From Sulfurovum sp. TSL6 (lineage in GTDB: Bacteria; Campylobacterota; Campylobacteria; Campylobacterales; Sulfurovaceae): a stretch of DNA of 64,000 bases. Location of the stretch: positions 186,001-250,000 of the forward strand of contig NZ_BPFJ01000003.1 in NCBI RefSeq assembly GCF_019972115.1, given 5' to 3'. Below the pieces are notes generated by a model. It was not told the DNA's origin. It ran no database searches and saw only the letters and a program-made list of their open reading frames with translations. This document shows positions 1 to 64,000 of the stretch, one piece after another; the first letter of the stretch is position 1, and each line of letters opens with the position of its first letter. The position numbers and the translations under genes were made by a program.

Positions 1-227
1 AGATAGACATCATTGCTAAAAGAGATGATGTACTGCATTTTATAGAGGTTAAAAGTGGAAAAACTGAATTTGATCCTATCTATAATATCACCCCGACGAA
101 ACTCCGAAAAGTAATCAACTCTGCACACTATTACCTGAAAACAAAAAAATTAGATATGCCATTTTCTATCGATGCACTGATTGTTCGCTATGATGAGGTA
201 GAATTTATAGAGAATGTTACGCTATAA
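1..227 (+). CDS. YraN/UPF0102 family endonuclease-like protein (3' part)
   Basis: The window opens inside this gene; the readable frame begins at base 3 and ends at TAA 225-227. The visible 74 residues carry an Asp-Ile-Ile segment followed by Glu-Val-Lys-Ser, the PD-(D/E)xK nuclease-fold pattern typical of the YraN (UPF0102) family, whose members resemble Holliday-junction resolvases and whose function is poorly known. The N-terminal part lies outside the window, so neither length nor start can be judged. It ends 30 bases before the PhyH-like gene on the same strand. Confidence 0.75.
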   Translation, partial: IDIIAKRDDVLHFIEVKSGKTEFDPIYNITPTKLRKVINSAHYYLKTKKLDMPFSIDALIVRYDEVEFIENVTL

Positions 228-257
228 TCTGCTCAATGATACTTTAAAGGCACATAT

Positions 258-1046
258 ATGAGACTCTCCGATGAGCAGCTTCAACAATTTCATCAAAACG
301 GTTTTATTGTCTTAAGAAATTTTTTGTCTCAAGAAAAATGTGACGCGATATTGGATGTCGCTAAAACACACTTGGAACATAAAATAGAACCTATTGAAAC
401 TGAGATAGGGTATGATGAGAGATCTAAAGAGTATCGTACCGATGTAGTGGATTATACAAGTCATGCTCATGAAAAGCATATGATCGTGCGCAGGTTAAGA
501 CAGGTCTATAGTAGAGATATTCTTTTCAAAGAGTGGATGGAAGATGTTGAGATCCGTCCTATTTTACAACAGATATTGGATGACAGAGTGGTCATCACTA
601 CTGCCCATCATAACTCTATCATGACAAAAATGCCTCATTACAGTAGAGCAACGGCTTGGCATCAAGACAGAAGATATTGGCGTTATACCGATGACAACCT
701 TGTGAGCGTATGGTTGGCTTTGGATGATGAATACAGTGAAAATGGTGTGCTTGAATTTATACCTGGGAGTCATGTATTGAAATTTACGCCTGAACAGTTT
801 GATGAAAAAGAGTATTTTAGAGAAGATACGAAAGAGAATGCAGCACTGATAGCGAAAAAAGTCTCCACGACACTTCAAAAAGGCGATGTGATCATCTTTC
901 ATTCTTTACTGCTGCATAGAGCCAATAAGAACAGTACAGATCAAGTCAAAATATCATTTGTATATACGGTAAAAGGGGAAAATACGATGGCTATAGAAGG
1001 TACACGCTCTTCTCAATATCCTGAAATAAGCCTGGAAGAAGTATAA
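258..1046 (+). CDS. Phytanoyl-CoA dioxygenase (PhyH)-family protein
   Basis: A 262-residue non-haem Fe(II)/2-oxoglutarate-dependent dioxygenase of the PhyH family. The iron-binding His-x-Asp motif is visible as H135-Q-D137 inside a WHQD context, and the distal histidine is probably H220 in the LLHRAN segment. The family-typical GVLEFIPGSH stretch lies at about 163-172. There is no signal peptide, so it is cytoplasmic. PhyH enzymes hydroxylate or otherwise oxidise varied small molecules; the substrate cannot be read from the sequence. AAAGGC lies upstream of the ATG. A second, unrelated-looking 2OG oxygenase sits about 4.7 kb downstream. Confidence 0.85.
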   Translation: MRLSDEQLQQFHQNGFIVLRNFLSQEKCDAILDVAKTHLEHKIEPIETEIGYDERSKEYRTDVVDYTSHAHEKHMIVRRLRQVYSRDILFKEWMEDVEIRPILQQILDDRVVITTAHHNSIMTKMPHYSRATAWHQDRRYWRYTDDNLVSVWLALDDEYSENGVLEFIPGSHVLKFTPEQFDEKEYFREDTKENAALIAKKVSTTLQKGDVIIFHSLLLHRANKNSTDQVKISFVYTVKGENTMAIEGTRSSQYPEISLEEV

Positions 1047-1143
1047 TAAGAGAATTTTTATCCTAATTGTATATAATTAGGACAAAAGATAGATAATTTT
1101 AAAAAATATAAGCTATAACAATAGTTTTTATAAGAAATTAGGT

Positions 1144-1149
1144 TATACT
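1144..1149 (+). promoter_or_regulatory. Putative -10 box of trxA
   Basis: TATACT lies 28 bases before the trxA ATG in an A/T-rich stretch with no clear -35 hexamer, as is usual in Campylobacterota. It separates trxA from the PhyH-like gene. Confidence 0.45.
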
Positions 1150-1177
1150 ATTTATATAAAATTTAAAGGAATTAAAT

Positions 1178-1495
1178 ATGGCAAAATATGTAGATTTAAC
1201 AAATGAAAACTTTGATGCGACTATCGCTGAAGGCGTAACAATGGTAGACTTTTGGGCTCCATGGTGTGGACCTTGTAGAATGATCGCTCCAGTGATCGAA
1301 GAGCTTGCAGAAGATTTTGAGGGGAAAGCAACTATCTGTAAAGTCAATACAGATGAGCAGCAAGATATCGCAGTAAAATACGGTATCAGATCTATCCCAG
1401 CAATTCTTTTCTTTAAAGACGGTGAGTTGGTAGACCAAATGGTAGGTGCAGCTTCTAAAGACGCATTTGCTGAAAAAATCAACGCACAACTGTAA
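1178..1495 (+). CDS. trxA: Thioredoxin
   Basis: A 105-residue thioredoxin of normal length. The redox site W29-C30-G-P-C33 is intact, and the cis-proline loop is seen in RSIPAILFF. It passes electrons from thioredoxin reductase to ribonucleotide reductase, peroxiredoxins such as the Bcp protein at 16.6 kb, and other disulfide targets in the cytoplasm. AAAGGA precedes the ATG. trxB follows after 151 bases that hold a hairpin and a second promoter-like box, so the two genes look adjacent but separately initiated. Confidence 0.97.
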   Translation: MAKYVDLTNENFDATIAEGVTMVDFWAPWCGPCRMIAPVIEELAEDFEGKATICKVNTDEQQDIAVKYGIRSIPAILFFKDGELVDQMVGAASKDAFAEKINAQL

Positions 1496-1503
1496 GTTAT
1501 GCC

Positions 1504-1532
1504 TATAAGAGGGGGGGAATCTCCCTCTTATA
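1504..1532 (+). terminator. Hairpin after trxA
   Basis: A 10-bp stem (TATAAGAGGG paired with CCCTCTTATA) begins nine bases after the trxA stop. The T-run after it is weak, so termination is probable rather than certain. Confidence 0.6.
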
Positions 1533-1596
1533 AAACTTCTTTCATATCTATATTTAGATAAAATCTTCTAAAATTTTTAACCAAGTATTTTCATTG

Positions 1597-1602
1597 TATA
1601 AT
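1597..1602 (+). promoter_or_regulatory. Putative -10 box of trxB
   Basis: TATAAT lies 45 bases before the trxB ATG, downstream of the trxA hairpin. It could drive trxB-dapB-purF. Confidence 0.5.
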
Positions 1603-1646
1603 AGGCAGTATTTGATTAAGTATTTTACTTTTTTCAAGGATTCAAA

Positions 1647-2585
1647 ATGTTAGATTGCGCGATCATTGGTGGAGGCCCGGCTGGTCTTACAGCAGGATTA
1701 TATACCACACGTGGTGGGCTTAAAAATGTTACACTGTTTGAGACGGGTATGCCTGGCGGGCAGATCACACAGAGTTCTGAGATAGAGAACTATCCTGGAT
1801 TTTTCGAACATGATAAAACAGGTATGGATTTTATGGACACGTGGCAAAAGCAGTGTTTTCACTTTGGTCTTAAACATGAGATGAAAAAAGTAGAAAGTGT
1901 AGCAAAAACAGGTGAACACTTTACCATTACACTTGAAGGTGGAGAGACAGTGGAGGCGATGACTGTGATCGTTTGTACAGGTTCTACACCTAAAAGGGCT
2001 GGTATCAAAGGTGAAGAGGAATACTTTGGAAAAGGTGTGAGTACCTGTGCTACTTGTGATGGATTTTTTTATAAAGATAAACCTGTGACTGTACTTGGCG
2101 GAGGTGATACCGCACTTGAAGAAGCATTTTATCTCTCCAATATTTGTTCAGATGTCTATGTAGTACATAGAAGAGATGAATTTAGAGCAGCACCACCCAC
2201 TTTAGACAGAGTCAAGAGAAAAGAGAATATACATCTTATCACTAACTCTGTCATAGATGAAGTGCTTGGTAATGCTATGGGTGTCACAGGGGTGAATATT
2301 AAAAAGAATGATGGCACGATGACACACATGGATAATACAGGACTTTTTGTATTTGTAGGGAATAATGTGAACAACTCGGTACTTAAAGATGAAAACGGTG
2401 ACTTCATTTGTGAGATGAATGAGTGGGGACAGGTGATCGTAGATCTTAGTATGAGAACATCAGTAGAGGGGCTTTTTGCAGCAGGAGATATACGTATAGA
2501 AGCACCAAAACAAGTGGTTTCAGCAGCAGGTGACGGTTCCATAGCCGCACTTCAAGTAATTTCATATATACAGGAGCAACAATAA
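1647..2585 (+). CDS. trxB: Thioredoxin-disulfide reductase
   Basis: A 312-residue low-molecular-weight, FAD-dependent thioredoxin reductase that uses NADPH to reduce thioredoxin. The FAD-binding GGGPAG is at residues 8-13, the redox CATC at 134-137, the NADPH-domain [10 protein letters not shown] at 151-160, and a second FAD motif (AAGDI) near the C-terminus. Length fits the family. It stops one base before dapB begins, and dapB and purF follow with one-base gaps, so the three genes form one transcription unit that mixes redox, lysine and purine functions. Confidence 0.96.
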
Positions 2586-2586
2586 G

Positions 2587-3354
2587 ATGGCAAAAGTTGG
2601 TATAGTAGGTAGTACAGGTAGAATGGGTGCACACCTGATCAAAAATGTTTTAGAGCATGACGCATTGGAGCTCAGTGTATTACATGTATTTGGTGAACTA
2701 AATAGAGAGGTACCATCTGATGTATTGGTGACCAACAGTATGAAAGCAGTGCTTGAAAATTGTGATGTTGTGATAGACTTTTCAGCACCTGCAGCAACAC
2801 AAGAACTTTGTGAAGAGGCTTTAAAAAACCCTACAGCACTTGTGATAGCAACAACAGGATTCACACAACACCAGCAAAACCTTCTCACAGAAGCTTCAAA
2901 AGAGATGCCGGTACTTTATGCGTCAAATATGTCAGCAGGGATTGCTTTGCTCAAACAATTGGTTGAGCAAGTCGCAGCTACACTGGTAGATTTCGATATT
3001 GAAATTGTGGAGCAGCACCATAGACATAAAGTGGATGCGCCAAGCGGTACAGCTTTAACGTTGGGTGAGTTTGCTGCGAAAGGAAGAGGATTGGATCTTG
3101 ATGATGTACGTGTTTCTGGCAGAGACGGTCAGATCGGTGCAAGATCTAAAGACGAGATCGCTGTGATGGCGCTTCGTGGAGGAGATATTGTCGGTCGACA
3201 TACCGTTGGTTTTTATAATGATGGTGAGTTTTTAGAACTCAATCATACAGCCACCAGTAGAGAGACTTTTTCAAAAGGTGCGATTCGTGCAGCGACATGG
3301 ATCGTAAATCAAAAGAGTGGTCTCTACTCTATAAATGATTGTTTAGGAATTTAA
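2587..3354 (+). CDS. dapB: 4-hydroxy-tetrahydrodipicolinate reductase
   Basis: A 255-residue DapB that reduces hydroxytetrahydrodipicolinate to tetrahydrodipicolinate in the diaminopimelate/lysine pathway, which also feeds peptidoglycan. The N-terminal nucleotide-binding GSTGRMG is at 8-14. The family signature around H144-H-R-H-K148 and the loop D150-A-P-S-G-T-A are intact and hold the catalytic histidine and lysine. It is tightly packed between trxB and purF. Confidence 0.96.
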   Translation: MAKVGIVGSTGRMGAHLIKNVLEHDALELSVLHVFGELNREVPSDVLVTNSMKAVLENCDVVIDFSAPAATQELCEEALKNPTALVIATTGFTQHQQNLLTEASKEMPVLYASNMSAGIALLKQLVEQVAATLVDFDIEIVEQHHRHKVDAPSGTALTLGEFAAKGRGLDLDDVRVSGRDGQIGARSKDEIAVMALRGGDIVGRHTVGFYNDGEFLELNHTATSRETFSKGAIRAATWIVNQKSGLYSINDCLGI

Positions 3355-3355
3355 T

Positions 3356-4726
3356 ATGTGTGCAATAGTCGGTGTGTTCGGTGCAAAAAAGGCTTCTACG
3401 GTAGCGTATTATTCGCTCTTTTCTATGCAGCATCGCGGACAAGAAGCTACGGGTATTTCCGCAGCCAATGGTAAGCGTATCGCTACGTATAAAAAACGTG
3501 GTATGGTTTCAGATGTTTTTTCACAAGAAACACTGGATAGGTTGGATGGCGGGTGTGCTGTAGGGCATAACCGTTATTCAACAGCAGGAAGTGAATCTGC
3601 GGGAGATGCACAGCCTGTATTTGCGAAGTATAAGCTTGGAGAGATATCGGTCGTGCATAATGGTAACCTGATCAATAAACATGAAGTAAGAAACGAATTG
3701 ATAGACAAAGGTGCCATTTTTCAAACCGATATGGATACGGAAAACATTATTCACCTCATAGCAAAATCCCAAAAAGATTCTTTGGTGGATCGTATTAAGG
3801 ATATGCTGACAAAGATAGAAGGTGCATACTGTTTGGCGATCCAAAGTCGCTCTAAAATGTTTGTGATCCGTGACCGTTTTGGTATTCGTCCTCTCAGCCT
3901 GGGTAAACTAAGTGACGGTGGATATATCGTAGCTTCTGAAACATGTGCATTTGATCTGGTAGGAGCAGAGTTTATACGTGATGTAGAACCTGGAGAGATG
4001 CTGACCTTTGAAGAAGGAAAAGAACCTGTTTCAGAACAGGTCTTTACACCGGATTTCCACCCTTGTGCTTTTGAATATATCTATTTTGCCAGACCGGACT
4101 CTATTATCGATGGAAAAAATGTGTATGAAATGCGTTTAGAAATGGGGAAAAGACTTGCTAAAGAGACACCTGCAGATGTAGATCTTGTACTTCCTGTACC
4201 TGATTCCGGTGTAGCTGCTGCCAAGGGCTATGCAGATGGTCTAGGTGTCCCTTTTGAGATGGGTATCGTACGTAATCACTATGTAGGACGTACTTTCATT
4301 GAACCAACACAGGAGATACGTGACCTGAAAGTCAAACTGAAACTCTCTCCGATCAAACATTTGATCGAAGGAAAAAAAGTAGCCATTATTGATGACTCAC
4401 TGGTACGTGGTACGACGTCTAAACAGATCGTACGTATGCTGAAAGAGGCAGGTGCAAAAGAGGTACATATGCGTATTGCTGCTCCTGAGATCAAATATCC
4501 ATGTCGTTACGGTATTGATACACCAACAAAAATGGAGTTAATCTCTACAAAATACACACCTGAAGAGATCGCCGATAAAATTAATGCCGATTCACTAGGT
4601 TTTCTTTCTATTGACGGCTTAAAAGATTCGCTTGGAACCGAAAGAAATTACTCTTTGGTAAGCTTTGATGGAAACTATTTTGCAGGTGGGAATGCAGAGA
4701 GCCCAGGTTGTGCTGGGGGCTGTTAA
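3356..4726 (+). CDS. purF: Amidophosphoribosyltransferase
   Basis: A 456-residue PurF that makes phosphoribosylamine from PRPP and glutamine, the first step of purine synthesis. The N-terminal nucleophile is C2 in MCAIVGVFG and would be exposed by removal of Met1 only, as there is no propeptide. The PRPP-binding loop VAIIDDSLVRGTTS lies at about 341-354. Cysteines in HPCAFEY, YPCRYGID and the C-terminal PGCAGGC match the positions that hold a 4Fe-4S cluster in Bacillus-type PurF, although the last pair is spaced C-x3-C. Last gene of the trxB operon. Confidence 0.95.
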   Translation: MCAIVGVFGAKKASTVAYYSLFSMQHRGQEATGISAANGKRIATYKKRGMVSDVFSQETLDRLDGGCAVGHNRYSTAGSESAGDAQPVFAKYKLGEISVVHNGNLINKHEVRNELIDKGAIFQTDMDTENIIHLIAKSQKDSLVDRIKDMLTKIEGAYCLAIQSRSKMFVIRDRFGIRPLSLGKLSDGGYIVASETCAFDLVGAEFIRDVEPGEMLTFEEGKEPVSEQVFTPDFHPCAFEYIYFARPDSIIDGKNVYEMRLEMGKRLAKETPADVDLVLPVPDSGVAAAKGYADGLGVPFEMGIVRNHYVGRTFIEPTQEIRDLKVKLKLSPIKHLIEGKKVAIIDDSLVRGTTSKQIVRMLKEAGAKEVHMRIAAPEIKYPCRYGIDTPTKMELISTKYTPEEIADKINADSLGFLSIDGLKDSLGTERNYSLVSFDGNYFAGGNAESPGCAGGC

Positions 4727-4734
4727 ATTAAGAG

Positions 4735-4763
4735 TGTAAAAGAGTAGCTAACTACCTTTTACA
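4735..4763 (+). terminator. Hairpin after purF
   Basis: TGTAAAA-GA-GTAG pairs with CTAC-C-TTTTACA around a short loop, eight bases after the purF stop. It is a likely end of the trxB-dapB-purF unit. Confidence 0.55.
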
Positions 4764-4820
4764 TTCATTTAGATTGTGCTTCTCTTTTCATTTTTTTAGA
4801 AAAAACGAAACAAAAAATCG

Positions 4821-4866
4821 TTGTAGCTCTCGAATCACCTCGCTTACAAGGGCGTTCGCTACAACA
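4821..4866. repeat. Inverted repeat between purF and hisIE
   Basis: GTTGTAGC (4821-4828) and GCTACAAC (4859-4866) form perfect 8-bp arms around a 30-base centre that includes TCGAA and TTCG. It lies between the convergent purF and hisIE genes. A smaller CACAC/GTGTG hairpin follows at 4873-4885. Confidence 0.5.
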
Positions 4867-4896
4867 AGATACACACAATGTGTGATTCATAGTTTT

Positions 4897-5562
4897 TTAT
4901 TTAGAACGGCTTTCTTTTTCTTCTATACCACTCAATCCAAATCTTCTTGCTAACTCTTGTTTGACCCTGTCTGGAGAGATATTTCTATAGCCTAATCCTA
5001 CCAGTGTATGATAGAGAAGGTCTGCAGATTCATAGATAACCTGATCATCACTCTCTTCATCGATAGCTACACAGACTTCATCTGCTTCCTCAAGGATCTT
5101 AGAGAGCATCAGTGCTTTATCATCTAAAAGTTTTTTGGTCCATGACTTGGCTTCCGAGGGAGCATTTTTACGCTCTAATATTGTATGGTACAGCGTATCG
5201 ACTACACCGTATATAGCGTCCGTATCTACTTCTTGGTCTAAGACTATTTTATCTTGCATCACAGAAGTGAAGAAACAGCTTTTGCGTCCTGTGTGACAGG
5301 CTACACCATTCTGTTTTATCTTGAGTATCACCGTGTCTGCATCACAGTCAAGAAGCACATCTTTAACTTCTTGGGTATGGTTGGAACTTTCACCTTTTTT
5401 CCATATACGTTGTTTGCTTCGGCTGAAGTAGTGGGCATATCCTGTAGAGAGAGTAAGGTTGTACGCTTCTTCATTCATGTATGCGAGCATGAGCACTTCA
5501 TCGCTCTCATTATCTTGAGCGATAGCAGGGATGAGGGGGTTTTTATTCCAATCTATTTGCAT
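4897..5562 (-). CDS. hisIE: Bifunctional phosphoribosyl-AMP cyclohydrolase / phosphoribosyl-ATP pyrophosphohydrolase
   Basis: A 221-residue fusion that carries out steps 2 and 3 of histidine synthesis. The N-terminal HisI part (about 1-105) shows the CDADT metal motif and CHTGRKSCFF. The C-terminal HisE part (about 115-210) shows the EEADEV and ESADLLYH helices of the MazG-like pyrophosphohydrolase fold. It stands alone on the minus strand, convergent with purF; no other his gene is adjacent except the PHP phosphatase at 39 kb. Confidence 0.95.
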   Translation of the reverse strand: MQIDWNKNPLIPAIAQDNESDEVLMLAYMNEEAYNLTLSTGYAHYFSRSKQRIWKKGESSNHTQEVKDVLLDCDADTVILKIKQNGVACHTGRKSCFFTSVMQDKIVLDQEVDTDAIYGVVDTLYHTILERKNAPSEAKSWTKKLLDDKALMLSKILEEADEVCVAIDEESDDQVIYESADLLYHTLVGLGYRNISPDRVKQELARRFGLSGIEEKESRSK

Positions 5563-5701
5563 AAGAGAATCTCCATCAGGAAAATATTTGTTCGTATTAT
5601 AACTATAGTATACATTGGGAGAGCTTTTTTAAGTGTATGGGTCAACATAAACACACCATTAAATTAAGAAATCTTTTAGGATAAATGTTTGATTTTTGAA
5701 T

Positions 5702-5707
5702 TATAAT
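5702..5707 (+). promoter_or_regulatory. Putative -10 box of the leader ORF/2OG oxygenase unit
   Basis: TATAAT lies 35 bases before the leader ORF. The predicted transcript begins near 5714 and runs through an AAAAGC-cgagga-GCTTTT hairpin (5723-5740) that overlaps the leader's ribosome binding site. Confidence 0.55.
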
Positions 5708-5741
5708 GTCACTCCAAATTAGAAAAGCCGAGGAGCTTTTT

Positions 5742-5789
5742 ATGCACAACTGTTTTATCCAATTTCAACTTTATTTGTATACGCTATGA
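5742..5789 (+). CDS. 15-residue leader peptide, translationally coupled to the 2OG oxygenase
   Basis: ATG 5742 is preceded by GAGGAG at a good spacing and opens a 15-codon frame (MHNCFIQFQLYLYTL) that stops at TGA 5787-5789. The ATG of the oxygenase gene is 5786-5788, giving an ATGA overlap, and that gene has no ribosome binding site of its own. This arrangement predicts that ribosomes finishing the leader re-initiate on the oxygenase. The peptide is rich in Leu, Tyr and Phe. The GAGGAG sits in the loop and 3' arm of a short hairpin followed by T residues, so access to it may be controlled. Function is not known. Confidence 0.55.
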   Translation: MHNCFIQFQLYLYTL

Positions 5790-6508
5790 TACAGATAAGT
5801 ACACATATCTATTGTGATCCTTTATTCGAAAGTATAGAGATCGACAATAAACTTTTACCCAATCAATATAAAGATTATCCCTATCTCATTATTAAAAACT
5901 TTTTTTCACAAGAAGCTTGTGAGAAATTGGCCTTTCTAGTACAAGAGGATGAGGAAACAAAGAGAAAAGCAAAGGTGAAAAAAGAGGTGTTTAGCGGTAT
6001 AGTCCAAGCGGGTATTGTAGAAGAGTATCGCAAGACCAATATTTATGAATTAGATACATTTTATCACAACTATTATGATGAACAATTCATTCAGTATAAA
6101 CCTGTGATAGAAGATTATTTCAATATTGCGCTCACTCTCTCAACCGATGTACAGGTATTGGAATACAAAAAGGGATTTTTCTATGTCAAGCATGCGGATG
6201 ATTCAAGTGAAATCATTGATAAAGATGAACAAACGATAGGATTTAAAGTAGTAGCACCACAGAGAAAACTTTCAACAGTATTGTTTGCTACAAGTCATGT
6301 GAGTAAGGCAGATGAAAAAGCCCTTAGTTTTTCTGGTGGGGAATTGATGTTTAATTATCTCTATGATAAAGGTGGAGAACCTGTTAAGATCAAACCAGAA
6401 GCTGGAGACATGATCATTTTCCCCAGCAACCCCTATTTTTCACATGAAGTATTGCCAGTAGAAGAGGGGTATAGACTTACTTTAGTACAGTGGCATGATG
6501 CGATATAG
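5786..6508 (+). CDS. 2-oxoglutarate/Fe(II)-dependent oxygenase (prolyl-4-hydroxylase-like)
   Basis: A 240-residue protein with the double-stranded beta-helix oxygenase pattern. A His-x-Asp is seen in the VKHADDS segment, a GGELMFNY strand follows, then the distal histidine in YFSHEVLP and an arginine in GYRLTLVQW that would bind 2-oxoglutarate. This order fits P4Hc/PKHD-type hydroxylases that act on protein or small-molecule substrates. There is no signal peptide. Its start overlaps the stop of the 15-codon leader. It converges on the SPFH gene, with a strong hairpin between them. Confidence 0.8.
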   Translation: MIQISTHIYCDPLFESIEIDNKLLPNQYKDYPYLIIKNFFSQEACEKLAFLVQEDEETKRKAKVKKEVFSGIVQAGIVEEYRKTNIYELDTFYHNYYDEQFIQYKPVIEDYFNIALTLSTDVQVLEYKKGFFYVKHADDSSEIIDKDEQTIGFKVVAPQRKLSTVLFATSHVSKADEKALSFSGGELMFNYLYDKGGEPVKIKPEAGDMIIFPSNPYFSHEVLPVEEGYRLTLVQWHDAI

Positions 6509-6556
6509 TACAATCGCTATGATGGAAGAGGATAGAGGAAAATGAAGGGGTAAGAC

Positions 6557-6580
6557 GTATGGTGGAGAACTCCACCATAC
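6557..6580. terminator. Bidirectional hairpin between convergent genes
   Basis: GTATGGTGGAG and CTCCACCATAC form an 11-bp perfect stem with a two-base centre, placed between the ends of the 2OG oxygenase and SPFH genes. It can fold in transcripts from either strand. Confidence 0.7.
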
Positions 6581-6588
6581 TTTAGGGG

Positions 6589-7680
6589 TTATTGTTGTCC
6601 CATTAGACGTTGTTGATCTTTACCTTTTGCATCTACCCAGATGTTTGGTACAGCTCCGCCAGGTGTAAGGAAGATCTGTGCGTCTTTGTTGACTTTAAGC
6701 GCTTCGTTAAATTTCGCCTGTGTTTTGATCTGCTCAAGTTGAATAAGCTGTGGTGTAAGTGAATTTGAGATGAGCTTATTTGCTTTGGCTTGCTCTTCTG
6801 CTTCGATACGAATTTTATCGGCTTCACCTTGTGCCTCAATACGGTTCCTCTCAGCTTCACCACGTGCAACTTCTGCTGCTCTTTGTGCTTCTTGTTTTGC
6901 TTTCTCTTTTTGTTGTTCGGCGATAGTTACATCTTGTTTTGCTATCTGAACTCTTTCAATCTGATCTTTGATCTTTGGAGGAAGGTTAATGGTTCTAAGT
7001 TCTACAGATTCAAGGATAACAGGTTGATTAAGAAGTGCATCCACACTCTCTTTTACTTTTACTTCGATTGCTGCAGCAATTTGATTACGCATTTCAGGAA
7101 GTTGTTCTGCGGTATATTGACCTACAACATCACGTACGACTTCACGCACTTTAGAATTGATGATCTTCTCCTCCCAGCTTGTACCCCATTTTTCAATCGT
7201 TGCCGGTGCAGTTGCTGCTTTCATTCTGTATTGTACAGCAATGTCGATATTGACAGTCAATCCTCTTTTATCCAGTACGGTAATCGCCGGATTTCTTTTG
7301 AGTCCCCCTTCAAGATTTCTGTAGGCATCACCCAGTTCACCTGTTCTTACATCAGAGTATGTGATCATTCTGATACGTGTATTGACCGGAATGATCTTTT
7401 GTAGCACAGGGACAAAAAAATGCAGTCCGGCTCCAAGAGGTTCTTGTTCAAATTTACCGGTGTTGATCTTGATCCCTACTTCACCAGAGTTGATGATGGT
7501 AAAAGGTTTGAGTACAAAAAGTGCAAATCCTAAAATAACGATGATAAACATCCAAGGTGCACCTTTCCCCATACCACTAAGCGGGTTATTAAAGTTGTTC
7601 CCACCACCGCTGTTATCATTGTTCATTGAGTTATTACCCGGTTTTTTCTTTTTAAAATAGTCGTTCATATCTGCTGGCAT
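6589..7680 (-). CDS. SPFH/prohibitin-family membrane protein
   Basis: A 363-residue protein with an Asn/Gly-rich cytoplasmic N-terminus, one transmembrane helix at about 43-62, a Band-7/SPFH domain (about 63-250) and a long Ala/Glu/Lys-rich coiled coil (about 250-310, repeated EAQ/AEAER patterns). The layout resembles HflK and bacterial prohibitins, which form ring scaffolds around membrane proteases or lipid domains. No hflC partner is adjacent, which favours a stand-alone prohibitin-like protein. It lies 12 bases after ilvE on the same strand. Confidence 0.88.
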   Translation of the reverse strand: MPADMNDYFKKKKPGNNSMNNDNSGGGNNFNNPLSGMGKGAPWMFIIVILGFALFVLKPFTIINSGEVGIKINTGKFEQEPLGAGLHFFVPVLQKIIPVNTRIRMITYSDVRTGELGDAYRNLEGGLKRNPAITVLDKRGLTVNIDIAVQYRMKAATAPATIEKWGTSWEEKIINSKVREVVRDVVGQYTAEQLPEMRNQIAAAIEVKVKESVDALLNQPVILESVELRTINLPPKIKDQIERVQIAKQDVTIAEQQKEKAKQEAQRAAEVARGEAERNRIEAQGEADKIRIEAEEQAKANKLISNSLTPQLIQLEQIKTQAKFNEALKVNKDAQIFLTPGGAVPNIWVDAKGKDQQRLMGQQ

Positions 7681-7692
7681 GTGTATCCTTGT

Positions 7693-8613
7693 TTAGTTAA
7701 TATAGGTTAAATATTGAATATAGTCAGGGTTTTTACCTGCAACCGCATCAAAATAGGCTGTTTGTAGTTTTTCTGTGATGGGTCCTCTAGCACCTGCACC
7801 GATGATACGTGCATCCACTTCACGGATCGGCGTGACTTCGGCAGCGGTTCCTGTAAAGAAGGCTTCCTCAGCGATGTAGACTTCTTCACGCGTAATACGG
7901 CGTCTTACAACTTTGATACCCATATCATGTGCTAGATCTATAACAGTCTGCTGTGTAATGGACTCGAGTGAATTGTCACTAGGAGGAGAGATAAGTACAC
8001 CATCTCTTACCATGAAGAAAGCAGCACCGGATCCTTCTGCGATATACCCATGGTCATCTCTAAGCAATGCTTCATCATAACCGGCTTCAACCGCTTCAAA
8101 TTTTGCCATTTGAGAGTTTAGGTAGTTTGCTACGGCTTTGGCTTTCCCCATACCAGAAGTGTTAGGTGTTCTTGTGACAGAAGTGATCTTTACACGAACC
8201 CCTTTTTTAAGACCCTCTTCTCCAAGGTACGCTCCCCATTCCCACGCAGAGATAGATACATTGACAGGACAGTCCTTATGGTAAAGGCCCATAACGCCAT
8301 ATCCAAGATAAACCAATGGTCTGATATAGGCACCATCAAAGAGTTCATTTTTCTGTAAGAGTTCTACTTGTGCAGCATTCAATTCTTCTGCTGTATATGG
8401 TACATCCATCAGTGTCATCTTTGATGAGTTAAGAAGTCTTTGTGTATGTTCTTTGAGTTTAAAGATGGCACATCTTCCGTCGACAGTTTTGTATGCTTTA
8501 GTCCCCTCTATGGCACCATTTCCATAATGTAGTGTATGTGTAAGTACGTGTACTTTGGCATCATCCCAAGGTGTGAATTCGCCATCCATCCAGATGTATT
8601 TTGATTTGTTCAT
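7693..8613 (-). CDS. ilvE: Branched-chain-amino-acid aminotransferase
   Basis: A class IV PLP aminotransferase of 306 residues that makes valine, leucine and isoleucine from their keto acids. The PLP lysine is expected in the GKAKAVANYLNS segment, and the EGSGAAFF and TGTAAEVTP loops bind the cofactor phosphate. The ATG at 8613 is chosen over an upstream TTG at 8628 because GGAG sits at a suitable distance before it and because homologues start near MNKSKYIWMDG. It is the upstream gene of an ilvE-SPFH pair. Confidence 0.94.
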   Translation of the reverse strand: MNKSKYIWMDGEFTPWDDAKVHVLTHTLHYGNGAIEGTKAYKTVDGRCAIFKLKEHTQRLLNSSKMTLMDVPYTAEELNAAQVELLQKNELFDGAYIRPLVYLGYGVMGLYHKDCPVNVSISAWEWGAYLGEEGLKKGVRVKITSVTRTPNTSGMGKAKAVANYLNSQMAKFEAVEAGYDEALLRDDHGYIAEGSGAAFFMVRDGVLISPPSDNSLESITQQTVIDLAHDMGIKVVRRRITREEVYIAEEAFFTGTAAEVTPIREVDARIIGAGARGPITEKLQTAYFDAVAGKNPDYIQYLTYIN

Positions 8614-8725
8614 TATGCTTCGCTCCAAGACTTACCCAAAGGTAGTCAAAATTAATGAATTATTTTATCTAAATTGTGGTTAATGGTCGGTTATCTAAAC
8701 CTAAGGTATTTGTGATGGTTGATAG

Positions 8726-8786
8726 TCATTCATGATTATCTGAAATAATACGTATCTATACATGACATTGAATGATTCATTCATGG
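8726..8786. repeat. Repeated TCATTCATG motif with a small palindrome
   Basis: TCATTCATG occurs at 8726-8734 and again at 8777-8785. The second copy overlaps the palindrome GAATGA-T-TCATTC (8770-8782). Both lie in the 279-base space between ilvE and the divergent membrane protein, where a regulator could bind. Confidence 0.35.
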
Positions 8787-8856
8787 AAATCATATGATAT
8801 TGAGTAATAACTATACAGAAATCACATCTCCTATGATGACTCTCATGGTATACTTG

Positions 8857-8862
8857 TATAAT
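8857..8862 (+). promoter_or_regulatory. Putative -10 box of the PDC/Cache membrane protein gene
   Basis: TATAAT lies 31 bases before the chosen ATG (8893). Its position argues against the longer reading frame that begins at 8794. Confidence 0.45.
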
Positions 8863-8892
8863 GAATATACAATGACACAAAGAGGAGAGAGA

Positions 8893-9741
8893 ATGAAAGA
8901 ATTTATTGAAGTGTATCAGGAAAATCAGGAAGATATTGAAAAGTTTATTATGACAACGTTAAAAAACAATGGATCTATTTTAACTGAGTCATCAAAGAAT
9001 TATAAAAAGACATTCCAAACATTCCCTTCAATGGAACTGCTGTATATCACGGATAAAGACTTTAATCAAACGTCTCCTAATATTTTTAGAAATAAAAAAG
9101 ATGTATCACAAGAAGGTAAGAACAGAGACTATATGAGTACAAAAGTGATGCAAAAAGATGAAGAATTCTCCATCAGTACCCCCTACATCAGTTCTGCAAC
9201 GGGGAATACTTGTATTACCGTGATGAAAAAAGAAGAGGATCAATATATCTTTATCGATTTCACACTTTCAGGGTTACTTGGAAGACTTGGATTGGTAGAA
9301 CTCAATCCAGCGTTCAATAATTTTACACAGTTCTTTTACAAAGCCGTAGGTTTTTCACTCATGGCCTTTGCTTTTTTTGCCATTATATATGCACTGGTTG
9401 GATATGCTTCAAGTATCTTTATCGAGGGAGAATTTTCTCTGGATGCACTCTTTAAACCTATCGTTGCACTCACTTTGGGGCTTGCCATCTTTGACCTGGC
9501 CAAGACCATATTGGAACGAGAGGTCTTTTTCAAAAATTACAGTAAAGAGAATGAAGATGCCAATGTCTTAACGAAGTTTTCTGTTGCTATTATTATTGCA
9601 CTTTCTATTGAAGCATTGATGGTCGTATTTAAAATTGCCTTACATGATTATTCACAGATGATACATGCACTCTATCTTATTCTGGGTATTGCATTGATTA
9701 TTATATCCTTGGGAGTCTATAGTTTTTTATCCAAAAGATAA
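8893..9741 (+). CDS. PDC/Cache-like sensor domain protein with four membrane helices
   Basis: A 282-residue protein. The frame is open from 8794, but ATG 8893 has a strong AGAGGAGAG and lies downstream of a TATAAT box. Residues 1-140 resemble a PDC/Cache small-molecule sensor fold, including the RDY...STPYISSATGNTCITV stretch. About four transmembrane helices follow (near 150-175, 183-203, 226-247 and 257-280). There is no kinase, methyl-accepting or cyclase output domain, and no N-terminal membrane anchor before the sensor part, which is unusual since Cache domains normally lie outside the cell. Function unknown. Confidence 0.7.
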   Translation: MKEFIEVYQENQEDIEKFIMTTLKNNGSILTESSKNYKKTFQTFPSMELLYITDKDFNQTSPNIFRNKKDVSQEGKNRDYMSTKVMQKDEEFSISTPYISSATGNTCITVMKKEEDQYIFIDFTLSGLLGRLGLVELNPAFNNFTQFFYKAVGFSLMAFAFFAIIYALVGYASSIFIEGEFSLDALFKPIVALTLGLAIFDLAKTILEREVFFKNYSKENEDANVLTKFSVAIIIALSIEALMVVFKIALHDYSQMIHALYLILGIALIIISLGVYSFLSKR

Positions 9742-9871
9742 ACTTACTGTATGAGAAAAGAGAATATATACGGCGTTTATAGTATATATCAAAAGTTACT
9801 ATGATGCCGCTTCTCTCCATCTCACAAGATAAAATATCTAAAAATTCCATTACCTTTTATTCCCAATTTGT

Positions 9872-9877
9872 TATAAT
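9872..9877 (+). promoter_or_regulatory. Putative -10 box of the aldehyde dehydrogenase gene
   Basis: TATAAT lies 30 bases before the ATG at 9907. Confidence 0.45.
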
Positions 9878-9906
9878 CAAACAATTTTAGAAAGAAGGTA
9901 CGTCTC

Positions 9907-11334
9907 ATGTCAACTATAGCTCAAGCCAAAATCTTTTTTGGTTCCACCGAAGAAAACAAAGAAGTACAACAGGAACGTCAAAGTCCTTTTGATAGTACAG
10001 TTGTAAGCTCTGCACCGGTTTGTGATGAAGAAGATACGCTGAAAGCGCTTCATATTGCCAAAGCTGCAAGTAAAGCCGCAGCCAGATCGCCATTGTCTCA
10101 GCGTATTTTATGGCTGGAGGATGTGGCCAAAAGACTGATGGACGAAAAAGAAGCTTTTGCTTTGATGTTGGCCAAAGAAGTAGCAAAACCCATCGCATTT
10201 TCACGTGTTGAGGTAGAGCGATGTGTAGAAACAATCAAGATCACTGCAATGGAACTTGCAAATCTTTCCGGAGAAACACTACCTACGGACATTATGCCCA
10301 GCGGTAAGAAAACACTGGCGTATTTTAAACGGGAACCTGTAGGGGTTGTTGCGTGTATCACACCGTTTAATTTTCCTTTGAATCTTGTGGCACACAAGAT
10401 AGCTCCGGCATTGGGAGCAGGAAATGCAGTGGTATTGAAACCTACGCCTGAAGCACCTATGACAGCATATATGTTTGCAAAGCTTTTTGTAGATTCGCAA
10501 TATGCTATTAAAGATGCCCTTTCTGTGGTATATGGTGACGCTGAAGTGGGTTCAGCACTGGTACAGAGTGATATTCCAAGGGTCATCAGCTTTACAGGTT
10601 CTGTACCTGTAGGAAACATTATTACCAAACAGGCGGGGATCAAGAAGGTCAGCCTTGAACTGGGTGGCAATGCTGCAACCTACATAGATAAAAGTGCAGA
10701 CCTGGCGCTTGCAGCAGCACGTTGTGCTTTTGGTGCTTTTTACAACTCTGGACAAGTGTGTATCTCTCTCCAACGTATCTATGTGAATGAAGAGGTGTAT
10801 GATGCGTTTGCAGAGTTGATCGCACAAGAGACAAAAAAACTTAAAGTGGGTTCACCTTACGAGGAAGATACATTTATGGGACCACTGATAGACGATGAGT
10901 CTAGACAAAGAGCGAATTCATGGATCGCATCCGCTAAAGATGAAGGTGCAAAAGTCATTGCAGGCGGTGAAGAGGTAGAGGGAATATTCCCTCCAACAGT
11001 GATGGCGGATGTGACAGATGATATGAAGATCATTTGTGAGGAGGTTTTTGCTCCTATCGTCAGTTTGGTAGCCGTATCTGATTATGAAACGGCTGTGGAG
11101 AAAATGAATGACTCACCGTACGGCCTACAGTTTTCTATTTTCACCAATGATCTGAAAATGACACAGGCATTTATAGAAGATGCAGAGTGTGGCGGTGTAG
11201 TGATCAACGACATACCAACGCTTCGTTTTGATGTACAGCCTTATGGGGGTGCTAAACTTTCGGGTGTAGGAAGAGAAGGTCCGAAATGGGCACTTGAAGA
11301 GTTCACAGAAGTAAAATCAGTTGTCATTTGCTAG
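9907..11334 (+). CDS. NAD(P)-dependent aldehyde dehydrogenase
   Basis: A 475-residue aldehyde dehydrogenase superfamily enzyme that oxidises an aldehyde to the acid. The general base E251 is in SLELGGN, the nucleophile C285 is in NSGQVCIS, and the cofactor-binding FTGSVPVG stretch lies just before. The overall pattern is close to the lactaldehyde/glyceraldehyde-3-phosphate (GapN-like) group, but the substrate cannot be fixed from sequence alone. It has its own promoter-like box and is followed 91 bases later by a DUF420 gene. Confidence 0.92.
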   Translation: MSTIAQAKIFFGSTEENKEVQQERQSPFDSTVVSSAPVCDEEDTLKALHIAKAASKAAARSPLSQRILWLEDVAKRLMDEKEAFALMLAKEVAKPIAFSRVEVERCVETIKITAMELANLSGETLPTDIMPSGKKTLAYFKREPVGVVACITPFNFPLNLVAHKIAPALGAGNAVVLKPTPEAPMTAYMFAKLFVDSQYAIKDALSVVYGDAEVGSALVQSDIPRVISFTGSVPVGNIITKQAGIKKVSLELGGNAATYIDKSADLALAAARCAFGAFYNSGQVCISLQRIYVNEEVYDAFAELIAQETKKLKVGSPYEEDTFMGPLIDDESRQRANSWIASAKDEGAKVIAGGEEVEGIFPPTVMADVTDDMKIICEEVFAPIVSLVAVSDYETAVEKMNDSPYGLQFSIFTNDLKMTQAFIEDAECGGVVINDIPTLRFDVQPYGGAKLSGVGREGPKWALEEFTEVKSVVIC

Positions 11335-11425
11335 GTACGAACAGTAGTTTTTACCTTACAAAATTTAGTTCGATTGTGATACTCTTCATAATTGATTAAA
11401 CAAGAGAAAATTAAAAAGGATCTTT

Positions 11426-11905
11426 ATGGATTATATGTTTCAACCAGGTTTTTTAGGAACTAGAGCACCACTGTTTATGGATATTGTATCAGTTATTGTT
11501 GCATTGTTGCCTTTTTTGATTTATGGTGCAATTATGCTTGCAAAGAAAAAGAATTATAATGCACATGAAAAGGTGCAGAAACTTCTTTTTATTATTTCTG
11601 TGCTCGTAGTAGGTTTTTTTGAGTATGGTGTCCGTATGGAGGGTGGTTATAAAAACTTAATGGAGGGTAGTTCTGTATCACATGATTATCTTTTGTATGT
11701 ACTCATTTTTCACATCATGATCTCTGTCACTACATTGGTTCTATGGATTATTACACTTTATCGTGGTAATCGTGATAAAAAACAATCAACACTTCCAGGA
11801 CTTTATTCTCAATCACATAAAAAAGATGGACAACGGACTTTTATAGGTATTATATTAACCATGTTGACAGGTGCATGGGTTTATGCGTTACTCTTTGTAT
11901 TTTAA
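11426..11905 (+). CDS. DUF420-family membrane protein
   Basis: A 159-residue integral membrane protein with four predicted helices (about 18-38, 50-68, 89-110 and 138-158). The histidine-bearing loops (AHEK, HIMIS, SHKKDGQRTF) and the closing GIILTMLTGAWVYALLF pattern fit DUF420, a family often found near cytochrome oxidase assembly genes. No oxidase gene is visible here. AAAGGA precedes the ATG. The DUF523 gene starts three bases after its stop. Confidence 0.8.
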   Translation: MDYMFQPGFLGTRAPLFMDIVSVIVALLPFLIYGAIMLAKKKNYNAHEKVQKLLFIISVLVVGFFEYGVRMEGGYKNLMEGSSVSHDYLLYVLIFHIMISVTTLVLWIITLYRGNRDKKQSTLPGLYSQSHKKDGQRTFIGIILTMLTGAWVYALLFVF

Positions 11906-11907
11906 CG

Positions 11908-12351
11908 ATGAAAAAGGTCGCAATTTCCGCTTGTCTTTTAGGTGAAAAATGTCGATATGATGCCACAGACAATAAAAATGAAATACTTTTAGAACAATTA
12001 AAAGATACTCAACTCATTCCTTTTTGCCCTGAAGATACTGCCTTTGGTACACCTCGTTCTACAATGGATTTGGTAGAAACACCGCAAGGGCAACAAGCCA
12101 TATCAAACTTCAATGGAGAAGATTTATCTACTCCTATCATTCAATATGCTACACTGTTTTTTAACACACACCCGGATCTGGATCTGCTTATAGGTAAAGA
12201 CAGAAGCCCAAGTTGTGGTGTATGTTCTGCAAGACTCTATGATGAAGACAAAAATTTGCTCTCTTCAAAAGAATCAGGTCTTATGGTAAAAGAAGCAATA
12301 AAACGAAATATAAGCTGCATAGATGCAGAAGATTTTAGGGGATTAGAATGA
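11908..12351 (+). CDS. DUF523-family protein
   Basis: A 147-residue protein starting MKKVAISACLLGEKCRYD. This cysteine-rich opening, followed by PFCPED and GKDRSPSCG motifs, is the DUF523 pattern. The conserved cysteines suggest a metal or Fe-S site, but the role is not established. ATG 11908 was chosen rather than an upstream in-frame start at 11875 because the latter would overlap the DUF420 gene and homologues begin at this point. Its TGA overlaps the ATG of the protease gene (ATGA), so the two are probably translated together. Confidence 0.85.
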   Translation: MKKVAISACLLGEKCRYDATDNKNEILLEQLKDTQLIPFCPEDTAFGTPRSTMDLVETPQGQQAISNFNGEDLSTPIIQYATLFFNTHPDLDLLIGKDRSPSCGVCSARLYDEDKNLLSSKESGLMVKEAIKRNISCIDAEDFRGLE

Positions 12352-13787
12352 GAATAGTATGGATAGTACTGCTAAGTACACTGTTTTTAACGGCAAGTTC
12401 AGAGTATACGAATGGTACCAAAGAAGCTATCGTTAAAATCTACACCACTGCAAAGGTACCCAACTATCAAGAACCCTGGAACAGCTCCATGCGTAGCAGT
12501 ACAGGTTCTGGTGCCATTATAGAGGGTGGGTACATTCTTACGAATGCACATGTCGTAGCCAACCAGTCTTTTATAGAAGTACAGCGTTATGGTCAACGTA
12601 AACGTTATATTGCAAAAGTCTATGCAGTGTCCCATCAGGCAGACCTGGCACTCTTAAAAGTAGAAGAGAAAGCATTTTTTGAGGGAGTGAAACCATTGAC
12701 TTTTGGTTCACTGCCAAAAGTTGAACAAAAAATTGTTGTGTATGGTTATCCTATGGGAGGAAGTACGCTTTCTGCGACGATTGGAGTAGTATCACGTATA
12801 GAACATCATACGTATGCACACAGTGGTGAGTCATTTTTGGCAGTCCAGGTTGATGCGGCTGTGAATCCTGGAAATTCCGGCGGTCCGGCACTCTCTAACG
12901 GAAAGATTGTCGGTGTAGTGATGCAAATGATCAGTAAGTCTCAAAACATTGGTTACCTGGTCCCTGTGAATATGGTGAAACACTTCATAGAAGACATGAA
13001 AGATGGAAAATATGACGGGTTTGCAGATTTGGGATTAGGTACACAAAAACTGGAAAACCCTGCGATAAGACGTTACTATGGTCTTGATGAGAATGTCAGT
13101 GGAAAACTGATTGTGAAGGTGGTACATAATTCACCACTTGCAGGAGCATTGCAAGAAGGTGATATCTTAACTGCTGTAGACGGGCATAATGTGGAAAATG
13201 ACGGTACGGTAGAGTTTAGAAAACATGAGTTTACACACTATCAGCACTTTATAGATGCTTATCAGATGGGTGAAAAGGTAAAGCTTGACATCATCCGAGA
13301 TGGAAAAAATATGCAAGTCGAAGCAGATTTAAAATACATAGCGGATGATATGTATTTGGTCAAAACAACACGTTACGATACGATGCCCAGGTATTTTGTA
13401 TATGGAGGATATGTCTTTGCTCCGCTTACCAGAAACCTCATTGTATCTACAAACCGAAACCGTTTAAAATTAAGTTATTTGGCGGGAAAATGGCAAGAAA
13501 AAGATAAAAATGAAGTGGTGGTTCTGCTTAAAGTATTGGCTTCTGATATGAGTAGGGGAGACAATGATTTTGCCATGTGGCCCATAGATAAAGTGAATGG
13601 TGAACCATTTAAGAACTTTAAAGAGTTTTACGAGAAGATGAACGCTGTAAAAAGTGATTATATTGTTTTAGAAGACAATGATGGGGTTAAAGTGATCATT
13701 GATAGAAAAGAAGCGCAAGAAAAACAGAGTGCTATACTGAATAAATATAATATCGAGTTTGATAGATCCATAGATCTAAGAAAATAA
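12348..13787 (+). CDS. S1C-family serine protease with PDZ domain (HtrA/Deg-like)
   Basis: A 479-residue exported protein; residues 1-17 form a signal peptide. The trypsin-like domain (about 20-210) has an intact triad H68 (TNAHVV), D99 (QADLALL) and S177 (NPGNSGGP). A PDZ domain follows (about 235-320), and the last 150 residues form a further region that may be a diverged second PDZ. It is longer in the C-terminal region than a single-PDZ DegS but lacks a clearly recognisable second PDZ as in DegP. Likely role: periplasmic protein quality control. A 261-base gap follows, with no gene I can support. Confidence 0.9.
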   Translation: MRIVWIVLLSTLFLTASSEYTNGTKEAIVKIYTTAKVPNYQEPWNSSMRSSTGSGAIIEGGYILTNAHVVANQSFIEVQRYGQRKRYIAKVYAVSHQADLALLKVEEKAFFEGVKPLTFGSLPKVEQKIVVYGYPMGGSTLSATIGVVSRIEHHTYAHSGESFLAVQVDAAVNPGNSGGPALSNGKIVGVVMQMISKSQNIGYLVPVNMVKHFIEDMKDGKYDGFADLGLGTQKLENPAIRRYYGLDENVSGKLIVKVVHNSPLAGALQEGDILTAVDGHNVENDGTVEFRKHEFTHYQHFIDAYQMGEKVKLDIIRDGKNMQVEADLKYIADDMYLVKTTRYDTMPRYFVYGGYVFAPLTRNLIVSTNRNRLKLSYLAGKWQEKDKNEVVVLLKVLASDMSRGDNDFAMWPIDKVNGEPFKNFKEFYEKMNAVKSDYIVLEDNDGVKVIIDRKEAQEKQSAILNKYNIEFDRSIDLRK

Positions 13788-14048
13788 AGGGATACTAAGA
13801 AAATCATAGAGTATTTCTATACCTTACTATAGCGAACAACGTTATAAAATATGTGAGATCATAAGGTATTAAATCAGCGAAGTGAGTGTCTACTATACCA
13901 TTGGCACTCCCAAGCCCTTATTGTGTTTTATTCTCATTCATCAATTTTTTCTCCTTTTAATACCTTCTGTTAATGGTCCTTGGCTAAAATCTTACAGAAT
14001 CATACAAGATTATTAAGTTAATAGAATTACAGTGAAAAAAGGCAGGAG

Positions 14049-14966
14049 ATGTGTAATAGTAATAAATTTCAAGATTTATCAAAACTTTCAAAAAAACTTA
14101 ATTTGCTCTATTATGAGTATGATAAATATCAAAATTCTTTTTTAGTAGATAGCAGATATGAAAAAGAGACGACTTATCCGGACTTAATTAAACTGACTTA
14201 TGCACTATCAAAGCATAATATTGGATTTTTTAAAGATGAACGAGCCAATGTAGCCATTTCATCATCAAGGAATTTATTTTCTTCCTTAAAACAAAGAATA
14301 AAAAATATCTCTTATGACTTAAAAAGTTTACAAAAAAATATCTATGTTCTTAGTGATAAACAAGTAAGGTATGCTAAAAATCTACCAATGATACAAACAA
14401 TAGGGATCCATTCTAACATAGACATTACTCAATATGATGCATTGATATTTACATCTAAAAATGGAGTCAAACACTGCGACTCTTTGTTCTCATCTGAATG
14501 GAAAAAAATACCCGCATATGCTATTTCAAAAGATACTGCTAAATATATAAAAGAGCTTAAGGGTAAATTGGCTTTCACAGGAAAAGAAAAACATGGAGAT
14601 GAATTCGCTTATGAACTTGTAGATCACCTAAAAGGTAAAAAGATAGCCTACCTGGGTGCACAATCTATTGTTTCTAATTTGATAGAGGTCCTACATAATA
14701 ATCATATTCAGTGCGATCATATACCTGTGTATAAAACGGTGTGTAGAGATTACGACAATAAGATAAAACTACCTTCCCATTCTATTATTATATTTTCCTC
14801 ACCTTCTACAATCGAATGTTTTCTTAAAAATGTTGAATGGGATAAAAGTTTTACAGCCATCAGTATTGGTAGAACGACTGCAAAATATTTTCCTGACTTC
14901 ATTCATCCTATCATGTCGGACACTCCTTCTTTGAAAAGTTGTGTGTGTAAAGCATTGAGTTTATAG
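14049..14966 (+). CDS. hemD: Uroporphyrinogen-III synthase-like protein with an extra N-terminal region
   Basis: A 305-residue protein. Residues 97-305 look like HemD, which closes the tetrapyrrole ring in haem synthesis: a YVLSDKQVRYAKNLP opening, DALIFTSKNGV, a central KGKKIAYLGAQ and a late SIIIFSSPSTIECF followed by ISIGRTTAKYF. Residues 1-95 are a lysine-rich, mostly helical segment I do not recognise, and no start codon exists near the usual HemD start, so the extension belongs to the same frame. The gene is strongly A/T-rich compared with neighbours and has 261 and 178 bases of non-coding sequence around it, which may point to transfer. Confidence 0.7.
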   Translation: MCNSNKFQDLSKLSKKLNLLYYEYDKYQNSFLVDSRYEKETTYPDLIKLTYALSKHNIGFFKDERANVAISSSRNLFSSLKQRIKNISYDLKSLQKNIYVLSDKQVRYAKNLPMIQTIGIHSNIDITQYDALIFTSKNGVKHCDSLFSSEWKKIPAYAISKDTAKYIKELKGKLAFTGKEKHGDEFAYELVDHLKGKKIAYLGAQSIVSNLIEVLHNNHIQCDHIPVYKTVCRDYDNKIKLPSHSIIIFSSPSTIECFLKNVEWDKSFTAISIGRTTAKYFPDFIHPIMSDTPSLKSCVCKALSL

Positions 14967-15144
14967 ATGAAATTGTGTATACAAGTGTTCAACCTAAGGT
15001 AGATTAGTGATTTTTTAGTATGGAAGTTCATATCCTTCTTTAGTAATAAAAGGGAATATAACTGCCAAAATCTCAAACAAAGAACATGTAAGACCATCAT
15101 ATTTTCTTGTCACACCTGCAAACAATAATGTAATATATTTTTAC

Positions 15145-15333
15145 TCACTTTTTTGTATCAACTGTTTTCTTTTTATCTTTAGGTGGTATCAGTCTATCAT
15201 CTTGACCGATGTGTTTTCTATATTCTAATTCTTTTGGATCTCTTCTCATAATGTGAAAGAACATAAACACATATCCACCGACAACGATAATCAGGACAAT
15301 AAGACAGAATATTATTATTTTCCAAAGTGGCAT
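15145..15333 (-). CDS. Small single-helix membrane protein, unknown function
   Basis: A 62-residue protein with one transmembrane helix (about 5-27) and a charged C-terminal tail rich in Lys and Asp. AAGGAG stands at good distance before the ATG, which supports its reality. It lies 25 bases after the Cys-containing periplasmic protein on the same strand and is probably cotranscribed with it. I do not recognise a family. Confidence 0.65.
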   Translation of the reverse strand: MPLWKIIIFCLIVLIIVVGGYVFMFFHIMRRDPKELEYRKHIGQDDRLIPPKDKKKTVDTKK

Positions 15334-15358
15334 ACATAACTCCTTCGTTATCTAGTGT

Positions 15359-15688
15359 TTAATCGTTGCATCCATTAGGTGGAACACCATCTTTTGCATA
15401 TTTTACTGAGTATGCATAAATGTCTTTCCAGTATTTTTTTTCAATCGTCTCTATCGTAAGTTTTGGACAAATATTTTTTGCTTCCTGTGGAAATTTACCA
15501 GTTTCATAGATATGTTCCCACTCTGCTTGTAAGTGATGTCTGGCGAACATAACACCTGAAAATCCGCATTTTTTATAAAAATTCTTTTTATATATGCGTT
15601 GCCCTTTTTTTACCCCTGCCATAGAGCTTGTTGGTATACTCATTGATATCAGCAGCGAAAGTGCGACAACTCCGATTACTTTTCTCAT
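15359..15688 (-). CDS. Periplasmic cysteine-containing protein, cytochrome-like but without a haem motif
   Basis: A 109-residue exported protein with a signal peptide ending near A24 (SMAG). The mature part (GQRIYKKNFYKKCGFSG, a paired H51-H52 and a late NGC) resembles small periplasmic proteins of sulfur-oxidising Campylobacterota that are sometimes named as c-type cytochromes, but no CxxCH haem site is present. Cysteines are C41, C74 and C107. AAGGGG precedes the ATG. It is divergent from the DsrE-like gene, with a shared 17-bp inverted repeat between them, suggesting joint control and a linked role. The role itself is not known. Confidence 0.65.
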   Translation of the reverse strand: MRKVIGVVALSLLISMSIPTSSMAGVKKGQRIYKKNFYKKCGFSGVMFARHHLQAEWEHIYETGKFPQEAKNICPKLTIETIEKKYWKDIYAYSVKYAKDGVPPNGCND

Positions 15689-15716
15689 ATTGTTCCCCTT
15701 GATAAGTTTTGATAAC

Positions 15717-15722
15717 AGTATA
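15717..15722 (-). promoter_or_regulatory. Putative -10 box of the minus-strand periplasmic protein gene
   Basis: TATACT when read on the minus strand, 29 bases before the ATG at 15688. The inverted repeat at 15722-15760 begins at its upstream edge and covers the -35 position. Confidence 0.45.
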
Positions 15723-15760
15723 TATTAAAAACGTTAAGCTTAACTTAACGTTTTTAATAT
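15722..15760. promoter_or_regulatory. Operator-like perfect inverted repeat between divergent genes
   Basis: Two perfect 17-base arms (15722-15738 and 15744-15760, arm ATATTAAAAACGTTAAG) surround a five-base centre CTTAA. The repeat overlaps the -35 region of both divergent promoters, which is where a dimeric repressor would block both genes. It is upstream of both genes, so it is not a terminator. Confidence 0.75.
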
Positions 15761-15779
15761 GAGTATAAGAAAGATCGCT

Positions 15780-15785
15780 TATAAT
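15780..15785 (+). promoter_or_regulatory. Putative -10 box of the DsrE-like gene
   Basis: TATAAT lies 38 bases before the ATG. Its -35 position falls on the right end of the inverted repeat. Confidence 0.5.
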
Positions 15786-15823
15786 AGAAAAGTAAGTAAT
15801 TTAAATCCAGGAGAGTAATCATA

Positions 15824-16273
15824 ATGATGAAAAAATATATATTTCTAATAGCAGGTGTACTGAGTTTTACGCAGGCACAAGAGTATAAGTCTGTTTTCGA
15901 CTGCAGTTCAAATAATGCACGTTTCGTGATGACACGTATGAACTTAATAGAAAGAACCATGAATATGATCGAAAAGGATGGTGACAAGGCAAACTTTGCC
16001 ATTACCCTTCATGGTGGATGTGTCCCTATGGTTTCTGATGTGTATGATGAAATAACCCCTGAGGAGGATATGCCCTACATAAAGATGGCACAGGAGAGTA
16101 TTATACGATTGTCTCAAACGAAAAAGGTGAAAATTATCGTCTGTGCTATGTCATTGAATGCACATGCAATTGACAAAAAGGAAGTTTTACCTTTTATTCA
16201 TATATCTAAAAATAGTTTTATCGATACTATCGGTTTACAAAATAAAGGTTATGCACTGATGACATTTAAGTAA
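15824..16273 (+). CDS. Periplasmic DsrE-family-like protein
   Basis: A 149-residue protein with a signal peptide (about 1-18). The pattern RFVMTRMNLIERTMNMIE, then FAITLHGGCVPMV, then KIIVCAMSLNAH is that of DsrE/DsrF-like proteins, where a cysteine in the last segment (here C107) can carry sulfur. Other cysteines are C27 and C66. Exported DsrE-like proteins are common in sulfur-oxidising Campylobacterota, so a role in periplasmic sulfur handling is a reasonable inference but not shown. GGAGAG precedes the ATG pair at 15824/15827. It is divergent from the Cys-containing protein. Confidence 0.75.
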   Translation: MMKKYIFLIAGVLSFTQAQEYKSVFDCSSNNARFVMTRMNLIERTMNMIEKDGDKANFAITLHGGCVPMVSDVYDEITPEEDMPYIKMAQESIIRLSQTKKVKIIVCAMSLNAHAIDKKEVLPFIHISKNSFIDTIGLQNKGYALMTFK

Positions 16274-16330
16274 ATATGTACATCATTTTAGTAGGTTTTC
16301 TATGAGACTATTTGATCTTTTTAGTCGTTA

Positions 16331-16543
16331 TTAATACTTCCTAAACTGTTCTAGCCACTCTTTATCTTCTTCACTGAGCTTTCCTACTCTTTCAAGTAGT
16401 TTTTTCTTGGTAGCAATAAGATCGTCTATTTCAAGATACGCTAAAAGGGCAGGATTGATGGTTGGTTCTTCTCTGCCATAAGCGATAAGTTTTTCTATAT
16501 CTGCCAGTAATTCTTCTTTGGTTTGTTTGTTTTCTTTATTCAT
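16331..16543 (-). CDS. Small conserved-looking hypothetical protein
   Basis: A 70-residue soluble, highly charged protein with helical heptad-like segments (KEELLADIEKLIAYG and KKKLLERVGKLSEEDKEWLEQF). It is divergent from bcp with only 40 bases between the starts, enough for a short shared promoter region. I do not recognise a family. Coding character (charged helix, sensible start, no overlap) supports a real gene. Confidence 0.55.
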   Translation of the reverse strand: MNKENKQTKEELLADIEKLIAYGREEPTINPALLAYLEIDDLIATKKKLLERVGKLSEEDKEWLEQFRKY

Positions 16544-16583
16544 TTTGTTATACTACCCAAAAAGAAATAATAAAGGATATAGT

Positions 16584-17051
16584 ATGTTAGAAGTAGGAAC
16601 GCAGGTACCAGATTTTTGTTTACCCAATCAGGATGAAGAGGAAATCTGTTTTAGAGACATTAAAGGAAAGTGGATTGTACTTTATTTTTACCCGAAAGAC
16701 AACACTCCGGGATGTACAACAGAAGCCTGTGATTTCACTGCAGCACTTCCAGACTTTACAGATTTGGATGCTATCGTTTTAGGTGTGAGTCCGGATTCTC
16801 CTAAAAAACACAGAAATTTCATAGAAAAGAAAGACTTAAAGATCACACTGCTTGCAGATGAAGAAAAAGAACTCTGCAATACCTTTGGTGTATGGCAGCT
16901 CAAAAAATTCATGGGTAAAGAGTATATGGGTGTGGTACGTTCTACATTTATCATAGATCCAGATGGAAAAATAGCTGCTAATTGGGCAAAAGTGAGAGTT
17001 AAAGAACATGTGGATGCTGTAAAAGCCAAACTAGAAGAGCTACAAGCATAA
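16584..17051 (+). CDS. bcp: Thioredoxin-dependent peroxiredoxin (Bcp/PrxQ)
   Basis: A 155-residue peroxiredoxin that reduces peroxides with electrons from thioredoxin. The peroxidatic C44 and the resolving C49 lie in PGCTTEACDF, the five-residue spacing of the atypical two-cysteine Bcp/PrxQ group. The ATG at 16584 with AAAGGA was preferred to an upstream in-frame start at 16518, which would overlap the divergent small gene and add a hydrophobic stretch absent from the family. Confidence 0.93.
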   Translation: MLEVGTQVPDFCLPNQDEEEICFRDIKGKWIVLYFYPKDNTPGCTTEACDFTAALPDFTDLDAIVLGVSPDSPKKHRNFIEKKDLKITLLADEEKELCNTFGVWQLKKFMGKEYMGVVRSTFIIDPDGKIAANWAKVRVKEHVDAVKAKLEELQA

Positions 17052-17132
17052 CCTGTCATACCATAAAAGGCATCCAGAAGAGGGTGCCTCTGCAAATACC
17101 TCCTAAATTTATATTCATTTAAACATCATTGC

Positions 17133-17148
17133 GGTATAATCGCGTTCC
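17133..17148 (+). promoter_or_regulatory. rpsB promoter core with GC-rich discriminator
   Basis: GGTATAATCGCGTTCC contains TATAAT (17135-17140) followed by CGCGTTCC. The same block, with one base changed, precedes rpsP, and a shorter match precedes ffh. A GC-rich stretch at the start site is typical of promoters that respond to growth rate and ppGpp. Confidence 0.6.
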
Positions 17149-17343
17149 TTATTCTCTATGAGGCTATGAAAATGGCTTGAATAATGGAAATACACATGTA
17201 GTTATTCCTTGCACGGTTGTGTGATTCTAAATTTAGAATTGACATTGAGGACTACAGCGGATCAAACCTAGTGATGAAGCTATGCTTTTAACTGAGTTTT
17301 TACAATGTAAAAATTCTATTAACGATATACCAAGGAGAAACTT
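17149..17343 (+). promoter_or_regulatory. Long structured leader of rpsB-tsf
   Basis: About 195 bases of transcribed, non-coding sequence with several self-complementary parts: a 16-base perfect palindrome ATTCTAAATTTAGAAT (17224-17239) and TTTTTACA-A-TGTAAAAA (17297-17313) just before the ribosome binding site. In other bacteria S2 represses its own operon through the rpsB leader; a similar role is inferred here. Confidence 0.45.
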
Positions 17344-18327
17344 ATGGTAACAATGAAAGACTTACTCGAATGTGGTGTACACTTCGGACACCAAACAAGA
17401 AGATGGAATCCAAAAATGAAAAAATTCATTTTCGGTGCAAGAAAAAATATCTACATCATTGACCTTCAAAAAACACTTAGATACTTCAAATACACTTACA
17501 ATATTGTAAGAGATGCAGCAGCTGAAGGACAGACAGTACTTTTCGTAGGTACTAAAAAACAAGCTAGACAAGCGATCAAAGAGCACGCTGAGAGATGTGG
17601 TATGCCTTACGTTGCTACTAGATGGTTAGGTGGTATGTTAACAAACTACCCAACAATGAAAAAATCAATCAGAAAACTTGAGATCATCGAGCAAATGGAA
17701 GAGACTGGTCAGATCAATCTTTTGACTAAAAAAGAAGCATTGATGCTTAAGAGAAAGAAAGAGAAGTTAAGCTCATACCTTGAAGGTTTCAGACACATGA
17801 AAAAACTTCCAGACATGATGTTTGTTATCGATTCTGTAAAAGAACACATCGCTGTTAAAGAAGCAAGAAGACTTGGTATGAAAGTTGTTGCACCACTTGA
17901 TACTAACTGTGATCCTGATATGGTTGATTATCCAATTCCAGGAAACGATGATGCTATCCGTTCGATCAATCTTTTCTGTAAAGAAATGGCTGAAGCGATC
18001 ATCGAAGGTAAAGCAGCATACGATGAAGCACAGGGTAATGAAGTAGAAGAAGTAGCGACTAGCGAAGAAGTAGCAGAAGTGATGGCTGAAGCAGCATCTG
18101 AAGAAGAAGTTGCAGCATTGGTAGAAGAAAAATCAGCACCTAAAGCTGAGCAAAAAGCTGATGATCTGACAACACTTACAGGTATCGGTAAAGTAGGTAA
18201 TGAAAAGTTGATTGAAGCAGGTATTACAACGTATGCACAAATTGCTAACATGAGTGAAGAAGAAGCTGCAAACTTTAAAGTTAAAGCTGAAGCAATTGCT
18301 GAAGCAAAAGCATTGGCGGAGGCGTAA
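17344..18327 (+). CDS. rpsB: 30S ribosomal protein S2 with C-terminal helix-hairpin-helix extension
   Basis: A 327-residue S2; the normal S2 body fills about 1-225 ([19 protein letters not shown] at the start, [10 protein letters not shown] and DTNCDPD inside). After it comes a Glu/Ala-rich linker (about 230-272) and then a small domain at about 273-310 whose [15 protein letters not shown] pattern is a helix-hairpin-helix of the kind found at the ends of some other ribosomal proteins. AAGGAG precedes the ATG. tsf follows after two bases. Confidence 0.95.
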
Positions 18328-18329
18328 TC

Positions 18330-19391
18330 ATGGCAAACTTTGGACCTAAAGATATCAAAAAACTCAGAGAGATGACTGATGCAGGAATGATGGACTGTAA
18401 AAAAGCATTGACTGAAGCTGATGGAGACATGGACAAAGCAGTTGCATGGCTTAGAGACCAAGGTATGGGTGCTGCAGCGAAGAAAGCTGGAAAAGTAGCA
18501 GCTGAAGGTGCTATCGGTGTTAAAGTTGAAGGTAATAAAGCAGTGATCGTTGAGATCAACTCTCAAACTGACTTTGTTGCACAGAATGATAAATTTAAAG
18601 CACTTATGGATACTGTTGTAAATCATGCATTTGACAACGGTCTTAAAGATGCAGAGGCGATCAATGCTTCAACGATCAACGGTGAGCCATTTTCTGATTA
18701 TCTTTCACAGCAAATTGCTGTTATCGGTGAAAAACTTGATGTGAGAAGAGCCGCATTTATTGAGGGTGATGAAACTACAGCGGTAAACGGTTACGTTCAC
18801 TCTAACGGTCAAAATGGTGTGATCATTGAAGCAAAATGTGATTCTGCTGAGACAGCTGAAGCAATGACTCCTGTACTTAAAGAGGTAGCAATGCATGCAG
18901 CGGCTATGGCACCAAGTACACTCTCTTATAAAGACTTTGATCCTGCATTTGTAGAAGAAGAGACTAAAGGTAGAATTATTGCTATCGAAAAAGAGAATGA
19001 AGAGCTTACTAGACTTGGTAAGACACTGAAGAACATTCCTCAGTATATCTCTATGAGCCAATTGACTGAAGAAGTTATGGCTGCTGCTGAAGCACTTCTC
19101 AAAGAAGAGTTGAAAGCAGAAGGTAAACCTGAAAAGATCTGGGACAGAATTCTTCCAGGTAAGATCGAAAGATTTATCTCAGACAACACAACACTTGACC
19201 AAGAGCAATGTCTTCTTGATCAGAAATTTGTAATGGATGACAACAAAACTGTTCTTGAATATGTTCAAGAGAAAGCAAAAGCTGCTGGTGGTTCTGCTGA
19301 TATCGTACATTTTGTAAGACTAGAAGTAGGTGAAGGAATTGAAGTAGCAGAAGAAGATTTTGCCGCTGAAGTTGCTGCACAAATGGGGTAA
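18330..19391 (+). CDS. tsf: Translation elongation factor Ts
   Basis: A 353-residue EF-Ts that exchanges GDP for GTP on EF-Tu. The N-terminal UBA-like region with LREMTDAGMMDCKKAL, and the core motif VEINSQTDFVAQN, are intact. It is longer than the 283-residue E. coli protein, as I recall to be usual for Campylobacterota. Two hairpins follow its stop codon and probably end the rpsB-tsf unit. Confidence 0.97.
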   Translation: MANFGPKDIKKLREMTDAGMMDCKKALTEADGDMDKAVAWLRDQGMGAAAKKAGKVAAEGAIGVKVEGNKAVIVEINSQTDFVAQNDKFKALMDTVVNHAFDNGLKDAEAINASTINGEPFSDYLSQQIAVIGEKLDVRRAAFIEGDETTAVNGYVHSNGQNGVIIEAKCDSAETAEAMTPVLKEVAMHAAAMAPSTLSYKDFDPAFVEEETKGRIIAIEKENEELTRLGKTLKNIPQYISMSQLTEEVMAAAEALLKEELKAEGKPEKIWDRILPGKIERFISDNTTLDQEQCLLDQKFVMDDNKTVLEYVQEKAKAAGGSADIVHFVRLEVGEGIEVAEEDFAAEVAAQMG

Positions 19392-19438
19392 GGGTCTTCC
19401 CTTATTCTTTTTTCTGTCCAAGCTGAGAGCTTGGACAG
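19390..19438 (+). terminator. Tandem hairpins after tsf
   Basis: AAGGG-TCTT-CCCTT (19390-19403) is followed by an A/T stretch with TTTTTT and then by an 11-bp perfect stem CTGTCCAAGCT-GAG-AGCTTGGACAG (19414-19438). The first has the form of an intrinsic terminator overlapping the stop codon region; the second may be a backup. Confidence 0.65.
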
Positions 19439-19550
19439 AGCCTTTCATATTTTTTCCTCTTTCTCTCAATTTACCCATCACATTTTTATGTTAAAATATG
19501 CCATGAAGTGGAACGAAATCCACACTTGCAAAATAGTTTAAAGGCAACAG

Positions 19551-20201
19551 ATGTCCCAATTTTTATTGGAAGCAAAAAATATTTCCCACGGTTTTGATAC
19601 CCTTTTATTTCACGATGTAAACTTTTCTTTAAAGCCATCACAAAGTGCAGCGATCATTGGTCGGAGTGGCTGCGGAAAGTCTACACTTTTACATATATTT
19701 TCAACTTTTATCAAACCCGATAAAGGCAGCGTAACACTTTTAGGGAAAGATCTTTACACGCTTGATGATAAGGCCATTGAAGCATTGCGTCGCTATGATA
19801 TAGGGATCATCTTTCAGTTTCACTACCTGTTTAAAGGGATGAGTGCACTGGAAAACATTGAAGTAGCCAGCATGTTGAGTGCTGAGAAAATAGATGATGC
19901 CATTCTTGAAAAACTAGAGATCAAAGAACTGATGAAACAAAAGATAGGTGAACTCTCGGGAGGACAACAACAACGTGTCTCTATAGCCAGAGTACTTAGT
20001 AAAAGTCCTCGTATCATCTTTGCAGATGAACCTACAGGGAACTTAGACAAAGAGACTGCAGAGCTGGTGATGGATGTATTGATGGATTACATTAAAGAGA
20101 CAGGTGCAGGACTTTTATTGGTAACCCATGATGACAGCATGGAAGCACGCTGCGATGTTGCCTATAAGATCGAAGATAAAATACTCAAGGAAAAAGTATG
20201 A
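19551..20201 (+). CDS. ABC transporter ATP-binding protein, LolD/MacB-like
   Basis: A 216-residue ATPase with Walker A GRSGCGKST (37-45), signature LSGGQQQR and Walker B with ADEPTGNLD, the latter typical of the LolD/FtsE/MacB group. LolD works with LolC/E permeases to move lipoproteins to the outer membrane, but no permease gene is adjacent; only a 41-residue membrane protein overlaps its end. The LolD assignment is therefore by sequence class, not by context. Confidence 0.82.
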   Translation: MSQFLLEAKNISHGFDTLLFHDVNFSLKPSQSAAIIGRSGCGKSTLLHIFSTFIKPDKGSVTLLGKDLYTLDDKAIEALRRYDIGIIFQFHYLFKGMSALENIEVASMLSAEKIDDAILEKLEIKELMKQKIGELSGGQQQRVSIARVLSKSPRIIFADEPTGNLDKETAELVMDVLMDYIKETGAGLLLVTHDDSMEARCDVAYKIEDKILKEKV

Positions 20202-20323
20202 AAATAGATTTAATGAACGCACTCTATACGACATCTATGATTATTTTAGCTTTTGTTACTGCTATTGTTGTGACTAAAACGATTTCTAAATATTTGAAAA
20301 AAGAGGACGAAGAGGAGGAGTAG
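20198..20323 (+). CDS. 41-residue membrane protein overlapping the LolD-like gene
   Basis: ATG 20198 overlaps the TGA of the ATPase gene (ATGA), predicting coupled translation. The 41 residues form one transmembrane helix (about 9-29, TTSMIILAFVTAIVV) with a Lys-rich then Glu-rich tail (KKEDEEEE). A terminator overlaps its stop codon, so it is the last cistron. It could be a small partner of the ATPase; nothing in the sequence proves this. Confidence 0.6.
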   Translation: MKIDLMNALYTTSMIILAFVTAIVVTKTISKYLKKEDEEEE

Positions 20324-20338
20324 AAAGATCTACTTTTT
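20319..20338 (+). terminator. Intrinsic terminator after the LolD-like unit
   Basis: AGTAGA-AAGA-TCTACT followed directly by four more T residues. It overlaps the stop codon of the 41-residue gene and faces the end of prfB. Confidence 0.75.
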
Positions 20339-20342
20339 GTCG

Positions 20343-21437
20343 CTACTTCGCTTGGCTGATCAGCACACCTTCTAACATTTTGTCTATATCTCCATCAAGT
20401 ATAGCATCTACATTGGTAAAGGCCTGGTTTGACCTTGTGTCTTTGACTTGTTGGTAGGGCTGCATGACATAAGAGCGTATCTGGTGTCCCCATCCTATAT
20501 CTGATTTTTCTACGCCATCTAAAACAGCTTGTTTTTTAGCCATCTCATACTCATAAAGACGTGATTTCAGCATTTTCATCGCTGCAGCTTTATTTTTATG
20601 CTGGCTTCTGTCATTTTGACACTGTACGATAATGTTTGTCGGTATATGTGTGAGGCGGATCGCTGATTCTGTTTTATTGACATGTTGTCCTCCTGCACCA
20701 GAAGCACGATAGGTATCTACACGCAAGTCTTTGTCTTCGATGGTAATGTCTATGTCATCATCTATTTCCGGTGAAACCATTACTGAAGAGAATGAAGTGT
20801 GTCGTTTGGCATTCGAGTCAAAAGGAGAGATACGTACAAGCCTGTGGATACCGTTCTCTACTTTGAGGTAGCCATAGGCATTTTCACCCTTGATGATGAA
20901 AGAGACATCTTTGATACCTGCTTCCTCTCCAGCTTGATAGTCAAGACTTTCGACTTTAAATCCATGTCTTTCTGCCCAACGCAGATACATACGGTAGAGC
21001 ATACTGGCCCAGTCCTGTGATTCCGTTCCTCCAGCTCCCGGATGTATAGAGACGATGGCATTGGCGCCGTCATGTTCCCCACTGAGCATCATCTGTACTT
21101 CTAGTGCATTGGTACTCTCCTCTAAGCTTTCTGCATCTTCATAGAGCATTTCCAAGGTCTCTTCATCATTTTCTGCTTTAGAGAGTTCAAAATACTCACT
21201 GGCATCATGTACTGCATCATAGGCATTGTTATAGGTCGCCAATATACGTTCAGCTTTGGTTTTTTCCTGGGAGATCTTTCCTGCATTGGTCGCATCGTTC
21301 CAAAAATCAGGATCTTGCTGCATCTCTTCTATCTCTTTGAGTCTCTGTTCTAAGAGATCTGGTTTTACAATATTTTTAATATTGTCCATTTTAATAGTAA
21401 GTGATTTGAGTAATTCGCTGTATTCGTATGCATCCAT
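20343..21437 (-). CDS. prfB: Peptide chain release factor 2
   Basis: A 364-residue RF2 that terminates translation at UGA and UAA. The GGQ catalytic motif is in [14 protein letters not shown]. The whole length is one open frame from ATG 21437, so the programmed +1 frameshift used by E. coli and many other bacteria to control RF2 is absent here. Confidence 0.96.
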
Positions 21438-21500
21438 AGTAAAAACCTAGTGTAATTTTGATATGATTTTATCAAAATATAGCGAAATATGAGGTTAGAG

Positions 21501-22325
21501 ATGGTTATCGTTCGGACAATAGAGGCTTTACAGGAAGTAAAAAAGACATTATCGGGTTCTATAGGTTTTGTTCCTACCATGGGAGCATTGCATCATGGAC
21601 ATCTTTCACTCATACAACAAGCAAAAAAAGAGAATGATCATCTTATCGTTTCCATTTTTGTCAACCCTACACAGTTTTTGGAAGGGGAAGATTTAGATGC
21701 GTATCCCCGTAAAGAGGAAGCAGACACCAAGATATGTAAACTTGCAGGCGTAGATATACTTTTTATGCCAACGATCGATGCAATGTATGAAAAAGATGAA
21801 CTGAGTATAGGTGCACCAGCGATCCGTGGGTACATTTTAGAAGGAGAAAAGCGTCCGGGTCATTTCGATGGTATGCTGCAAGTGGTCATGAAGCTGCTGA
21901 ATCTCAGTGGTGCAACGAATGCCTATTTTGGGAAAAAAGATGCACAACAGTTAGCGCTCATCACACAGATGGTCAAAAATTATTTCATGGAGGTCAATAT
22001 CATTCCCTGTGACATTATAAGAGATGAGAATGGATTGGCTTTGAGCAGCCGTAATGTTTACTTACAAGGCGATGAAAAAACACGTGCACTCTCTCTTGCA
22101 CGTTCACTCAAACGTGCAACAAAAATGGTCATGGCAGGAGAACTTAATGTGGAGGTGATCAAAAAAGAGATGCTGGTCGTACTTGAAGAGACGGATCAGG
22201 TTGAATATGTGGCGATCGTCGACAGAGAATTTAATGCACTTGACAGAGTGGAGATAGGCAATACGATCATTCTCGTTGCTGCATGGGTAGGCAAACCTAG
22301 ATTGATCGATAACTTGTGGATCTAA
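21501..22325 (+). CDS. panC: Pantothenate synthetase
   Basis: A 274-residue ligase that joins pantoate and beta-alanine with ATP to give pantothenate, the precursor of coenzyme [11 protein letters not shown] (25-34) is the nucleotide-binding signature, and VNPTQF and SSRNVYL are further family motifs. ATG 21501 was preferred over the ATG at 21489 because GAGG lies at the right distance before it. Its stop overlaps that of ftsI on the other strand by four bases. Confidence 0.95.
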
Positions 22326-24379
22326 AACAGCTCTTCAAAAAGTTCATGTGTTGATTTATCTTTCGCAGGCTTTATGTTGACTGGCTCAGGTTTAGATTCA
22401 GGTTTGGGTTTTGCTTTTGGTTCAAGTTTAAAAAGTTCTTTGACCGATGGCGTAGCTTTTTTCACTGGTTGTACGGTCACTTTTTCCTTTTTTTCTTTTT
22501 GTGGTACTATTGGTTCTTGTATGATCTCAGGTGGTGTTTTTGGTTCTACTTTGATCTCCGGACTGGTGACTTCCACTCCGCCTTCAGGTTTAAGATAATC
22601 CAACTCTACAAGTATGTCCAGTATTCTTCTGAAGGTAGGTACTGCTGATTGTGATGCAAAGTATTTATAGGGTTTTTTGGCACGTATCACCAACGCACCG
22701 ATCGTATATTTATGCCCTTCTTTGTCATTGGCAAAACCATAAAAACTGCTGTGGTACTCTCTCACATAGCGGCCATGTTTAGCGATGTGCGCTGTTCCTG
22801 TTTTCCCACCTACTTCTAAACCTGGATACTGTGCTTTGACGCCCGTACCACGTTTGACCACTTCTAAAAGGATATCATGCACTTGGTTGGCAGCTTTTTT
22901 ACTGACAGCCTGCATATTTCCAACTTTAGGAGGAAGGGTATAGTGCTTTCCATTTGCATCTTGCAAATAATCTACTAAACGAGGAGTAACGGCTAAGCCA
23001 TCATTGTTGAAAGCGGAGTAGGCTTTAAGCAGTTGGGTGAATGTCACCATCATGCCATAGCCAAATGAAGAGTTCGCCCTATGCATTTTATGATCGAGTA
23101 TTCTAAGAGATTTAAGAGAACCCGGTAGATCACGTGAGAGGTCTATGCCGGTCTTTTGGGCGATACCAAACTTGAGCAGACCTTCTCTGAACTCTTTACC
23201 TGTAAGTAGCCATGAGATTTGAGATGTACCGATGTTGGAAGAGTGTACCACGATATCTGTGACCGGAAGAGACTCAAAATAATCATCATCACTAATACGT
23301 TGTCCTCCAGTAATGTCAAATCTTTTATACCCTGTTTTAAACCATGTATCAGGGGTAATTCTATTTTTGTCCAGTGCCATTGCAACAGTGATCGGTTTAA
23401 GTACTGAACCTGCTTCATAAGGGTATTCTGTAAATTTTGGTACAAGTGCAGGGATATCTTTTTGCTTGATATGCGATGGGTCGTAGCGTTCAGAACTTGC
23501 CATGCTCAGTACTTTACCTGTCTTACTCTCCATCACGCCGACTATGATCTCATCAGCATCAATGCTCTGTTTCATTTGATCTATCATAAGTTCAACACGT
23601 CTTTGCAAAGCAAGAGGAATATTGAGATGAAGATCCAGCCCGTCTACACGTTGTATCTTAATACTGTTCTTGTCATGGATGACTGCACCGACAACATCAC
23701 GTTTACCTCGGAAATACCCATTTTTCTTTGATGTAATGTGTTTTTCATACGCACGTTCAAGACCTTTTTTCCCTAAGGGACGCGTGTATCTTCCATCACT
23801 TTCATCACCTACATAGCCTAATATAGGACTTAAAACATCACCAAGGGGAAAACGTCTGCTCTCACCATTTTCTATGATATCCAAACCAAAGAGAACTTCT
23901 ATGCCACTACGGGTTTTGATGGACTGAAAGACATCCAGTTTTCTTAATTTATAAGCAAGGGATTTAAGCTGCATCGCGGAACGTGCATTAATGGTTTTAG
24001 AGAGGATAATATTGCCTTTGATCTCTTTACCTTTACGATTTTTAAACCTTTTAAGGATCTTTTTTTCAGGGATACCACTATAGATACTGAAGAGTTTGAC
24101 AAAAAGTGCTTTTTTGTCAGGGTCTATACTCGCTCCACGTACCACTGCTTGATAGGTTTTTTCTGAACTGCTCAGTGTATAACCATCTTCAGAGATGATA
24201 GATCCGCGAAATGAACGGTCATAAATAGTCGTATTATGGCTGGGAATATGTCTGTCTGAAGAGATAGTTTTAATTACTGAAAATAAGAACATACCCATTG
24301 CAATCAATAAGAGTAAAAAAAGGAAAGAAATTTTGTTCTTTCTTTGATGGATTGCTTTGTTTTGTATTTCTTTATTCAT
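22322..24379 (-). CDS. ftsI: Peptidoglycan D,D-transpeptidase FtsI (PBP3-like) with a basic C-terminal tail
   Basis: A 685-residue class B penicillin-binding protein. A short cytoplasmic N-terminus and one membrane helix (about 18-38) precede the pedestal domain; the transpeptidase motifs are S325-V-L-K328, S380-S-N382 and K526-T-G528. It crosslinks peptidoglycan, most likely at the division septum given the divergent ftsW. The last 80-100 residues form an added Lys/Pro/Glu-rich tail with repeated KPKPE/KPEP units, lying in the periplasm, which standard FtsI proteins lack. Confidence 0.93.
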
Positions 24380-24464
24380 ATTTCCCTCTTATAGAGTGTA
24401 ATTTTATCAAAGTTATCTGTTAAATCTGATAAAATACAAATGAATAAAAGAAAGAGAATATGAT

Positions 24465-25646
24465 ATGATAGACAAACCCCTTCTAGCAGGTGTTATGGCA
24501 CTTTTAACACTTTCATTAGTGATGAGCTATTCTCTCTCTACGTATACCGTACTGCATTTTGATTATGCTGACTTTCACTTTTTTATACGACAAAGTATGG
24601 CTGTGTTTATAGGATTTGTCACGATGGTTCTTTTAAGTAAAATGGATCCTGACAAATGGTTTTCACGCATCGGATTGTCACTATTTATCCTCTTTTTTAT
24701 TTTGATGATAGCTATGCAGTTTTTACCTTCTTCTCTTGTAACAGCAGTAGGAGGGGCCAAACGATGGATACGTGTAGGACCCATGTCCCTTGCTCCTGTT
24801 GAATTCTTTAAAGTAGGGTTTGTCTTCTTTTTGGCATGGAGTTTTTCTCGTAAATTACTAAACAAAACAAAAATGCAGTTTTGGGAAGAAGTACGTACTT
24901 TCACGCCGTATCTTTTTGTTTTCATGGTGGCAGTCGTTATCATTGCTGTATTTCAAAAAGATTTAGGCCAAGTGGTGGTATTGGGAGCAACACTCATGGT
25001 ATTGTTTTTATTCATCGGGAGCTCCTGGAAATTCTTTTTAACACTGCTTTCTGGTGGTTTGTTAGCCTTTGTAGCACTCATCTTCCTCGCACCTCACCGT
25101 ATGGCACGGATCAAAAGCTGGTGGGGAACAGTACAAGACAGTATACTTTCTATTTTTCCTTTTGAATCGGTTCAAAATCTTCGTATAGAAGCAGGTAAAG
25201 AACCTTATCAGATATCTAATTCTCTCAATGCTATTCATAATGGTGGCTTTTGGGGAAAAGGTCTGGGCAATGGTCAGTTTAAATTAGGATATTTAAGTGA
25301 AGTGCATACAGACTTTATTTTGGCAGGTATCACAGAAGAGTTGGGGTTTTTGGGGCTTGCTTTGGTGACACTGACAATCTTGTTTATTGTGTTTCGTATC
25401 TTTAAGATCGCTTCAAAAGTAAAAAAGCCTATGTATTATCTCTTCTCTATCGGGGTAGGGTTGCTGATATCATTGGCATTTATTCTTAACTCTTACGGTA
25501 TTTCCGGCATTACACCGATCAAAGGAATTGCCGTACCGTTCTTAAGCTATGGAGGTTCACATATATGGGCTTCGTGTATCGCTATAGGTATGGTGTTGAT
25601 GGTATCGAAAAAAGTACCAAGAGATGCTAAAGGAAGAATGCGATGA
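24465..25646 (+). CDS. ftsW: Septal peptidoglycan polymerase FtsW (SEDS family)
   Basis: A 393-residue SEDS protein with about ten membrane helices. It polymerises lipid II at the septum together with FtsI, which is encoded divergently with 85 bases between. Family features include GGAKRWI, the DFILAGITEELG stretch and the late PIKGIAVPFLSYGGS. RodA is a possible alternative, but direct linkage to murG and ftsI favours FtsW. It overlaps murG by four bases. Confidence 0.9.
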   Translation: MIDKPLLAGVMALLTLSLVMSYSLSTYTVLHFDYADFHFFIRQSMAVFIGFVTMVLLSKMDPDKWFSRIGLSLFILFFILMIAMQFLPSSLVTAVGGAKRWIRVGPMSLAPVEFFKVGFVFFLAWSFSRKLLNKTKMQFWEEVRTFTPYLFVFMVAVVIIAVFQKDLGQVVVLGATLMVLFLFIGSSWKFFLTLLSGGLLAFVALIFLAPHRMARIKSWWGTVQDSILSIFPFESVQNLRIEAGKEPYQISNSLNAIHNGGFWGKGLGNGQFKLGYLSEVHTDFILAGITEELGFLGLALVTLTILFIVFRIFKIASKVKKPMYYLFSIGVGLLISLAFILNSYGISGITPIKGIAVPFLSYGGSHIWASCIAIGMVLMVSKKVPRDAKGRMR

Positions 25647-26650
25647 GTATCGTGATGACAGGTGGCGGAACTGGTGGACATTTGGCCATCATTAAAGCCG
25701 TTAAAGAGCACCTTAACGGGGAAGAACTTATCTATATCGGTTCAACCAAAGGACAGGATAGACAGTGGTTTGAGCATGATGATGACTTTACACACAAATA
25801 CTTTTTTGAAACGCGTGGTGTCGTAAACCAGGGAGCACTAGGGAAGGTTAAGTCACTTTTTATGATGTTCAAGGCAACGATGAAAGCGATCAAACTTTTA
25901 AGAAAACATAAGGCCAAAGTGGTCTTTTCAGTAGGTGGTTTTTCTTCTGCGGCTACTGCATTTGCAGCCAAGATCTTACGTATCCCGTTAGTCATTCATG
26001 AACAAAATGCGGCACTGGGTTCGCTCAACAAACTACTCAAGCCTCATGCCTCAGTATTCATCTCTTCGTATCTTGAAGAGAGCCCTATTAAAGCATATCC
26101 GATCAAGCAAATATTTTTCGATAATGCCCGTATACGAGACAGGGTGGGGACGATCATCTTTCTTGGTGGATCGCAAGGGGCAAAGGCTATTAACAGACTG
26201 GCTTTACAGATAGCACCCCAACTCAAAGAAAGAGGGATCAAGATCATCCATCAGGCTGGTCAAAACAACATCGATGAGGTACAAAAAGCCTATGATGGAT
26301 TAGATATAGAAGCAGAAGTATTTGGTTTTACTGACAGACTTGCAGACTATATGAAGGAAGCAGATCTTGCCATAGCACGCTCTGGTGCTTCCACACTCTG
26401 GGAGTTGTCTGCTACGGCAGTACCTACGCTCTACATTCCTTACCCGTTTGCCGCGAGTGACCATCAGTTTCATAATGCACAGTTCCTGGTAGAAAAAGAG
26501 CTCGCATGGATCATGAGGGAAGATGAGATAGATACTGAAAAAGTTCTGGCACTGTTGAATGAGGATCTGTCTGAAAAGAGTAAGGGACTTATGGAGATCG
26601 TTGAAAAAAATGGTAGTGAAAAGATCGCTGAGTTATTGACACAAATCTGA
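25643..26650 (+). CDS. murG: UDP-N-acetylglucosamine--MurNAc-pentapeptide-lipid transferase
   Basis: A 335-residue GT28-family glycosyltransferase that turns lipid I into lipid II, the substrate of FtsW. The N-terminal GGGTGGHL (about 7-14) is diagnostic, with HEQNAALGSLNK and the late SGASTLWELSATAVPTLYIPYP region binding UDP-GlcNAc. The ATGA overlap with ftsW indicates coupled translation and a shared pathway. Confidence 0.95.
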   Translation: MSIVMTGGGTGGHLAIIKAVKEHLNGEELIYIGSTKGQDRQWFEHDDDFTHKYFFETRGVVNQGALGKVKSLFMMFKATMKAIKLLRKHKAKVVFSVGGFSSAATAFAAKILRIPLVIHEQNAALGSLNKLLKPHASVFISSYLEESPIKAYPIKQIFFDNARIRDRVGTIIFLGGSQGAKAINRLALQIAPQLKERGIKIIHQAGQNNIDEVQKAYDGLDIEAEVFGFTDRLADYMKEADLAIARSGASTLWELSATAVPTLYIPYPFAASDHQFHNAQFLVEKELAWIMREDEIDTEKVLALLNEDLSEKSKGLMEIVEKNGSEKIAELLTQI

Positions 26651-26698
26651 CACGATTATGGTGTATGATTGTTTAAATTAAAAGGAAAAGGATTGATA

Positions 26699-27139
26699 AT
26701 GAAAAAGCTTATGATGCTGATTGTGTCTAGTGTATCTGTGATTGTATTGAGTGGTTGTGGAGGCGGAGGCGATGATGGACCGGTACCCGAAACATATTTT
26801 ATTACAGATGGTTTTGGTGATGGTGTAAGTGATATCATCTATCATTGTGATAGTGGTCTAAGTGGTGTCACTAATTTTGAAGGGGCTTTTACATTTGATC
26901 TTCGCGGAGATAATTGTAATTTTGATTTAGTCACAAACGGTATTATAGAAGATCTGTTTATAGAATTTGATAATGATCCATTTACGGATGCAGGTATAAA
27001 TGGTATCTATTATGAATGTGTTGCAAATGGTCTTCTCAGTGCATCAGGCTATACGAGCTATAACCCGGATTTATATTTTAATGGTTTTATCGAAGATGGA
27101 AGCTTGCATGATGGGTGTACACTATTTGATATCTATTGA
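26699..27139 (+). CDS. Putative lipoprotein, unknown function
   Basis: A 146-residue exported protein. MKKLMMLIVSSVSVIVLSGCGGGG shows a lipoprotein signal with lipobox LSGC and a Gly-rich linker. The mature part is acidic and rich in Asn, Asp, Phe and Tyr, with three further cysteines and no recognised domain. ATG 26699 with AAAGGA was preferred to an in-frame start at 26669. It may ride on the ftsW-murG transcript. Confidence 0.7.
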   Translation: MKKLMMLIVSSVSVIVLSGCGGGGDDGPVPETYFITDGFGDGVSDIIYHCDSGLSGVTNFEGAFTFDLRGDNCNFDLVTNGIIEDLFIEFDNDPFTDAGINGIYYECVANGLLSASGYTSYNPDLYFNGFIEDGSLHDGCTLFDIY

Positions 27140-27177
27140 GATGACACCTGTCTATAGATAGTATGAACATATTCATT

Positions 27178-27203
27178 TCTTCCACTTTTGTAAACGTGGA
27201 AGA
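27178..27203 (+). terminator. Hairpin after the lipoprotein gene
   Basis: TCTTCCAC and GTGGAAGA form an 8-bp stem around a ten-base loop; the sequence after it is A-rich, so the hairpin is clear but termination is only probable. Confidence 0.4.
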
Positions 27204-27302
27204 GGAATAAAATGGAACAAAATATCCCCTTTACCTCTAAGTAACCACAATTTAGTTAAAATGTCACCAATTTATACAACACAATTTTAGGATCATTTTA
27301 TC

Positions 27303-29861
27303 ATGGATATCAGAAAAGAATTTCTAGACTTTTTTCAAAGCAAAGGGCATCAGCTCATACCATCTTCACCACTCGTACCGGACGATGCGACACTTATGTT
27401 CACCAATGCAGGTATGGTACAGTTTAAGAACATCTTTACCGGTGAAGCACCTATCCCTGAGATACCTCGTGCTACCTCTTCACAAACCTGTTTAAGAGCA
27501 GGTGGAAAGCACAATGACCTTGATAACGTCGGTTACACGGCACGTCACCATACTCTTTTTGAAATGTTGGGGAACTTCTCTTTTGCTGATTATTTTAAAA
27601 AAGAAGCGATCGCTTATGCATGGGAGTTCATTACAGATGAGAAGTATTTGAACCTTCCTGTAGAAAAGCTTTGGGTAACTGTGCATACAAGTGATGATGA
27701 AGCTGAAGAGCTATGGAAAGAACATATTGCAGCAGATCGTATCTTGCGTTTTGGCGATGCCGATAACTTCTGGCAGATGGGTGATACCGGTCCTTGCGGT
27801 CCTTCTTCTGAAATCTTTTATGACCAGGGTGAAGAAAATTTCAATGGTCCCGAAGACAAAATGGGTGGAGAGGGTGATAGATTTCTAGAGATCTGGAACC
27901 TGGTATTCATGCAGTACTACCGTGATGAAACAGGTACCCTTTCACCACTGCCAAAACCTAGTATCGATACAGGTATGGGACTTGAGAGAGTGGTAGCTAT
28001 CAAAGAGGGTAAACTCAACAATTACCACTCTTCACTCTTTACACCTTTCCTGGATAAGATCGGTGAACTTGTAGGCACACCTTATGATTTTGAGGCAGAG
28101 AACTCTGCTTCATACCGTGTGATCGCAGATCACTTACGTTCGGTCTCTTTCTTGCTTGCGCAAGGAGTGAACTTTGACAAAGAGGGACGCGGGTATGTAC
28201 TTCGTCGTATTATGCGTCGGGCCATCCGTCACGGGTACCTGCTTGGATTACGTGAACCGTTTATGTATAAACTGGTTGATACCTTAGTGGATCTTATGGG
28301 TGAGCAGTATGATTATCTGCCTGGCAGATCTGAAGCGATCAAGACTTCTATGAAAATGGAAGAAGAGCGTTTCTTCGATACGATCGAAGCAGGGATCAAA
28401 CTCTTTAATGAAGAGTTGAAAAATACCACTGATGTCTTTAACGGTGAAGTGGCATTTAAGCTCTATGATACGTACGGTTTCCCGCTTGATCTTACAGAAG
28501 ATATGCTTCGTGAGAAAAATATAAAACTGGATATCGATGCCTTTGATGCTAAGATGGAAGCACAAAAGGCGCAGTCTAAAGCGAACTGGAAGGGTACAGG
28601 TGATGCTGCGACTACAGGTGATTTTAAAGCACTTAAAGAGCAGTTTGATATCAACACGTTTGTAGGCTATGAAAGCACAACGGCAAGCGCAAAAGTATGG
28701 GCTCTGCTGGATGATAACTTTAAACAGGTAGAGAGCATCGATGGTAAAGGTTGGGTTCTGCTTGACAAAACACCTTTTTATGCTGAGTCAGGTGGACAAA
28801 CAGGTGACAGTGGAACACTCAATAATGATATAAAAGTGCTTGATACAAGAAAGTTCCTGGAGATGAACCTTTCTGAAGTCAAAGGTAAGTTGAGTGTAGG
28901 TGATGAGGTAGAGGCTGTGGTAGATAACAGCCGTGCTGAGATAGAAAAACATCACTCTGCAACACACTTGCTTCATGCGGCTCTGAGAGAGATTTTGGGA
29001 GATCACATCGCTCAAGCGGGTTCACTCAATGACGACAAAAGATTGCGTTTTGACTTCTCTCATCCACAGGCGATGACGGCAGAAGAGATCGCTAAAGTGG
29101 AAGCATGGGTGAACGATAAGATATCCAGAGCTATCCCAGGTAAAACAGAGGTAATGTCTACCGATGAAGCGAAGAACTCTGGTGCTATGGCACTCTTTGG
29201 CGAAAAGTATGGCGATGAAGTACGCGTCGTCAGTTTTGCCGGAGACTCCATAGAGTTATGCGGGGGTACACACGTAGAGAATGCTGCACAGATAGGACTT
29301 TTCATGATCACTAAAGAGAGTGGTGTCAGTGCCGGTGTGAGACGTATAGAAGCTGTTTGCGGAAATGCTGCAAGAGAAGCTGTAAATGCACTTAGAGATG
29401 AACTCAATGAGGTCAAAACAGAGCTCAAGAATCAAAATCCTATAGCAGGTATCGCTAAACTCAAAGAACAGGTGAAGACACTTAAAGGTGAATTGGCTTC
29501 TGCTATGAGCAGCTCTCAAAAAGAGTTGAACGCCGTTGAAGTCAACGGTGTGAATGTCATCGTAGAAGAAATCGAAAATGGTGACATTAAAACCATGATC
29601 GATGAGCTCAAAAATAAATATGAGAACATTGCTGTGATGCTCTTTATGAAAAAAGGTGACAAAGTCATGCTTGCTGCAGGCTCTAAAAATACACCGATCA
29701 AGGCAGGTGACTGGATCAAGTCGATCGCTCCGATCGTTGGCGGTGGCGGCGGTGGACGCCCTGACTTCGCACAGGCAGGTGGAAAAGATCCAAGTAAGAT
29801 CACGACAGCGCTTGAAGAAGCAAAAGTCTACTTGAGTGAAGTGTTGGAAGGCGGAAATTAA
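27303..29861 (+). CDS. alaS: Alanine--tRNA ligase
   Basis: An 852-residue alanyl-tRNA synthetase of normal length. The class II catalytic core (about 1-250, [18 protein letters not shown] near 57-74), the editing domain with [13 protein letters not shown] and the later CGGTH zinc site, and the C-terminal region with [15 protein letters not shown] are all present. It charges tRNA-Ala and edits Ser/Gly mischarging. The following membrane protein gene starts two bases after its stop. Confidence 0.97.
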
Positions 29862-29862
29862 T

Positions 29863-30390
29863 ATGACAGAACTATTTAACAACTATGGACATTTGATCGT
29901 TTTTTTACATGTGCTTTCTGCCTTTGTCTGGGTAGGCGGTATGATAGCGATCCGTGTAGCAGTCCATCCTGTGATTCAGCGAGGTGGCGTGACTGCAGCA
30001 GAGATGTTGGAAAATGAGGTAAAGGCTTCAATGTTGCAACCCAAGCAGAGATTAGGTATCATCTTGCAGATCACAGGTAGACTCTTTAATCTGGTTATGC
30101 TTTTTATTGTGATCTTATTTGTCACAGGTTTGATGATGGCGATAGCGACAGGCGGACACCATGGTGATTTAAAATCGCTTTTTATTTCTAAAGAGATCAT
30201 TTGGACGATCATGGCAATCAATTACACCTATATGTATATCAAACGTGCAAAAGCATGGAAGCTGTTTTCTCAAGGTGAAGTTGCACTTGCTAAAGCACAG
30301 ATGAGTTTCATTCCTCATTTACTTTTACCGATCAATATTGTGTTAGGCATTGTAGCATTATGGTTAGGTGTATCTCTTAGAGGACTGTAA
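29863..30390 (+). CDS. CopD-like integral membrane protein
   Basis: A 175-residue protein with four membrane helices (about 8-30, 65-88, 105-122 and 145-168). The first helix carries VFLHVLSAFVWVGGM, a histidine and WVGG pattern seen in CopD-related membrane proteins. It may concern copper or haem, but this is only a family-level guess. ATG 29863 was chosen; an upstream in-frame start at 29836 would lie inside alaS. Confidence 0.65.
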   Translation: MTELFNNYGHLIVFLHVLSAFVWVGGMIAIRVAVHPVIQRGGVTAAEMLENEVKASMLQPKQRLGIILQITGRLFNLVMLFIVILFVTGLMMAIATGGHHGDLKSLFISKEIIWTIMAINYTYMYIKRAKAWKLFSQGEVALAKAQMSFIPHLLLPINIVLGIVALWLGVSLRGL

Positions 30391-30416
30391 TGATCTATCT
30401 ATGTTCTATAATTGGG

Positions 30417-30494
30417 ACGCAAAATGAGCAAAGCCCATTTTTCTACGTTAACACTGAGTTTTCTTCAGCAGAAGGCTCACGTGACTAGTCACGT
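30417..30494 (-). repeat. Dispersed three-hairpin element, copy A (inverted)
   Basis: Read on the minus strand this matches the copy at 50335-50411 over almost its full length. It begins with a 16-base perfect palindrome ACGTGACTAGTCACGT (30479-30494), then a TTCT-gctga-AGAA hairpin, then AAAATG-GGC-TTT-GCT-CATTTT. It lies between the CopD-like gene and maf; on the plus strand its last hairpin is followed by T residues and could end the alaS transcript. Confidence 0.8.
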
Positions 30495-30517
30495 TTATAT
30501 GGTTTGAAGGATATTGA

Positions 30518-31081
30518 ATGGCTATGATTTATTTATGTTCATCTTCTGAAAGCAGGGCGTTGCTTCTTCGTAAATTTGGGATTGATTTTGTTCAAAAGTC
30601 CGTAGAGTATGATGAAGAACAGATCACCACACCCATTGCAAAAGATTTTGTCTATACCGCAAGTAAAGGTAAGTTGGATGCAGCCATTCGTGAGTTTGGC
30701 TTGGATAACCCTTTGCTTTGTGCAGATACGGTCATTGCAGCTGCTGATGGCACTATCTTGCGAAAAGCCAAAAATGTGGAAGACGCAAGACGCATTTTGA
30801 ACATACAAAGCGGTTCGACTATCTCTATCATCTCCTCTGCGCACTACAGGTCAAAGCACCTTGCTTTTTCAGATATCTCTGCAACGCATTATCATTTTTC
30901 AAAGTTTGAAGAAGAGGATCTGGAAAGATATCTTGAGAGTGGACTATGGCAGGGTAAAGCAGGAGGATGTATGGTCGAAGGTTTTTGCAAAAAGTACATT
31001 AAATCTGTAGACGGGTATGAAAGCACGGCGATGGGACTTCAGGTAGAAAGTCTCTTACCATGGATAAAGATTGGAAGTTAA
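30518..31081 (+). CDS. maf: Maf-family nucleotide pyrophosphatase
   Basis: A 187-residue protein with the Maf fold, which hydrolyses non-canonical or methylated nucleoside triphosphates. The N-terminal SSSESRALLLRKFG, the ASKGKLDAA helix, the catalytic CADTVI and the late VDGYESTAMGL loop are present. GAAGGATA precedes the ATG. The next gene's ATG follows its TAA by one base. Confidence 0.9.
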   Translation: MAMIYLCSSSESRALLLRKFGIDFVQKSVEYDEEQITTPIAKDFVYTASKGKLDAAIREFGLDNPLLCADTVIAAADGTILRKAKNVEDARRILNIQSGSTISIISSAHYRSKHLAFSDISATHYHFSKFEEEDLERYLESGLWQGKAGGCMVEGFCKKYIKSVDGYESTAMGLQVESLLPWIKIGS

Positions 31082-31082
31082 G

Positions 31083-32177
31083 ATGTATGAAAACGAATTA
31101 AAAGCCCTTAAAAAAGCGGGACGATTTAGAGAGCGTAAGCTTTTTGATGACACATTGGATGATCTGGCCTCCAATGATTATCTGGGGTTGTCACTGAAGA
31201 AAAAACAGTTTAAAAAAGCAGTAAAACTGGTGAATGAATATGAGACAGTCAGTTCCAAAGCCAGTATGCTCGTGAATGGATACCATCCTATACACAGGAT
31301 CTTTGAGATGACCATGGCAGAGTACAACGGTTTTGAAGAAGGACTTGTGGTAGGTTCAGGATTTTTGGCAAACATGGCACTGATAGAAGCGTTAGTTCGT
31401 AAAGGTGATATGCTTTTTATGGATGAAGAGTACCATGCCTCTGGTGTGATGGCTTCACAACTTTTGGGAGACAGGGTGGTGACATTTGCTCATAATGATG
31501 CGGATGATTTGAGAGAAAAATTAGCAGCACATCCTGCCAAAAGACAGATCATCGCAGTGGAAGGTGTCTACTCTATGGGTGGTGATCTTTGTAAAAAAGA
31601 GATATTTGAAATTGCCGATGAAGTTGAAGCACTGCTTATCGTAGATGAAGCACACAGTGCTGGGGTACTTGGACTCAATCTATTGGGTATTTTTGAGTAT
31701 TATGGCATTAGCATTAATGAGAGACATATAAAGATGGGGACACTGGGTAAAGCCTATGGTTCTTATGGGGCCTATATTTTGGCGTCCAAAAATGTGATCA
31801 GTTTCTTGGTGAACAGGGCCAAACCTATTATCTACTCTACGGCACCTTCTGTATTCGATACAGCATTGGCATTGGTCAATGTCAAACATATACGTAAAAA
31901 TGCAGAAAAATATACAAAGAAGATCCTTGAACGACAGATGGCGGTAAGAAAACAGTTGGGTACAGAGTGTCAAAGTCTTATTGTACCTATAGAAATGCCG
32001 AGTAATGAGCATGCATTGTTCGTGCAAAAAGGGTTGATGGCCCAAGGATATCTGGTAGGAGCGATCCGTCAGCCTACGGTGGAAAAGCCTATCATAAGGG
32101 TGATACTGAATTTGGGTGTCTCTGTGAAGAAGATCAGGCATGCGTTAGCACTCATTAGTCATAACACGGTACAATAA
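31083..32177 (+). CDS. bioF: 8-amino-7-oxononanoate synthase-like PLP enzyme
   Basis: A 364-residue alpha-oxoamine synthase. The sequence has SNDYLGLS near the start, VDEAHSAGVLG and the PLP lysine in MGTLGKAYGSYGAYI, fitting BioF, which condenses pimeloyl thioester with alanine in biotin synthesis. No other bio gene is close by, so another member of the family is possible. ATG 31083 replaces an in-frame TTG at 31071 that would overlap maf. Confidence 0.85.
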   Translation: MYENELKALKKAGRFRERKLFDDTLDDLASNDYLGLSLKKKQFKKAVKLVNEYETVSSKASMLVNGYHPIHRIFEMTMAEYNGFEEGLVVGSGFLANMALIEALVRKGDMLFMDEEYHASGVMASQLLGDRVVTFAHNDADDLREKLAAHPAKRQIIAVEGVYSMGGDLCKKEIFEIADEVEALLIVDEAHSAGVLGLNLLGIFEYYGISINERHIKMGTLGKAYGSYGAYILASKNVISFLVNRAKPIIYSTAPSVFDTALALVNVKHIRKNAEKYTKKILERQMAVRKQLGTECQSLIVPIEMPSNEHALFVQKGLMAQGYLVGAIRQPTVEKPIIRVILNLGVSVKKIRHALALISHNTVQ

Positions 32178-32215
32178 CATTCAATAAAAAAATATATCAA
32201 TTATAAAGGGTCTGT

Positions 32216-34360
32216 GTGTTCAACAGTTTAATAAAAGGTTCCATTATCTTGGCAATGCTATTTGGCGTGGCATTGACTGCAGCTTTTATTTATGCCTATG
32301 AAGAGATATCTTTAGATGCAGATAAACTCATTAACTATAAGCCTGAAACATCTTCGATCGTTTATGATAGATATGGTGAGAAACTTGCCTATGTTTTTAA
32401 AGACCAACACCGTCTTTATGCACGTTATGACGAAATTCCAGGATTTCTTGTTGAAGGACTTGTGGCGATGGAAGATACACAGTTCTTTGAACATAACGGG
32501 GTGAACCCGGATGCGATCCTCAGAGCGATAGTCAAAGATATACAAGCAGGTGCTTTTGTTGAGGGTGGAAGTACGCTGACCCAACAGCTTATCAAGAATA
32601 AAATACTCTCAAACGAAAAGAAACTTGCACGTAAGATCAAAGAAGCCATTTTGGCACTCAAGATCGAACGTGAGTTAAGTAAAGAAGATATCATTGAGCG
32701 GTACCTCAATGAGATATCCTATGGAAATAATTACTTTGGTGTCAAAACCGCTGCAAACGGGTACTTTCATAAAGAGCTGAATGAGTTGACGCTCAAAGAA
32801 GCAGCCATTTTAGTAGGTTTACCAAATGCACCGAGTTTTTATAATCCACTTAAACATTACAAACGTGCTTTGGACCGTGCTAACAATGTACTCTACCGTA
32901 TGAAAAGCATAGGATGGATCACACAAAGTGATTATCTTAAAGCAGTCAAAGAATCCCCTGAAATCTATAGGACCTCTTTAACCCAAAATATTGCACCCGG
33001 TATCGTAGATGAAGTACTGAGACGGTTTAAAGGTAAATTGGGTGACATCCGTACCGGCGGATATGAGATCTACACCACTGTAGATATGAAACAGCAAGCT
33101 ATTGCAAAAGAGGCGGTTGATTTTGCCTATAAAAAAGCACTTGCTAAATATAAAGAGAAAGCAGAAACTTCTACATTAAATACAGCATTTGTAGCCGTAG
33201 AGAGTAAAACAGGTGATATTTTAGCGATGGTTGGCGGTGCAGATTATAAAAAATCTGCCTATAACCGTGTGACACAGTCAAAGCGTCAGCCAGGATCTGC
33301 ATTTAAACCGTTTATTTACCAAACAGCCTTAGACATGGGGTACAATCCCGCAAGTCCTTTGACAGATCTGGCGAGAACTTTCCAATATTATCAAAATGGT
33401 GAACCAAAAATTTGGGCACCTAAAAACTATGAACGTGATTTTAAAGGATTTGTTCCATTCAGGGAAGCATTGGTTCACTCACGAAACCTTGCAACGATCA
33501 ATTTAGTCGCTGATCTGGGCGTGAGTACTATTCGTAAAAGATTGGCATTTTTAGATGTGCCGCATATCCCTAGAGACATGTCCATAGCCTTAGGTAACCT
33601 AGGGTTAAGTCCATTGAAAATGGCACAGATCTTTTCAGTATTTGCGAATGAAGGTCATATGATAGAGCCAAGACTTGTAAGCAAGATCATCTCTAAAGAG
33701 GGTGCAGTGATCTATGAAACACGTCCTAAAGAGATAGAAGATTTTACCACGCCTGAACAGGCTTATTTGATGACAGATGTTTTGATGGATGTCGTTAAAA
33801 GAGGTACAGGTAGAAATGCAAGAGTAGAAGGCATAGAACTTGCAGGGAAAACGGGAACGACCAACAACAATATCGATGCATGGTTCTGTGGGTACTCCCC
33901 AACCATTGAAACTATTGTCTGGTTCGGTCGGGATGACAATAGACGCATAGGACGCGGAGCGACCGGAGGTGCACTGGCTGCACCTGCATTTTCTTTTTAC
34001 TATAAAAAATTATTAGCGTTGTATCCTGAGACAAAACGAACATTTGATATACCCGAAGGTGTATATAGAGGTGAGTATCATGGCAAGTCAGAACTTTACA
34101 CACAAAATTCTCCACTGCCTGACAGTCACAAAAGAACAGTGCGAAATTATGATGAATATGAGCAACTCTTAGAAGAAGAGATGGAGATCAGAGAAGATAT
34201 CGATCTTTATGAAGATGGAGAGATAGGATATGCACCTACGATCAATATTGATGAAGATCCGGTTTCTGAAGAAGAAATAGTTGAAGAAGATGATCCTTTA
34301 CATCCCAAACGAAAGGTGCCTTTAACGCCTGTTTCTAACGACAGTGGTACCTTGTTTTAA
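32216..34360 (+). CDS. Penicillin-binding protein 1A (bifunctional)
   Basis: A 714-residue class A penicillin-binding protein starting at GTG 32216 with AAAGGG upstream. After one membrane helix (about 5-28) comes the GT51 glycosyltransferase domain (EDTQFFEHNGVNPDAI and GGSTLTQQLIKN) and the transpeptidase with SAFK, SRN and KTGTT motifs. It polymerises and crosslinks peptidoglycan. The last 50-70 residues form a strongly acidic tail (EEEMEIREDIDLYEDGEI and more), unlike the basic tail of the FtsI protein in this window. Confidence 0.93.
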   Translation: MFNSLIKGSIILAMLFGVALTAAFIYAYEEISLDADKLINYKPETSSIVYDRYGEKLAYVFKDQHRLYARYDEIPGFLVEGLVAMEDTQFFEHNGVNPDAILRAIVKDIQAGAFVEGGSTLTQQLIKNKILSNEKKLARKIKEAILALKIERELSKEDIIERYLNEISYGNNYFGVKTAANGYFHKELNELTLKEAAILVGLPNAPSFYNPLKHYKRALDRANNVLYRMKSIGWITQSDYLKAVKESPEIYRTSLTQNIAPGIVDEVLRRFKGKLGDIRTGGYEIYTTVDMKQQAIAKEAVDFAYKKALAKYKEKAETSTLNTAFVAVESKTGDILAMVGGADYKKSAYNRVTQSKRQPGSAFKPFIYQTALDMGYNPASPLTDLARTFQYYQNGEPKIWAPKNYERDFKGFVPFREALVHSRNLATINLVADLGVSTIRKRLAFLDVPHIPRDMSIALGNLGLSPLKMAQIFSVFANEGHMIEPRLVSKIISKEGAVIYETRPKEIEDFTTPEQAYLMTDVLMDVVKRGTGRNARVEGIELAGKTGTTNNNIDAWFCGYSPTIETIVWFGRDDNRRIGRGATGGALAAPAFSFYYKKLLALYPETKRTFDIPEGVYRGEYHGKSELYTQNSPLPDSHKRTVRNYDEYEQLLEEEMEIREDIDLYEDGEIGYAPTINIDEDPVSEEEIVEEDDPLHPKRKVPLTPVSNDSGTLF

Positions 34361-34361
34361 A

Positions 34362-34970
34362 ATGCAAAAAGAGTTGATCTTTGTTCTTGATCCCATGTGT
34401 TCATGGTGTTGGGGATTTGCGCCTGTGATAGAAGAGCTACGTACTACACTGAATGACGAGTATACGTTCTCTCTGGTCTTAGGTGGCTTACGTACCAAAG
34501 GTCAAATGTCTTGGAATGAGAGTGCAAAAGCGTATCTAAAAGGACATTGGAGACAAGTCTCACAAAGCACAGGACAGACATTTTCAGACAGCTTATTTGA
34601 AAAAGTGTTTTTTGACTACGACACATACCCTGCATGCAAAGCAGTGATAACTGTAAGAGAACTTTTCGGGATGCAAAGTGCTTTTGATTATTTGCATACG
34701 ATACAAGAAGCATTTTATACCAGGGCTGAAGATATCACAAACCTAGAGATTTTAACCAGTTTACTACATAGGTCAGAGTCAGATAAAAGCGCATTTAAAA
34801 CGTTCTTTGAAAGTGACAGAGCACAGCTTCTGATGGAACATGATTTCGCAAAAGCACGTTCCATGGGTGCCAATGCATTTCCTTCGGTAGTCGTCATAGA
34901 TGAAGAGGGACACATGGTCTGCCAAAAAGGCTATCGAAGTCTACATGAACTGCAAAAGCTCTTAAAATAA
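34362..34970 (+). CDS. DsbA-family thiol-disulfide protein
   Basis: A 202-residue protein with a thioredoxin-fold active site in LDPMCSWCWGF (CSWC near residues 13-16) and the cis-proline in GANAFPSVVVI. There is no signal peptide, so it is likely cytoplasmic and closer to FrnE/HCCA-isomerase-like members of the DsbA superfamily than to periplasmic DsbA. It starts two bases after the PBP1A stop without a good ribosome binding site, so coupling to that gene is likely. Confidence 0.8.
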   Translation: MQKELIFVLDPMCSWCWGFAPVIEELRTTLNDEYTFSLVLGGLRTKGQMSWNESAKAYLKGHWRQVSQSTGQTFSDSLFEKVFFDYDTYPACKAVITVRELFGMQSAFDYLHTIQEAFYTRAEDITNLEILTSLLHRSESDKSAFKTFFESDRAQLLMEHDFAKARSMGANAFPSVVVIDEEGHMVCQKGYRSLHELQKLLK

Positions 34971-34988
34971 CACTATTAAAGGAAAATC

Positions 34989-36296
34989 ATGCATAGTTTC
35001 GCACCAGAGATCATACTTATCACTATACTGGGGTTGGTTGTCTTTTCAGATGCCTTGGCCAACAAACTCAAGATACCTTCGGTTTTTTTACTGCTCATAG
35101 GTTCCTATGTGATATACACTTATGTACCTATGGCAGTACCGATAGACCTTCCACACTATTTTGATACGATCATCTTGTTGTGTATCCCTCTTATCTTCAT
35201 GGGTGATGCGTTACATCTGCATTTTTCTGACATCAAAAAACATGGCTGGAGTATCTTCTATCTGGCAGTGATCGCGGTGGCTCTTTCTATTGCTGCCGGG
35301 GCAAGTATGTACTACTTCGGGATCTTTGAAGGACTGACACTTGGCGCTTATGTCTCACTCTTTGCGATCAACATGGCGACTGATGCGGTGAGTGTGCAGT
35401 CGGTACTTTCCCGCTTTAAAGGTATCGGTCATGATATCAAAGTGTTGATCGAGGGTGAATCTTTAGGTAACGATGCCACTGCTGTTATCGCCTTTTTCTT
35501 CATAGGACTGCCATGGATGATGAGCGGTACGATCGATGCGGGTGAAGCGGCAATGGATGCGATACGTGTTTTTGCAGTGAGTATGGGGATGGGTATCGGC
35601 CTTGGATATCTCTTCTATATGCTGATGAAACTGATCAATGATAAAAGAGGAGAGCTTTTTGTTTTTATCATCGAAGCGTATCTTGCGTATGTCGTAGCTG
35701 AGCATTTTCATGTCAGTGGTATCCTAACGTTGATCACGGCAATCATCGCAACCAAGGCTTGGATCGATATCGATATGAAGACGTTAGAGGAAGGGGAAGC
35801 GAAAAAAAGCAAAACATTTTTACAGAAACTTCGTCTGCATGGCATTGACTCGACCACTTCCGAACGTATGGAGTATATTTATGAAATGGCAAAAGAGTTT
35901 GGGTATATCGCAGCAGTCATGATCTTCTTTGTTTTGGCAGAGATGGTAAGTCTAGAGAAGTTCTGGGAGTATAAAGCAGAGATATTCACAATGTTCATCA
36001 TTACGACATTGATCCGTGCAGTCTCTATGGCAAAATTCGCTTTTTGGGGCAGTAAGCTAGAACAGATCAAGCCGGTGGGGTTTGAAGGGTGGTTTATCCT
36101 CACTTTCTCAGGTATGAAAGGGGCACTTTCTATCATCCTTGTACATATGATCCCTTCATCATTTGAATATAAAGAGCTTTTTGAAGTGGTTACTACGGGA
36201 GTTGTGATGATGTCTATCTTTGTCTATGGTACAACGCTTTGGGCATATTTTACCTTCTTTAGAAAAGAGGAAGAGAAAAAGCTGTTTACGCACTAG
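34989..36296 (+). CDS. Cation:proton antiporter (CPA1/NhaP-like)
   Basis: A 435-residue membrane protein with about 12 helices. The ion-binding EGESLGND motif near residues 156-163 is the CPA1 hallmark and resembles the EGESLFND of Na+/H+ exchangers. It probably exchanges Na+ or K+ for protons across the inner membrane. AAAGGA precedes the ATG. A strong terminator follows at 36331. Confidence 0.88.
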   Translation: MHSFAPEIILITILGLVVFSDALANKLKIPSVFLLLIGSYVIYTYVPMAVPIDLPHYFDTIILLCIPLIFMGDALHLHFSDIKKHGWSIFYLAVIAVALSIAAGASMYYFGIFEGLTLGAYVSLFAINMATDAVSVQSVLSRFKGIGHDIKVLIEGESLGNDATAVIAFFFIGLPWMMSGTIDAGEAAMDAIRVFAVSMGMGIGLGYLFYMLMKLINDKRGELFVFIIEAYLAYVVAEHFHVSGILTLITAIIATKAWIDIDMKTLEEGEAKKSKTFLQKLRLHGIDSTTSERMEYIYEMAKEFGYIAAVMIFFVLAEMVSLEKFWEYKAEIFTMFIITTLIRAVSMAKFAFWGSKLEQIKPVGFEGWFILTFSGMKGALSIILVHMIPSSFEYKELFEVVTTGVVMMSIFVYGTTLWAYFTFFRKEEEKKLFTH

Positions 36297-36330
36297 TCCG
36301 ATATATTTTTGAAGATAAAAAACAAAATGG

Positions 36331-36365
36331 AAACCTTATAAAGTTATATATTTTATAAGGTTTTT
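36331..36365 (+). terminator. Terminator after the antiporter gene
   Basis: AAACCTTATAAA and TTTATAAGGTTT form a perfect 12-bp stem with a nine-base loop, followed by T residues. The same left arm recurs at 37271-37282 on the other side of mntP. Confidence 0.8.
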
Positions 36366-36510
36366 AAAATCATTCAGCCTCTTTGCTCTTAACTTTATAC
36401 ATACCTTTATGAGCACAACACAAAGTGTCTATGGGTTGTTTCGTCAGGAATGGCACTTTACTTTTCATTGGCTGAAAATGTTAATATGGTATTTAATCAA
36501 CTGACCATGC

Positions 36511-36516
36511 TATAAT
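36511..36516 (+). promoter_or_regulatory. Putative -10 box of mntP
   Basis: TATAAT lies 27 bases before the ATG, leaving a leader of only about 20 bases, too short for a yybP-ykoY manganese riboswitch. Confidence 0.5.
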
Positions 36517-36542
36517 TCTACACTTTTCTACAGGATATTATT

Positions 36543-37097
36543 ATGGATATGCTTCTCATTCTTGCTGTTGCACTTGCAATGGACTCTGTCGCCGTTTCAA
36601 TCGCAATTGGTTCAAAACACAAAAAAATCCTTTTTCCTAGAATACTATTAATTTCAGCAGTTTTTGGATTATTTCAGGGAGCTATGCCATTAGTCGGATA
36701 CCTTATTGGCATAAGTTTTGCTCAATATGTTCAGGCATATGACCACTGGATTGCATTTGCGTTACTCGTAGGTTTAGGTGGAAAGATGCTCTATGAAGCA
36801 TACAAAGATGAATTTGACGAAGAAGTAACTGACTTATCGGACAAAACCCTCATTACATTAGCCATTGCAACCAGCATAGATGCAATGGCTGTTGGGGTAA
36901 CCTTTGCTTTTTTACAAACTGATATTTATACGGCATCAGGCATTATTGCTCTGGTAACATTTCTAATGTGTTTAGGTGCAGTATATATTGGAAAGAAGTT
37001 AGGTTCTCTTCTCGAATCCAAGGCTGAAATGCTTGGAGGAGTGATCCTTATCGGATTAGGATTTAAAATTCTTCTCGAACACACGGGCGTTCTGTAG
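36543..37097 (+). CDS. mntP: MntP-family manganese efflux pump
   Basis: A 184-residue membrane protein with six helices in two related halves; ALAMDSVAVSIAIG (about 10-23) and the mirror motif ATSIDAMAVGVTFA (about 109-122) carry the paired aspartates of MntP. It exports Mn2+. It has its own promoter-like box and is flanked by two hairpins that share a 12-base arm, so it may be an independently acquired cassette. Confidence 0.88.
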   Translation: MDMLLILAVALAMDSVAVSIAIGSKHKKILFPRILLISAVFGLFQGAMPLVGYLIGISFAQYVQAYDHWIAFALLVGLGGKMLYEAYKDEFDEEVTDLSDKTLITLAIATSIDAMAVGVTFAFLQTDIYTASGIIALVTFLMCLGAVYIGKKLGSLLESKAEMLGGVILIGLGFKILLEHTGVL

Positions 37098-37416
37098 TTA
37101 GGTCCATTTTCTTCATGATTATAGTGTGTTATTCTCAATTTTTCGAATTTTTTTCATAAATAACATATATATTGCTCACACCCTCGGAGCGGATACTAGC
37201 AACCATTTGTTCAAGAAACACTATGCGCACCTTTTTTGCATTAAATCCTAAAATAAATAGAGCTAATCCAAAACCTTATAAAATGTGCTATATGGAAGGT
37301 TTTATAATGAAAACGATAAAAGAAAACATAAACTCAAAAGAGTTTAAAAAATGAAATTAATAGATATATTTTGATGAAAAAAGAAGTACTTCCGGGCAGA
37401 AGCCCGAAAGGAAAGA
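37098..37416. other. 319-base intergenic stretch between mntP and glnA
   Basis: No gene is supported here. It holds a hairpin at 37270-37303 (AAAACCTT paired with AAGGTTTT), whose left side repeats the 12-base arm AAACCTTATAAA of the 36331 terminator, and the glnA terminator at 37389-37410. A 60-codon open frame across 37172-37354 starts at TTG and has no family resemblance. Confidence 0.6.
37389..37410 (-). terminator. glnA terminator
   Basis: On the minus strand, CTTTCGGGC-TTCT-GCCCGGAAG (one mismatch) is followed by a T-rich tract. It begins just seven bases after the glnA stop. Confidence 0.8.
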
Positions 37417-38847
37417 TTAGCAAGAGTACGTTGTAATATACTCAAATGCAGTTGGTCTACCTTCATCTGGCCAGATCTGTGTTTCGAACTGGTAGTGTTG
37501 GAATGTATCAATGAAATCATCAGTAAAGACTGGTTTCAAGAAGTCATTGTCACCGATGAGTCCTTCAACAGCTTCTCTTAATGTGTGAGGCATTTGAGGA
37601 ATCTTTTTCTCTCTGATCTCATCAAGGCTAAGCTCGAAAAGGTCTTCATCCATAGGTCCAACCATATCATAACCGCTTTTTTTGATTCCATCGATTCCAG
37701 CCATCATTAATGCAGCAAACCCAAGGTATGGACATGCAGTTGAATCTGGGAATCTTGTTTCGATTCTTGTTGCCATCTCACCCGCACCATAAGGGATACG
37801 ACAAGCTGCCGATCTGTTTTGGCTTGAGTAAGTCAAGATAGATGGTGCTTCAAAACCTGGAAGAAGTCTCTTGTAAGAGTTTGTCGTAGGATTTGTAAAT
37901 GCCGCTACTGCTGCAGAGTGTTTAAAGATCCCGCTTAGGTAGTCAAGTGCTGTTTTACTTAAATTTCCATATTCACCCTCTTTATAGAAAAGGTTCTTAC
38001 CATCTTTCCAGATAGACTGGTGTACGTGCATACCGTTACCATTGTCACCGTAAAGTGGTTTAGGCATAAAGGTCGCTGTTTTACCGTTAAGGTGTGCTAC
38101 CATTTTGACAACATATTTGTATTTTTGTACATTATCTGCTGCTTCGATCAATGTACCGAACTTGATACCGATCTCACCTTGACCCTGTGCCACTTCGTGG
38201 TGACCAAGCATTACTTCTAGGCCTACTTCTTCAAGAAGTAGCATCATTTCAGCTCTTAGATCAACCATAGAGTCTGTTGGCATTACTGGGAAGTATCCAC
38301 CTTTTGTACCTGGTCTGTGACCCATGTTCCCTTGCTCATATTTCGTATCATGGTTCCATTGACCTTCTTCAGTGTCCACTTTGTAGTATGCAGAGTTGAT
38401 GTCATCTCTGAACTCAACATTGTCAAAGATAAAGAATTCATTCTCAGGACCGAAGTATGCTACATCACCGATGTTCGCTTCTTCAAGGTATTCTAAAGAT
38501 TTTTTAGCGATCGATCTTGGACACTTTTCATACATTTGACTTTTGTAGATATCATACACATCACAGATTACAATGATAGTACTGTCAGCAGTAAAAGGAT
38601 CAAGGAATGCAGTTTCAACATCTGGTTTAAGAAGCATATCTGATTTATGAATAGGCTGCCAAGCTTCGATAGATGAACCATCAAATGGAAGACCTGCTTC
38701 TAGCATTTCAGCTGATACAGCATGCATTCTATAACTAATGTGGTGCCATGCACCTTTAATATCTGTAAATCTAAAGTCTACAAACTCTACTTCATTTTCT
38801 TTACAATATTTAAAAAACTCTTCTGTGTTGTTCACAAATTTACCCAT
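37417..38847 (-). CDS. glnA: Glutamine synthetase, type I
   Basis: A 476-residue type I glutamine synthetase that makes glutamine from glutamate, ammonia and [29 protein letters not shown], the HVHQSIW loop and NRSAACRIP are recognisable. At the usual adenylylation site the tyrosine is replaced: D402-L-F404-E-L. This means GlnE-type adenylylation cannot act at that residue. It lies 71 bases after the PHP phosphatase gene on the same strand. Confidence 0.96.
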
Positions 38848-38918
38848 GTAACTACTCCTAAATTAAAATTATTCTATTATTGTAGCCATAAATAAATTAG
38901 TTACATCAGTGTTTTTGC

Positions 38919-39707
38919 TTAAAAAGTAATCAATTGTCTATCTCGGCCTTCAAAAGTAGCAGCTTTTGTATATCCAACCTCTTTTGCAAGTGTTGTAGCA
39001 ATGTCATAACCAAAACCTACCTGTTCAACTGAATGGGCATCAGAAGAGAAGGTAATAGGGATATCAAGTGCATAGGCTTCTTCCATTAATTCTCTTGACG
39101 GGTAGAGTTCCCCTACAGGTTTACGAAGACCGGCTGTATTAACTTCAAGGACCATATTGGACTTTTTGATGGCTTGCAGTGCATCTTTTGCCAAGAGTCT
39201 TACATCTTTTTTTGGCAGAAATTTAAATACCTTGATGAGGTCCAGGTGTCCTACGATGTCGAACTTCCCGGATCTTGCCATCGCTTCAGTGGCTTCGAAA
39301 TAGGCTTTCCATATCTCATCAATATCTTTGTTTTTCCATCCGGCGATGAATTCAGGATTATCAAAACTCCACTTATCGATGAAGTGTACAGAACCTATAA
39401 GATAGTCCACTGTTGCATCTAAAACACGATCGTCCATATGCCCCGGAAGATAATCCACTTCGTAACCAAACAGTATACGGATATCATTTTTGTACCGCTC
39501 TTTAGCACTTAAGACATCTTCTGTATAGGCTTGCATCTCTTCAAAGGCGAGACGATAATGCGGGTCAAAGTCCATAGGTGCATGTTCAGAAAACCCATAA
39601 ATATCTATGTCCAGTTCAATGGCTTTTTGGATGTACTCATCTACTGTACCCTCAGCATGGTTGCAACGTGTTGTGTGGTTATGTATATCTATTCGTGTCA
39701 TTTTCAT
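38919..39707 (-). CDS. PHP-domain histidinol-phosphatase-like protein
   Basis: A 262-residue PHP-superfamily phosphoesterase. The metal-binding HNHTTRCNH near the start, GFSEHAPM, GYEVDYLPG, GSVHFIDKW, HLDLIKVF and the closing SDAHSVEQVG follow the order of HisK/HisJ-type histidinol-phosphatases, which carry out the step before histidinol dehydrogenase. No other his gene is adjacent, so a different phosphate ester is possible. Confidence 0.82.
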   Translation of the reverse strand: MKMTRIDIHNHTTRCNHAEGTVDEYIQKAIELDIDIYGFSEHAPMDFDPHYRLAFEEMQAYTEDVLSAKERYKNDIRILFGYEVDYLPGHMDDRVLDATVDYLIGSVHFIDKWSFDNPEFIAGWKNKDIDEIWKAYFEATEAMARSGKFDIVGHLDLIKVFKFLPKKDVRLLAKDALQAIKKSNMVLEVNTAGLRKPVGELYPSRELMEEAYALDIPITFSSDAHSVEQVGFGYDIATTLAKEVGYTKAATFEGRDRQLITF

Positions 39708-39788
39708 AATTGGGATTATACCATATTCACTTCTGACGTATAACTATAAAATTAATTACAAAAAATAAAAATTGTTGTAGAATCACTT

Positions 39789-42700
39789 ATGAAAAAAATT
39801 ATTTTAAACTTATTTTTAATTGTTCTTTCTTTTGGTAGTGTTGCTTATGCTGACATAAACTCTATAGCTTCACTCAAAGCATTTATAAAAGATGGACAAA
39901 AGAACAATTATTTTCCCAAAACGATTTTACTCAATACCTTTAGTCAGAAAAACAAATTAACCCAGGTTGACCTTGATTTTAGGACAGTGATCCATTGGGA
40001 TATCAATTCTAGATGTCCTGATCATGAAGATGAGATCATACTTGCACTTGGGAGTAAAAACCATTCTATTGTCTGTAACGCTGGAGATACAGCAGGTATT
40101 TTAGGTATAGGAGATAATTGGGTAGATGATGCGACAGGTAATGACATTTATTATCCAGGTAAGGGTAATGATACTATAGATGCAGGTTCAGGTAATGATA
40201 TTTTGATCTTTGATGCTCATTGGGGTCATGATAAGGTGATATTACGTTCGCATAAAGTTAACAGGGATTCAATTTTGGGGTATGATGGATCATATCTGTG
40301 GGAATACAGTGATTTTATTATTTTTGGGAAAGAGGTAAAACGAGAAGATATCGTTTGGCAGGGAAAGAAACTTTACCATCTTAAAACAGGGGACAGCATT
40401 GAGCTTAATACCAAAGAAGTGAATATACTTTTTGCTTCTGACCCTAAAAACAATATGCTTGATGTCCCAACACAAGAACTTATTAGTCTGGAAGATCTTA
40501 AATCAGAGAGTATTTTTGTAAAAGATAATTATCTTTATCTTGCCAAAGGGAATGAAGGGCTTTATATTGTAGATATTAAAGATATATCAAACCCTTTTAT
40601 TGTTTCAAAACTTGTACTTCCAGGACGGGCACTTGTTGTTGAAGTTGAGAATGATGTTGCATATGTATCACAGGGAGATTACTATCTAGAAGGGAAAAAG
40701 GGATGGGTAAGTATCGTTGATATTTATGATCAAAAACATCCCAAAGTTCTAAAAAATTTAAAGTTTGGTAATAATATCACAAGTCTTTCAGTGCATCAAA
40801 ATAGACTTTATATTCCAGATACACATTCACGAAGTGGGGATAGACAATTATATATTTATGATGTCTCTAATCCACAAAATCCTCTACGTTTATCGAATAT
40901 TAAACTTAAAGATTCTGTAAGTGACTTAGTATATCTCGATGAAACACTTTATCTAAGTCAAGGATTTGGTAAATTGACTATTCTGGATGTAAGTAACCCA
41001 AGGGATCCTAAGTTAGTGAAAAAAACGCCTCTATACAATAAAAGGGTCAATAGTATAAGTGTAAAAAATGATCTTTTAGTATACACACACAAGGATGATA
41101 GTATGAGTGTGTTTCATTTACAAAAAGACCATACTTTACAAAACATTTGTGAATTAAAAACAGTGAAAAAGAACAAGTATCATGAGTTTTCTCATCATAA
41201 TGCATTAGCGATAGAAGATGATCTTATCTATAGAGCAGAGGGGCCAAAAGGTATCTCTGTTAGCAGTATCAGTGAATGTAAGGTGGTCAATGTATTGCCT
41301 TCTGAAACGAAACCATGGACCACAGCACTTATAAAAATCGACAATAAGCTTGTAAGTTTTACTACTGGCAATCGTGGGAAAGTCTATGATCTAAAAAAGG
41401 ATATGATTCATATAGAACAAAAACTGCCTTCTGTTAAGAAAAAAACTTCAAACGTTGATGTGGCTAACATTTTGAGCAAGGATCAGCTTCAAACACTGCT
41501 TTATAAAACTGTAATGAAAAATAATCCCAAAGAGGTCAAGCGTTTATGTAAGCTTGGTGCAAATCCTAACGTATCAGGTCATGAGAGATACACACCTATA
41601 GAGATTGCAGCAAGAACGGGCAAAGTATGGGCACTTGAAGCACTGCTTGAGTGTGGTGGAAAAGCAACTAAAAAAAGTATGTTCCTCGCTGCACTTACTG
41701 AACAAAATGAAGCCATGAAAGTACTTGAAAAATATGGTGTACCTGTCACAGTTAGGGATAAAGATGACTGTACTACTTTGCACTTTATTGCACAAGACGG
41801 TAGTTTGGATATGGTAAAGTATCTTATAGAAAAAGGCGTCCCCTATAACGCAACATGCAGAAACTTAGAGTCACCATTGACTTGGGCAAATTATGGAAGC
41901 AATTGTAAGGTGATTGAATACCTTGAAAGCCTTTACCCTCCATCACACGATAAGACAAAAAATAAAAAATGTGAAAGTAGAAAAATCAATGAAGACTTAA
42001 GAAGGATCAAGTCACTTGTAAGAGAGCTAAATGTGAATAAAAGATCCAATTATATGGATCGGGATAATTCTACGGATATGAAGATAAAAACTATACAAAA
42101 GGGTGATGAGCTTAGAGTAAAATTGTTGATAAAAAATCCTATGTTGACAGACGAACAGGCAACCAAAAAAAGAATAAATGTTGATTTTATAGAACATATC
42201 ACGCTCAGAGTTGGAGAGAGGATCGTGTTTGATATGTCAAACAGTGCCTATCTAAGTAAAAACCCTCTTATCGCCGTAAAAACGACAAATTTCACAACAG
42301 ATGAAAACGTGACATTGACCATCACAGATAATCATGGTAGAAAAGAGAGTAAGAGTTCAACGATTAAAGTAGCAAGCCCATTGAATACAAAGAAGAAGGT
42401 TTGGGAAAATGGAGAAGTACGTGACTATAGAAAGACTAATCCTACACTGTGGCGTGCAAGAACAGTCACTGATGCAGCTGAAATACTCTATGGTAATGTA
42501 GATTATCATGAGGGTAATTTCAAGATCACTCTGCCCAGGGTAGCTATCAGTAGTGCTTATGTAAATATCAGAATACAATCTGATCTGGATCTTGAATCTA
42601 TGGCACTTTTAACTAATGCGAACCCGCACTCAACAATCGCTGTATTTTCTATACCAAAAGGTACAAAAGTAGATTACGACTTGAGGATTAAAGCAAAAAA

Positions 42701-42806
42701 CTATGTTGAACCTTATGTAGTGATAATTGCGAAAGGAAGAGATGGAAAGTTCTATAAAAGTATAAAGATTTTTCAGGTTGCACGAAGTGGAGACAACTGT
42801 TCCTGA
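39789..42806 (+). CDS. Exported mosaic protein: RTX-like, LVIVD propeller, ankyrin, SoxZ-like and SoxY-like regions
   Basis: A 1005-residue protein with a signal peptide (about 1-21). Visible parts in order: two or three RTX-type calcium nonapeptides at about 117-142 (GKGNDTIDAGSGND); LVIVD repeats at about 235-510, four with the V/I-D-I/V-x-x-P core (LYIVDIKDISNPF, VSIVDIYDQKHP, LYIYDVSNPQNP, LTILDVSNPRDP); ankyrin repeats at about 563-715; a SoxZ-like domain at about 764-861 (GDELRVKLLIKNPM ... SKNPLIAVK); and a SoxY-like domain at about 870-1001 (FKITLPRVA ... VNIRIQSDLDLESMALLTNANP). SoxYZ carries sulfur intermediates in thiosulfate oxidation on a C-terminal GGCGG cysteine; here the end is SGDNCS with C1004 next to last. 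Single gene with its own promoter region. Function inferred only: a periplasmic or surface sulfur-carrier-like scaffold. Confidence 0.75.
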   Translation: MKKIILNLFLIVLSFGSVAYADINSIASLKAFIKDGQKNNYFPKTILLNTFSQKNKLTQVDLDFRTVIHWDINSRCPDHEDEIILALGSKNHSIVCNAGDTAGILGIGDNWVDDATGNDIYYPGKGNDTIDAGSGNDILIFDAHWGHDKVILRSHKVNRDSILGYDGSYLWEYSDFIIFGKEVKREDIVWQGKKLYHLKTGDSIELNTKEVNILFASDPKNNMLDVPTQELISLEDLKSESIFVKDNYLYLAKGNEGLYIVDIKDISNPFIVSKLVLPGRALVVEVENDVAYVSQGDYYLEGKKGWVSIVDIYDQKHPKVLKNLKFGNNITSLSVHQNRLYIPDTHSRSGDRQLYIYDVSNPQNPLRLSNIKLKDSVSDLVYLDETLYLSQGFGKLTILDVSNPRDPKLVKKTPLYNKRVNSISVKNDLLVYTHKDDSMSVFHLQKDHTLQNICELKTVKKNKYHEFSHHNALAIEDDLIYRAEGPKGISVSSISECKVVNVLPSETKPWTTALIKIDNKLVSFTTGNRGKVYDLKKDMIHIEQKLPSVKKKTSNVDVANILSKDQLQTLLYKTVMKNNPKEVKRLCKLGANPNVSGHERYTPIEIAARTGKVWALEALLECGGKATKKSMFLAALTEQNEAMKVLEKYGVPVTVRDKDDCTTLHFIAQDGSLDMVKYLIEKGVPYNATCRNLESPLTWANYGSNCKVIEYLESLYPPSHDKTKNKKCESRKINEDLRRIKSLVRELNVNKRSNYMDRDNSTDMKIKTIQKGDELRVKLLIKNPMLTDEQATKKRINVDFIEHITLRVGERIVFDMSNSAYLSKNPLIAVKTTNFTTDENVTLTITDNHGRKESKSSTIKVASPLNTKKKVWENGEVRDYRKTNPTLWRARTVTDAAEILYGNVDYHEGNFKITLPRVAISSAYVNIRIQSDLDLESMALLTNANPHSTIAVFSIPKGTKVDYDLRIKAKNYVEPYVVIIAKGRDGKFYKSIKIFQVARSGDNCS

Positions 42807-42898
42807 ACCTTATCTGCATAGGTGAATATTGTCTGTAAAACTGTTCTTTACCACTAATAGGATAAAATAAGAACCAAATAAATTCCATTAGGCAAAAG

Positions 42899-44260
42899 AT
42901 GACAGATCAAAATAAAGTAGAACTTTTAGCACCAGCAGGTAACTTGGAGAAGATGAAGATCGCTCTAAACTATGGGGCAGATGCCGTCTATGGGGGTACC
43001 AGTACCTTTTCATTGCGTATCCGTTCAGGTAAAGAGTTTGATATGGATTCCTATGCTGAAGGGATAGCGTATGCCCATGCTCGTGGCAAAAAAGTCTACT
43101 CTACGGTGAACTCCTTTCCTTTTAATTCACAAATGAAGCTCTATGAAAACCACATTGCCAAGATCGCTGAGCTTAAACCGGATGCGCTGATCGTCTCCAG
43201 TCCGGGTGTGGTCAAGATAGCACATCGCATTGCACCGGACATTCCTATCCACCTTTCTACACAAGCCAATGTGATGAATGCTATGGATGCAGAGGTCTAT
43301 TATGACCTTGGGGTAAAGCGTATTATCGTTGCCCGTGAAATAAGTTTGAAAGACTGTGAAGCCATTAAGCATCATTTGCCTGACCTTGAATTAGAGATAT
43401 TTGTGCATGGTTCGATGTGTTTTGCTTACTCAGGACGCTGTCTCATCTCTTCACTGCAAACGGGTCGTGTACCTAACCGTGGATCTTGTGCCAATGACTG
43501 CCGTTTCCCTTATGAAGTTTACGCACATAACCCTGAGTCCGGAACTACATTCAGACTGGATGAAGAAGAGGGTATCGGTACGTATATCATGAATGCTAAA
43601 GATATGAATATGGCATCACATATAGATGAGATACTCAAATCAGGTGTCATAGACTCACTGAAGATAGAAGGACGTACGAAGTCTCCTTATTATGCAGGGG
43701 TGGTAACAAAAGCCTACCGTCAGGCGATCGATGATTTCTATGCCAATAAGTTTGATGCTGCACGGTATCAAGAGGAACTCAACACTACGCAAAACCGCGG
43801 GTTTACAGATGCCTATCTGCTTTCACGGCCTTTTGATAGAACGGAGACGGAATCGAATGAATTCTCTATACAGTACGGTACCCATCAGGTTGCGGGGCTT
43901 GTCCTGGAAGATGGCCTGACATGGAAGTGTAAAGATAAAACGTGCATAGGTGATACGGTAGAGATCGTCTTGCCTGTGGGTGCGACAGTTGAGCTGGTAG
44001 ACAATGATGTAGGCAAGATAGATGAGGTAGACGGAAAGTATTGGCTTACATTTAAAAAGATGCGTTCTGAAACAGGCAAGGAGTTTGAGTGTATTCACTC
44101 GGGTGATTTGAATAATATTCTTTTACCAACTCAATTGCCAGGATATACTATATTGAGACGTGAGATAGGTGAAGCATTGGAGAACAAGGGCTTGACGGAG
44201 AGTTCAACACCTATGAAACAGGAACATGAGGACAAACCGATAACTAAGGATGTGAAATGA
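42899..44260 (+). CDS. Peptidase U32-family protein (TrhP/YegQ-like)
   Basis: A 453-residue U32-family protein. The diagnostic EIFVHGSMCFAYSGRCLIS stretch, followed by NRGSCANDCRFPY, provides the conserved cysteines. Relatives in this family (TrhP/YegQ, RlhA, UbiU/V) take part in prephenate-dependent tRNA or rRNA hydroxylation or ubiquinone hydroxylation rather than proteolysis. The TrhP (tRNA 5-hydroxyuridine) subgroup fits best by sequence order. ATGA overlap with the following purE paralogue. Confidence 0.88.
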   Translation: MTDQNKVELLAPAGNLEKMKIALNYGADAVYGGTSTFSLRIRSGKEFDMDSYAEGIAYAHARGKKVYSTVNSFPFNSQMKLYENHIAKIAELKPDALIVSSPGVVKIAHRIAPDIPIHLSTQANVMNAMDAEVYYDLGVKRIIVAREISLKDCEAIKHHLPDLELEIFVHGSMCFAYSGRCLISSLQTGRVPNRGSCANDCRFPYEVYAHNPESGTTFRLDEEEGIGTYIMNAKDMNMASHIDEILKSGVIDSLKIEGRTKSPYYAGVVTKAYRQAIDDFYANKFDAARYQEELNTTQNRGFTDAYLLSRPFDRTETESNEFSIQYGTHQVAGLVLEDGLTWKCKDKTCIGDTVEIVLPVGATVELVDNDVGKIDEVDGKYWLTFKKMRSETGKEFECIHSGDLNNILLPTQLPGYTILRREIGEALENKGLTESSTPMKQEHEDKPITKDVK

Positions 44261-44751
44261 AATTTGTATCGATCGTAATGGAAAGCAAAAGCGACTATAG
44301 TATTATGTCTGAGTGTTCAGAAACATTGCAAAAGTTTGGTGTGCCGTATGAGCTTATCATCTCTTCAGCACACAGAAGTCTTGAGAGAACTATGCAATAC
44401 GTTAAAGAATCAGAAGCTAAAGGTGCACAAGTGTACATAGCAGCATCAGGTATGGCAGCACACCTTGCCGGTGCATTGGCAGCAGCTACGAGTAAACCGG
44501 TACTTGGTGTACCTATGGAAAGTGGAGCACTGAAGGGTGAAGATGCACTTCTTTCTACAGTGATGATGACAGCAGGTATGCCAGTAGGTACACTTGCCAT
44601 CGGTAAATCAGGTGCGGTCAATGCTGCATATTTGGCTATACAGATCATGGCACTGCAAGATGATGAGCTTAAAGTAAAACTTCAAGAAGACCGCATAAGC
44701 AAAGCAAAGAAAGTAGAACTTGATTCTTCAGAGATTGAAACAATACTGTAA
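44257..44751 (+). CDS. PurE-like protein, Campylobacter-type paralogue
   Basis: A 164-residue PurE-family protein. It keeps the SAHR (37-40) and AAHLAGALAA loops of N5-CAIR mutase but reads M-E-S-K-S-D (8-13) where canonical PurE has M-G-S-x-S-D, so a glycine of the substrate phosphate loop is Glu9. It clusters with glyQ as the single purE does in Campylobacter. The canonical purE with purK lies 2.1 kb downstream. It may be the ancestral Campylobacterota form, a redundant enzyme, or one with a changed substrate. Confidence 0.85.
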   Translation: MKFVSIVMESKSDYSIMSECSETLQKFGVPYELIISSAHRSLERTMQYVKESEAKGAQVYIAASGMAAHLAGALAAATSKPVLGVPMESGALKGEDALLSTVMMTAGMPVGTLAIGKSGAVNAAYLAIQIMALQDDELKVKLQEDRISKAKKVELDSSEIETIL

Positions 44752-44775
44752 AATTAACACTAGGTAAAAATATAG

Positions 44776-45669
44776 ATGAACAACAACGCCATTACATTTA
44801 GCGAACTACTCCTAAAACTACAACAATATTGGGCTGAACAGGGGTGTAATATCGTACAACCCTATGACATCCCTTCGGGTGCAGGAACATTTCACCCTGC
44901 CACACTGCTGAGAAGTCTAGACTCTCAGCCTTGGTCAGCTGCCTATGTGGCTCCTTCACGCCGTCCAACAGATGGACGTTATGGGGAAAACCCTAACCGT
45001 CTTGGTGCTTATTATCAGTTTCAAGCATTGATCAAGCCCAGTCCTGACAATATTCAAGAGCTTTATTTGAAGTCTTTAGAGTACTTGGGACTGAACCTGC
45101 AAGAGCATGATATCCGTTTTGTAGAAGACAACTGGGAGTCTCCGACCTTGGGTGCCTGGGGTCTTGGTTGGGAAGTGTGGCTTGATGGTATGGAAGTGAC
45201 ACAGTTTACCTACTTTCAACAGGTCGGTGGTATCGCTTGTGACCCTGTAGCAGTGGAGATCACGTATGGGACAGAGAGACTTGCGATGTATCTGCAAGGG
45301 GTAGATTCAGTGTATGATCTGGTTTGGAACCGTATGGGAGACACTGTCACAACGTATGGTGATGTACATAAAGAGACAGAGTATGAGTTTTCCAAGTATC
45401 ACTTTGAAGTAGCCAATGTAGAGAACCTGTTCCAACATTTTGAAGATGCTTCCAATGAATGTGAAGTCTGTCTTGATGCAGGCTTGCCTTTACCAGCATA
45501 TGACCAATGTATGATAGCCTCACATGCTTTTAATGTACTGGATGCAAGAAAAGCGATCTCTCAGGCACAGAGACAGAACTATATTTTAAAAGTAAGAGAA
45601 CTCTCTATAGGGTGTGCAAAGCTTTATAAAGCACAAGAGCAAGAGCGTGATGAACGTGTTAGAGGCTAG
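44776..45669 (+). CDS. glyQ: Glycine--tRNA ligase alpha subunit
   Basis: A 297-residue catalytic alpha subunit of the bacterial alpha2beta2 glycyl-tRNA synthetase. The start ([21 protein letters not shown]) and the [23 protein letters not shown] segment are highly typical. The beta subunit gene glyS is not in this window. It lies in a plus-strand run with the purE paralogue before it and purK after it. Confidence 0.97.
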
Positions 45670-45699
45670 CGTTAGCATCTGTATAGAAGGGATGAACCA

Positions 45700-46860
45700 G
45701 TGATTGAAAAACTAGTAACTTCAAGTTTGAAAATGGGAGTCATTGCCGGTGGACAGCTTGGCAAGATGCTTATTCAAGAGGCTAGTAAATGGGATATTAC
45801 TACCTATGTACTTGACCCGGATGAGGGATGTTCTGCACGCAATGTAGCTTCTGTCTATGTACAAGGGGACTTTACAGACTTCGACGCAGTCTATGCATTT
45901 GGAAAGCGTGTAGATATATTGACTTTTGAACTTGAAAATGTCAATATTGAAGCTTTGCAAAAACTTAAATCTGAGGGGCTTAGAATAGTCCCAGATCCTG
46001 ATATCTTGGCACTTATCCAGGATAAAGGATTGCAAAAAGAGTTCTATGCAAAGCATGCTATGCCGACATCTCCTTTTGTATGTTGTGAAAATACAGAAGA
46101 GATAGCAGAAGCACTCCAAACAGGAAAATTTGCCTATCCTTTTGTGCAAAAGTTACGCAAAGGCGGATATGATGGACATGGTGTCTCACTCATCAACAGT
46201 AGTGAGAAAACACTTTTAGATGGTACTTCTATCATAGAGAAAAAAGTAGATATCGATAAAGAGATCGCTGTGATCGCTGCAAGGAACAGTGCAGGAGAAG
46301 TGCGTTGTTTCCCTGCTGTAGAGATGACATTTAATGATGAAACCAATTTGGTTGAAGAGATCTTTTGTCCAGCCAATATTACGGAAGAACAGGATAAAAC
46401 GGCAGAAGCATTAGCGATAGATATTATTGAAAAGTTGGATATGGTCGGGCTTCTGGCTATCGAGTTCTTTATAGACAAACAAGGCCAGATACTCATCAAT
46501 GAAGTGGCTCCAAGACCGCATAACAGTGGCCATCATACGATAGACAGTGTTGTGACATCTCAACTGGAACAGTTGCTTCGTGCGATACTTGACCTGCCTT
46601 TGGGAAGTACAAAGCTCACCAGTGCCTCAGTGATGCTGAACCTTTTGGGAGAGCCGGGGTATGAAGGACCGGTCTATTATGAAGGTTTTAGTGAGTCTCT
46701 GGCTATTGATGGGGTCAAGATCCATCTTTATGGTAAAAAAAGCACAAGACCTTCCAGGAAGATGGGACATGTGACCGTTTTGGCAGATACGGTTGAAAAT
46801 GCATTCAAAAAAGCCAATCAGGTAAAAAATATACTAAAGGTTAAATCATGGAAAAAGTAG
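45700..46860 (+). CDS. purK: N5-carboxyaminoimidazole ribonucleotide synthase
   Basis: A 386-residue ATP-grasp ligase that carboxylates AIR to N5-CAIR with bicarbonate and ATP. The opening MGVIAGGQLGKML, the ATP-grasp KLRKGGYDGHGV loop and EVAPRPHNSGHHTID are standard. The start is GTG 45700 with AAGGGAT upstream; an internal ATG at 45733 lacks a ribosome binding site. It overlaps purE by 13 bases, fitting the handover of unstable N5-CAIR. Confidence 0.94.
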   Translation: MIEKLVTSSLKMGVIAGGQLGKMLIQEASKWDITTYVLDPDEGCSARNVASVYVQGDFTDFDAVYAFGKRVDILTFELENVNIEALQKLKSEGLRIVPDPDILALIQDKGLQKEFYAKHAMPTSPFVCCENTEEIAEALQTGKFAYPFVQKLRKGGYDGHGVSLINSSEKTLLDGTSIIEKKVDIDKEIAVIAARNSAGEVRCFPAVEMTFNDETNLVEEIFCPANITEEQDKTAEALAIDIIEKLDMVGLLAIEFFIDKQGQILINEVAPRPHNSGHHTIDSVVTSQLEQLLRAILDLPLGSTKLTSASVMLNLLGEPGYEGPVYYEGFSESLAIDGVKIHLYGKKSTRPSRKMGHVTVLADTVENAFKKANQVKNILKVKSWKK

Positions 46861-47348
46861 TGGTGAGTATCGTTATGGGATCAGATTCTGATCTTCCTGT
46901 TATGCAAGAGGCTGCCAATATGTTAGAGCAGTTTAATGTCGGATATGAGCTGGATATCGTCTCAGCACACAGAACACCGGAAAAACTTTTTGAGTTTTCT
47001 GCCAATGCACATAAGCGTGGCATTCAAGTCATCATTGCCGGAGCAGGGGGTGCTGCGCACTTACCGGGTATGATAGCTTCCATGTCTCCGCTGCCGGTCA
47101 TAGGTGTACCCGTAAAGTCAAGCAACTCCATTGACGGATGGGATTCAGTACTCTCCATATTGCAAATGCCTGGAGGTGTACCAGTGGCTACAGTGGCACT
47201 CAATGGTGCCAAGAATGCAGGTATCCTTGCTGCGCAGATCGTCTCAACTGCTTCTGAAGAGACTCGAAAAGAGATCATCGCCTATAAGCAGAGTCTTGCG
47301 GAGCAAGTGATAGAGAAGTCAAAAAGAGTGAAATCTCAGAAAGTTTAG
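46848..47348 (+). CDS. purE: N5-carboxyaminoimidazole ribonucleotide mutase
   Basis: A 166-residue class I PurE that converts N5-CAIR from PurK to CAIR. G11-S-D-S-D15 binds the phosphate, S-A-H41-R42 and GAGGAAHLPGM line the active site, and MPGGVPVAT closes the fold. It is the canonical partner of the overlapping purK, unlike the second PurE-like gene at 44.3 kb. Confidence 0.95.
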   Translation: MEKVVVSIVMGSDSDLPVMQEAANMLEQFNVGYELDIVSAHRTPEKLFEFSANAHKRGIQVIIAGAGGAAHLPGMIASMSPLPVIGVPVKSSNSIDGWDSVLSILQMPGGVPVATVALNGAKNAGILAAQIVSTASEETRKEIIAYKQSLAEQVIEKSKRVKSQKV

Positions 47349-47349
47349 C

Positions 47350-48078
47350 ATGAAGCTACAAGAAATATATAACCATTTAGATAATATCAGTCCTTTTGAA
47401 CTTCAAGAGAAATGGGATAACTCCGGACTTATCGTAGGCGAGTTGTCTAGAGAAGTATCTCAGATCGTAGTGGCACTGGACATTGATGAAGAGATGATAG
47501 AGACGACAGACGAACATACGCTTTTTGTCGTTCATCATCCACTTATCTTTGGGAAAATGACACAGCTTGATTTTGCAAAGTACCCTTCGAACCTTATCGA
47601 AAAGATGATACTTAAGAAGCAATCTCTTATCGCTTTGCATACCAATTTTGACCAAACACATTTGAACAGATATGTTTTTGAAAAGGTTTTAGGCTTTCAT
47701 CTGGAGTCACAAGATCCTTTTGTCTGTACGACAAAAGGAGAATGGCATTATAAAGAACTTTTGACCCTTTTAAAAGAGAAATTAAACCTGCCTACACTCA
47801 AAGTCATAGGCAAGAAAGAGAAGATCAGATCTATCGCTTTAACCACAGGTGCAGGGGCTTCACTGATGGATGAGGTCGAGGCTGACTGTTTTTTGACCGG
47901 TGATATAAAGTATCATGATGCAATGAAAGCAATGAGTGAAGATTTGATGATGGTAGACATCGGACACTATGAGAGTGAGAAGTTTTTTGCAGAGATCATT
48001 TTGGATGAGTTGAAAGTTTTACCTCTTTTAGCTATAATTTCGAATTCAAAAAACCCATTTCATATTGAAACAATATAA
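47350..48078 (+). CDS. Nif3-like dinuclear metal-centre protein
   Basis: A 242-residue Nif3/YbgI-family protein. FELQEKWDNSGLIVG, the metal-binding FVVHHPLIF, LHTNFD and the final VDIGHYESE give the two-metal site. The family is widespread, probably hydrolytic, and its substrate is uncertain. It starts one base after purE ends. Confidence 0.93.
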   Translation: MKLQEIYNHLDNISPFELQEKWDNSGLIVGELSREVSQIVVALDIDEEMIETTDEHTLFVVHHPLIFGKMTQLDFAKYPSNLIEKMILKKQSLIALHTNFDQTHLNRYVFEKVLGFHLESQDPFVCTTKGEWHYKELLTLLKEKLNLPTLKVIGKKEKIRSIALTTGAGASLMDEVEADCFLTGDIKYHDAMKAMSEDLMMVDIGHYESEKFFAEIILDELKVLPLLAIISNSKNPFHIETI

Positions 48079-48139
48079 AGTATGGGTTGAACCTCTCAAA
48101 ATAATCATTGAGAACCCTTAAACTCTAAAAGGACAGAGA

Positions 48140-48859
48140 TTGAACAAACATCTAAAAGAGCTCATCGAGCTTTCAAAAATTGACAAAGCTATAGACAGTT
48201 ACACGCCGCAGCTTGAAGCATCAGATAAAAAAGTCGCAAAAGTAGAAAAAAAGATCAATGCGGCACAAGCAGAACTTGATACATTAAATGAAAGTATCAC
48301 TGAAAATGATGCAAAAGTAAAAACATTTGAAGAACAACTCACAATGCTGAATGAACAATTGGCTTCAAATGCTAAAAAATCTAAAGAGATCACTACAGAA
48401 AAAGAGATGAAAGCACTCTCTTTGGAAGAAGATATCGCTAAAGAAAAGATGACTTTTGCCAATGAAGAGATCGAAAGACTTCAGAAGATCAATGAAACGA
48501 CAAAATTGCTTTTAGAAGAAGCAAAGGCAAAAGTAGAAGCATTGACTGCAGAAGCAGAAGCGGTCAATGAAGTGGTATCTGTAGAAAGAGCAGAGATCGA
48601 AAAAAACAAGGGTGAACTTTTTGTTGAAAGAGAAAAGCTCAGTAGAGATGTGGAACAAAAAGTACTTGCATTTTATGAGAAGATCCGTATTTGGGCAGGC
48701 AATACAGCTGTTGTTCCTGTTAAAAAACAAGCATGTTACGGATGTTACATGAAACTCAATGACAAAACATATTCAGAAGTGATCAAAGCAGATGAAATCG
48801 TAAATTGTCCTCACTGTGGACGTATTTTATATATCGAGCCTGTAACAGAAGAAGCATAA
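48140..48859 (+). CDS. Coiled-coil protein with C-terminal C4 zinc ribbon
   Basis: A 239-residue protein starting at TTG 48140, preceded by AAAAGGACAGA. Residues 30-180 form a long coiled coil; the C-terminus has two CxxC pairs (ACYGCYMKLND and VNCPHCGRILY), a zinc ribbon. This layout is known in actinobacterial and Campylobacterota proteins such as H. pylori HP0958, an RNA- and RpoN-related flagellar factor; equivalence is likely but inferred. Confidence 0.85.
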   Translation: MNKHLKELIELSKIDKAIDSYTPQLEASDKKVAKVEKKINAAQAELDTLNESITENDAKVKTFEEQLTMLNEQLASNAKKSKEITTEKEMKALSLEEDIAKEKMTFANEEIERLQKINETTKLLLEEAKAKVEALTAEAEAVNEVVSVERAEIEKNKGELFVEREKLSRDVEQKVLAFYEKIRIWAGNTAVVPVKKQACYGCYMKLNDKTYSEVIKADEIVNCPHCGRILYIEPVTEEA

Positions 48860-48869
48860 GTGTTGCACT

Positions 48870-50039
48870 ATGGAGAAACTTTTCTTTTTTCTCTATAGTT
48901 TTCTTTCCTTTCTCCTTTATATACTTGCCCTTCCTTTTTTAGTTGTATTCTCTTTTAAAACCAAATATAAAGACTCGCTGCCCGCAAGATTTTTCTTATG
49001 GAACAACAAGCCTTTAAAGCCTCATGGTATCTGGTTCCACTCTTGTAGTTTTGGAGAAGCAAAAGCGATCAAATCTTTAGTAGACAGATTGCCGCAAGAG
49101 AGTTTACGGATGAGTACAACAACGCACACGGGTTTTCAAGTGATAGAGGAGTATACGCAAGAGAGCAGATATCTTCCTTTTGAACCTTTACTTTTTGGCT
49201 GGCTGAAGCCGCAAAAGGCACTGGTGGTGATGGAGGCTGAGTTTTGGTATCTTCTTTTTGCATTGGCACAGAGCAGAGGAGCTAAAACCTTACTCATCAA
49301 TGCACGTATGAGTGACAGGTCTTTTCCCAGGTATGAAAAGATAGGATGGCTCTACAGAGAGATCTTTAAGCACATAGATGAAGTGTACGCACAAACAGCG
49401 AAAGACAAAGAGCGTTTAGAGTCTTTGGGCGCCCAAAATGTAGTGGTTACGGGTAATATAAAGTTGGCCCATTTACCTTCTATAAGCAAAGAGATAAAAA
49501 AACCTTCCAGTTTGGTTGTATGTGGAGCAAGTACGCATGAGGGAGAAGAAGCACTGATCCTGGATGCCTTTGCTGTATTTAAAAAAGAACATCCCGAAGC
49601 CGTTCTGCTTTTAGTACCGCGTCATCCGGAACGTTTTGACAAAGTGGCTAAAATGATGGAAGATTTTGCTGAAACGTATCAGGTCACGGCACAACGTTAT
49701 TCTCAAAATGCAGTGTTGAGTTCTGATATTATTTTAGTAGATGTTTTGGGTGAACTGGTCAATATGTATGCGATCAGCGATATTGTGATACTTGGCGGTG
49801 CATTTGAACCTATAGGTGGGCATAATGCGGCAGAGGCAGCACAGTTCGGATGTAAGATCATCTCCGGGGAACACTACTTCAACCAAAAGGATATTTTTGA
49901 TGCCATTGAAGGTATCGCAGTAGTAGAAGCATCAAATCTTTCAAGAAGACTGTTGCAGCATGGATTGCTTAAACCCACAAAGATAAAAAGCAAGAGTGAC
50001 ATCACTGTCATCACAGAGAGCCTGAAGCGTGTTTTATAA
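48870..50039 (+). CDS. waaA: 3-deoxy-D-manno-octulosonic acid (Kdo) transferase
   Basis: A 389-residue glycosyltransferase that attaches Kdo to lipid A at the inner membrane. An N-terminal membrane anchor (about 6-26) precedes the GT30 domain, with WFHSCSFGEAKAI, VVTGNIKL and GGAFEPIGGHNAAEAA as family motifs. It shows that the cell makes lipopolysaccharide or lipooligosaccharide. Its end overlaps the DUF167 gene by 11 bases. Confidence 0.93.
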   Translation: MEKLFFFLYSFLSFLLYILALPFLVVFSFKTKYKDSLPARFFLWNNKPLKPHGIWFHSCSFGEAKAIKSLVDRLPQESLRMSTTTHTGFQVIEEYTQESRYLPFEPLLFGWLKPQKALVVMEAEFWYLLFALAQSRGAKTLLINARMSDRSFPRYEKIGWLYREIFKHIDEVYAQTAKDKERLESLGAQNVVVTGNIKLAHLPSISKEIKKPSSLVVCGASTHEGEEALILDAFAVFKKEHPEAVLLLVPRHPERFDKVAKMMEDFAETYQVTAQRYSQNAVLSSDIILVDVLGELVNMYAISDIVILGGAFEPIGGHNAAEAAQFGCKIISGEHYFNQKDIFDAIEGIAVVEASNLSRRLLQHGLLKPTKIKSKSDITVITESLKRVL

Positions 50040-50328
50040 CATAGAAGATGAAACCGTCAGTCTACGGATCAAAGCACAACCCAATGCCAGTAAAAACGAA
50101 TTTTGTGAAGTGTATGGAAACGATGCTATTAAGATACGTATAAAAGCGCCTGCTGTAGAAGGTGCAGCAAACAAAGAGTTAGTGAAATTTCTTGCAAAAA
50201 GTTTTAAAGTTTCAAAAAGTGATATACTTTTTAAAACAGGGCAAAACAGCAAGATCAAAATAGTGGCATTTCCACTGAATGATAAATTTATAGAATGGAT
50301 AAAATTAAATCACAGTAATGTGATTTAA
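50029..50328 (+). CDS. DUF167-family protein (YggU-like)
   Basis: A 99-residue small protein starting at GTG 50029 inside the end of waaA. RIKAQPNASKNEF and the KAPAVEGAANKELVKFLAKSF segment are typical of DUF167. Biochemical function unknown. The three-hairpin element copy B follows seven bases after its stop. Confidence 0.88.
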   Translation: MFYNIEDETVSLRIKAQPNASKNEFCEVYGNDAIKIRIKAPAVEGAANKELVKFLAKSFKVSKSDILFKTGQNSKIKIVAFPLNDKFIEWIKLNHSNVI

Positions 50329-50334
50329 ATAAAA

Positions 50335-50411
50335 AGCGACTAGTCGCGTGAACACTCTGTTGAAGAGAACTAAGTGTTAGCATAGTAAAATGGGCTTTGC
50401 TCATTTTGCGT
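50335..50411 (+). repeat. Dispersed three-hairpin element, copy B
   Basis: Hairpin 1 is the palindrome GCGACTAGTCGC (50336-50347); hairpin 2 is CTCT-gttga-AGAG; hairpin 3 is AAAATG-GGC-TTT-GCT-CATTTT, followed by GCGT. It matches copy A (inverted) closely and copy C in outline. It lies between DUF167 and the pseudouridine synthase gene. Confidence 0.85.
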
Positions 50412-50437
50412 ATTATTTAGAAGAAGGATAGAAGAAA

Positions 50438-51175
50438 ATGGCTACAGATAAAGCATATAAAGTCCTTGCAATGGCAAAGGATATATCAAACAACAAAGCA
50501 AAAGAACTGATAGACAGAGGACTGGTTTATGTTGAAGATAAAAAAGTAAAGATCGCAAGAGCTGAGATACGTACAGATACGATCTTTCGTATCGAATACC
50601 CTGAGGATATAGAGATACTCTACGAAGATGAAGATATCATTGCTGTGAACAAACCGGCACAAGTGGACAGTTATGAGATCCAGGATTCCATAGCAGGTGC
50701 AGAACTTCTTCATAGACTTGACAGAGATACATCAGGAGTACTGCTTTTAGGAAAGAACAGAGCATTCATAGAACGTGCCATTAAAGAGTTCAAAAACCGA
50801 AAAGTGGAAAAACATTATGTCGCATGGGTAGAGGGTGTAATTTATGAAAAAGTGGAGATAGACGAACCTATCTTCACGGTGAAAAAGGGTAAAGCATTTT
50901 CTATGATCGACCCTGTACGAGGTAAAAAAGCACATACCGTGGTCAAACCTGAAGAGATACAAGGTAAAAAGTCTAAAGTACATATAGAGATCACAACAGG
51001 AAGAACACATCAGATCCGTGTACATCTTGCACATATAGGACATCCTATTGTAGGGGATGAACAGTATGGAAGCCGTACACAGTCAAAACGTATCCTTTTG
51101 CACTCTGCTAAAATGAAGATTTTAGATTATGAGTTTAATGCATCAGAGCCCAAAGACATCGCGAGATACAAATAA
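50438..51175 (+). CDS. RluA-family RNA pseudouridine synthase
   Basis: A 245-residue enzyme with an S4-like RNA-binding N-terminus (about 1-50) and a pseudouridine synthase domain. HRLDRDTSGVLLL holds the catalytic aspartate, and TGRTHQIRVHLAHIGHPIVGD is the closing motif. The exact uridine target in rRNA or tRNA cannot be read from the sequence. GAAGGATA precedes the ATG. Confidence 0.9.
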   Translation: MATDKAYKVLAMAKDISNNKAKELIDRGLVYVEDKKVKIARAEIRTDTIFRIEYPEDIEILYEDEDIIAVNKPAQVDSYEIQDSIAGAELLHRLDRDTSGVLLLGKNRAFIERAIKEFKNRKVEKHYVAWVEGVIYEKVEIDEPIFTVKKGKAFSMIDPVRGKKAHTVVKPEEIQGKKSKVHIEITTGRTHQIRVHLAHIGHPIVGDEQYGSRTQSKRILLHSAKMKILDYEFNASEPKDIARYK

Positions 51176-51194
51176 TGATTTTAAGCCCAACTAG

Positions 51195-51208
51195 GGTAAA
51201 ATCGCGTC
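51195..51208 (+). promoter_or_regulatory. ffh promoter core
   Basis: GGTAAAATCGCGTC matches the core of the rpsB and rpsP promoters. The transcript would carry a leader of about 195 bases that includes the three-hairpin element copy C. Confidence 0.55.
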
Positions 51209-51258
51209 AATATAAATAATAAAAATCTTAGAAAAACTTCAGATATTTGTCAATAAAT

Positions 51259-51376
51259 GCGATCAGTCGCATGAGCCAACTGCTGAAGTTGACATAGCGT
51301 CAGCAATCTCTTGTAAAACAAGTTGCCTAAATGGCAAGTTTTTTTCAAGAGACAATTTTGGGCTTTGCTCAAAATA
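51259..51376 (+). repeat. Dispersed three-hairpin element, copy C with an inserted hairpin
   Basis: Hairpin 1 GCGA-tcag-TCGC, hairpin 2 CAACT-gctga-AGTTG and hairpin 3 ATTTTG-GGC-TTT-GCT-CAAAAT match copies A and B with paired base changes. Between hairpins 2 and 3 a 48-base segment (51305-51352) is added, itself folded: TCTCTTG pairs with CAAGAGA and TTGCC with GGCAA. It lies in the ffh leader. Confidence 0.8.
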
Positions 51377-51403
51377 TGTCCTAAGTAATCTTAAGGGTAA
51401 GAA

Positions 51404-52762
51404 ATGTTTGATACTTTAACCGATAGTTTTAAAAATGCCATAGGTAAAATTCGTTTTCATGATGATGAAAAGGCACTTAAAAAAGCAACTGCAGAATTGA
51501 AGAAATCACTTTTAAAAGCAGATGTACACCACAAAGTGGTCAAAGAGCTCATTAGCAGTGTAGAGATCGAAACCAAGCAAAATGGTGTAGGTAAAGACAA
51601 CTTCCTCAAAGCACTTCAACATAAACTGACAGACATTTTGACCATAGAGGGTGCACCCAAAGGCTTTACTTTCGCTTCTAAACCGCCAACTGTCGTTCTG
51701 ATGATAGGTCTACAAGGGTCTGGTAAAACAACGACAACGGGTAAATTAGCCTATTTCCTTAAAGAACAGAAAAAGAAAAAGGTCATGGTTATCGCAGCAG
51801 ACCTTCAGAGACTTGCAGCGGTAGAGCAGCTCAGACAGATCACTTCACAGATCGAAGTGGAACTCGTGGCTGATGAGAATGCCACACCTGTAGAAATCGT
51901 TAAGCAGGGTCTTGAAAAAGCCCAAAAAGAGCTTTATGATGTCGTACTGATAGATACCGCAGGACGTTTGGCTATAGATGATGAATTGATGAATGAGCTT
52001 GCAGAGGTGAAGAAGGTAGCAGAACCTGATGAACTTTTCTATGTGGCTGATGCGATGACAGGTCAGGATGCCGTCAGAACAGCACAAACTTTTAAAGAGA
52101 AGATCGGAATCACCGGTGTCGTACTTTCCAAGTTTGACGGGGACTCTAAGGGTGGTGTCGCACTTGGACTGACACAACAGGTAGGAGCACCCCTTCGCTT
52201 TATAGGTGCAGGTGAAAAAATGCCGGATCTTGAGCAGTTCATCTCAGACAGGATAGTAAGCCGTTTGATGGGTGCAGGAGATGTGGAATCACTGGCTGAA
52301 AAAGCTGCCGCTGCCATAGACCCTAAAGAAGCAAAAAAAATGACACAGAAGATCAAAAAAGGTCAGTTCAATTTTAATGATTTCTTGGCACAAATGGAAC
52401 AGATGAAAAAGCTTGGAAGCATGAAGTCCATTATGGGGATGATCCCTGGTATGGGGAATATGGCGAAACAGATAGGCGATATGGACCTGGAAAACTCTGA
52501 CGAGATCAAAATGATCAAAGCGATGGTTTCTTCTATGACACCTAAAGAGAGAGAAGACCCGGATCTTCTTACCAATACACGTAAAAGACGTTTGGCAGCA
52601 GGTGCAGGACTTGACCAAGTGCAGGTGAACCGTGTGCTTAAGCAGTTTAAGAACGCAGCGAAGATGGCGAAAAAGTTATCAGGCAAGGGCGGTATGAAAC
52701 AGATGCAGGACATGATGGCACAGATGCAAGGCGGAGGTGGTTTCCCTGGTGGACCACGCTAA
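51404..52762 (+). CDS. ffh: Signal recognition particle protein Ffh (SRP54)
   Basis: A 452-residue SRP GTPase that targets nascent membrane proteins to the translocon with 4.5S RNA and FtsY. The NG domain has the P-loop GLQGSGKTTTTGKLA, DTAGRL and TKFDGDSKGG-like (SKFDGDSKGG) motifs; the Met-rich M domain (about 300-452) ends in a Gly/Met tail that binds RNA and signal peptides. It has a long leader that includes repeat copy C. Confidence 0.97.
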   Translation: MFDTLTDSFKNAIGKIRFHDDEKALKKATAELKKSLLKADVHHKVVKELISSVEIETKQNGVGKDNFLKALQHKLTDILTIEGAPKGFTFASKPPTVVLMIGLQGSGKTTTTGKLAYFLKEQKKKKVMVIAADLQRLAAVEQLRQITSQIEVELVADENATPVEIVKQGLEKAQKELYDVVLIDTAGRLAIDDELMNELAEVKKVAEPDELFYVADAMTGQDAVRTAQTFKEKIGITGVVLSKFDGDSKGGVALGLTQQVGAPLRFIGAGEKMPDLEQFISDRIVSRLMGAGDVESLAEKAAAAIDPKEAKKMTQKIKKGQFNFNDFLAQMEQMKKLGSMKSIMGMIPGMGNMAKQIGDMDLENSDEIKMIKAMVSSMTPKEREDPDLLTNTRKRRLAAGAGLDQVQVNRVLKQFKNAAKMAKKLSGKGGMKQMQDMMAQMQGGGGFPGGPR

Positions 52763-52853
52763 GATATGATGCGCTTCTGTATGAAGCAACTACAACTCCC
52801 ACCTTTATAGGTGAGATGACCATAGAGTTTAATAAAATCTTTATAATTTTTAT

Positions 52854-52869
52854 GGTAAAATCGCGTTCC
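52854..52869 (+). promoter_or_regulatory. rpsP operon promoter core
   Basis: GGTAAAATCGCGTTCC differs at one base from the rpsB block at 17133-17148. The -10 is TAAAAT (52856-52861). Confidence 0.6.
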
Positions 52870-52996
52870 AAAAGAATTTATGAAGTGTTGATGAGTGTTT
52901 TAGTCATTAAAAAACAGTTGTCAGTACTTGTTACGAAAATGCATAACTTTTCCTCGAGATAAGCATTAAAGCAAATGAAAAAACAAAGGATACAAT
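52870..52996 (+). promoter_or_regulatory. Leader of the rpsP-rplS operon
   Basis: About 127 transcribed bases before rpsP. AATGC (52938) and GCATT (52963) can pair around an inner stem. A 23-codon open frame (52891-52962) has no ribosome binding site and is not called as a gene. Confidence 0.4.
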
Positions 52997-53227
52997 ATGA
53001 CAATGATCAGAATGACAAGAATGGGTAGAAAGAAAAAGCCATTTTATAGAATCGTAGTAACAGACAGCAGAAAAAGAAGAGATGGTGGTTGGATCGAAGC
53101 AATCGGTCACTATAACCCAGTAAGTGTAAACAAAGATCTTACACTTGATGAAGAAAGATTGAACTACTGGTTAAGCGTTGGTGCGCAAATGAGCCCAACA
53201 GTAAAGAGACTAGCAGGTAAAAAATAG
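52997..53227 (+). CDS. rpsP: 30S ribosomal protein S16
   Basis: A 76-residue S16 with the conserved [23 protein letters not shown] start. ATG 52997 follows AAAGGA at the best distance; the ATG two codons later is a weaker choice. First gene of the classical rpsP-khpA-rimM-trmD-rplS operon. Confidence 0.97.
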
Positions 53228-53232
53228 TCTTA

Positions 53233-53475
53233 ATGGTTAAAGATTTCTTGCTCTCATATACCAAACTTTTGGTAAACAACCCTGAAGATATCTCTATAGA
53301 GATCGCAGAGGTTGATGAGGGTTTCGATGAGATCACCATCTTTGCAAACAGCGAAGATATAGGTAAACTTATCGGTAAAGAAGGAAGAATGATCAATTCT
53401 ATCAAAACAGTCATCTCCGGCTGTAAAGCAAAAGGCGGTAAAAATTACCGCGTAAATGTAAAAGCTTCCGAGTAA
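53233..53475 (+). CDS. khpA: KH-domain RNA-binding protein KhpA
   Basis: An 80-residue single-KH-domain protein; the RNA-binding GxxG loop is GKEGR in LIGKEGRMINSIKTV. KhpA binds many RNAs and in some bacteria works with KhpB in cell-size control. Its place between rpsP and rimM is the usual one. Confidence 0.93.
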   Translation: MVKDFLLSYTKLLVNNPEDISIEIAEVDEGFDEITIFANSEDIGKLIGKEGRMINSIKTVISGCKAKGGKNYRVNVKASE

Positions 53476-53482
53476 CTCTCTT

Positions 53483-54010
53483 ATGTCCAATGACAAATTT
53501 TTTATCGCTCAAATAGGGCGAACTATTGGACTTTGGGGCGACCTCAAATTTCATCTTCATACAGATTTTCCAGAACAGTTTAAAGTAGGTCAGACCTATA
53601 AAAGTGACCGTGGAAACCTTACTATCGCAGATATCAATTTTACACGTGGTACGATTCGTTTTACAGGGTATGAAAGTATTGACTCTGCAAAAAAATTGAC
53701 CAATACCAAACTTTATGCCAATGAAGCACAGACAAAAGAGCATTGTGAACTGGGTGAAGGTCAACACTTTTGGTTTGATGTGATCGGCTGTGTGGTTAAG
53801 CAGGATGATGAAGTATTAGGTGTGGTAGATGATATACAACGTATGGCAGATACAGATTATCTTTCTGTGAAAACAGATGCCAGTTTGATCGAAGCAGGTT
53901 TGTCTAAACAATTTTTGCTTCCTTACATCGAACGTTACATTATCAAGATAGACACAGAAGAAAAAATAGTCTATACGAAAGATGCTAAAGACATTTTAGA
54001 GGCGAGTTGA
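53483..54010 (+). CDS. rimM: Ribosome maturation factor RimM
   Basis: A 175-residue RimM, which binds S19 and helps mature the 30S head. The N-terminal IAQIGRTIGLWGDLKFH strand and the C-terminal PRC-barrel part (HFWFDVIGCVV ... LLPYIERYI) are present. Eight bases from khpA and five from trmD. Confidence 0.94.
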   Translation: MSNDKFFIAQIGRTIGLWGDLKFHLHTDFPEQFKVGQTYKSDRGNLTIADINFTRGTIRFTGYESIDSAKKLTNTKLYANEAQTKEHCELGEGQHFWFDVIGCVVKQDDEVLGVVDDIQRMADTDYLSVKTDASLIEAGLSKQFLLPYIERYIIKIDTEEKIVYTKDAKDILEAS

Positions 54011-54014
54011 TACG

Positions 54015-54710
54015 ATGAAATTTTCCTTTGTTACTCTGTTCCCTGATCTTATCAAAGGGTACTTTTCTGAAAGTATTTTAAAACGTGCTATAGAAGATGA
54101 AAAAATTGCTATAGATTTTTACAATCCGCGTGATTTTACTACAGATAAACACAACCGTGTGGATGCACCGATGATAGGTGGGGGAGCAGGTATGCTGATG
54201 ACACCGCAGCCTTTGATGGATACGCTTCGTAAGGTAAGAGAGACTTCTCCAGAGGCACATGTAGTGTTTGTTTCCCCTGTGGCTAAACCTTTTACACAAA
54301 ATGATGCGAGACGTTTAGCAAAAAAATCGCATGTTGTACTGGTAAGTGGACGTTATGAAGGCATAGATGAACGTGTGATAGAAGCTCAGGCAGATGAACT
54401 TTTTTCCATAGGAGATTTTATCTTAACAGGTGGAGAGCTGGCAAGTATGGTGGTTTGTGATGCGATTAGTCGTAATGTTGAAGGGGTATTGGGGAACATT
54501 GACTCTTTAAGTATAGAGAGCTTTGAAGAATCACTTTTGGAAGCCCCTTCTTTTACGAAACCTAAGAATTATGAAAACAATGAAGTGGTTTCAGAATTCC
54601 TAAAGGGTAATCATAGTAAAATCACGGACTTAAAAAGAGGGCTTGCTTTGTGTAAAACAAAGTATTTTAGGCCAGACTTATACAAAAAAGGTATAACACA
54701 TGAGAAATAA
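54015..54710 (+). CDS. trmD: tRNA (guanine-N1)-methyltransferase
   Basis: A 231-residue SPOUT methyltransferase that modifies G37 next to the anticodon and prevents frameshifting. [29 protein letters not shown] and the knot segment [14 protein letters not shown] are intact. Its end overlaps rplS by 11 bases. Confidence 0.97.
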
Positions 54711-55059
54711 ATACATTGAAAGCTTTGAACAAGCACAAGTAGAAAACAGAAATATTCCAGCATTCAGAGCAGGTGATACAGTAAGAGTAGCCGTTAGAAT
54801 TAAAGAAGGTGAAAAGACAAGAGTTCAGAACTATGAAGGTCTTTGTATCGCAATCAGAGGTCAAGGAACAGGTAGAACATTTATGGTGAGAAAAATGGGT
54901 GCTAACTCTGTTGGTGTTGAAAGAATCTTCCCACTTTACTCAGACTCTATCGAGAGTATCGAAGTACTTAGAAGAGGTAGAATTAGAAGAGCTAAATTAT
55001 TCTATCTTAGAGAGCTTAAAGGTAAAGCAGCAAGAATCAAAGAACTCAGAAGAAAGTAA
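54700..55059 (+). CDS. rplS: 50S ribosomal protein L19
   Basis: A 119-residue L19 located at the 30S-50S interface. [26 protein letters not shown] and the R/K-rich C-terminus are typical. Last gene of the rpsP operon; a hairpin follows at 55091. Confidence 0.97.
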
Positions 55060-55090
55060 TCTTTCTTTATGCTTCACAGCATTTTCGGCT

Positions 55091-55130
55091 AAATGGGCTT
55101 TGTTCCATTTGGTCACTTACTATTAGTAAG
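55091..55130 (+). terminator. Two hairpins after rplS, one resembling hairpin 3 of the dispersed element
   Basis: AAATGG-gctttgtt-CCATTT (55091-55110) shares AAATGGGCTTTG with hairpin 3 of copies A and B. CTTACTA-T-TAGTAAG (55116-55130) follows. They may end the ribosomal operon. Confidence 0.5.
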
Positions 55131-55224
55131 ATCCCGCATTCCACAAAACCCATTTATCCAAAACTACTACAAATCAAAAAGAAATATTTACTTCCTTAGG
55201 TACAAAACTTTTTTAATTAATCGC

Positions 55225-55230
55225 TATAAT
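55225..55230 (+). promoter_or_regulatory. Putative -10 box of the unknown membrane protein pair
   Basis: TATAAT lies 32 bases before ATG 55262. Confidence 0.45.
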
Positions 55231-55261
55231 ATTTTAAAATTTATTTAGGGATACCTCCATC

Positions 55262-55825
55262 ATGTTATCAACTTTCAAACACAAACTTATTTTACTTCTA
55301 CAACTCCTGCTTGTTATCACTTATATTATCTTTGAAGAGTTGATTTGGGAGGGAATTGCAAAGCCTATCTATGAAGCTATTCATTCACTAAAAATCCTTC
55401 AGAAGATCGAACTGAAGTTAGAGACAGTAAACCCTTCTGCCATTCTTTTTATCTTTGTTGTTTTACTCTCTATTGTGGAGGCATTTGGTATTTATGCTGG
55501 GATGTTGTTTGTAAGCGGACAAATGATCTTAGGTCTGGTGCTGTATATCTCCAAGATACCTATAGCCGCATTTACTTTTTGGCTCTTTAGAGTGACAGAA
55601 GAGAAGCTTATGCAATTTGGATGGTTTAAATGGACGTATGACTGGATCATGAAAGCGATTGACTGGATTAAGTCTAGTGAGATACATCAGAAAACCATAG
55701 CATATTTAGTGCAGATGAAGATGTACATAAAAGCTTTAAAAGAAAAGTACTTTGCAGGTAAAAGTCCGTTTATAGAGAAAATGAAACAGCTTTATAAGAG
55801 ACTCAAAGCGTTATTAAGAAAATAG
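55262..55825 (+). CDS. Integral membrane protein of unknown function (first of a pair)
   Basis: A 187-residue protein. Hydrophobic stretches at about 8-25, 58-77 and 84-105 suggest three membrane helices, followed by a basic, amphipathic C-terminal half rich in Lys, Trp and Met. I do not recognise a family. The next gene, seven bases on, has a similar basic, hydrophobic character, so the two probably act together. Confidence 0.65.
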   Translation: MLSTFKHKLILLLQLLLVITYIIFEELIWEGIAKPIYEAIHSLKILQKIELKLETVNPSAILFIFVVLLSIVEAFGIYAGMLFVSGQMILGLVLYISKIPIAAFTFWLFRVTEEKLMQFGWFKWTYDWIMKAIDWIKSSEIHQKTIAYLVQMKMYIKALKEKYFAGKSPFIEKMKQLYKRLKALLRK

Positions 55826-55832
55826 ATCGAAG

Positions 55833-56756
55833 ATGAAAAAACGACTTCTCTTATGGGGGCTACCCTTATTTATTGTTATCATCATTGTACTCATGGGTAT
55901 TGAGGAGAGTCGTACCTTTATGATAGCGTTATTTTTGAGAATCGTACTGTTTGTAAAGAAAAATTTTGTTGCGTTGCTGGCTGCATTTTTTCTTGTGAAG
56001 GGAAAGTTTATTCTAAAACTTTTTCTGAAAAAGATAGCTATACTTTCAGCCACCGGATTAGGGAAACGCTATGTGGTAGAAAAAGTGATCATGGGCAATG
56101 TCAAAACACATTTTTTAGATCATCTTTCTGATGATATCAAAAGGTTGGTCAGACATGCAAAAAAGAATTTTAAGAACTTTTCTTTAGTGAAAAAAATGAT
56201 GACTGTTTTTGTTTTTCTCGGCTCATTGGGTTTCATTGGTAAGTTCATGGGTGGGATGCTAGCTGTGAAAGTTTTTGTTGCAAAGGTATGGAGTTTTTTA
56301 CTGGCGATATTTCTTAAAGTAGGTACAGCAGTTACTTATTTCTTTACAGATTATTTATGGGGAAGTTGGCTTGCCCCTCTTGTTGAAGTAGTCATCTTTA
56401 CATGGTTGCTCTCATGGATGGAAAAAGTACCGTTTCTGGCCAGGGGATTACGTAAAATATATGCTTTTTTTGTATTTTGGTTTGGCTGGGTGGAGTATTA
56501 TGTGGAAAAGATATTTCATATTCCTCTCAAAGGATTTTTAAAGTGGCTGGTGAAAAAGATACAAAATAGTATTTATCATTTTATAGGAGTTGAAGGGGTA
56601 TCAGCATGGCAAAGATTAAAACAAAGAAGAACGCTCAATCCAAGTACTTACACACAGCTCTTAGAGAAACGCAACAAAAGAATGCAAGGGAAAAAAGAGG
56701 GTACATATATTTCTCATCATGAAGTGTTATTAGCAAAGAGAAAGCATCAAGAGTAA
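55833..56756 (+). CDS. Integral membrane protein of unknown function (second of a pair)
   Basis: A 307-residue, very basic membrane protein. Hydrophobic segments at about 5-20, 27-55, 123-140, 147-175 and 190-205 suggest five or more helices, with a Lys/Arg-rich C-terminus (KRRTLNPSTYTQLLEKRNK). No family recognised. It converges on the HugZ-like gene with two bases between stops. Confidence 0.65.
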   Translation: MKKRLLLWGLPLFIVIIIVLMGIEESRTFMIALFLRIVLFVKKNFVALLAAFFLVKGKFILKLFLKKIAILSATGLGKRYVVEKVIMGNVKTHFLDHLSDDIKRLVRHAKKNFKNFSLVKKMMTVFVFLGSLGFIGKFMGGMLAVKVFVAKVWSFLLAIFLKVGTAVTYFFTDYLWGSWLAPLVEVVIFTWLLSWMEKVPFLARGLRKIYAFFVFWFGWVEYYVEKIFHIPLKGFLKWLVKKIQNSIYHFIGVEGVSAWQRLKQRRTLNPSTYTQLLEKRNKRMQGKKEGTYISHHEVLLAKRKHQE

Positions 56757-56758
56757 AA

Positions 56759-57241
56759 CTATTTGTGGCCTTTGTCCCCGCTTCGTGTTACAAGCGTATT
56801 CATCTTTGGACCGCCTATATGGTAGGCTTCCCCAAATCCGAAGGTTGCTTCACCGTAAATGGGCTTGAGCGCATAAAGGTTAAAGTCTTTCATGCCCATA
56901 AGCATCGTGACCATATTGGCATCAAATTTATGTTGGAAATGTTTCATAATAGCGTTAAATCTCTCTTCATCTCTAGAGATAGAAGTGACATCGCATTGCA
57001 GTGAGATGCGTTTTCTTGCAAAGATATTTTCACTCTTGCTTTCATCTTCTATAAAAAGTGCAGAAGCCTGTGGTGTAGCTTGTAGGTTTTTTGCATGTGT
57101 GGCAATGCTGGAGATGAAGATATAGACGTGTTCCCCATCATAGTAAAAAGGTGCATAAGAGGAAAAAGGATAGCCATTACTGCCTTGTGTTCCTAGAACA
57201 ACACTCTGATATCCAGCCAATAGTTCTGTAAGTGTTTTCAT
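56759..57241 (-). CDS. HugZ-like pyridoxamine-5'-phosphate-oxidase-fold protein
   Basis: A 160-residue split-barrel flavin/haem-binding fold protein. The C-terminal order DFNLYALKPIYGEATFGFG then GGP and a final SGDKGHK resembles HutZ/HugZ haem-degrading proteins, in which a late histidine contacts haem. Haem breakdown for iron is therefore possible, but general FMN-binding relatives exist. It lies seven bases after smpB on the same strand. Confidence 0.75.
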   Translation of the reverse strand: MKTLTELLAGYQSVVLGTQGSNGYPFSSYAPFYYDGEHVYIFISSIATHAKNLQATPQASALFIEDESKSENIFARKRISLQCDVTSISRDEERFNAIMKHFQHKFDANMVTMLMGMKDFNLYALKPIYGEATFGFGEAYHIGGPKMNTLVTRSGDKGHK

Positions 57242-57248
57242 ACTGCTG

Positions 57249-57710
57249 TTAGTAATCTTTACTTTTCATCGCTTGCTGTGCTTCACGTTTGAGTGTTTTT
57301 TCTTTCATGTCGGCACGTTTGTCATGAAGTTTTTTACCTTTGGCGATCGCGATGCTTACTTTGGCGATGTTACGTTCATTGAAATAGATCATAAGTGGTA
57401 CGATGGTCAGGCCGTCTTTATGTACTTTGACATAGAGTTTTTCCAGCTGTTTTTTATGTAAAAGCAGTTTTCGTGGTGCACGTGTATCTGGAGTAAAATA
57501 TTTGCTTGCTGTTTCAAGGTGAGCAATATGGGCATTCATAAGATGCAGTTCACCTTGGATGAATCGGCAAAAAGCATCTGCAAGGTTGGCTCGTTTGGCA
57601 CGTAGAGCTTTGACTTCAGCACCTGAGAGTACAATACCCGCTTCAAACTTCTCAAGTATCTCATAGTCGTGTCGGGCTTTTTTGTTTTGTGCTATGATGT
57701 TGATAGCCAA
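57249..57710 (-). CDS. smpB: SsrA-binding protein
   Basis: A 153-residue SmpB that works with tmRNA to rescue stalled ribosomes. [22 protein letters not shown] and the basic C-terminal helix with KGKKLHDKR are standard. The tmRNA gene itself is not in this window. In Campylobacter smpB is often near ispE; here they are 5 kb apart. Confidence 0.96.
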
Positions 57711-57758
57711 ATCGTTCCTTTAGTCTATATTTTCCAGAATTATATCATATAATTCACT

Positions 57759-58505
57759 ATGAATAATGTAGAAACAAACCCCTTGGAAATACTCTATCAA
57801 GATGAATATTTGGTTGCGATCAATAAACCATCAGGTTTGCTTGTACACAAGTCTCCCATAGACAAACATGAAACACAGTTTGCATTACAAATGGTACGTG
57901 ATCAGATAGGGCAGTATGTCTATCCCATACACCGTTTGGATAAACCGACTTCAGGGGTATTGCTTTTTGCATTGGATGCGCAAATGGCTCAGACGATGTC
58001 TCTTCTCTTTCGTTCATCACAGGTATATAAAGAGTACATTGCTGTCGTACGCGGGTTTACCGAAGATGAGTCACTGATAGACTATCCGCTTAAACAGATG
58101 TTAGATACCAAAGAGCAAAAGAAAAAAGGTATTACCAAAGAAGTACAAGAGGCACAAACGGCATATAAACGTATGGCTACAGTGGAGTTGCCTTTTCCCG
58201 TAAGCCGTTACCCTGTTGCACGCTACTCCTTGGTAAAACTTTTTCCGAAAACAGGAAGAAAACATCAGCTCAGACGACATATGAAACACATCTTTCATCC
58301 TATTGTAGGGGATACAAAACATGGGAGAGGTGAACATAATACACTTTTCCGTGAAAAGTATGCATGTCACAGGCTTCTGTTGCATGCAAACAGGATCTCA
58401 TTTAACCATCCTGTACATAAAGAAAAATTAGTCATAGATGCCATATTCGATGATACCTGGCAGAGATTATTTAAAGGATTCGGATGGGAGAAGGTCGTTT
58501 ATTAA
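57759..58505 (+). CDS. TruC-like tRNA pseudouridine synthase
   Basis: A 248-residue RluA-family enzyme without an S4 domain. HRLDKPTSGVLLFA holds the catalytic aspartate; PKTGRKHQLRRHMKHIFHPIVGD closes the domain. Length and the RHQLR-HM variant fit TruC, which modifies U65 of tRNA. It is divergent from smpB. Confidence 0.85.
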   Translation: MNNVETNPLEILYQDEYLVAINKPSGLLVHKSPIDKHETQFALQMVRDQIGQYVYPIHRLDKPTSGVLLFALDAQMAQTMSLLFRSSQVYKEYIAVVRGFTEDESLIDYPLKQMLDTKEQKKKGITKEVQEAQTAYKRMATVELPFPVSRYPVARYSLVKLFPKTGRKHQLRRHMKHIFHPIVGDTKHGRGEHNTLFREKYACHRLLLHANRISFNHPVHKEKLVIDAIFDDTWQRLFKGFGWEKVVY

Positions 58506-58577
58506 AGCAGTTGTACGCACTTACTATCCCATTAAAACATCACTACTCTATGAGGTATACTGTATCTTCTTCTATGG

Positions 58578-58583
58578 TATAAT
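58578..58583 (+). promoter_or_regulatory. Putative -10 box of the retropepsin/7TM/ATP-grasp cluster
   Basis: TATAAT lies 31 bases before ATG 58614. Confidence 0.45.
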
Positions 58584-58613
58584 GATAGGAATATTTAATA
58601 TGTGGAGCATAGA

Positions 58614-59180
58614 ATGATTTTACCAAGAAGATGGTATTACAGTGTACTATTTTTGTTTTTGTTTTGTACTGCATCTTTTATTGAAGCAAAAGAAGATACA
58701 GCAGTCTCACTAGAACAAAAAAACACGTATGTCAATCTAAATACCGAAAAACCAGATTCTAAGATAGTTATAGGTGCACTAGAGTATGTTCGACTTGTAC
58801 CTCCTAATGTGGTACTTAAAGCGCGAATTGACACAGGTGCAAAAACAACATCTATCGATGCACGGGACGTCACTCCTTTTGAACGTGATGGAAAACAGTG
58901 GGTGCGGTTTGTCTGTGTGTCCGGGGAAAAAGAGTATACGATCGAGAGAAAAGTGGTCAAAACAGTGCAGATCAAGCGTCATGGAGCAGAGTCACAAGAT
59001 CGTTATGTTGTAAAGATGCGTATCATACTTGGTAATGTATCTCAGCTTATCTCTGTGAACTTGAGTGATAGAGATGACTATAAATACCCTGTACTTATAG
59101 GACGTAATTTCTTACGCGATTTTTTTATGGTTGATGTTGCAAAAAAATATCAATTTAAACCTATGTCTTTACCTAAATAA
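58614..59180 (+). CDS. Retropepsin-like (PF05618-type) exported protease
   Basis: A 188-residue protein with an N-terminal hydrophobic signal/anchor (about 10-25). The domain from about residue 50 shows ARIDTGAKTTSIDA, with the Asp-Thr-Gly of retropepsin-like aspartic proteases, and PVLIGRNFLRDF; this family is often labelled ATP-dependent zinc protease. ATG 58614 with GGAG was preferred to GTG 58602. First gene of a three-gene set with the 7TM and ATP-grasp proteins. Confidence 0.85.
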   Translation: MILPRRWYYSVLFLFLFCTASFIEAKEDTAVSLEQKNTYVNLNTEKPDSKIVIGALEYVRLVPPNVVLKARIDTGAKTTSIDARDVTPFERDGKQWVRFVCVSGEKEYTIERKVVKTVQIKRHGAESQDRYVVKMRIILGNVSQLISVNLSDRDDYKYPVLIGRNFLRDFFMVDVAKKYQFKPMSLPK

Positions 59181-59191
59181 CAAGGAAACTC

Positions 59192-60721
59192 ATGTCTAGA
59201 AGATTTCAAGTATTACTTATTGCCCTGAGTTTGGCTTTTACAGGATTTTTTATTGTTTGGTATAAAGTCGGAGTACTAGGTATACCCTTCTTACCGCATG
59301 AAAAACGTTCAGTCTATAAAATTGGAGCAGAGATCTCTTTTGAAGGTAAGAATAAACCTGTTCTGGTATCCATGGCTTTACCAGAGCCTCAAGAAGGAAT
59401 TCAAATACTTTCTGAAGATGTTGCATCATCAGGTTTTGGTTATGCTGAAGCACAAACAGAAACAGGTAAAAGAGCAGAATGGAGTAAGCGAAATGTTTCA
59501 GGGCCTCAAATACTTTACTATTCCATTGAAGTCTTTATGGAACCAGGAGATTATAAACCCAAATTACCTCTTGTGTCTTATGAACAGAAGACTGAAACAC
59601 TGAGTGATCTTCCTGATACATTAAGAGATACAGCAAAAATTCTTCTGGATGATGTACGGTCCAGATCAGCAGATACACACTCATTTGCAGCACAATTGAT
59701 TCATGATTTCAATGCAAAAGAACCTTCCCAGGCAGTAAAAATACTGCTTGCACAAGGCGGAGAATCCAAATTTGAAATAATCTCCCGCCTTTTACGATAT
59801 AGAAAAATATTGGTACGAAAAATCCATGGACTCTATTTGGAGAGTGAACGACGCAATATTGCATTGACGCCTATGCTTGAAGTATATGATGGAAAGAAAT
59901 GGCAACTTTATGATTTAAAAAAAGGAAAAGTTACAAGGGATAAAAACTTTTTTATCTGGCAACATGGCGGTGATTCAGTGATTGAAGTCACTGGGGCAAC
60001 AAAATCCCATATACGCTTTTCACTCAATGAACGCCAAGTCCCGGTTGAATACCTTCTTGATAAACAAGAACTTCTAAAAAAAGCTGCGGTACTGGACTTT
60101 TCACTCTTCTCATTGCCTGTTTCAGAACAAAATGCATACAGGCATATACTATTGGTGCCTTTTGGCGCATTGGTGGTGGTATTACTAAGGATACTAGGAG
60201 GATTGAGAACATCAGGAACTTTCATGCCGGTTTTGATAGCTTTGGCTTTTATGGAAACAACATTATCTGCCGGACTGATCATGTTTATTTTGATCGTAGG
60301 AACTGGATTGGTTATTCGTTCTTATTTAAGCAGTCTAAACCTGTTACTGGTGGCAAGGATCTCAGCTGTGATGATCGTGGTTATTATGATCATGTCATTC
60401 ATGAGTATTTTAAGTTTTAAACTAGGGATCAAAGAAGTACTCACGGTGACATTTTTCCCTATGATCATCTTGGCCTGGACGATAGAAAGAATGTCTATAC
60501 TCTGGGAAGAGGAAGGTGCTAAAGAGGTTTTTATTCAAGGTGGTGGCTCTTTGATAGTAGCAATATTCGCTTATTTTGCAATGACCGATCCTTTTGTTTC
60601 GCATATTGCTTTTAATTTTCCAGAGTTACTTCTGGTAGTACTAGCATTGATCATTATGTTGGGACGCTATAGTGGTTACCGTATAAGCGAACTCATCCGC
60701 TTTAGATCCATGGTGGACTGA
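59192..60721 (+). CDS. Inactive transglutaminase-like domain fused to seven membrane helices
   Basis: A 509-residue membrane protein: one N-terminal helix (about 7-27), a periplasmic region of about 260 residues including the degenerate transglutaminase-like part (KILLAQGGESKFEIISRLLRYRKI, no Cys-His-Asp triad seen), then helices from about 310 to 500. This is the inactive transglutaminase/7TM protein that commonly accompanies a RimK-like ATP-grasp ligase and a retropepsin-like protease. Confidence 0.85.
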   Translation: MSRRFQVLLIALSLAFTGFFIVWYKVGVLGIPFLPHEKRSVYKIGAEISFEGKNKPVLVSMALPEPQEGIQILSEDVASSGFGYAEAQTETGKRAEWSKRNVSGPQILYYSIEVFMEPGDYKPKLPLVSYEQKTETLSDLPDTLRDTAKILLDDVRSRSADTHSFAAQLIHDFNAKEPSQAVKILLAQGGESKFEIISRLLRYRKILVRKIHGLYLESERRNIALTPMLEVYDGKKWQLYDLKKGKVTRDKNFFIWQHGGDSVIEVTGATKSHIRFSLNERQVPVEYLLDKQELLKKAAVLDFSLFSLPVSEQNAYRHILLVPFGALVVVLLRILGGLRTSGTFMPVLIALAFMETTLSAGLIMFILIVGTGLVIRSYLSSLNLLLVARISAVMIVVIMIMSFMSILSFKLGIKEVLTVTFFPMIILAWTIERMSILWEEEGAKEVFIQGGGSLIVAIFAYFAMTDPFVSHIAFNFPELLLVVLALIIMLGRYSGYRISELIRFRSMVD

Positions 60722-60724
60722 TAT

Positions 60725-61666
60725 ATGTTTGCTAATCCTTTTAAGCTTAAAAAGCTGGGCATATTGGGGATGAATAAACGCAACATCCATTATATAGGAG
60801 CACAAAATGATCGTAAGTACTACCCCTTAGTAGACAACAAGCTCAAGACCAAGGTGGTTGCCCAAAATGCAGGTATATCTGTGCCTAAATTACTTGTAAC
60901 TATCGAACGCCAGTCACAACTGCGTAACTTAAAAGATATGTTAACCGGTCTTGATAAATTTGCACTCAAACCTGCGCAAGGAAGTGGGGGAAAAGGTATT
61001 TTGGTGATCATAAAACGTGAAGGTGACGAATTTATTAAAGCAAATGGGCAGAGACTTGAACTTAGAGATATTCAGCGTGATATCTCAAATATTCTTAGCG
61101 GTCTCTATTCACTTGGAGGAAAACCTGATGTTGCTATGATAGAAACATTGGTAGAATTTGACCCTATTTTTGAACGTTACAGTTACGAAGGTGTTCCCGA
61201 TATCAGAGTCATAGTCTATAAAGGTTACCCAGCTATGGCTATGTTACGCTGTTCAACCAAAGAAAGTGATGGCAAAGCTAATCTACATCAAGGTGCAGTG
61301 GGTGTTGGTATTGATATGGAATCAGGAAAGTCACTTTTTTCTGTACAGCATGGTATGCCCGTAACACATCATCCCGATACAAAGTATGATTTTTCAGAGC
61401 TTGAAATACCGCATTGGGAGAAGATACTCACCCTGGCAGCATCATGCTATGAAGTCACCCATTTGGGATATTTGGGTGTGGATATCGTACTAGACAAAAA
61501 CTTAGGACCTTTGATCCTGGAGCTCAATGCCCGTCCCGGACTGGCAATACAAATTGCCAATAGAACAGGTGCAGTAAAACGCTATGATGTGATTGATAAT
61601 CAACCAGCAAATTTAGATGTGACGCAGAGAGTAAAATTCTCTATGAGCCATTTTGGTACGTCATGA
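60725..61666 (+). CDS. RimK-type ATP-grasp ligase (alpha-L-glutamate ligase-like)
   Basis: A 313-residue ATP-grasp enzyme expected to form amide or peptide bonds. The ATP loop FALKPAQGSGGKGILVI (about 79-95), the DIRVIVYKG segment and the metal-binding ELNARPGLAIQIANRTG near the C-terminus are clear. Substrate unknown; the family includes ligases that add glutamate. It follows the 7TM gene after three bases. Confidence 0.88.
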   Translation: MFANPFKLKKLGILGMNKRNIHYIGAQNDRKYYPLVDNKLKTKVVAQNAGISVPKLLVTIERQSQLRNLKDMLTGLDKFALKPAQGSGGKGILVIIKREGDEFIKANGQRLELRDIQRDISNILSGLYSLGGKPDVAMIETLVEFDPIFERYSYEGVPDIRVIVYKGYPAMAMLRCSTKESDGKANLHQGAVGVGIDMESGKSLFSVQHGMPVTHHPDTKYDFSELEIPHWEKILTLAASCYEVTHLGYLGVDIVLDKNLGPLILELNARPGLAIQIANRTGAVKRYDVIDNQPANLDVTQRVKFSMSHFGTS

Positions 61667-61696
61667 TAAAAGAAATTCAAAGGATGGAGATAAGTG

Positions 61697-61930
61697 ATGA
61701 GTGATGAACATAAAAACAATCCTTTGCACGGCATTAAACTCAAACAGATACTCGAAGAGTTGCAAGAAGAGTACGGTTGGGAACTGTTGGGACAGTTTGT
61801 AAACATACGATGTTTTAATTATGATCCCAGTACCAATTCATGTTTAAAATTCTTAAGAAAAACACCTTGGGCAAGAGATAAAGTTGAAGCGTTGTATCTG
61901 CTTATGCTAAAGAAGAAAGAAAAAGAGTGA
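61697..61930 (+). CDS. VF530-family DUF2132 DNA-binding-like protein
   Basis: A 77-residue protein. NPLHGIKLKQILEELQEEYGW and the CFNYDPSTNSCLKFLRKTPWARDKVEALYL stretch match the VF530 (DUF2132) family, for which DNA binding has been suggested. ATG 61697 with GGAG was preferred to GTG 61694. It may be the fourth cistron of the ATP-grasp cluster. Confidence 0.85.
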   Translation: MSDEHKNNPLHGIKLKQILEELQEEYGWELLGQFVNIRCFNYDPSTNSCLKFLRKTPWARDKVEALYLLMLKKKEKE

Positions 61931-61962
61931 TAGTGGCTTCTTTGCAAAAATCGTGTGTAAGA

Positions 61963-62925
61963 TCAATACGCTTTTAACGCATTATTGATCTGTATATAGG
62001 CCATCACAGGTGTCGTTTCAAAATAGGGTATATCGTATTTTCGTGCGAACTCTTTTGTCATCTTCTGTACTTTAAGGAGATTAAACCGTGGTGCTTTGGG
62101 AAAGAGATGGTGCTCTATCTGTGTATTGAGTCCGCCATAGAACCAGTGTATTAAAAAACCGCCTTTTAAAGAACGGCTTCCCCTCATCTGCAGTTCCATC
62201 CAAGAAACATTTTTGGCTTCCTCTTCATTCAATGTCTCACAGCCCAAGTGGTTGGTAATGAAACCAAAAGCAAGCCATGGAGAGAGCACAAAATTGAGTG
62301 TAAGTGCTACTATAAATGTATCAAGTGCACCTATCTGGTAGAGTAATGTTCCCCAAATGAGCGGCCAGTGAAGCAGCATAAGGGCAAACTCACCCCAGAG
62401 TTTTCGGGTGATCACAAATTTGTATGATTGCGCAATAAATGCAGGAAACATAAAAAACATCGCGCCCCAAAAGATGAGATGTTTATATTTTTTGATAAAA
62501 GGTTTGTTCCCTTTGTTTGGTGTAAATGCACCATCAAGCGCACGGATATCTGCATCTTTTTCTACGATGTTACAGTATGTATGATGGTTGACATTGTGTT
62601 TATAGTCCCACCATGAAGAGGAGTTGCTTAGTATGAGTGCTGAAAAAGGATAGCTGAGCTTTTTGGAAAGGGATTTATTTTTGAAATACTGCGTGTGCAA
62701 GATATCATGAGAAACAAATACGGCACGCGTGAAAAGCAAAGTGAGAAAGAGTCCTAAAAGTATGGGATGCCAAAATACTGCAGTTGCAAGTGCAGCTGTC
62801 ATAGAGACAAGAATAGCGAGCATTTCTATGCTACCGCGAACAGGTACACGCTCAAGCAGACCGGCATTACGTACTTGTTCTTTGAGTTCATCGAAATTAT
62901 AAGGATATTGGGGGAGTTTAGACAC
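61963..62925 (-). CDS. Membrane fatty acid desaturase
   Basis: A 320-residue membrane-bound di-iron desaturase. The three histidine boxes are visible: HDILH, HNVNHH and the late QIEHH, the last typical of acyl-lipid (delta-6/delta-9-like) desaturases. About four membrane helices lie between them. It introduces double bonds to keep membranes fluid, for example in cold conditions. Convergent with the VF530-like gene. Confidence 0.9.
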   Translation of the reverse strand: MSKLPQYPYNFDELKEQVRNAGLLERVPVRGSIEMLAILVSMTAALATAVFWHPILLGLFLTLLFTRAVFVSHDILHTQYFKNKSLSKKLSYPFSALILSNSSSWWDYKHNVNHHTYCNIVEKDADIRALDGAFTPNKGNKPFIKKYKHLIFWGAMFFMFPAFIAQSYKFVITRKLWGEFALMLLHWPLIWGTLLYQIGALDTFIVALTLNFVLSPWLAFGFITNHLGCETLNEEEAKNVSWMELQMRGSRSLKGGFLIHWFYGGLNTQIEHHLFPKAPRFNLLKVQKMTKEFARKYDIPYFETTPVMAYIQINNALKAY

Positions 62926-63025
62926 GATTATTTCTTTTTATTTAATTTGCGTATTATAACCAGTATAGGTTAATGGATTATGTCTTGGAGAAGATAGGTA
63001 CAACATACAATGACGATGTATCACT

Positions 63026-63928
63026 TTAAGCCAGACGAAAAAATGTACTTCCACTACCTGAAAAGAACCATCCTTCTTTAGCCTCTTTTTTTAACTCAGG
63101 ATACGCGATGAGTGCAGCCTTATAAAGATCATTCAGGATGATTGGATCTGCAATACTTTCGAGTAAAGTTTTTGAATCAAGTTTGTCCCATCCTATGAAA
63201 GAACTGAGGGTAATATCATCCAGAAGATGTTCTTTAAATGTTTTGTAGACCAGAGCAGTGTCACACCCTATCTCTGGGGTATAAAGTTCTAAAGATAGAG
63301 GTTCCTCCTCAAAAGGTTCAACGATCTCCCCAAAGCCGCTGACGTTTGCCGAGGCGTAATTGTAGATGAAAAAAGGGAGGTCCGCACCTATGGTACTTCC
63401 GAGTTTGGCAAGTTCTTCAGTACTGATGAGAAGGTTGCATACCTCTTTGACCAAACGCATGAAGGCTGCGGCATCAGAACTTCCTCCGCCTAAACCTGCC
63501 TGACTTGGAATACGTTTGGTGACGACGACTTTATGTTTATAAAAGAAGTTGAGTATATCTAAGTCACCGGTATAGTCGTTAAGTGCTTTGTAGGCTTTGA
63601 AAATGGTGTTTGATTCAAGAGGTACATTCTCACACCCTTCTATGGTAAACGTATCACATTCACAGGGTTCAAAGACAATAGTGTCATAGAGGTCTTCCAC
63701 ACACATAAAACGCGAGAGCAGGGTATGATAGCCATTTTCATGTCCAGTAATTTTTAAAAAAATATTGACTTTGGCATGGGCTCTGATACTGTATCCTGAA
63801 TCCGTTTTTTCTATAGTTGATGGTCTTCTATGTGTAGTAGAGGTATTGTCATTTCCGTTATTCATCCCTGCGGGAAGAGTATCGATATCCCAGTATCCAC
63901 CTTCATCACCACCTTCAAAACCACCCAT
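63026..63928 (-). CDS. ispE: 4-diphosphocytidyl-2-C-methyl-D-erythritol kinase with Gly-rich N-terminal extension
   Basis: A 300-residue GHMP kinase of the MEP isoprenoid pathway. The kinase begins at about residue 47 (SIRAHAKVNIFLKITG) and carries the ATP loop PSQAGLGGGSSDAAAFMRL. There is no start codon close to the usual beginning, so ATG 63928 with AAGGG is taken, giving about 45 extra residues rich in Gly, Asp and Asn (GGFEGGDEGGYWDIDTLP). A TATAAT box lies 34 bases upstream. Confidence 0.9.
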   Translation of the reverse strand: MGGFEGGDEGGYWDIDTLPAGMNNGNDNTSTTHRRPSTIEKTDSGYSIRAHAKVNIFLKITGHENGYHTLLSRFMCVEDLYDTIVFEPCECDTFTIEGCENVPLESNTIFKAYKALNDYTGDLDILNFFYKHKVVVTKRIPSQAGLGGGSSDAAAFMRLVKEVCNLLISTEELAKLGSTIGADLPFFIYNYASANVSGFGEIVEPFEEEPLSLELYTPEIGCDTALVYKTFKEHLLDDITLSSFIGWDKLDSKTLLESIADPIILNDLYKAALIAYPELKKEAKEGWFFSGSGSTFFRLA

Positions 63929-63961
63929 TAACAAAACCCTTTTTATAAAAATTGGATGCGT

Positions 63962-63967
63962 ATTATA
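63962..63967 (-). promoter_or_regulatory. Putative -10 box of ispE
   Basis: TATAAT on the minus strand, 34 bases before ATG 63928; it supports the long ispE start. Confidence 0.45.
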
Positions 63968-64000
63968 CTATAAAAAAGATTGGTAGTAAAACCTCACTGC

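Follow-up and report, generated by a model that had tools for sequence, protein, structure and literature searches.

A perfect inverted repeat between two divergent genes of Sulfurovum sp. TSL6 is very probably the operator of a MerR-family repressor encoded in trans. It lies in a 64-kb window, the whole stretch of DNA that was analysed, and its regulator would be a 225-aa protein (G000:C1:750652-751326, G000 being the window's genome); we hold this assignment, with the full mechanism set out below, in good confidence. The palindrome, its conservation, a two-locus regulon, co-occurrence of regulator and operator, the predicted promoter geometry and an invariant cysteine of the regulator are all read from sequence, and from them we infer binding, repression, a ligand and a role in sulfur metabolism. 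The predicted pair of regulator and operator can be tested directly, as can its two-locus regulon, the conserved geometry of its predicted promoters and its one candidate sensing residue. To our knowledge, little has been worked out about how free-living Campylobacterota of vents and sulfidic sediments control transcription in their sulfur metabolism. A literature search, mostly outside subscription journals, gave no description of this regulon among the matches listed, and no MerR regulator appears in the passages covered of a review on regulation in Campylobacterota (PMC6682613).

In the proposed mechanism, a MerR dimer would bind the dyad AACGTTAAG-N5-CTTAACGTT. At the home locus of merR the operator would cover both the predicted start of a CMD/AhpD operon and the merR -35, such that binding would silence the two promoters, a case of autorepression for merR. 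In the window the operator would cover the promoter region of a gene pair for a three-cysteine protein and a small membrane protein; for dsrE, on the other side, it would now stand upstream of the promoter because the genes yeeA-yeeB and a second operator have been lost. A signal at the C-terminal domain, plausibly through the invariant Cys180, would release MerR and so induce a small periplasmic/redox sulfur-handling set.

Table 1. Coordinates, in the window, of the palindrome, the flanking genes and the predicted promoter elements
Feature	Position	Strand	Remarks
Small single-helix membrane protein, 62 aa	15145..15333	-	follows three-cysteine gene
Three-cysteine protein, exported-looking, 109 aa	15359..15688	-	C41, C74, C107; no CXXCH
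Predicted -10 TATACT of three-cysteine gene	15717..15722	-	identical in four closest relatives
Operator O1, perfect 17-bp inverted repeat	15722..15760	.	arms 15722-15738 and 15744-15760, 5-nt loop
Predicted -10 TATAAT of dsrE	15780..15785	+	from yeeE promoter; invariant in five aligned sequences
Position of second operator O2 of G137/G138/G097	15788..15810	+	degenerate in window: best 10/18 specified bases mismatched
DsrE-family protein, exported-looking	15824..16273	+	Pfam PF02635, 43.0 bits vs cut-off 22.7

The 17-bp repeat is real, as the original prediction had it: its arms, ATATTAAAAACGTTAAG and CTTAACGTTTTTAATAT, are 5 nt apart, and its core occupies 15730-15752. Among inverted repeats with loops of up to 12 nt these are the longest arms in the window (runner-up 12 nt), and 40 dinucleotide shuffles of the window gave a maximum of 12. 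The repeat is kept in the orthologous intergenic region of all four closest relatives (G137, G138, G097, G090), where its absence had been named as a point against the prediction. Long, perfect, AT-rich intergenic inverted repeats can also be structural or mobile, for example the end of a MITE or a bidirectional terminator, or may arise by chance. This one, however, is flanked by divergent starts and not by convergent ends, positions 15500-16000 gave no terminator-like site, the genome holds only two copies, both at promoters, and the position is conserved across relatives in addition to the arms lying far beyond the shuffles. We regard such an origin as extremely improbable; chance and repeat elements were rejected on the shuffles, the two promoter copies and the lack of a terminator-like site in that interval.

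The search of the genome for the repeat arm that had been suggested gave no further palindromic copy. At up to 2 mismatches the arm occurs in the window (both arms) and once singly at C3:409106; the latter was rejected as a further operator, being non-palindromic in a locus (L003) with no core at up to 5 mismatches. Searching with the core did yield a second site: at up to 3 mismatches the 2.25-Mb genome has one other, G000:C1:751381-751403, with 1 mismatch. Base composition predicts 0.004 sites at ≤1 mismatch, the level of both sites found, and 1.6 at ≤3. A wider regulon was rejected, with no third genome site at ≤3 mismatches and none further at ≤4 in the window or in loci L078 and L080; locus L079 has one site at 4 mismatches.

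The second site, on another contig, lies between the gene for the 225-aa protein and a divergent CMD/AhpD-family gene, which is followed by genes for a 64-aa protein and a thioredoxin-like protein. The 225-aa protein scores above the cut-offs of two MerR models (PF13411, 59.8 bits against 21.6; PF00376, 28.9 against 28.2). A regulator encoded away from the window had been anticipated, and this protein is the candidate.

Regulator and operator occur together. Across 175 genomes of the family, 25 carry a MerR orthologue (at least 60% identity), and the core at ≤2 mismatches is present in 19 of these 25 and in 1 of the 150 without an orthologue (Fisher p 3e-19; the genomes are related and the counts not independent). 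The lone exception (G170) has one site. Comparing coordinates by hand placed every one of the 37 sites in the 19 genomes: 29 are beside merR and 8 in the three-cysteine/yeeE/dsrE intergenic region. In the other six genomes with an orthologue the only sites have 3-4 mismatches, and they lie beside merR. A backward control pattern gave scattered single matches, one falling in a genome with an orthologue, and at ≤3 mismatches the core itself is found at chance level (72/175 genomes).

A second set, of named genomes, comprises 80 loci from Sulfurovum (closest Sulfurovum sp. AR, 85%), Sulfurimonas, Sulfuricurvum and Campylobacterota bins, 65 of them with a MerR at 44% identity or more and 15 at 38% or less. 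Because the two sets draw on some common source genomes and are related, their counts overlap and must not be added. For MerRs of at least 45% identity, the core (≤5 mismatches) is found within 130 bp upstream of merR at 59 of 64 loci, mostly 70-71 bp from the merR start. Three of the remaining five have a diverged or one-base-shorter form (L173, L175, L221) and two have none (L174, L198). None of the 15 distant loci has a site at ≤4 mismatches. Partner genes among the 65 loci, many cut by contig ends, encode CMD (45), DsrE (33), thioredoxin-like (20), 64-aa (14), YeeA (11), three-cysteine (11) and YeeB (9) proteins; at the 15 distant loci none of these was found. One genome bin, Sulfuricurvum sp. 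STA_65, carries two MerR loci (L196, L197) on different contigs, with the same identity, layout and operator.

Co-occurrence alone cannot tell a regulator from an obligate target, and the palindrome might be bound by a different regulator for which merR is merely one target. Against this, the operator keeps a nearly constant distance upstream of merR (modal 70-71 bp) in loci of Sulfurovum, Sulfurimonas and Sulfuricurvum, also where another gene is divergent from it, and the distant-MerR loci lack it; nor was any other helix-turn-helix gene seen to recur as a neighbour throughout the loci read. We consider this reading quite improbable and MerR itself the putative protein that binds the palindrome.

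All promoters discussed here are predicted from sequence. At all 59 named-genome merR loci with an operator, a -10-like hexamer on the divergent strand ends 1-6 nt before the operator; it is a perfect TATAAT in 54, compared with 1 perfect hexamer on the opposite flank of these operators. This places the operator across the predicted start of the divergent operon as well as the -35 region of merR. On the merR strand a TATAAT-like -10 follows beyond the core (53 perfect; 13 nt away in 42). A TATAAA after the core was dropped as the CMD promoter once the conserved TATAAT before the core had been found.

This predicted, start-site-covering layout is the geometry of a plain repressor, unlike the spacer geometry of classical MerR proteins, whose operators, according to a review (PMC9909328), are usually found in 19-20-bp spacers. 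Our MerR could nonetheless be such a classical activator, switching on the three-cysteine promoter with its ligand across an over-long -35/-10 spacer; the protein has the family's helix-turn-helix, and the window core is just upstream of the conserved three-cysteine TATACT, close to the place expected of a spacer operator. However, the divergent -10 puts the operator at the predicted start at 59/59 merR loci, the merR -10 lies some 13 nt past the core, O2 at yeeA starts 3 nt after TATAAT in G097 and by eye no good -35 is seen at the 19-20-bp distance. The predicted promoters of the 59 merR loci do not show a 19-20-bp spacer arrangement, the three-cysteine promoter of the window alone being compatible with it. 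Activation of this kind is unlikely in our view, and the predicted geometry fits repression in the manner of HnoC and McdR.

In the window the repeat had been described as overlapping the -35 positions of both promoters. This holds for the three-cysteine gene, where TATACT places the predicted -35/spacer on the core. It does not hold in the same way for dsrE: the core is ~28 nt upstream of TATAAT, at about -62 to -40, which for this predicted promoter is no classical blocking position, and of the repeat just the outer arm, which ends at 15760, extends to the -35 position. In relatives with merR adjacent, the three-cysteine promoter shares the layout of the merR loci, with a TATAAT/TACAAT-like hexamer beside the core; in the window subgroup the best conserved three-cysteine -10 is on the opposite side of the operator from that layout.

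The arrangement on the dsrE side can be followed through relatives. In ten further genomes (L068-L077) merR and the three-cysteine gene stand together (about 770 bp apart in G139) and are divergent from CMD and dsrE in one locus, where an operator lies on either side of merR. Among the ten, G136 has a YeeA-YeeB pair ahead of CMD-dsrE. The dsrE of G136 is broken over two frames (L068:2717-3258), by a frameshift or a sequencing error. In the window genome and its four closest relatives the merR/three-cysteine locus is split, and on a 2.19-Mb contig of G097 the merR operator is ~611 kb from the three-cysteine operator. In G137, G138 and G097 two YeeE/YedE-type half transporters (PF04143 59.3 and 70.7 bits in G137, cut-off 27) lie between the three-cysteine gene and dsrE, and the yeeA promoter has a pair of operators spaced by 58-60 bp. 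A search of the window's genome gave no YeeA relative, and in the window dsrE directly follows the former yeeA promoter. G090 has also lost yeeA and yeeB, with a remnant resembling the yeeB 3' end before dsrE.

As read from these alignments, the window lineage has lost two YeeE-type genes and the second operator beside dsrE, and control of dsrE by MerR is for this reason less certain. The three-cysteine/membrane-protein pair, kept in all four closest relatives, is likely the controlled unit at the window. The suggestion that a single repressor could switch both sides fits the three-cysteine side well; the dsrE side goes back to a yeeE promoter, whose own second operator is degenerate in the window. 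The first operator has been kept though the regulator gene is far off and the transporter pair has gone from between it and dsrE. In G097 (L067:661-3006) and G090 (L066:1674-3047) an ArsM-like methyltransferase gene is convergent with the membrane-protein gene, preceded in G097 by a MerT-like/rhodanese fusion; it is not there in the window.

The flanking genes are much as originally described: one for a DsrE-family protein (above the PF02635 gathering score) and, divergent from it, one for a three-cysteine protein, then a small membrane protein, export signals being judged by eye only. Cys107 of DsrE is invariant in 10 of 10 aligned homologues. The three-cysteine protein reached the cut-off of no Pfam or NCBIfam family. 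C41, C74 and C107 are invariant across 14 aligned rows; adding three more distant Sulfuricurvum relatives leaves only C107. It had been said to look like a cytochrome relative without a haem site. The CXXCH motif is indeed absent from the window protein and its aligned homologues; the cytochrome likeness is weak, the helical predicted model (pLDDT 81.7) having cytochromes as best Foldseek matches at E 5.8 (8yts) and 9.7, and VIA-align giving Z 3.4 over 66 residues (11 chains examined, 2 with Z of at least 2).

Related genes occur elsewhere in the genome. A small cytochrome-like protein with CXXCH comes after two tandem three-cysteine paralogues (L078:6091-6855; G000:C1:411090-411854), and before them are a response regulator, a kinase-like gene and one more CXXCH protein; this locus has no operator core at ≤5 mismatches. 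Two more distant, exported-looking DsrE-like proteins (G000:C3:394097-394525 and G000:C1:428674-429093) are 21-26% identical, and one of their genes adjoins thioredoxin-like and histidine-kinase-like genes. In the window, 14049-14966 (+) encodes a uroporphyrinogen-III synthase domain at residues 113-299, with no Pfam match in the N-terminal ~110 residues.

The MerR protein offers a candidate sensing residue. C180 occurs in every one of the 64 orthologues, as the sole cysteine in 40 of them and in the reference MerR, and in none of the 15 distant homologues. An AlphaFold model (pLDDT 83.7, pTM 0.58) shows, besides the MerR domain, a further helical/winged segment and long helices in the C-terminal part; its best match among solved structures is SCO5550 (2dg6, E 2.3e-4, TM 0.44-0.47). 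A thiol-based signal would be the natural guess. The link to sulfur made by the original prediction is one of guilt by association, and a sulfur species is a putative signal. More tentatively, and as a doubtful extension, MerR may sense sulfane sulfur or other thiol-reactive sulfur species through this single cysteine of the C-terminal domain and act as a pure start-site repressor of YeeE-DsrE-AhpD sulfur uptake/relay. If true, this would be a previously undescribed sulfur sensor of MerR type, parallel to those of ArsR and CsoR type and widespread in Sulfurovum, Sulfurimonas and Sulfuricurvum. In Sulfurovum indicum a sox-linked dsrE, which may or may not correspond to the window dsrE, is more expressed with thiosulfate according to PMC10045233.

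Several known systems resemble this one in part. Like the NmlR/AdhR branch, the protein has a MerR helix-turn-helix (NCBIfam NmlR model NF041849, E 1.7e-8). AdhR of B. subtilis also controls a CMD-family gene, yraC. Unlike that branch, our protein reaches 34.5 bits against an equivalog cut-off of 175, is 225 aa with a long C-terminal domain and has its only cysteine, C180, outside the helix-turn-helix region. It also resembles the long MerR proteins SCO5550 (2dg6, its best fold match), Rv1828 (C-terminal domain, 5ydd) and FtsR; the FtsR model matches residues 13-184 (E 2.2e-10), but at a score of 41 against a cut-off of 150, and no link to cell division was seen.

SoxR and sHdrR of Hyphomicrobium are described (PMC11582611, PMC12423496, PMC10451225) as ArsR-type sulfane-sulfur repressors, with a YeeE-like SoxT. 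Our system would likewise join a predicted repressor to YeeE-like transport and sulfur genes (compare PMC11582611), with a MerR protein in Campylobacterota in place of their ArsR fold. A parallel in working mode is with HnoC, McdR and, at PtnsB, CvkR, which PMC9938897 describes as plain repressors of MerR type whose palindromes cover the start site/-10. Like these, our protein combines a MerR DNA-binding domain with a palindrome predicted to overlap the transcription start/-10, and with no spacer-distortion geometry. It differs from them in operator sequence, in an operator that also covers the -35 region of its own gene, and in its predicted targets, DsrE, CMD, three-cysteine and YeeE genes of Campylobacterota, whose repression would follow from that geometry.
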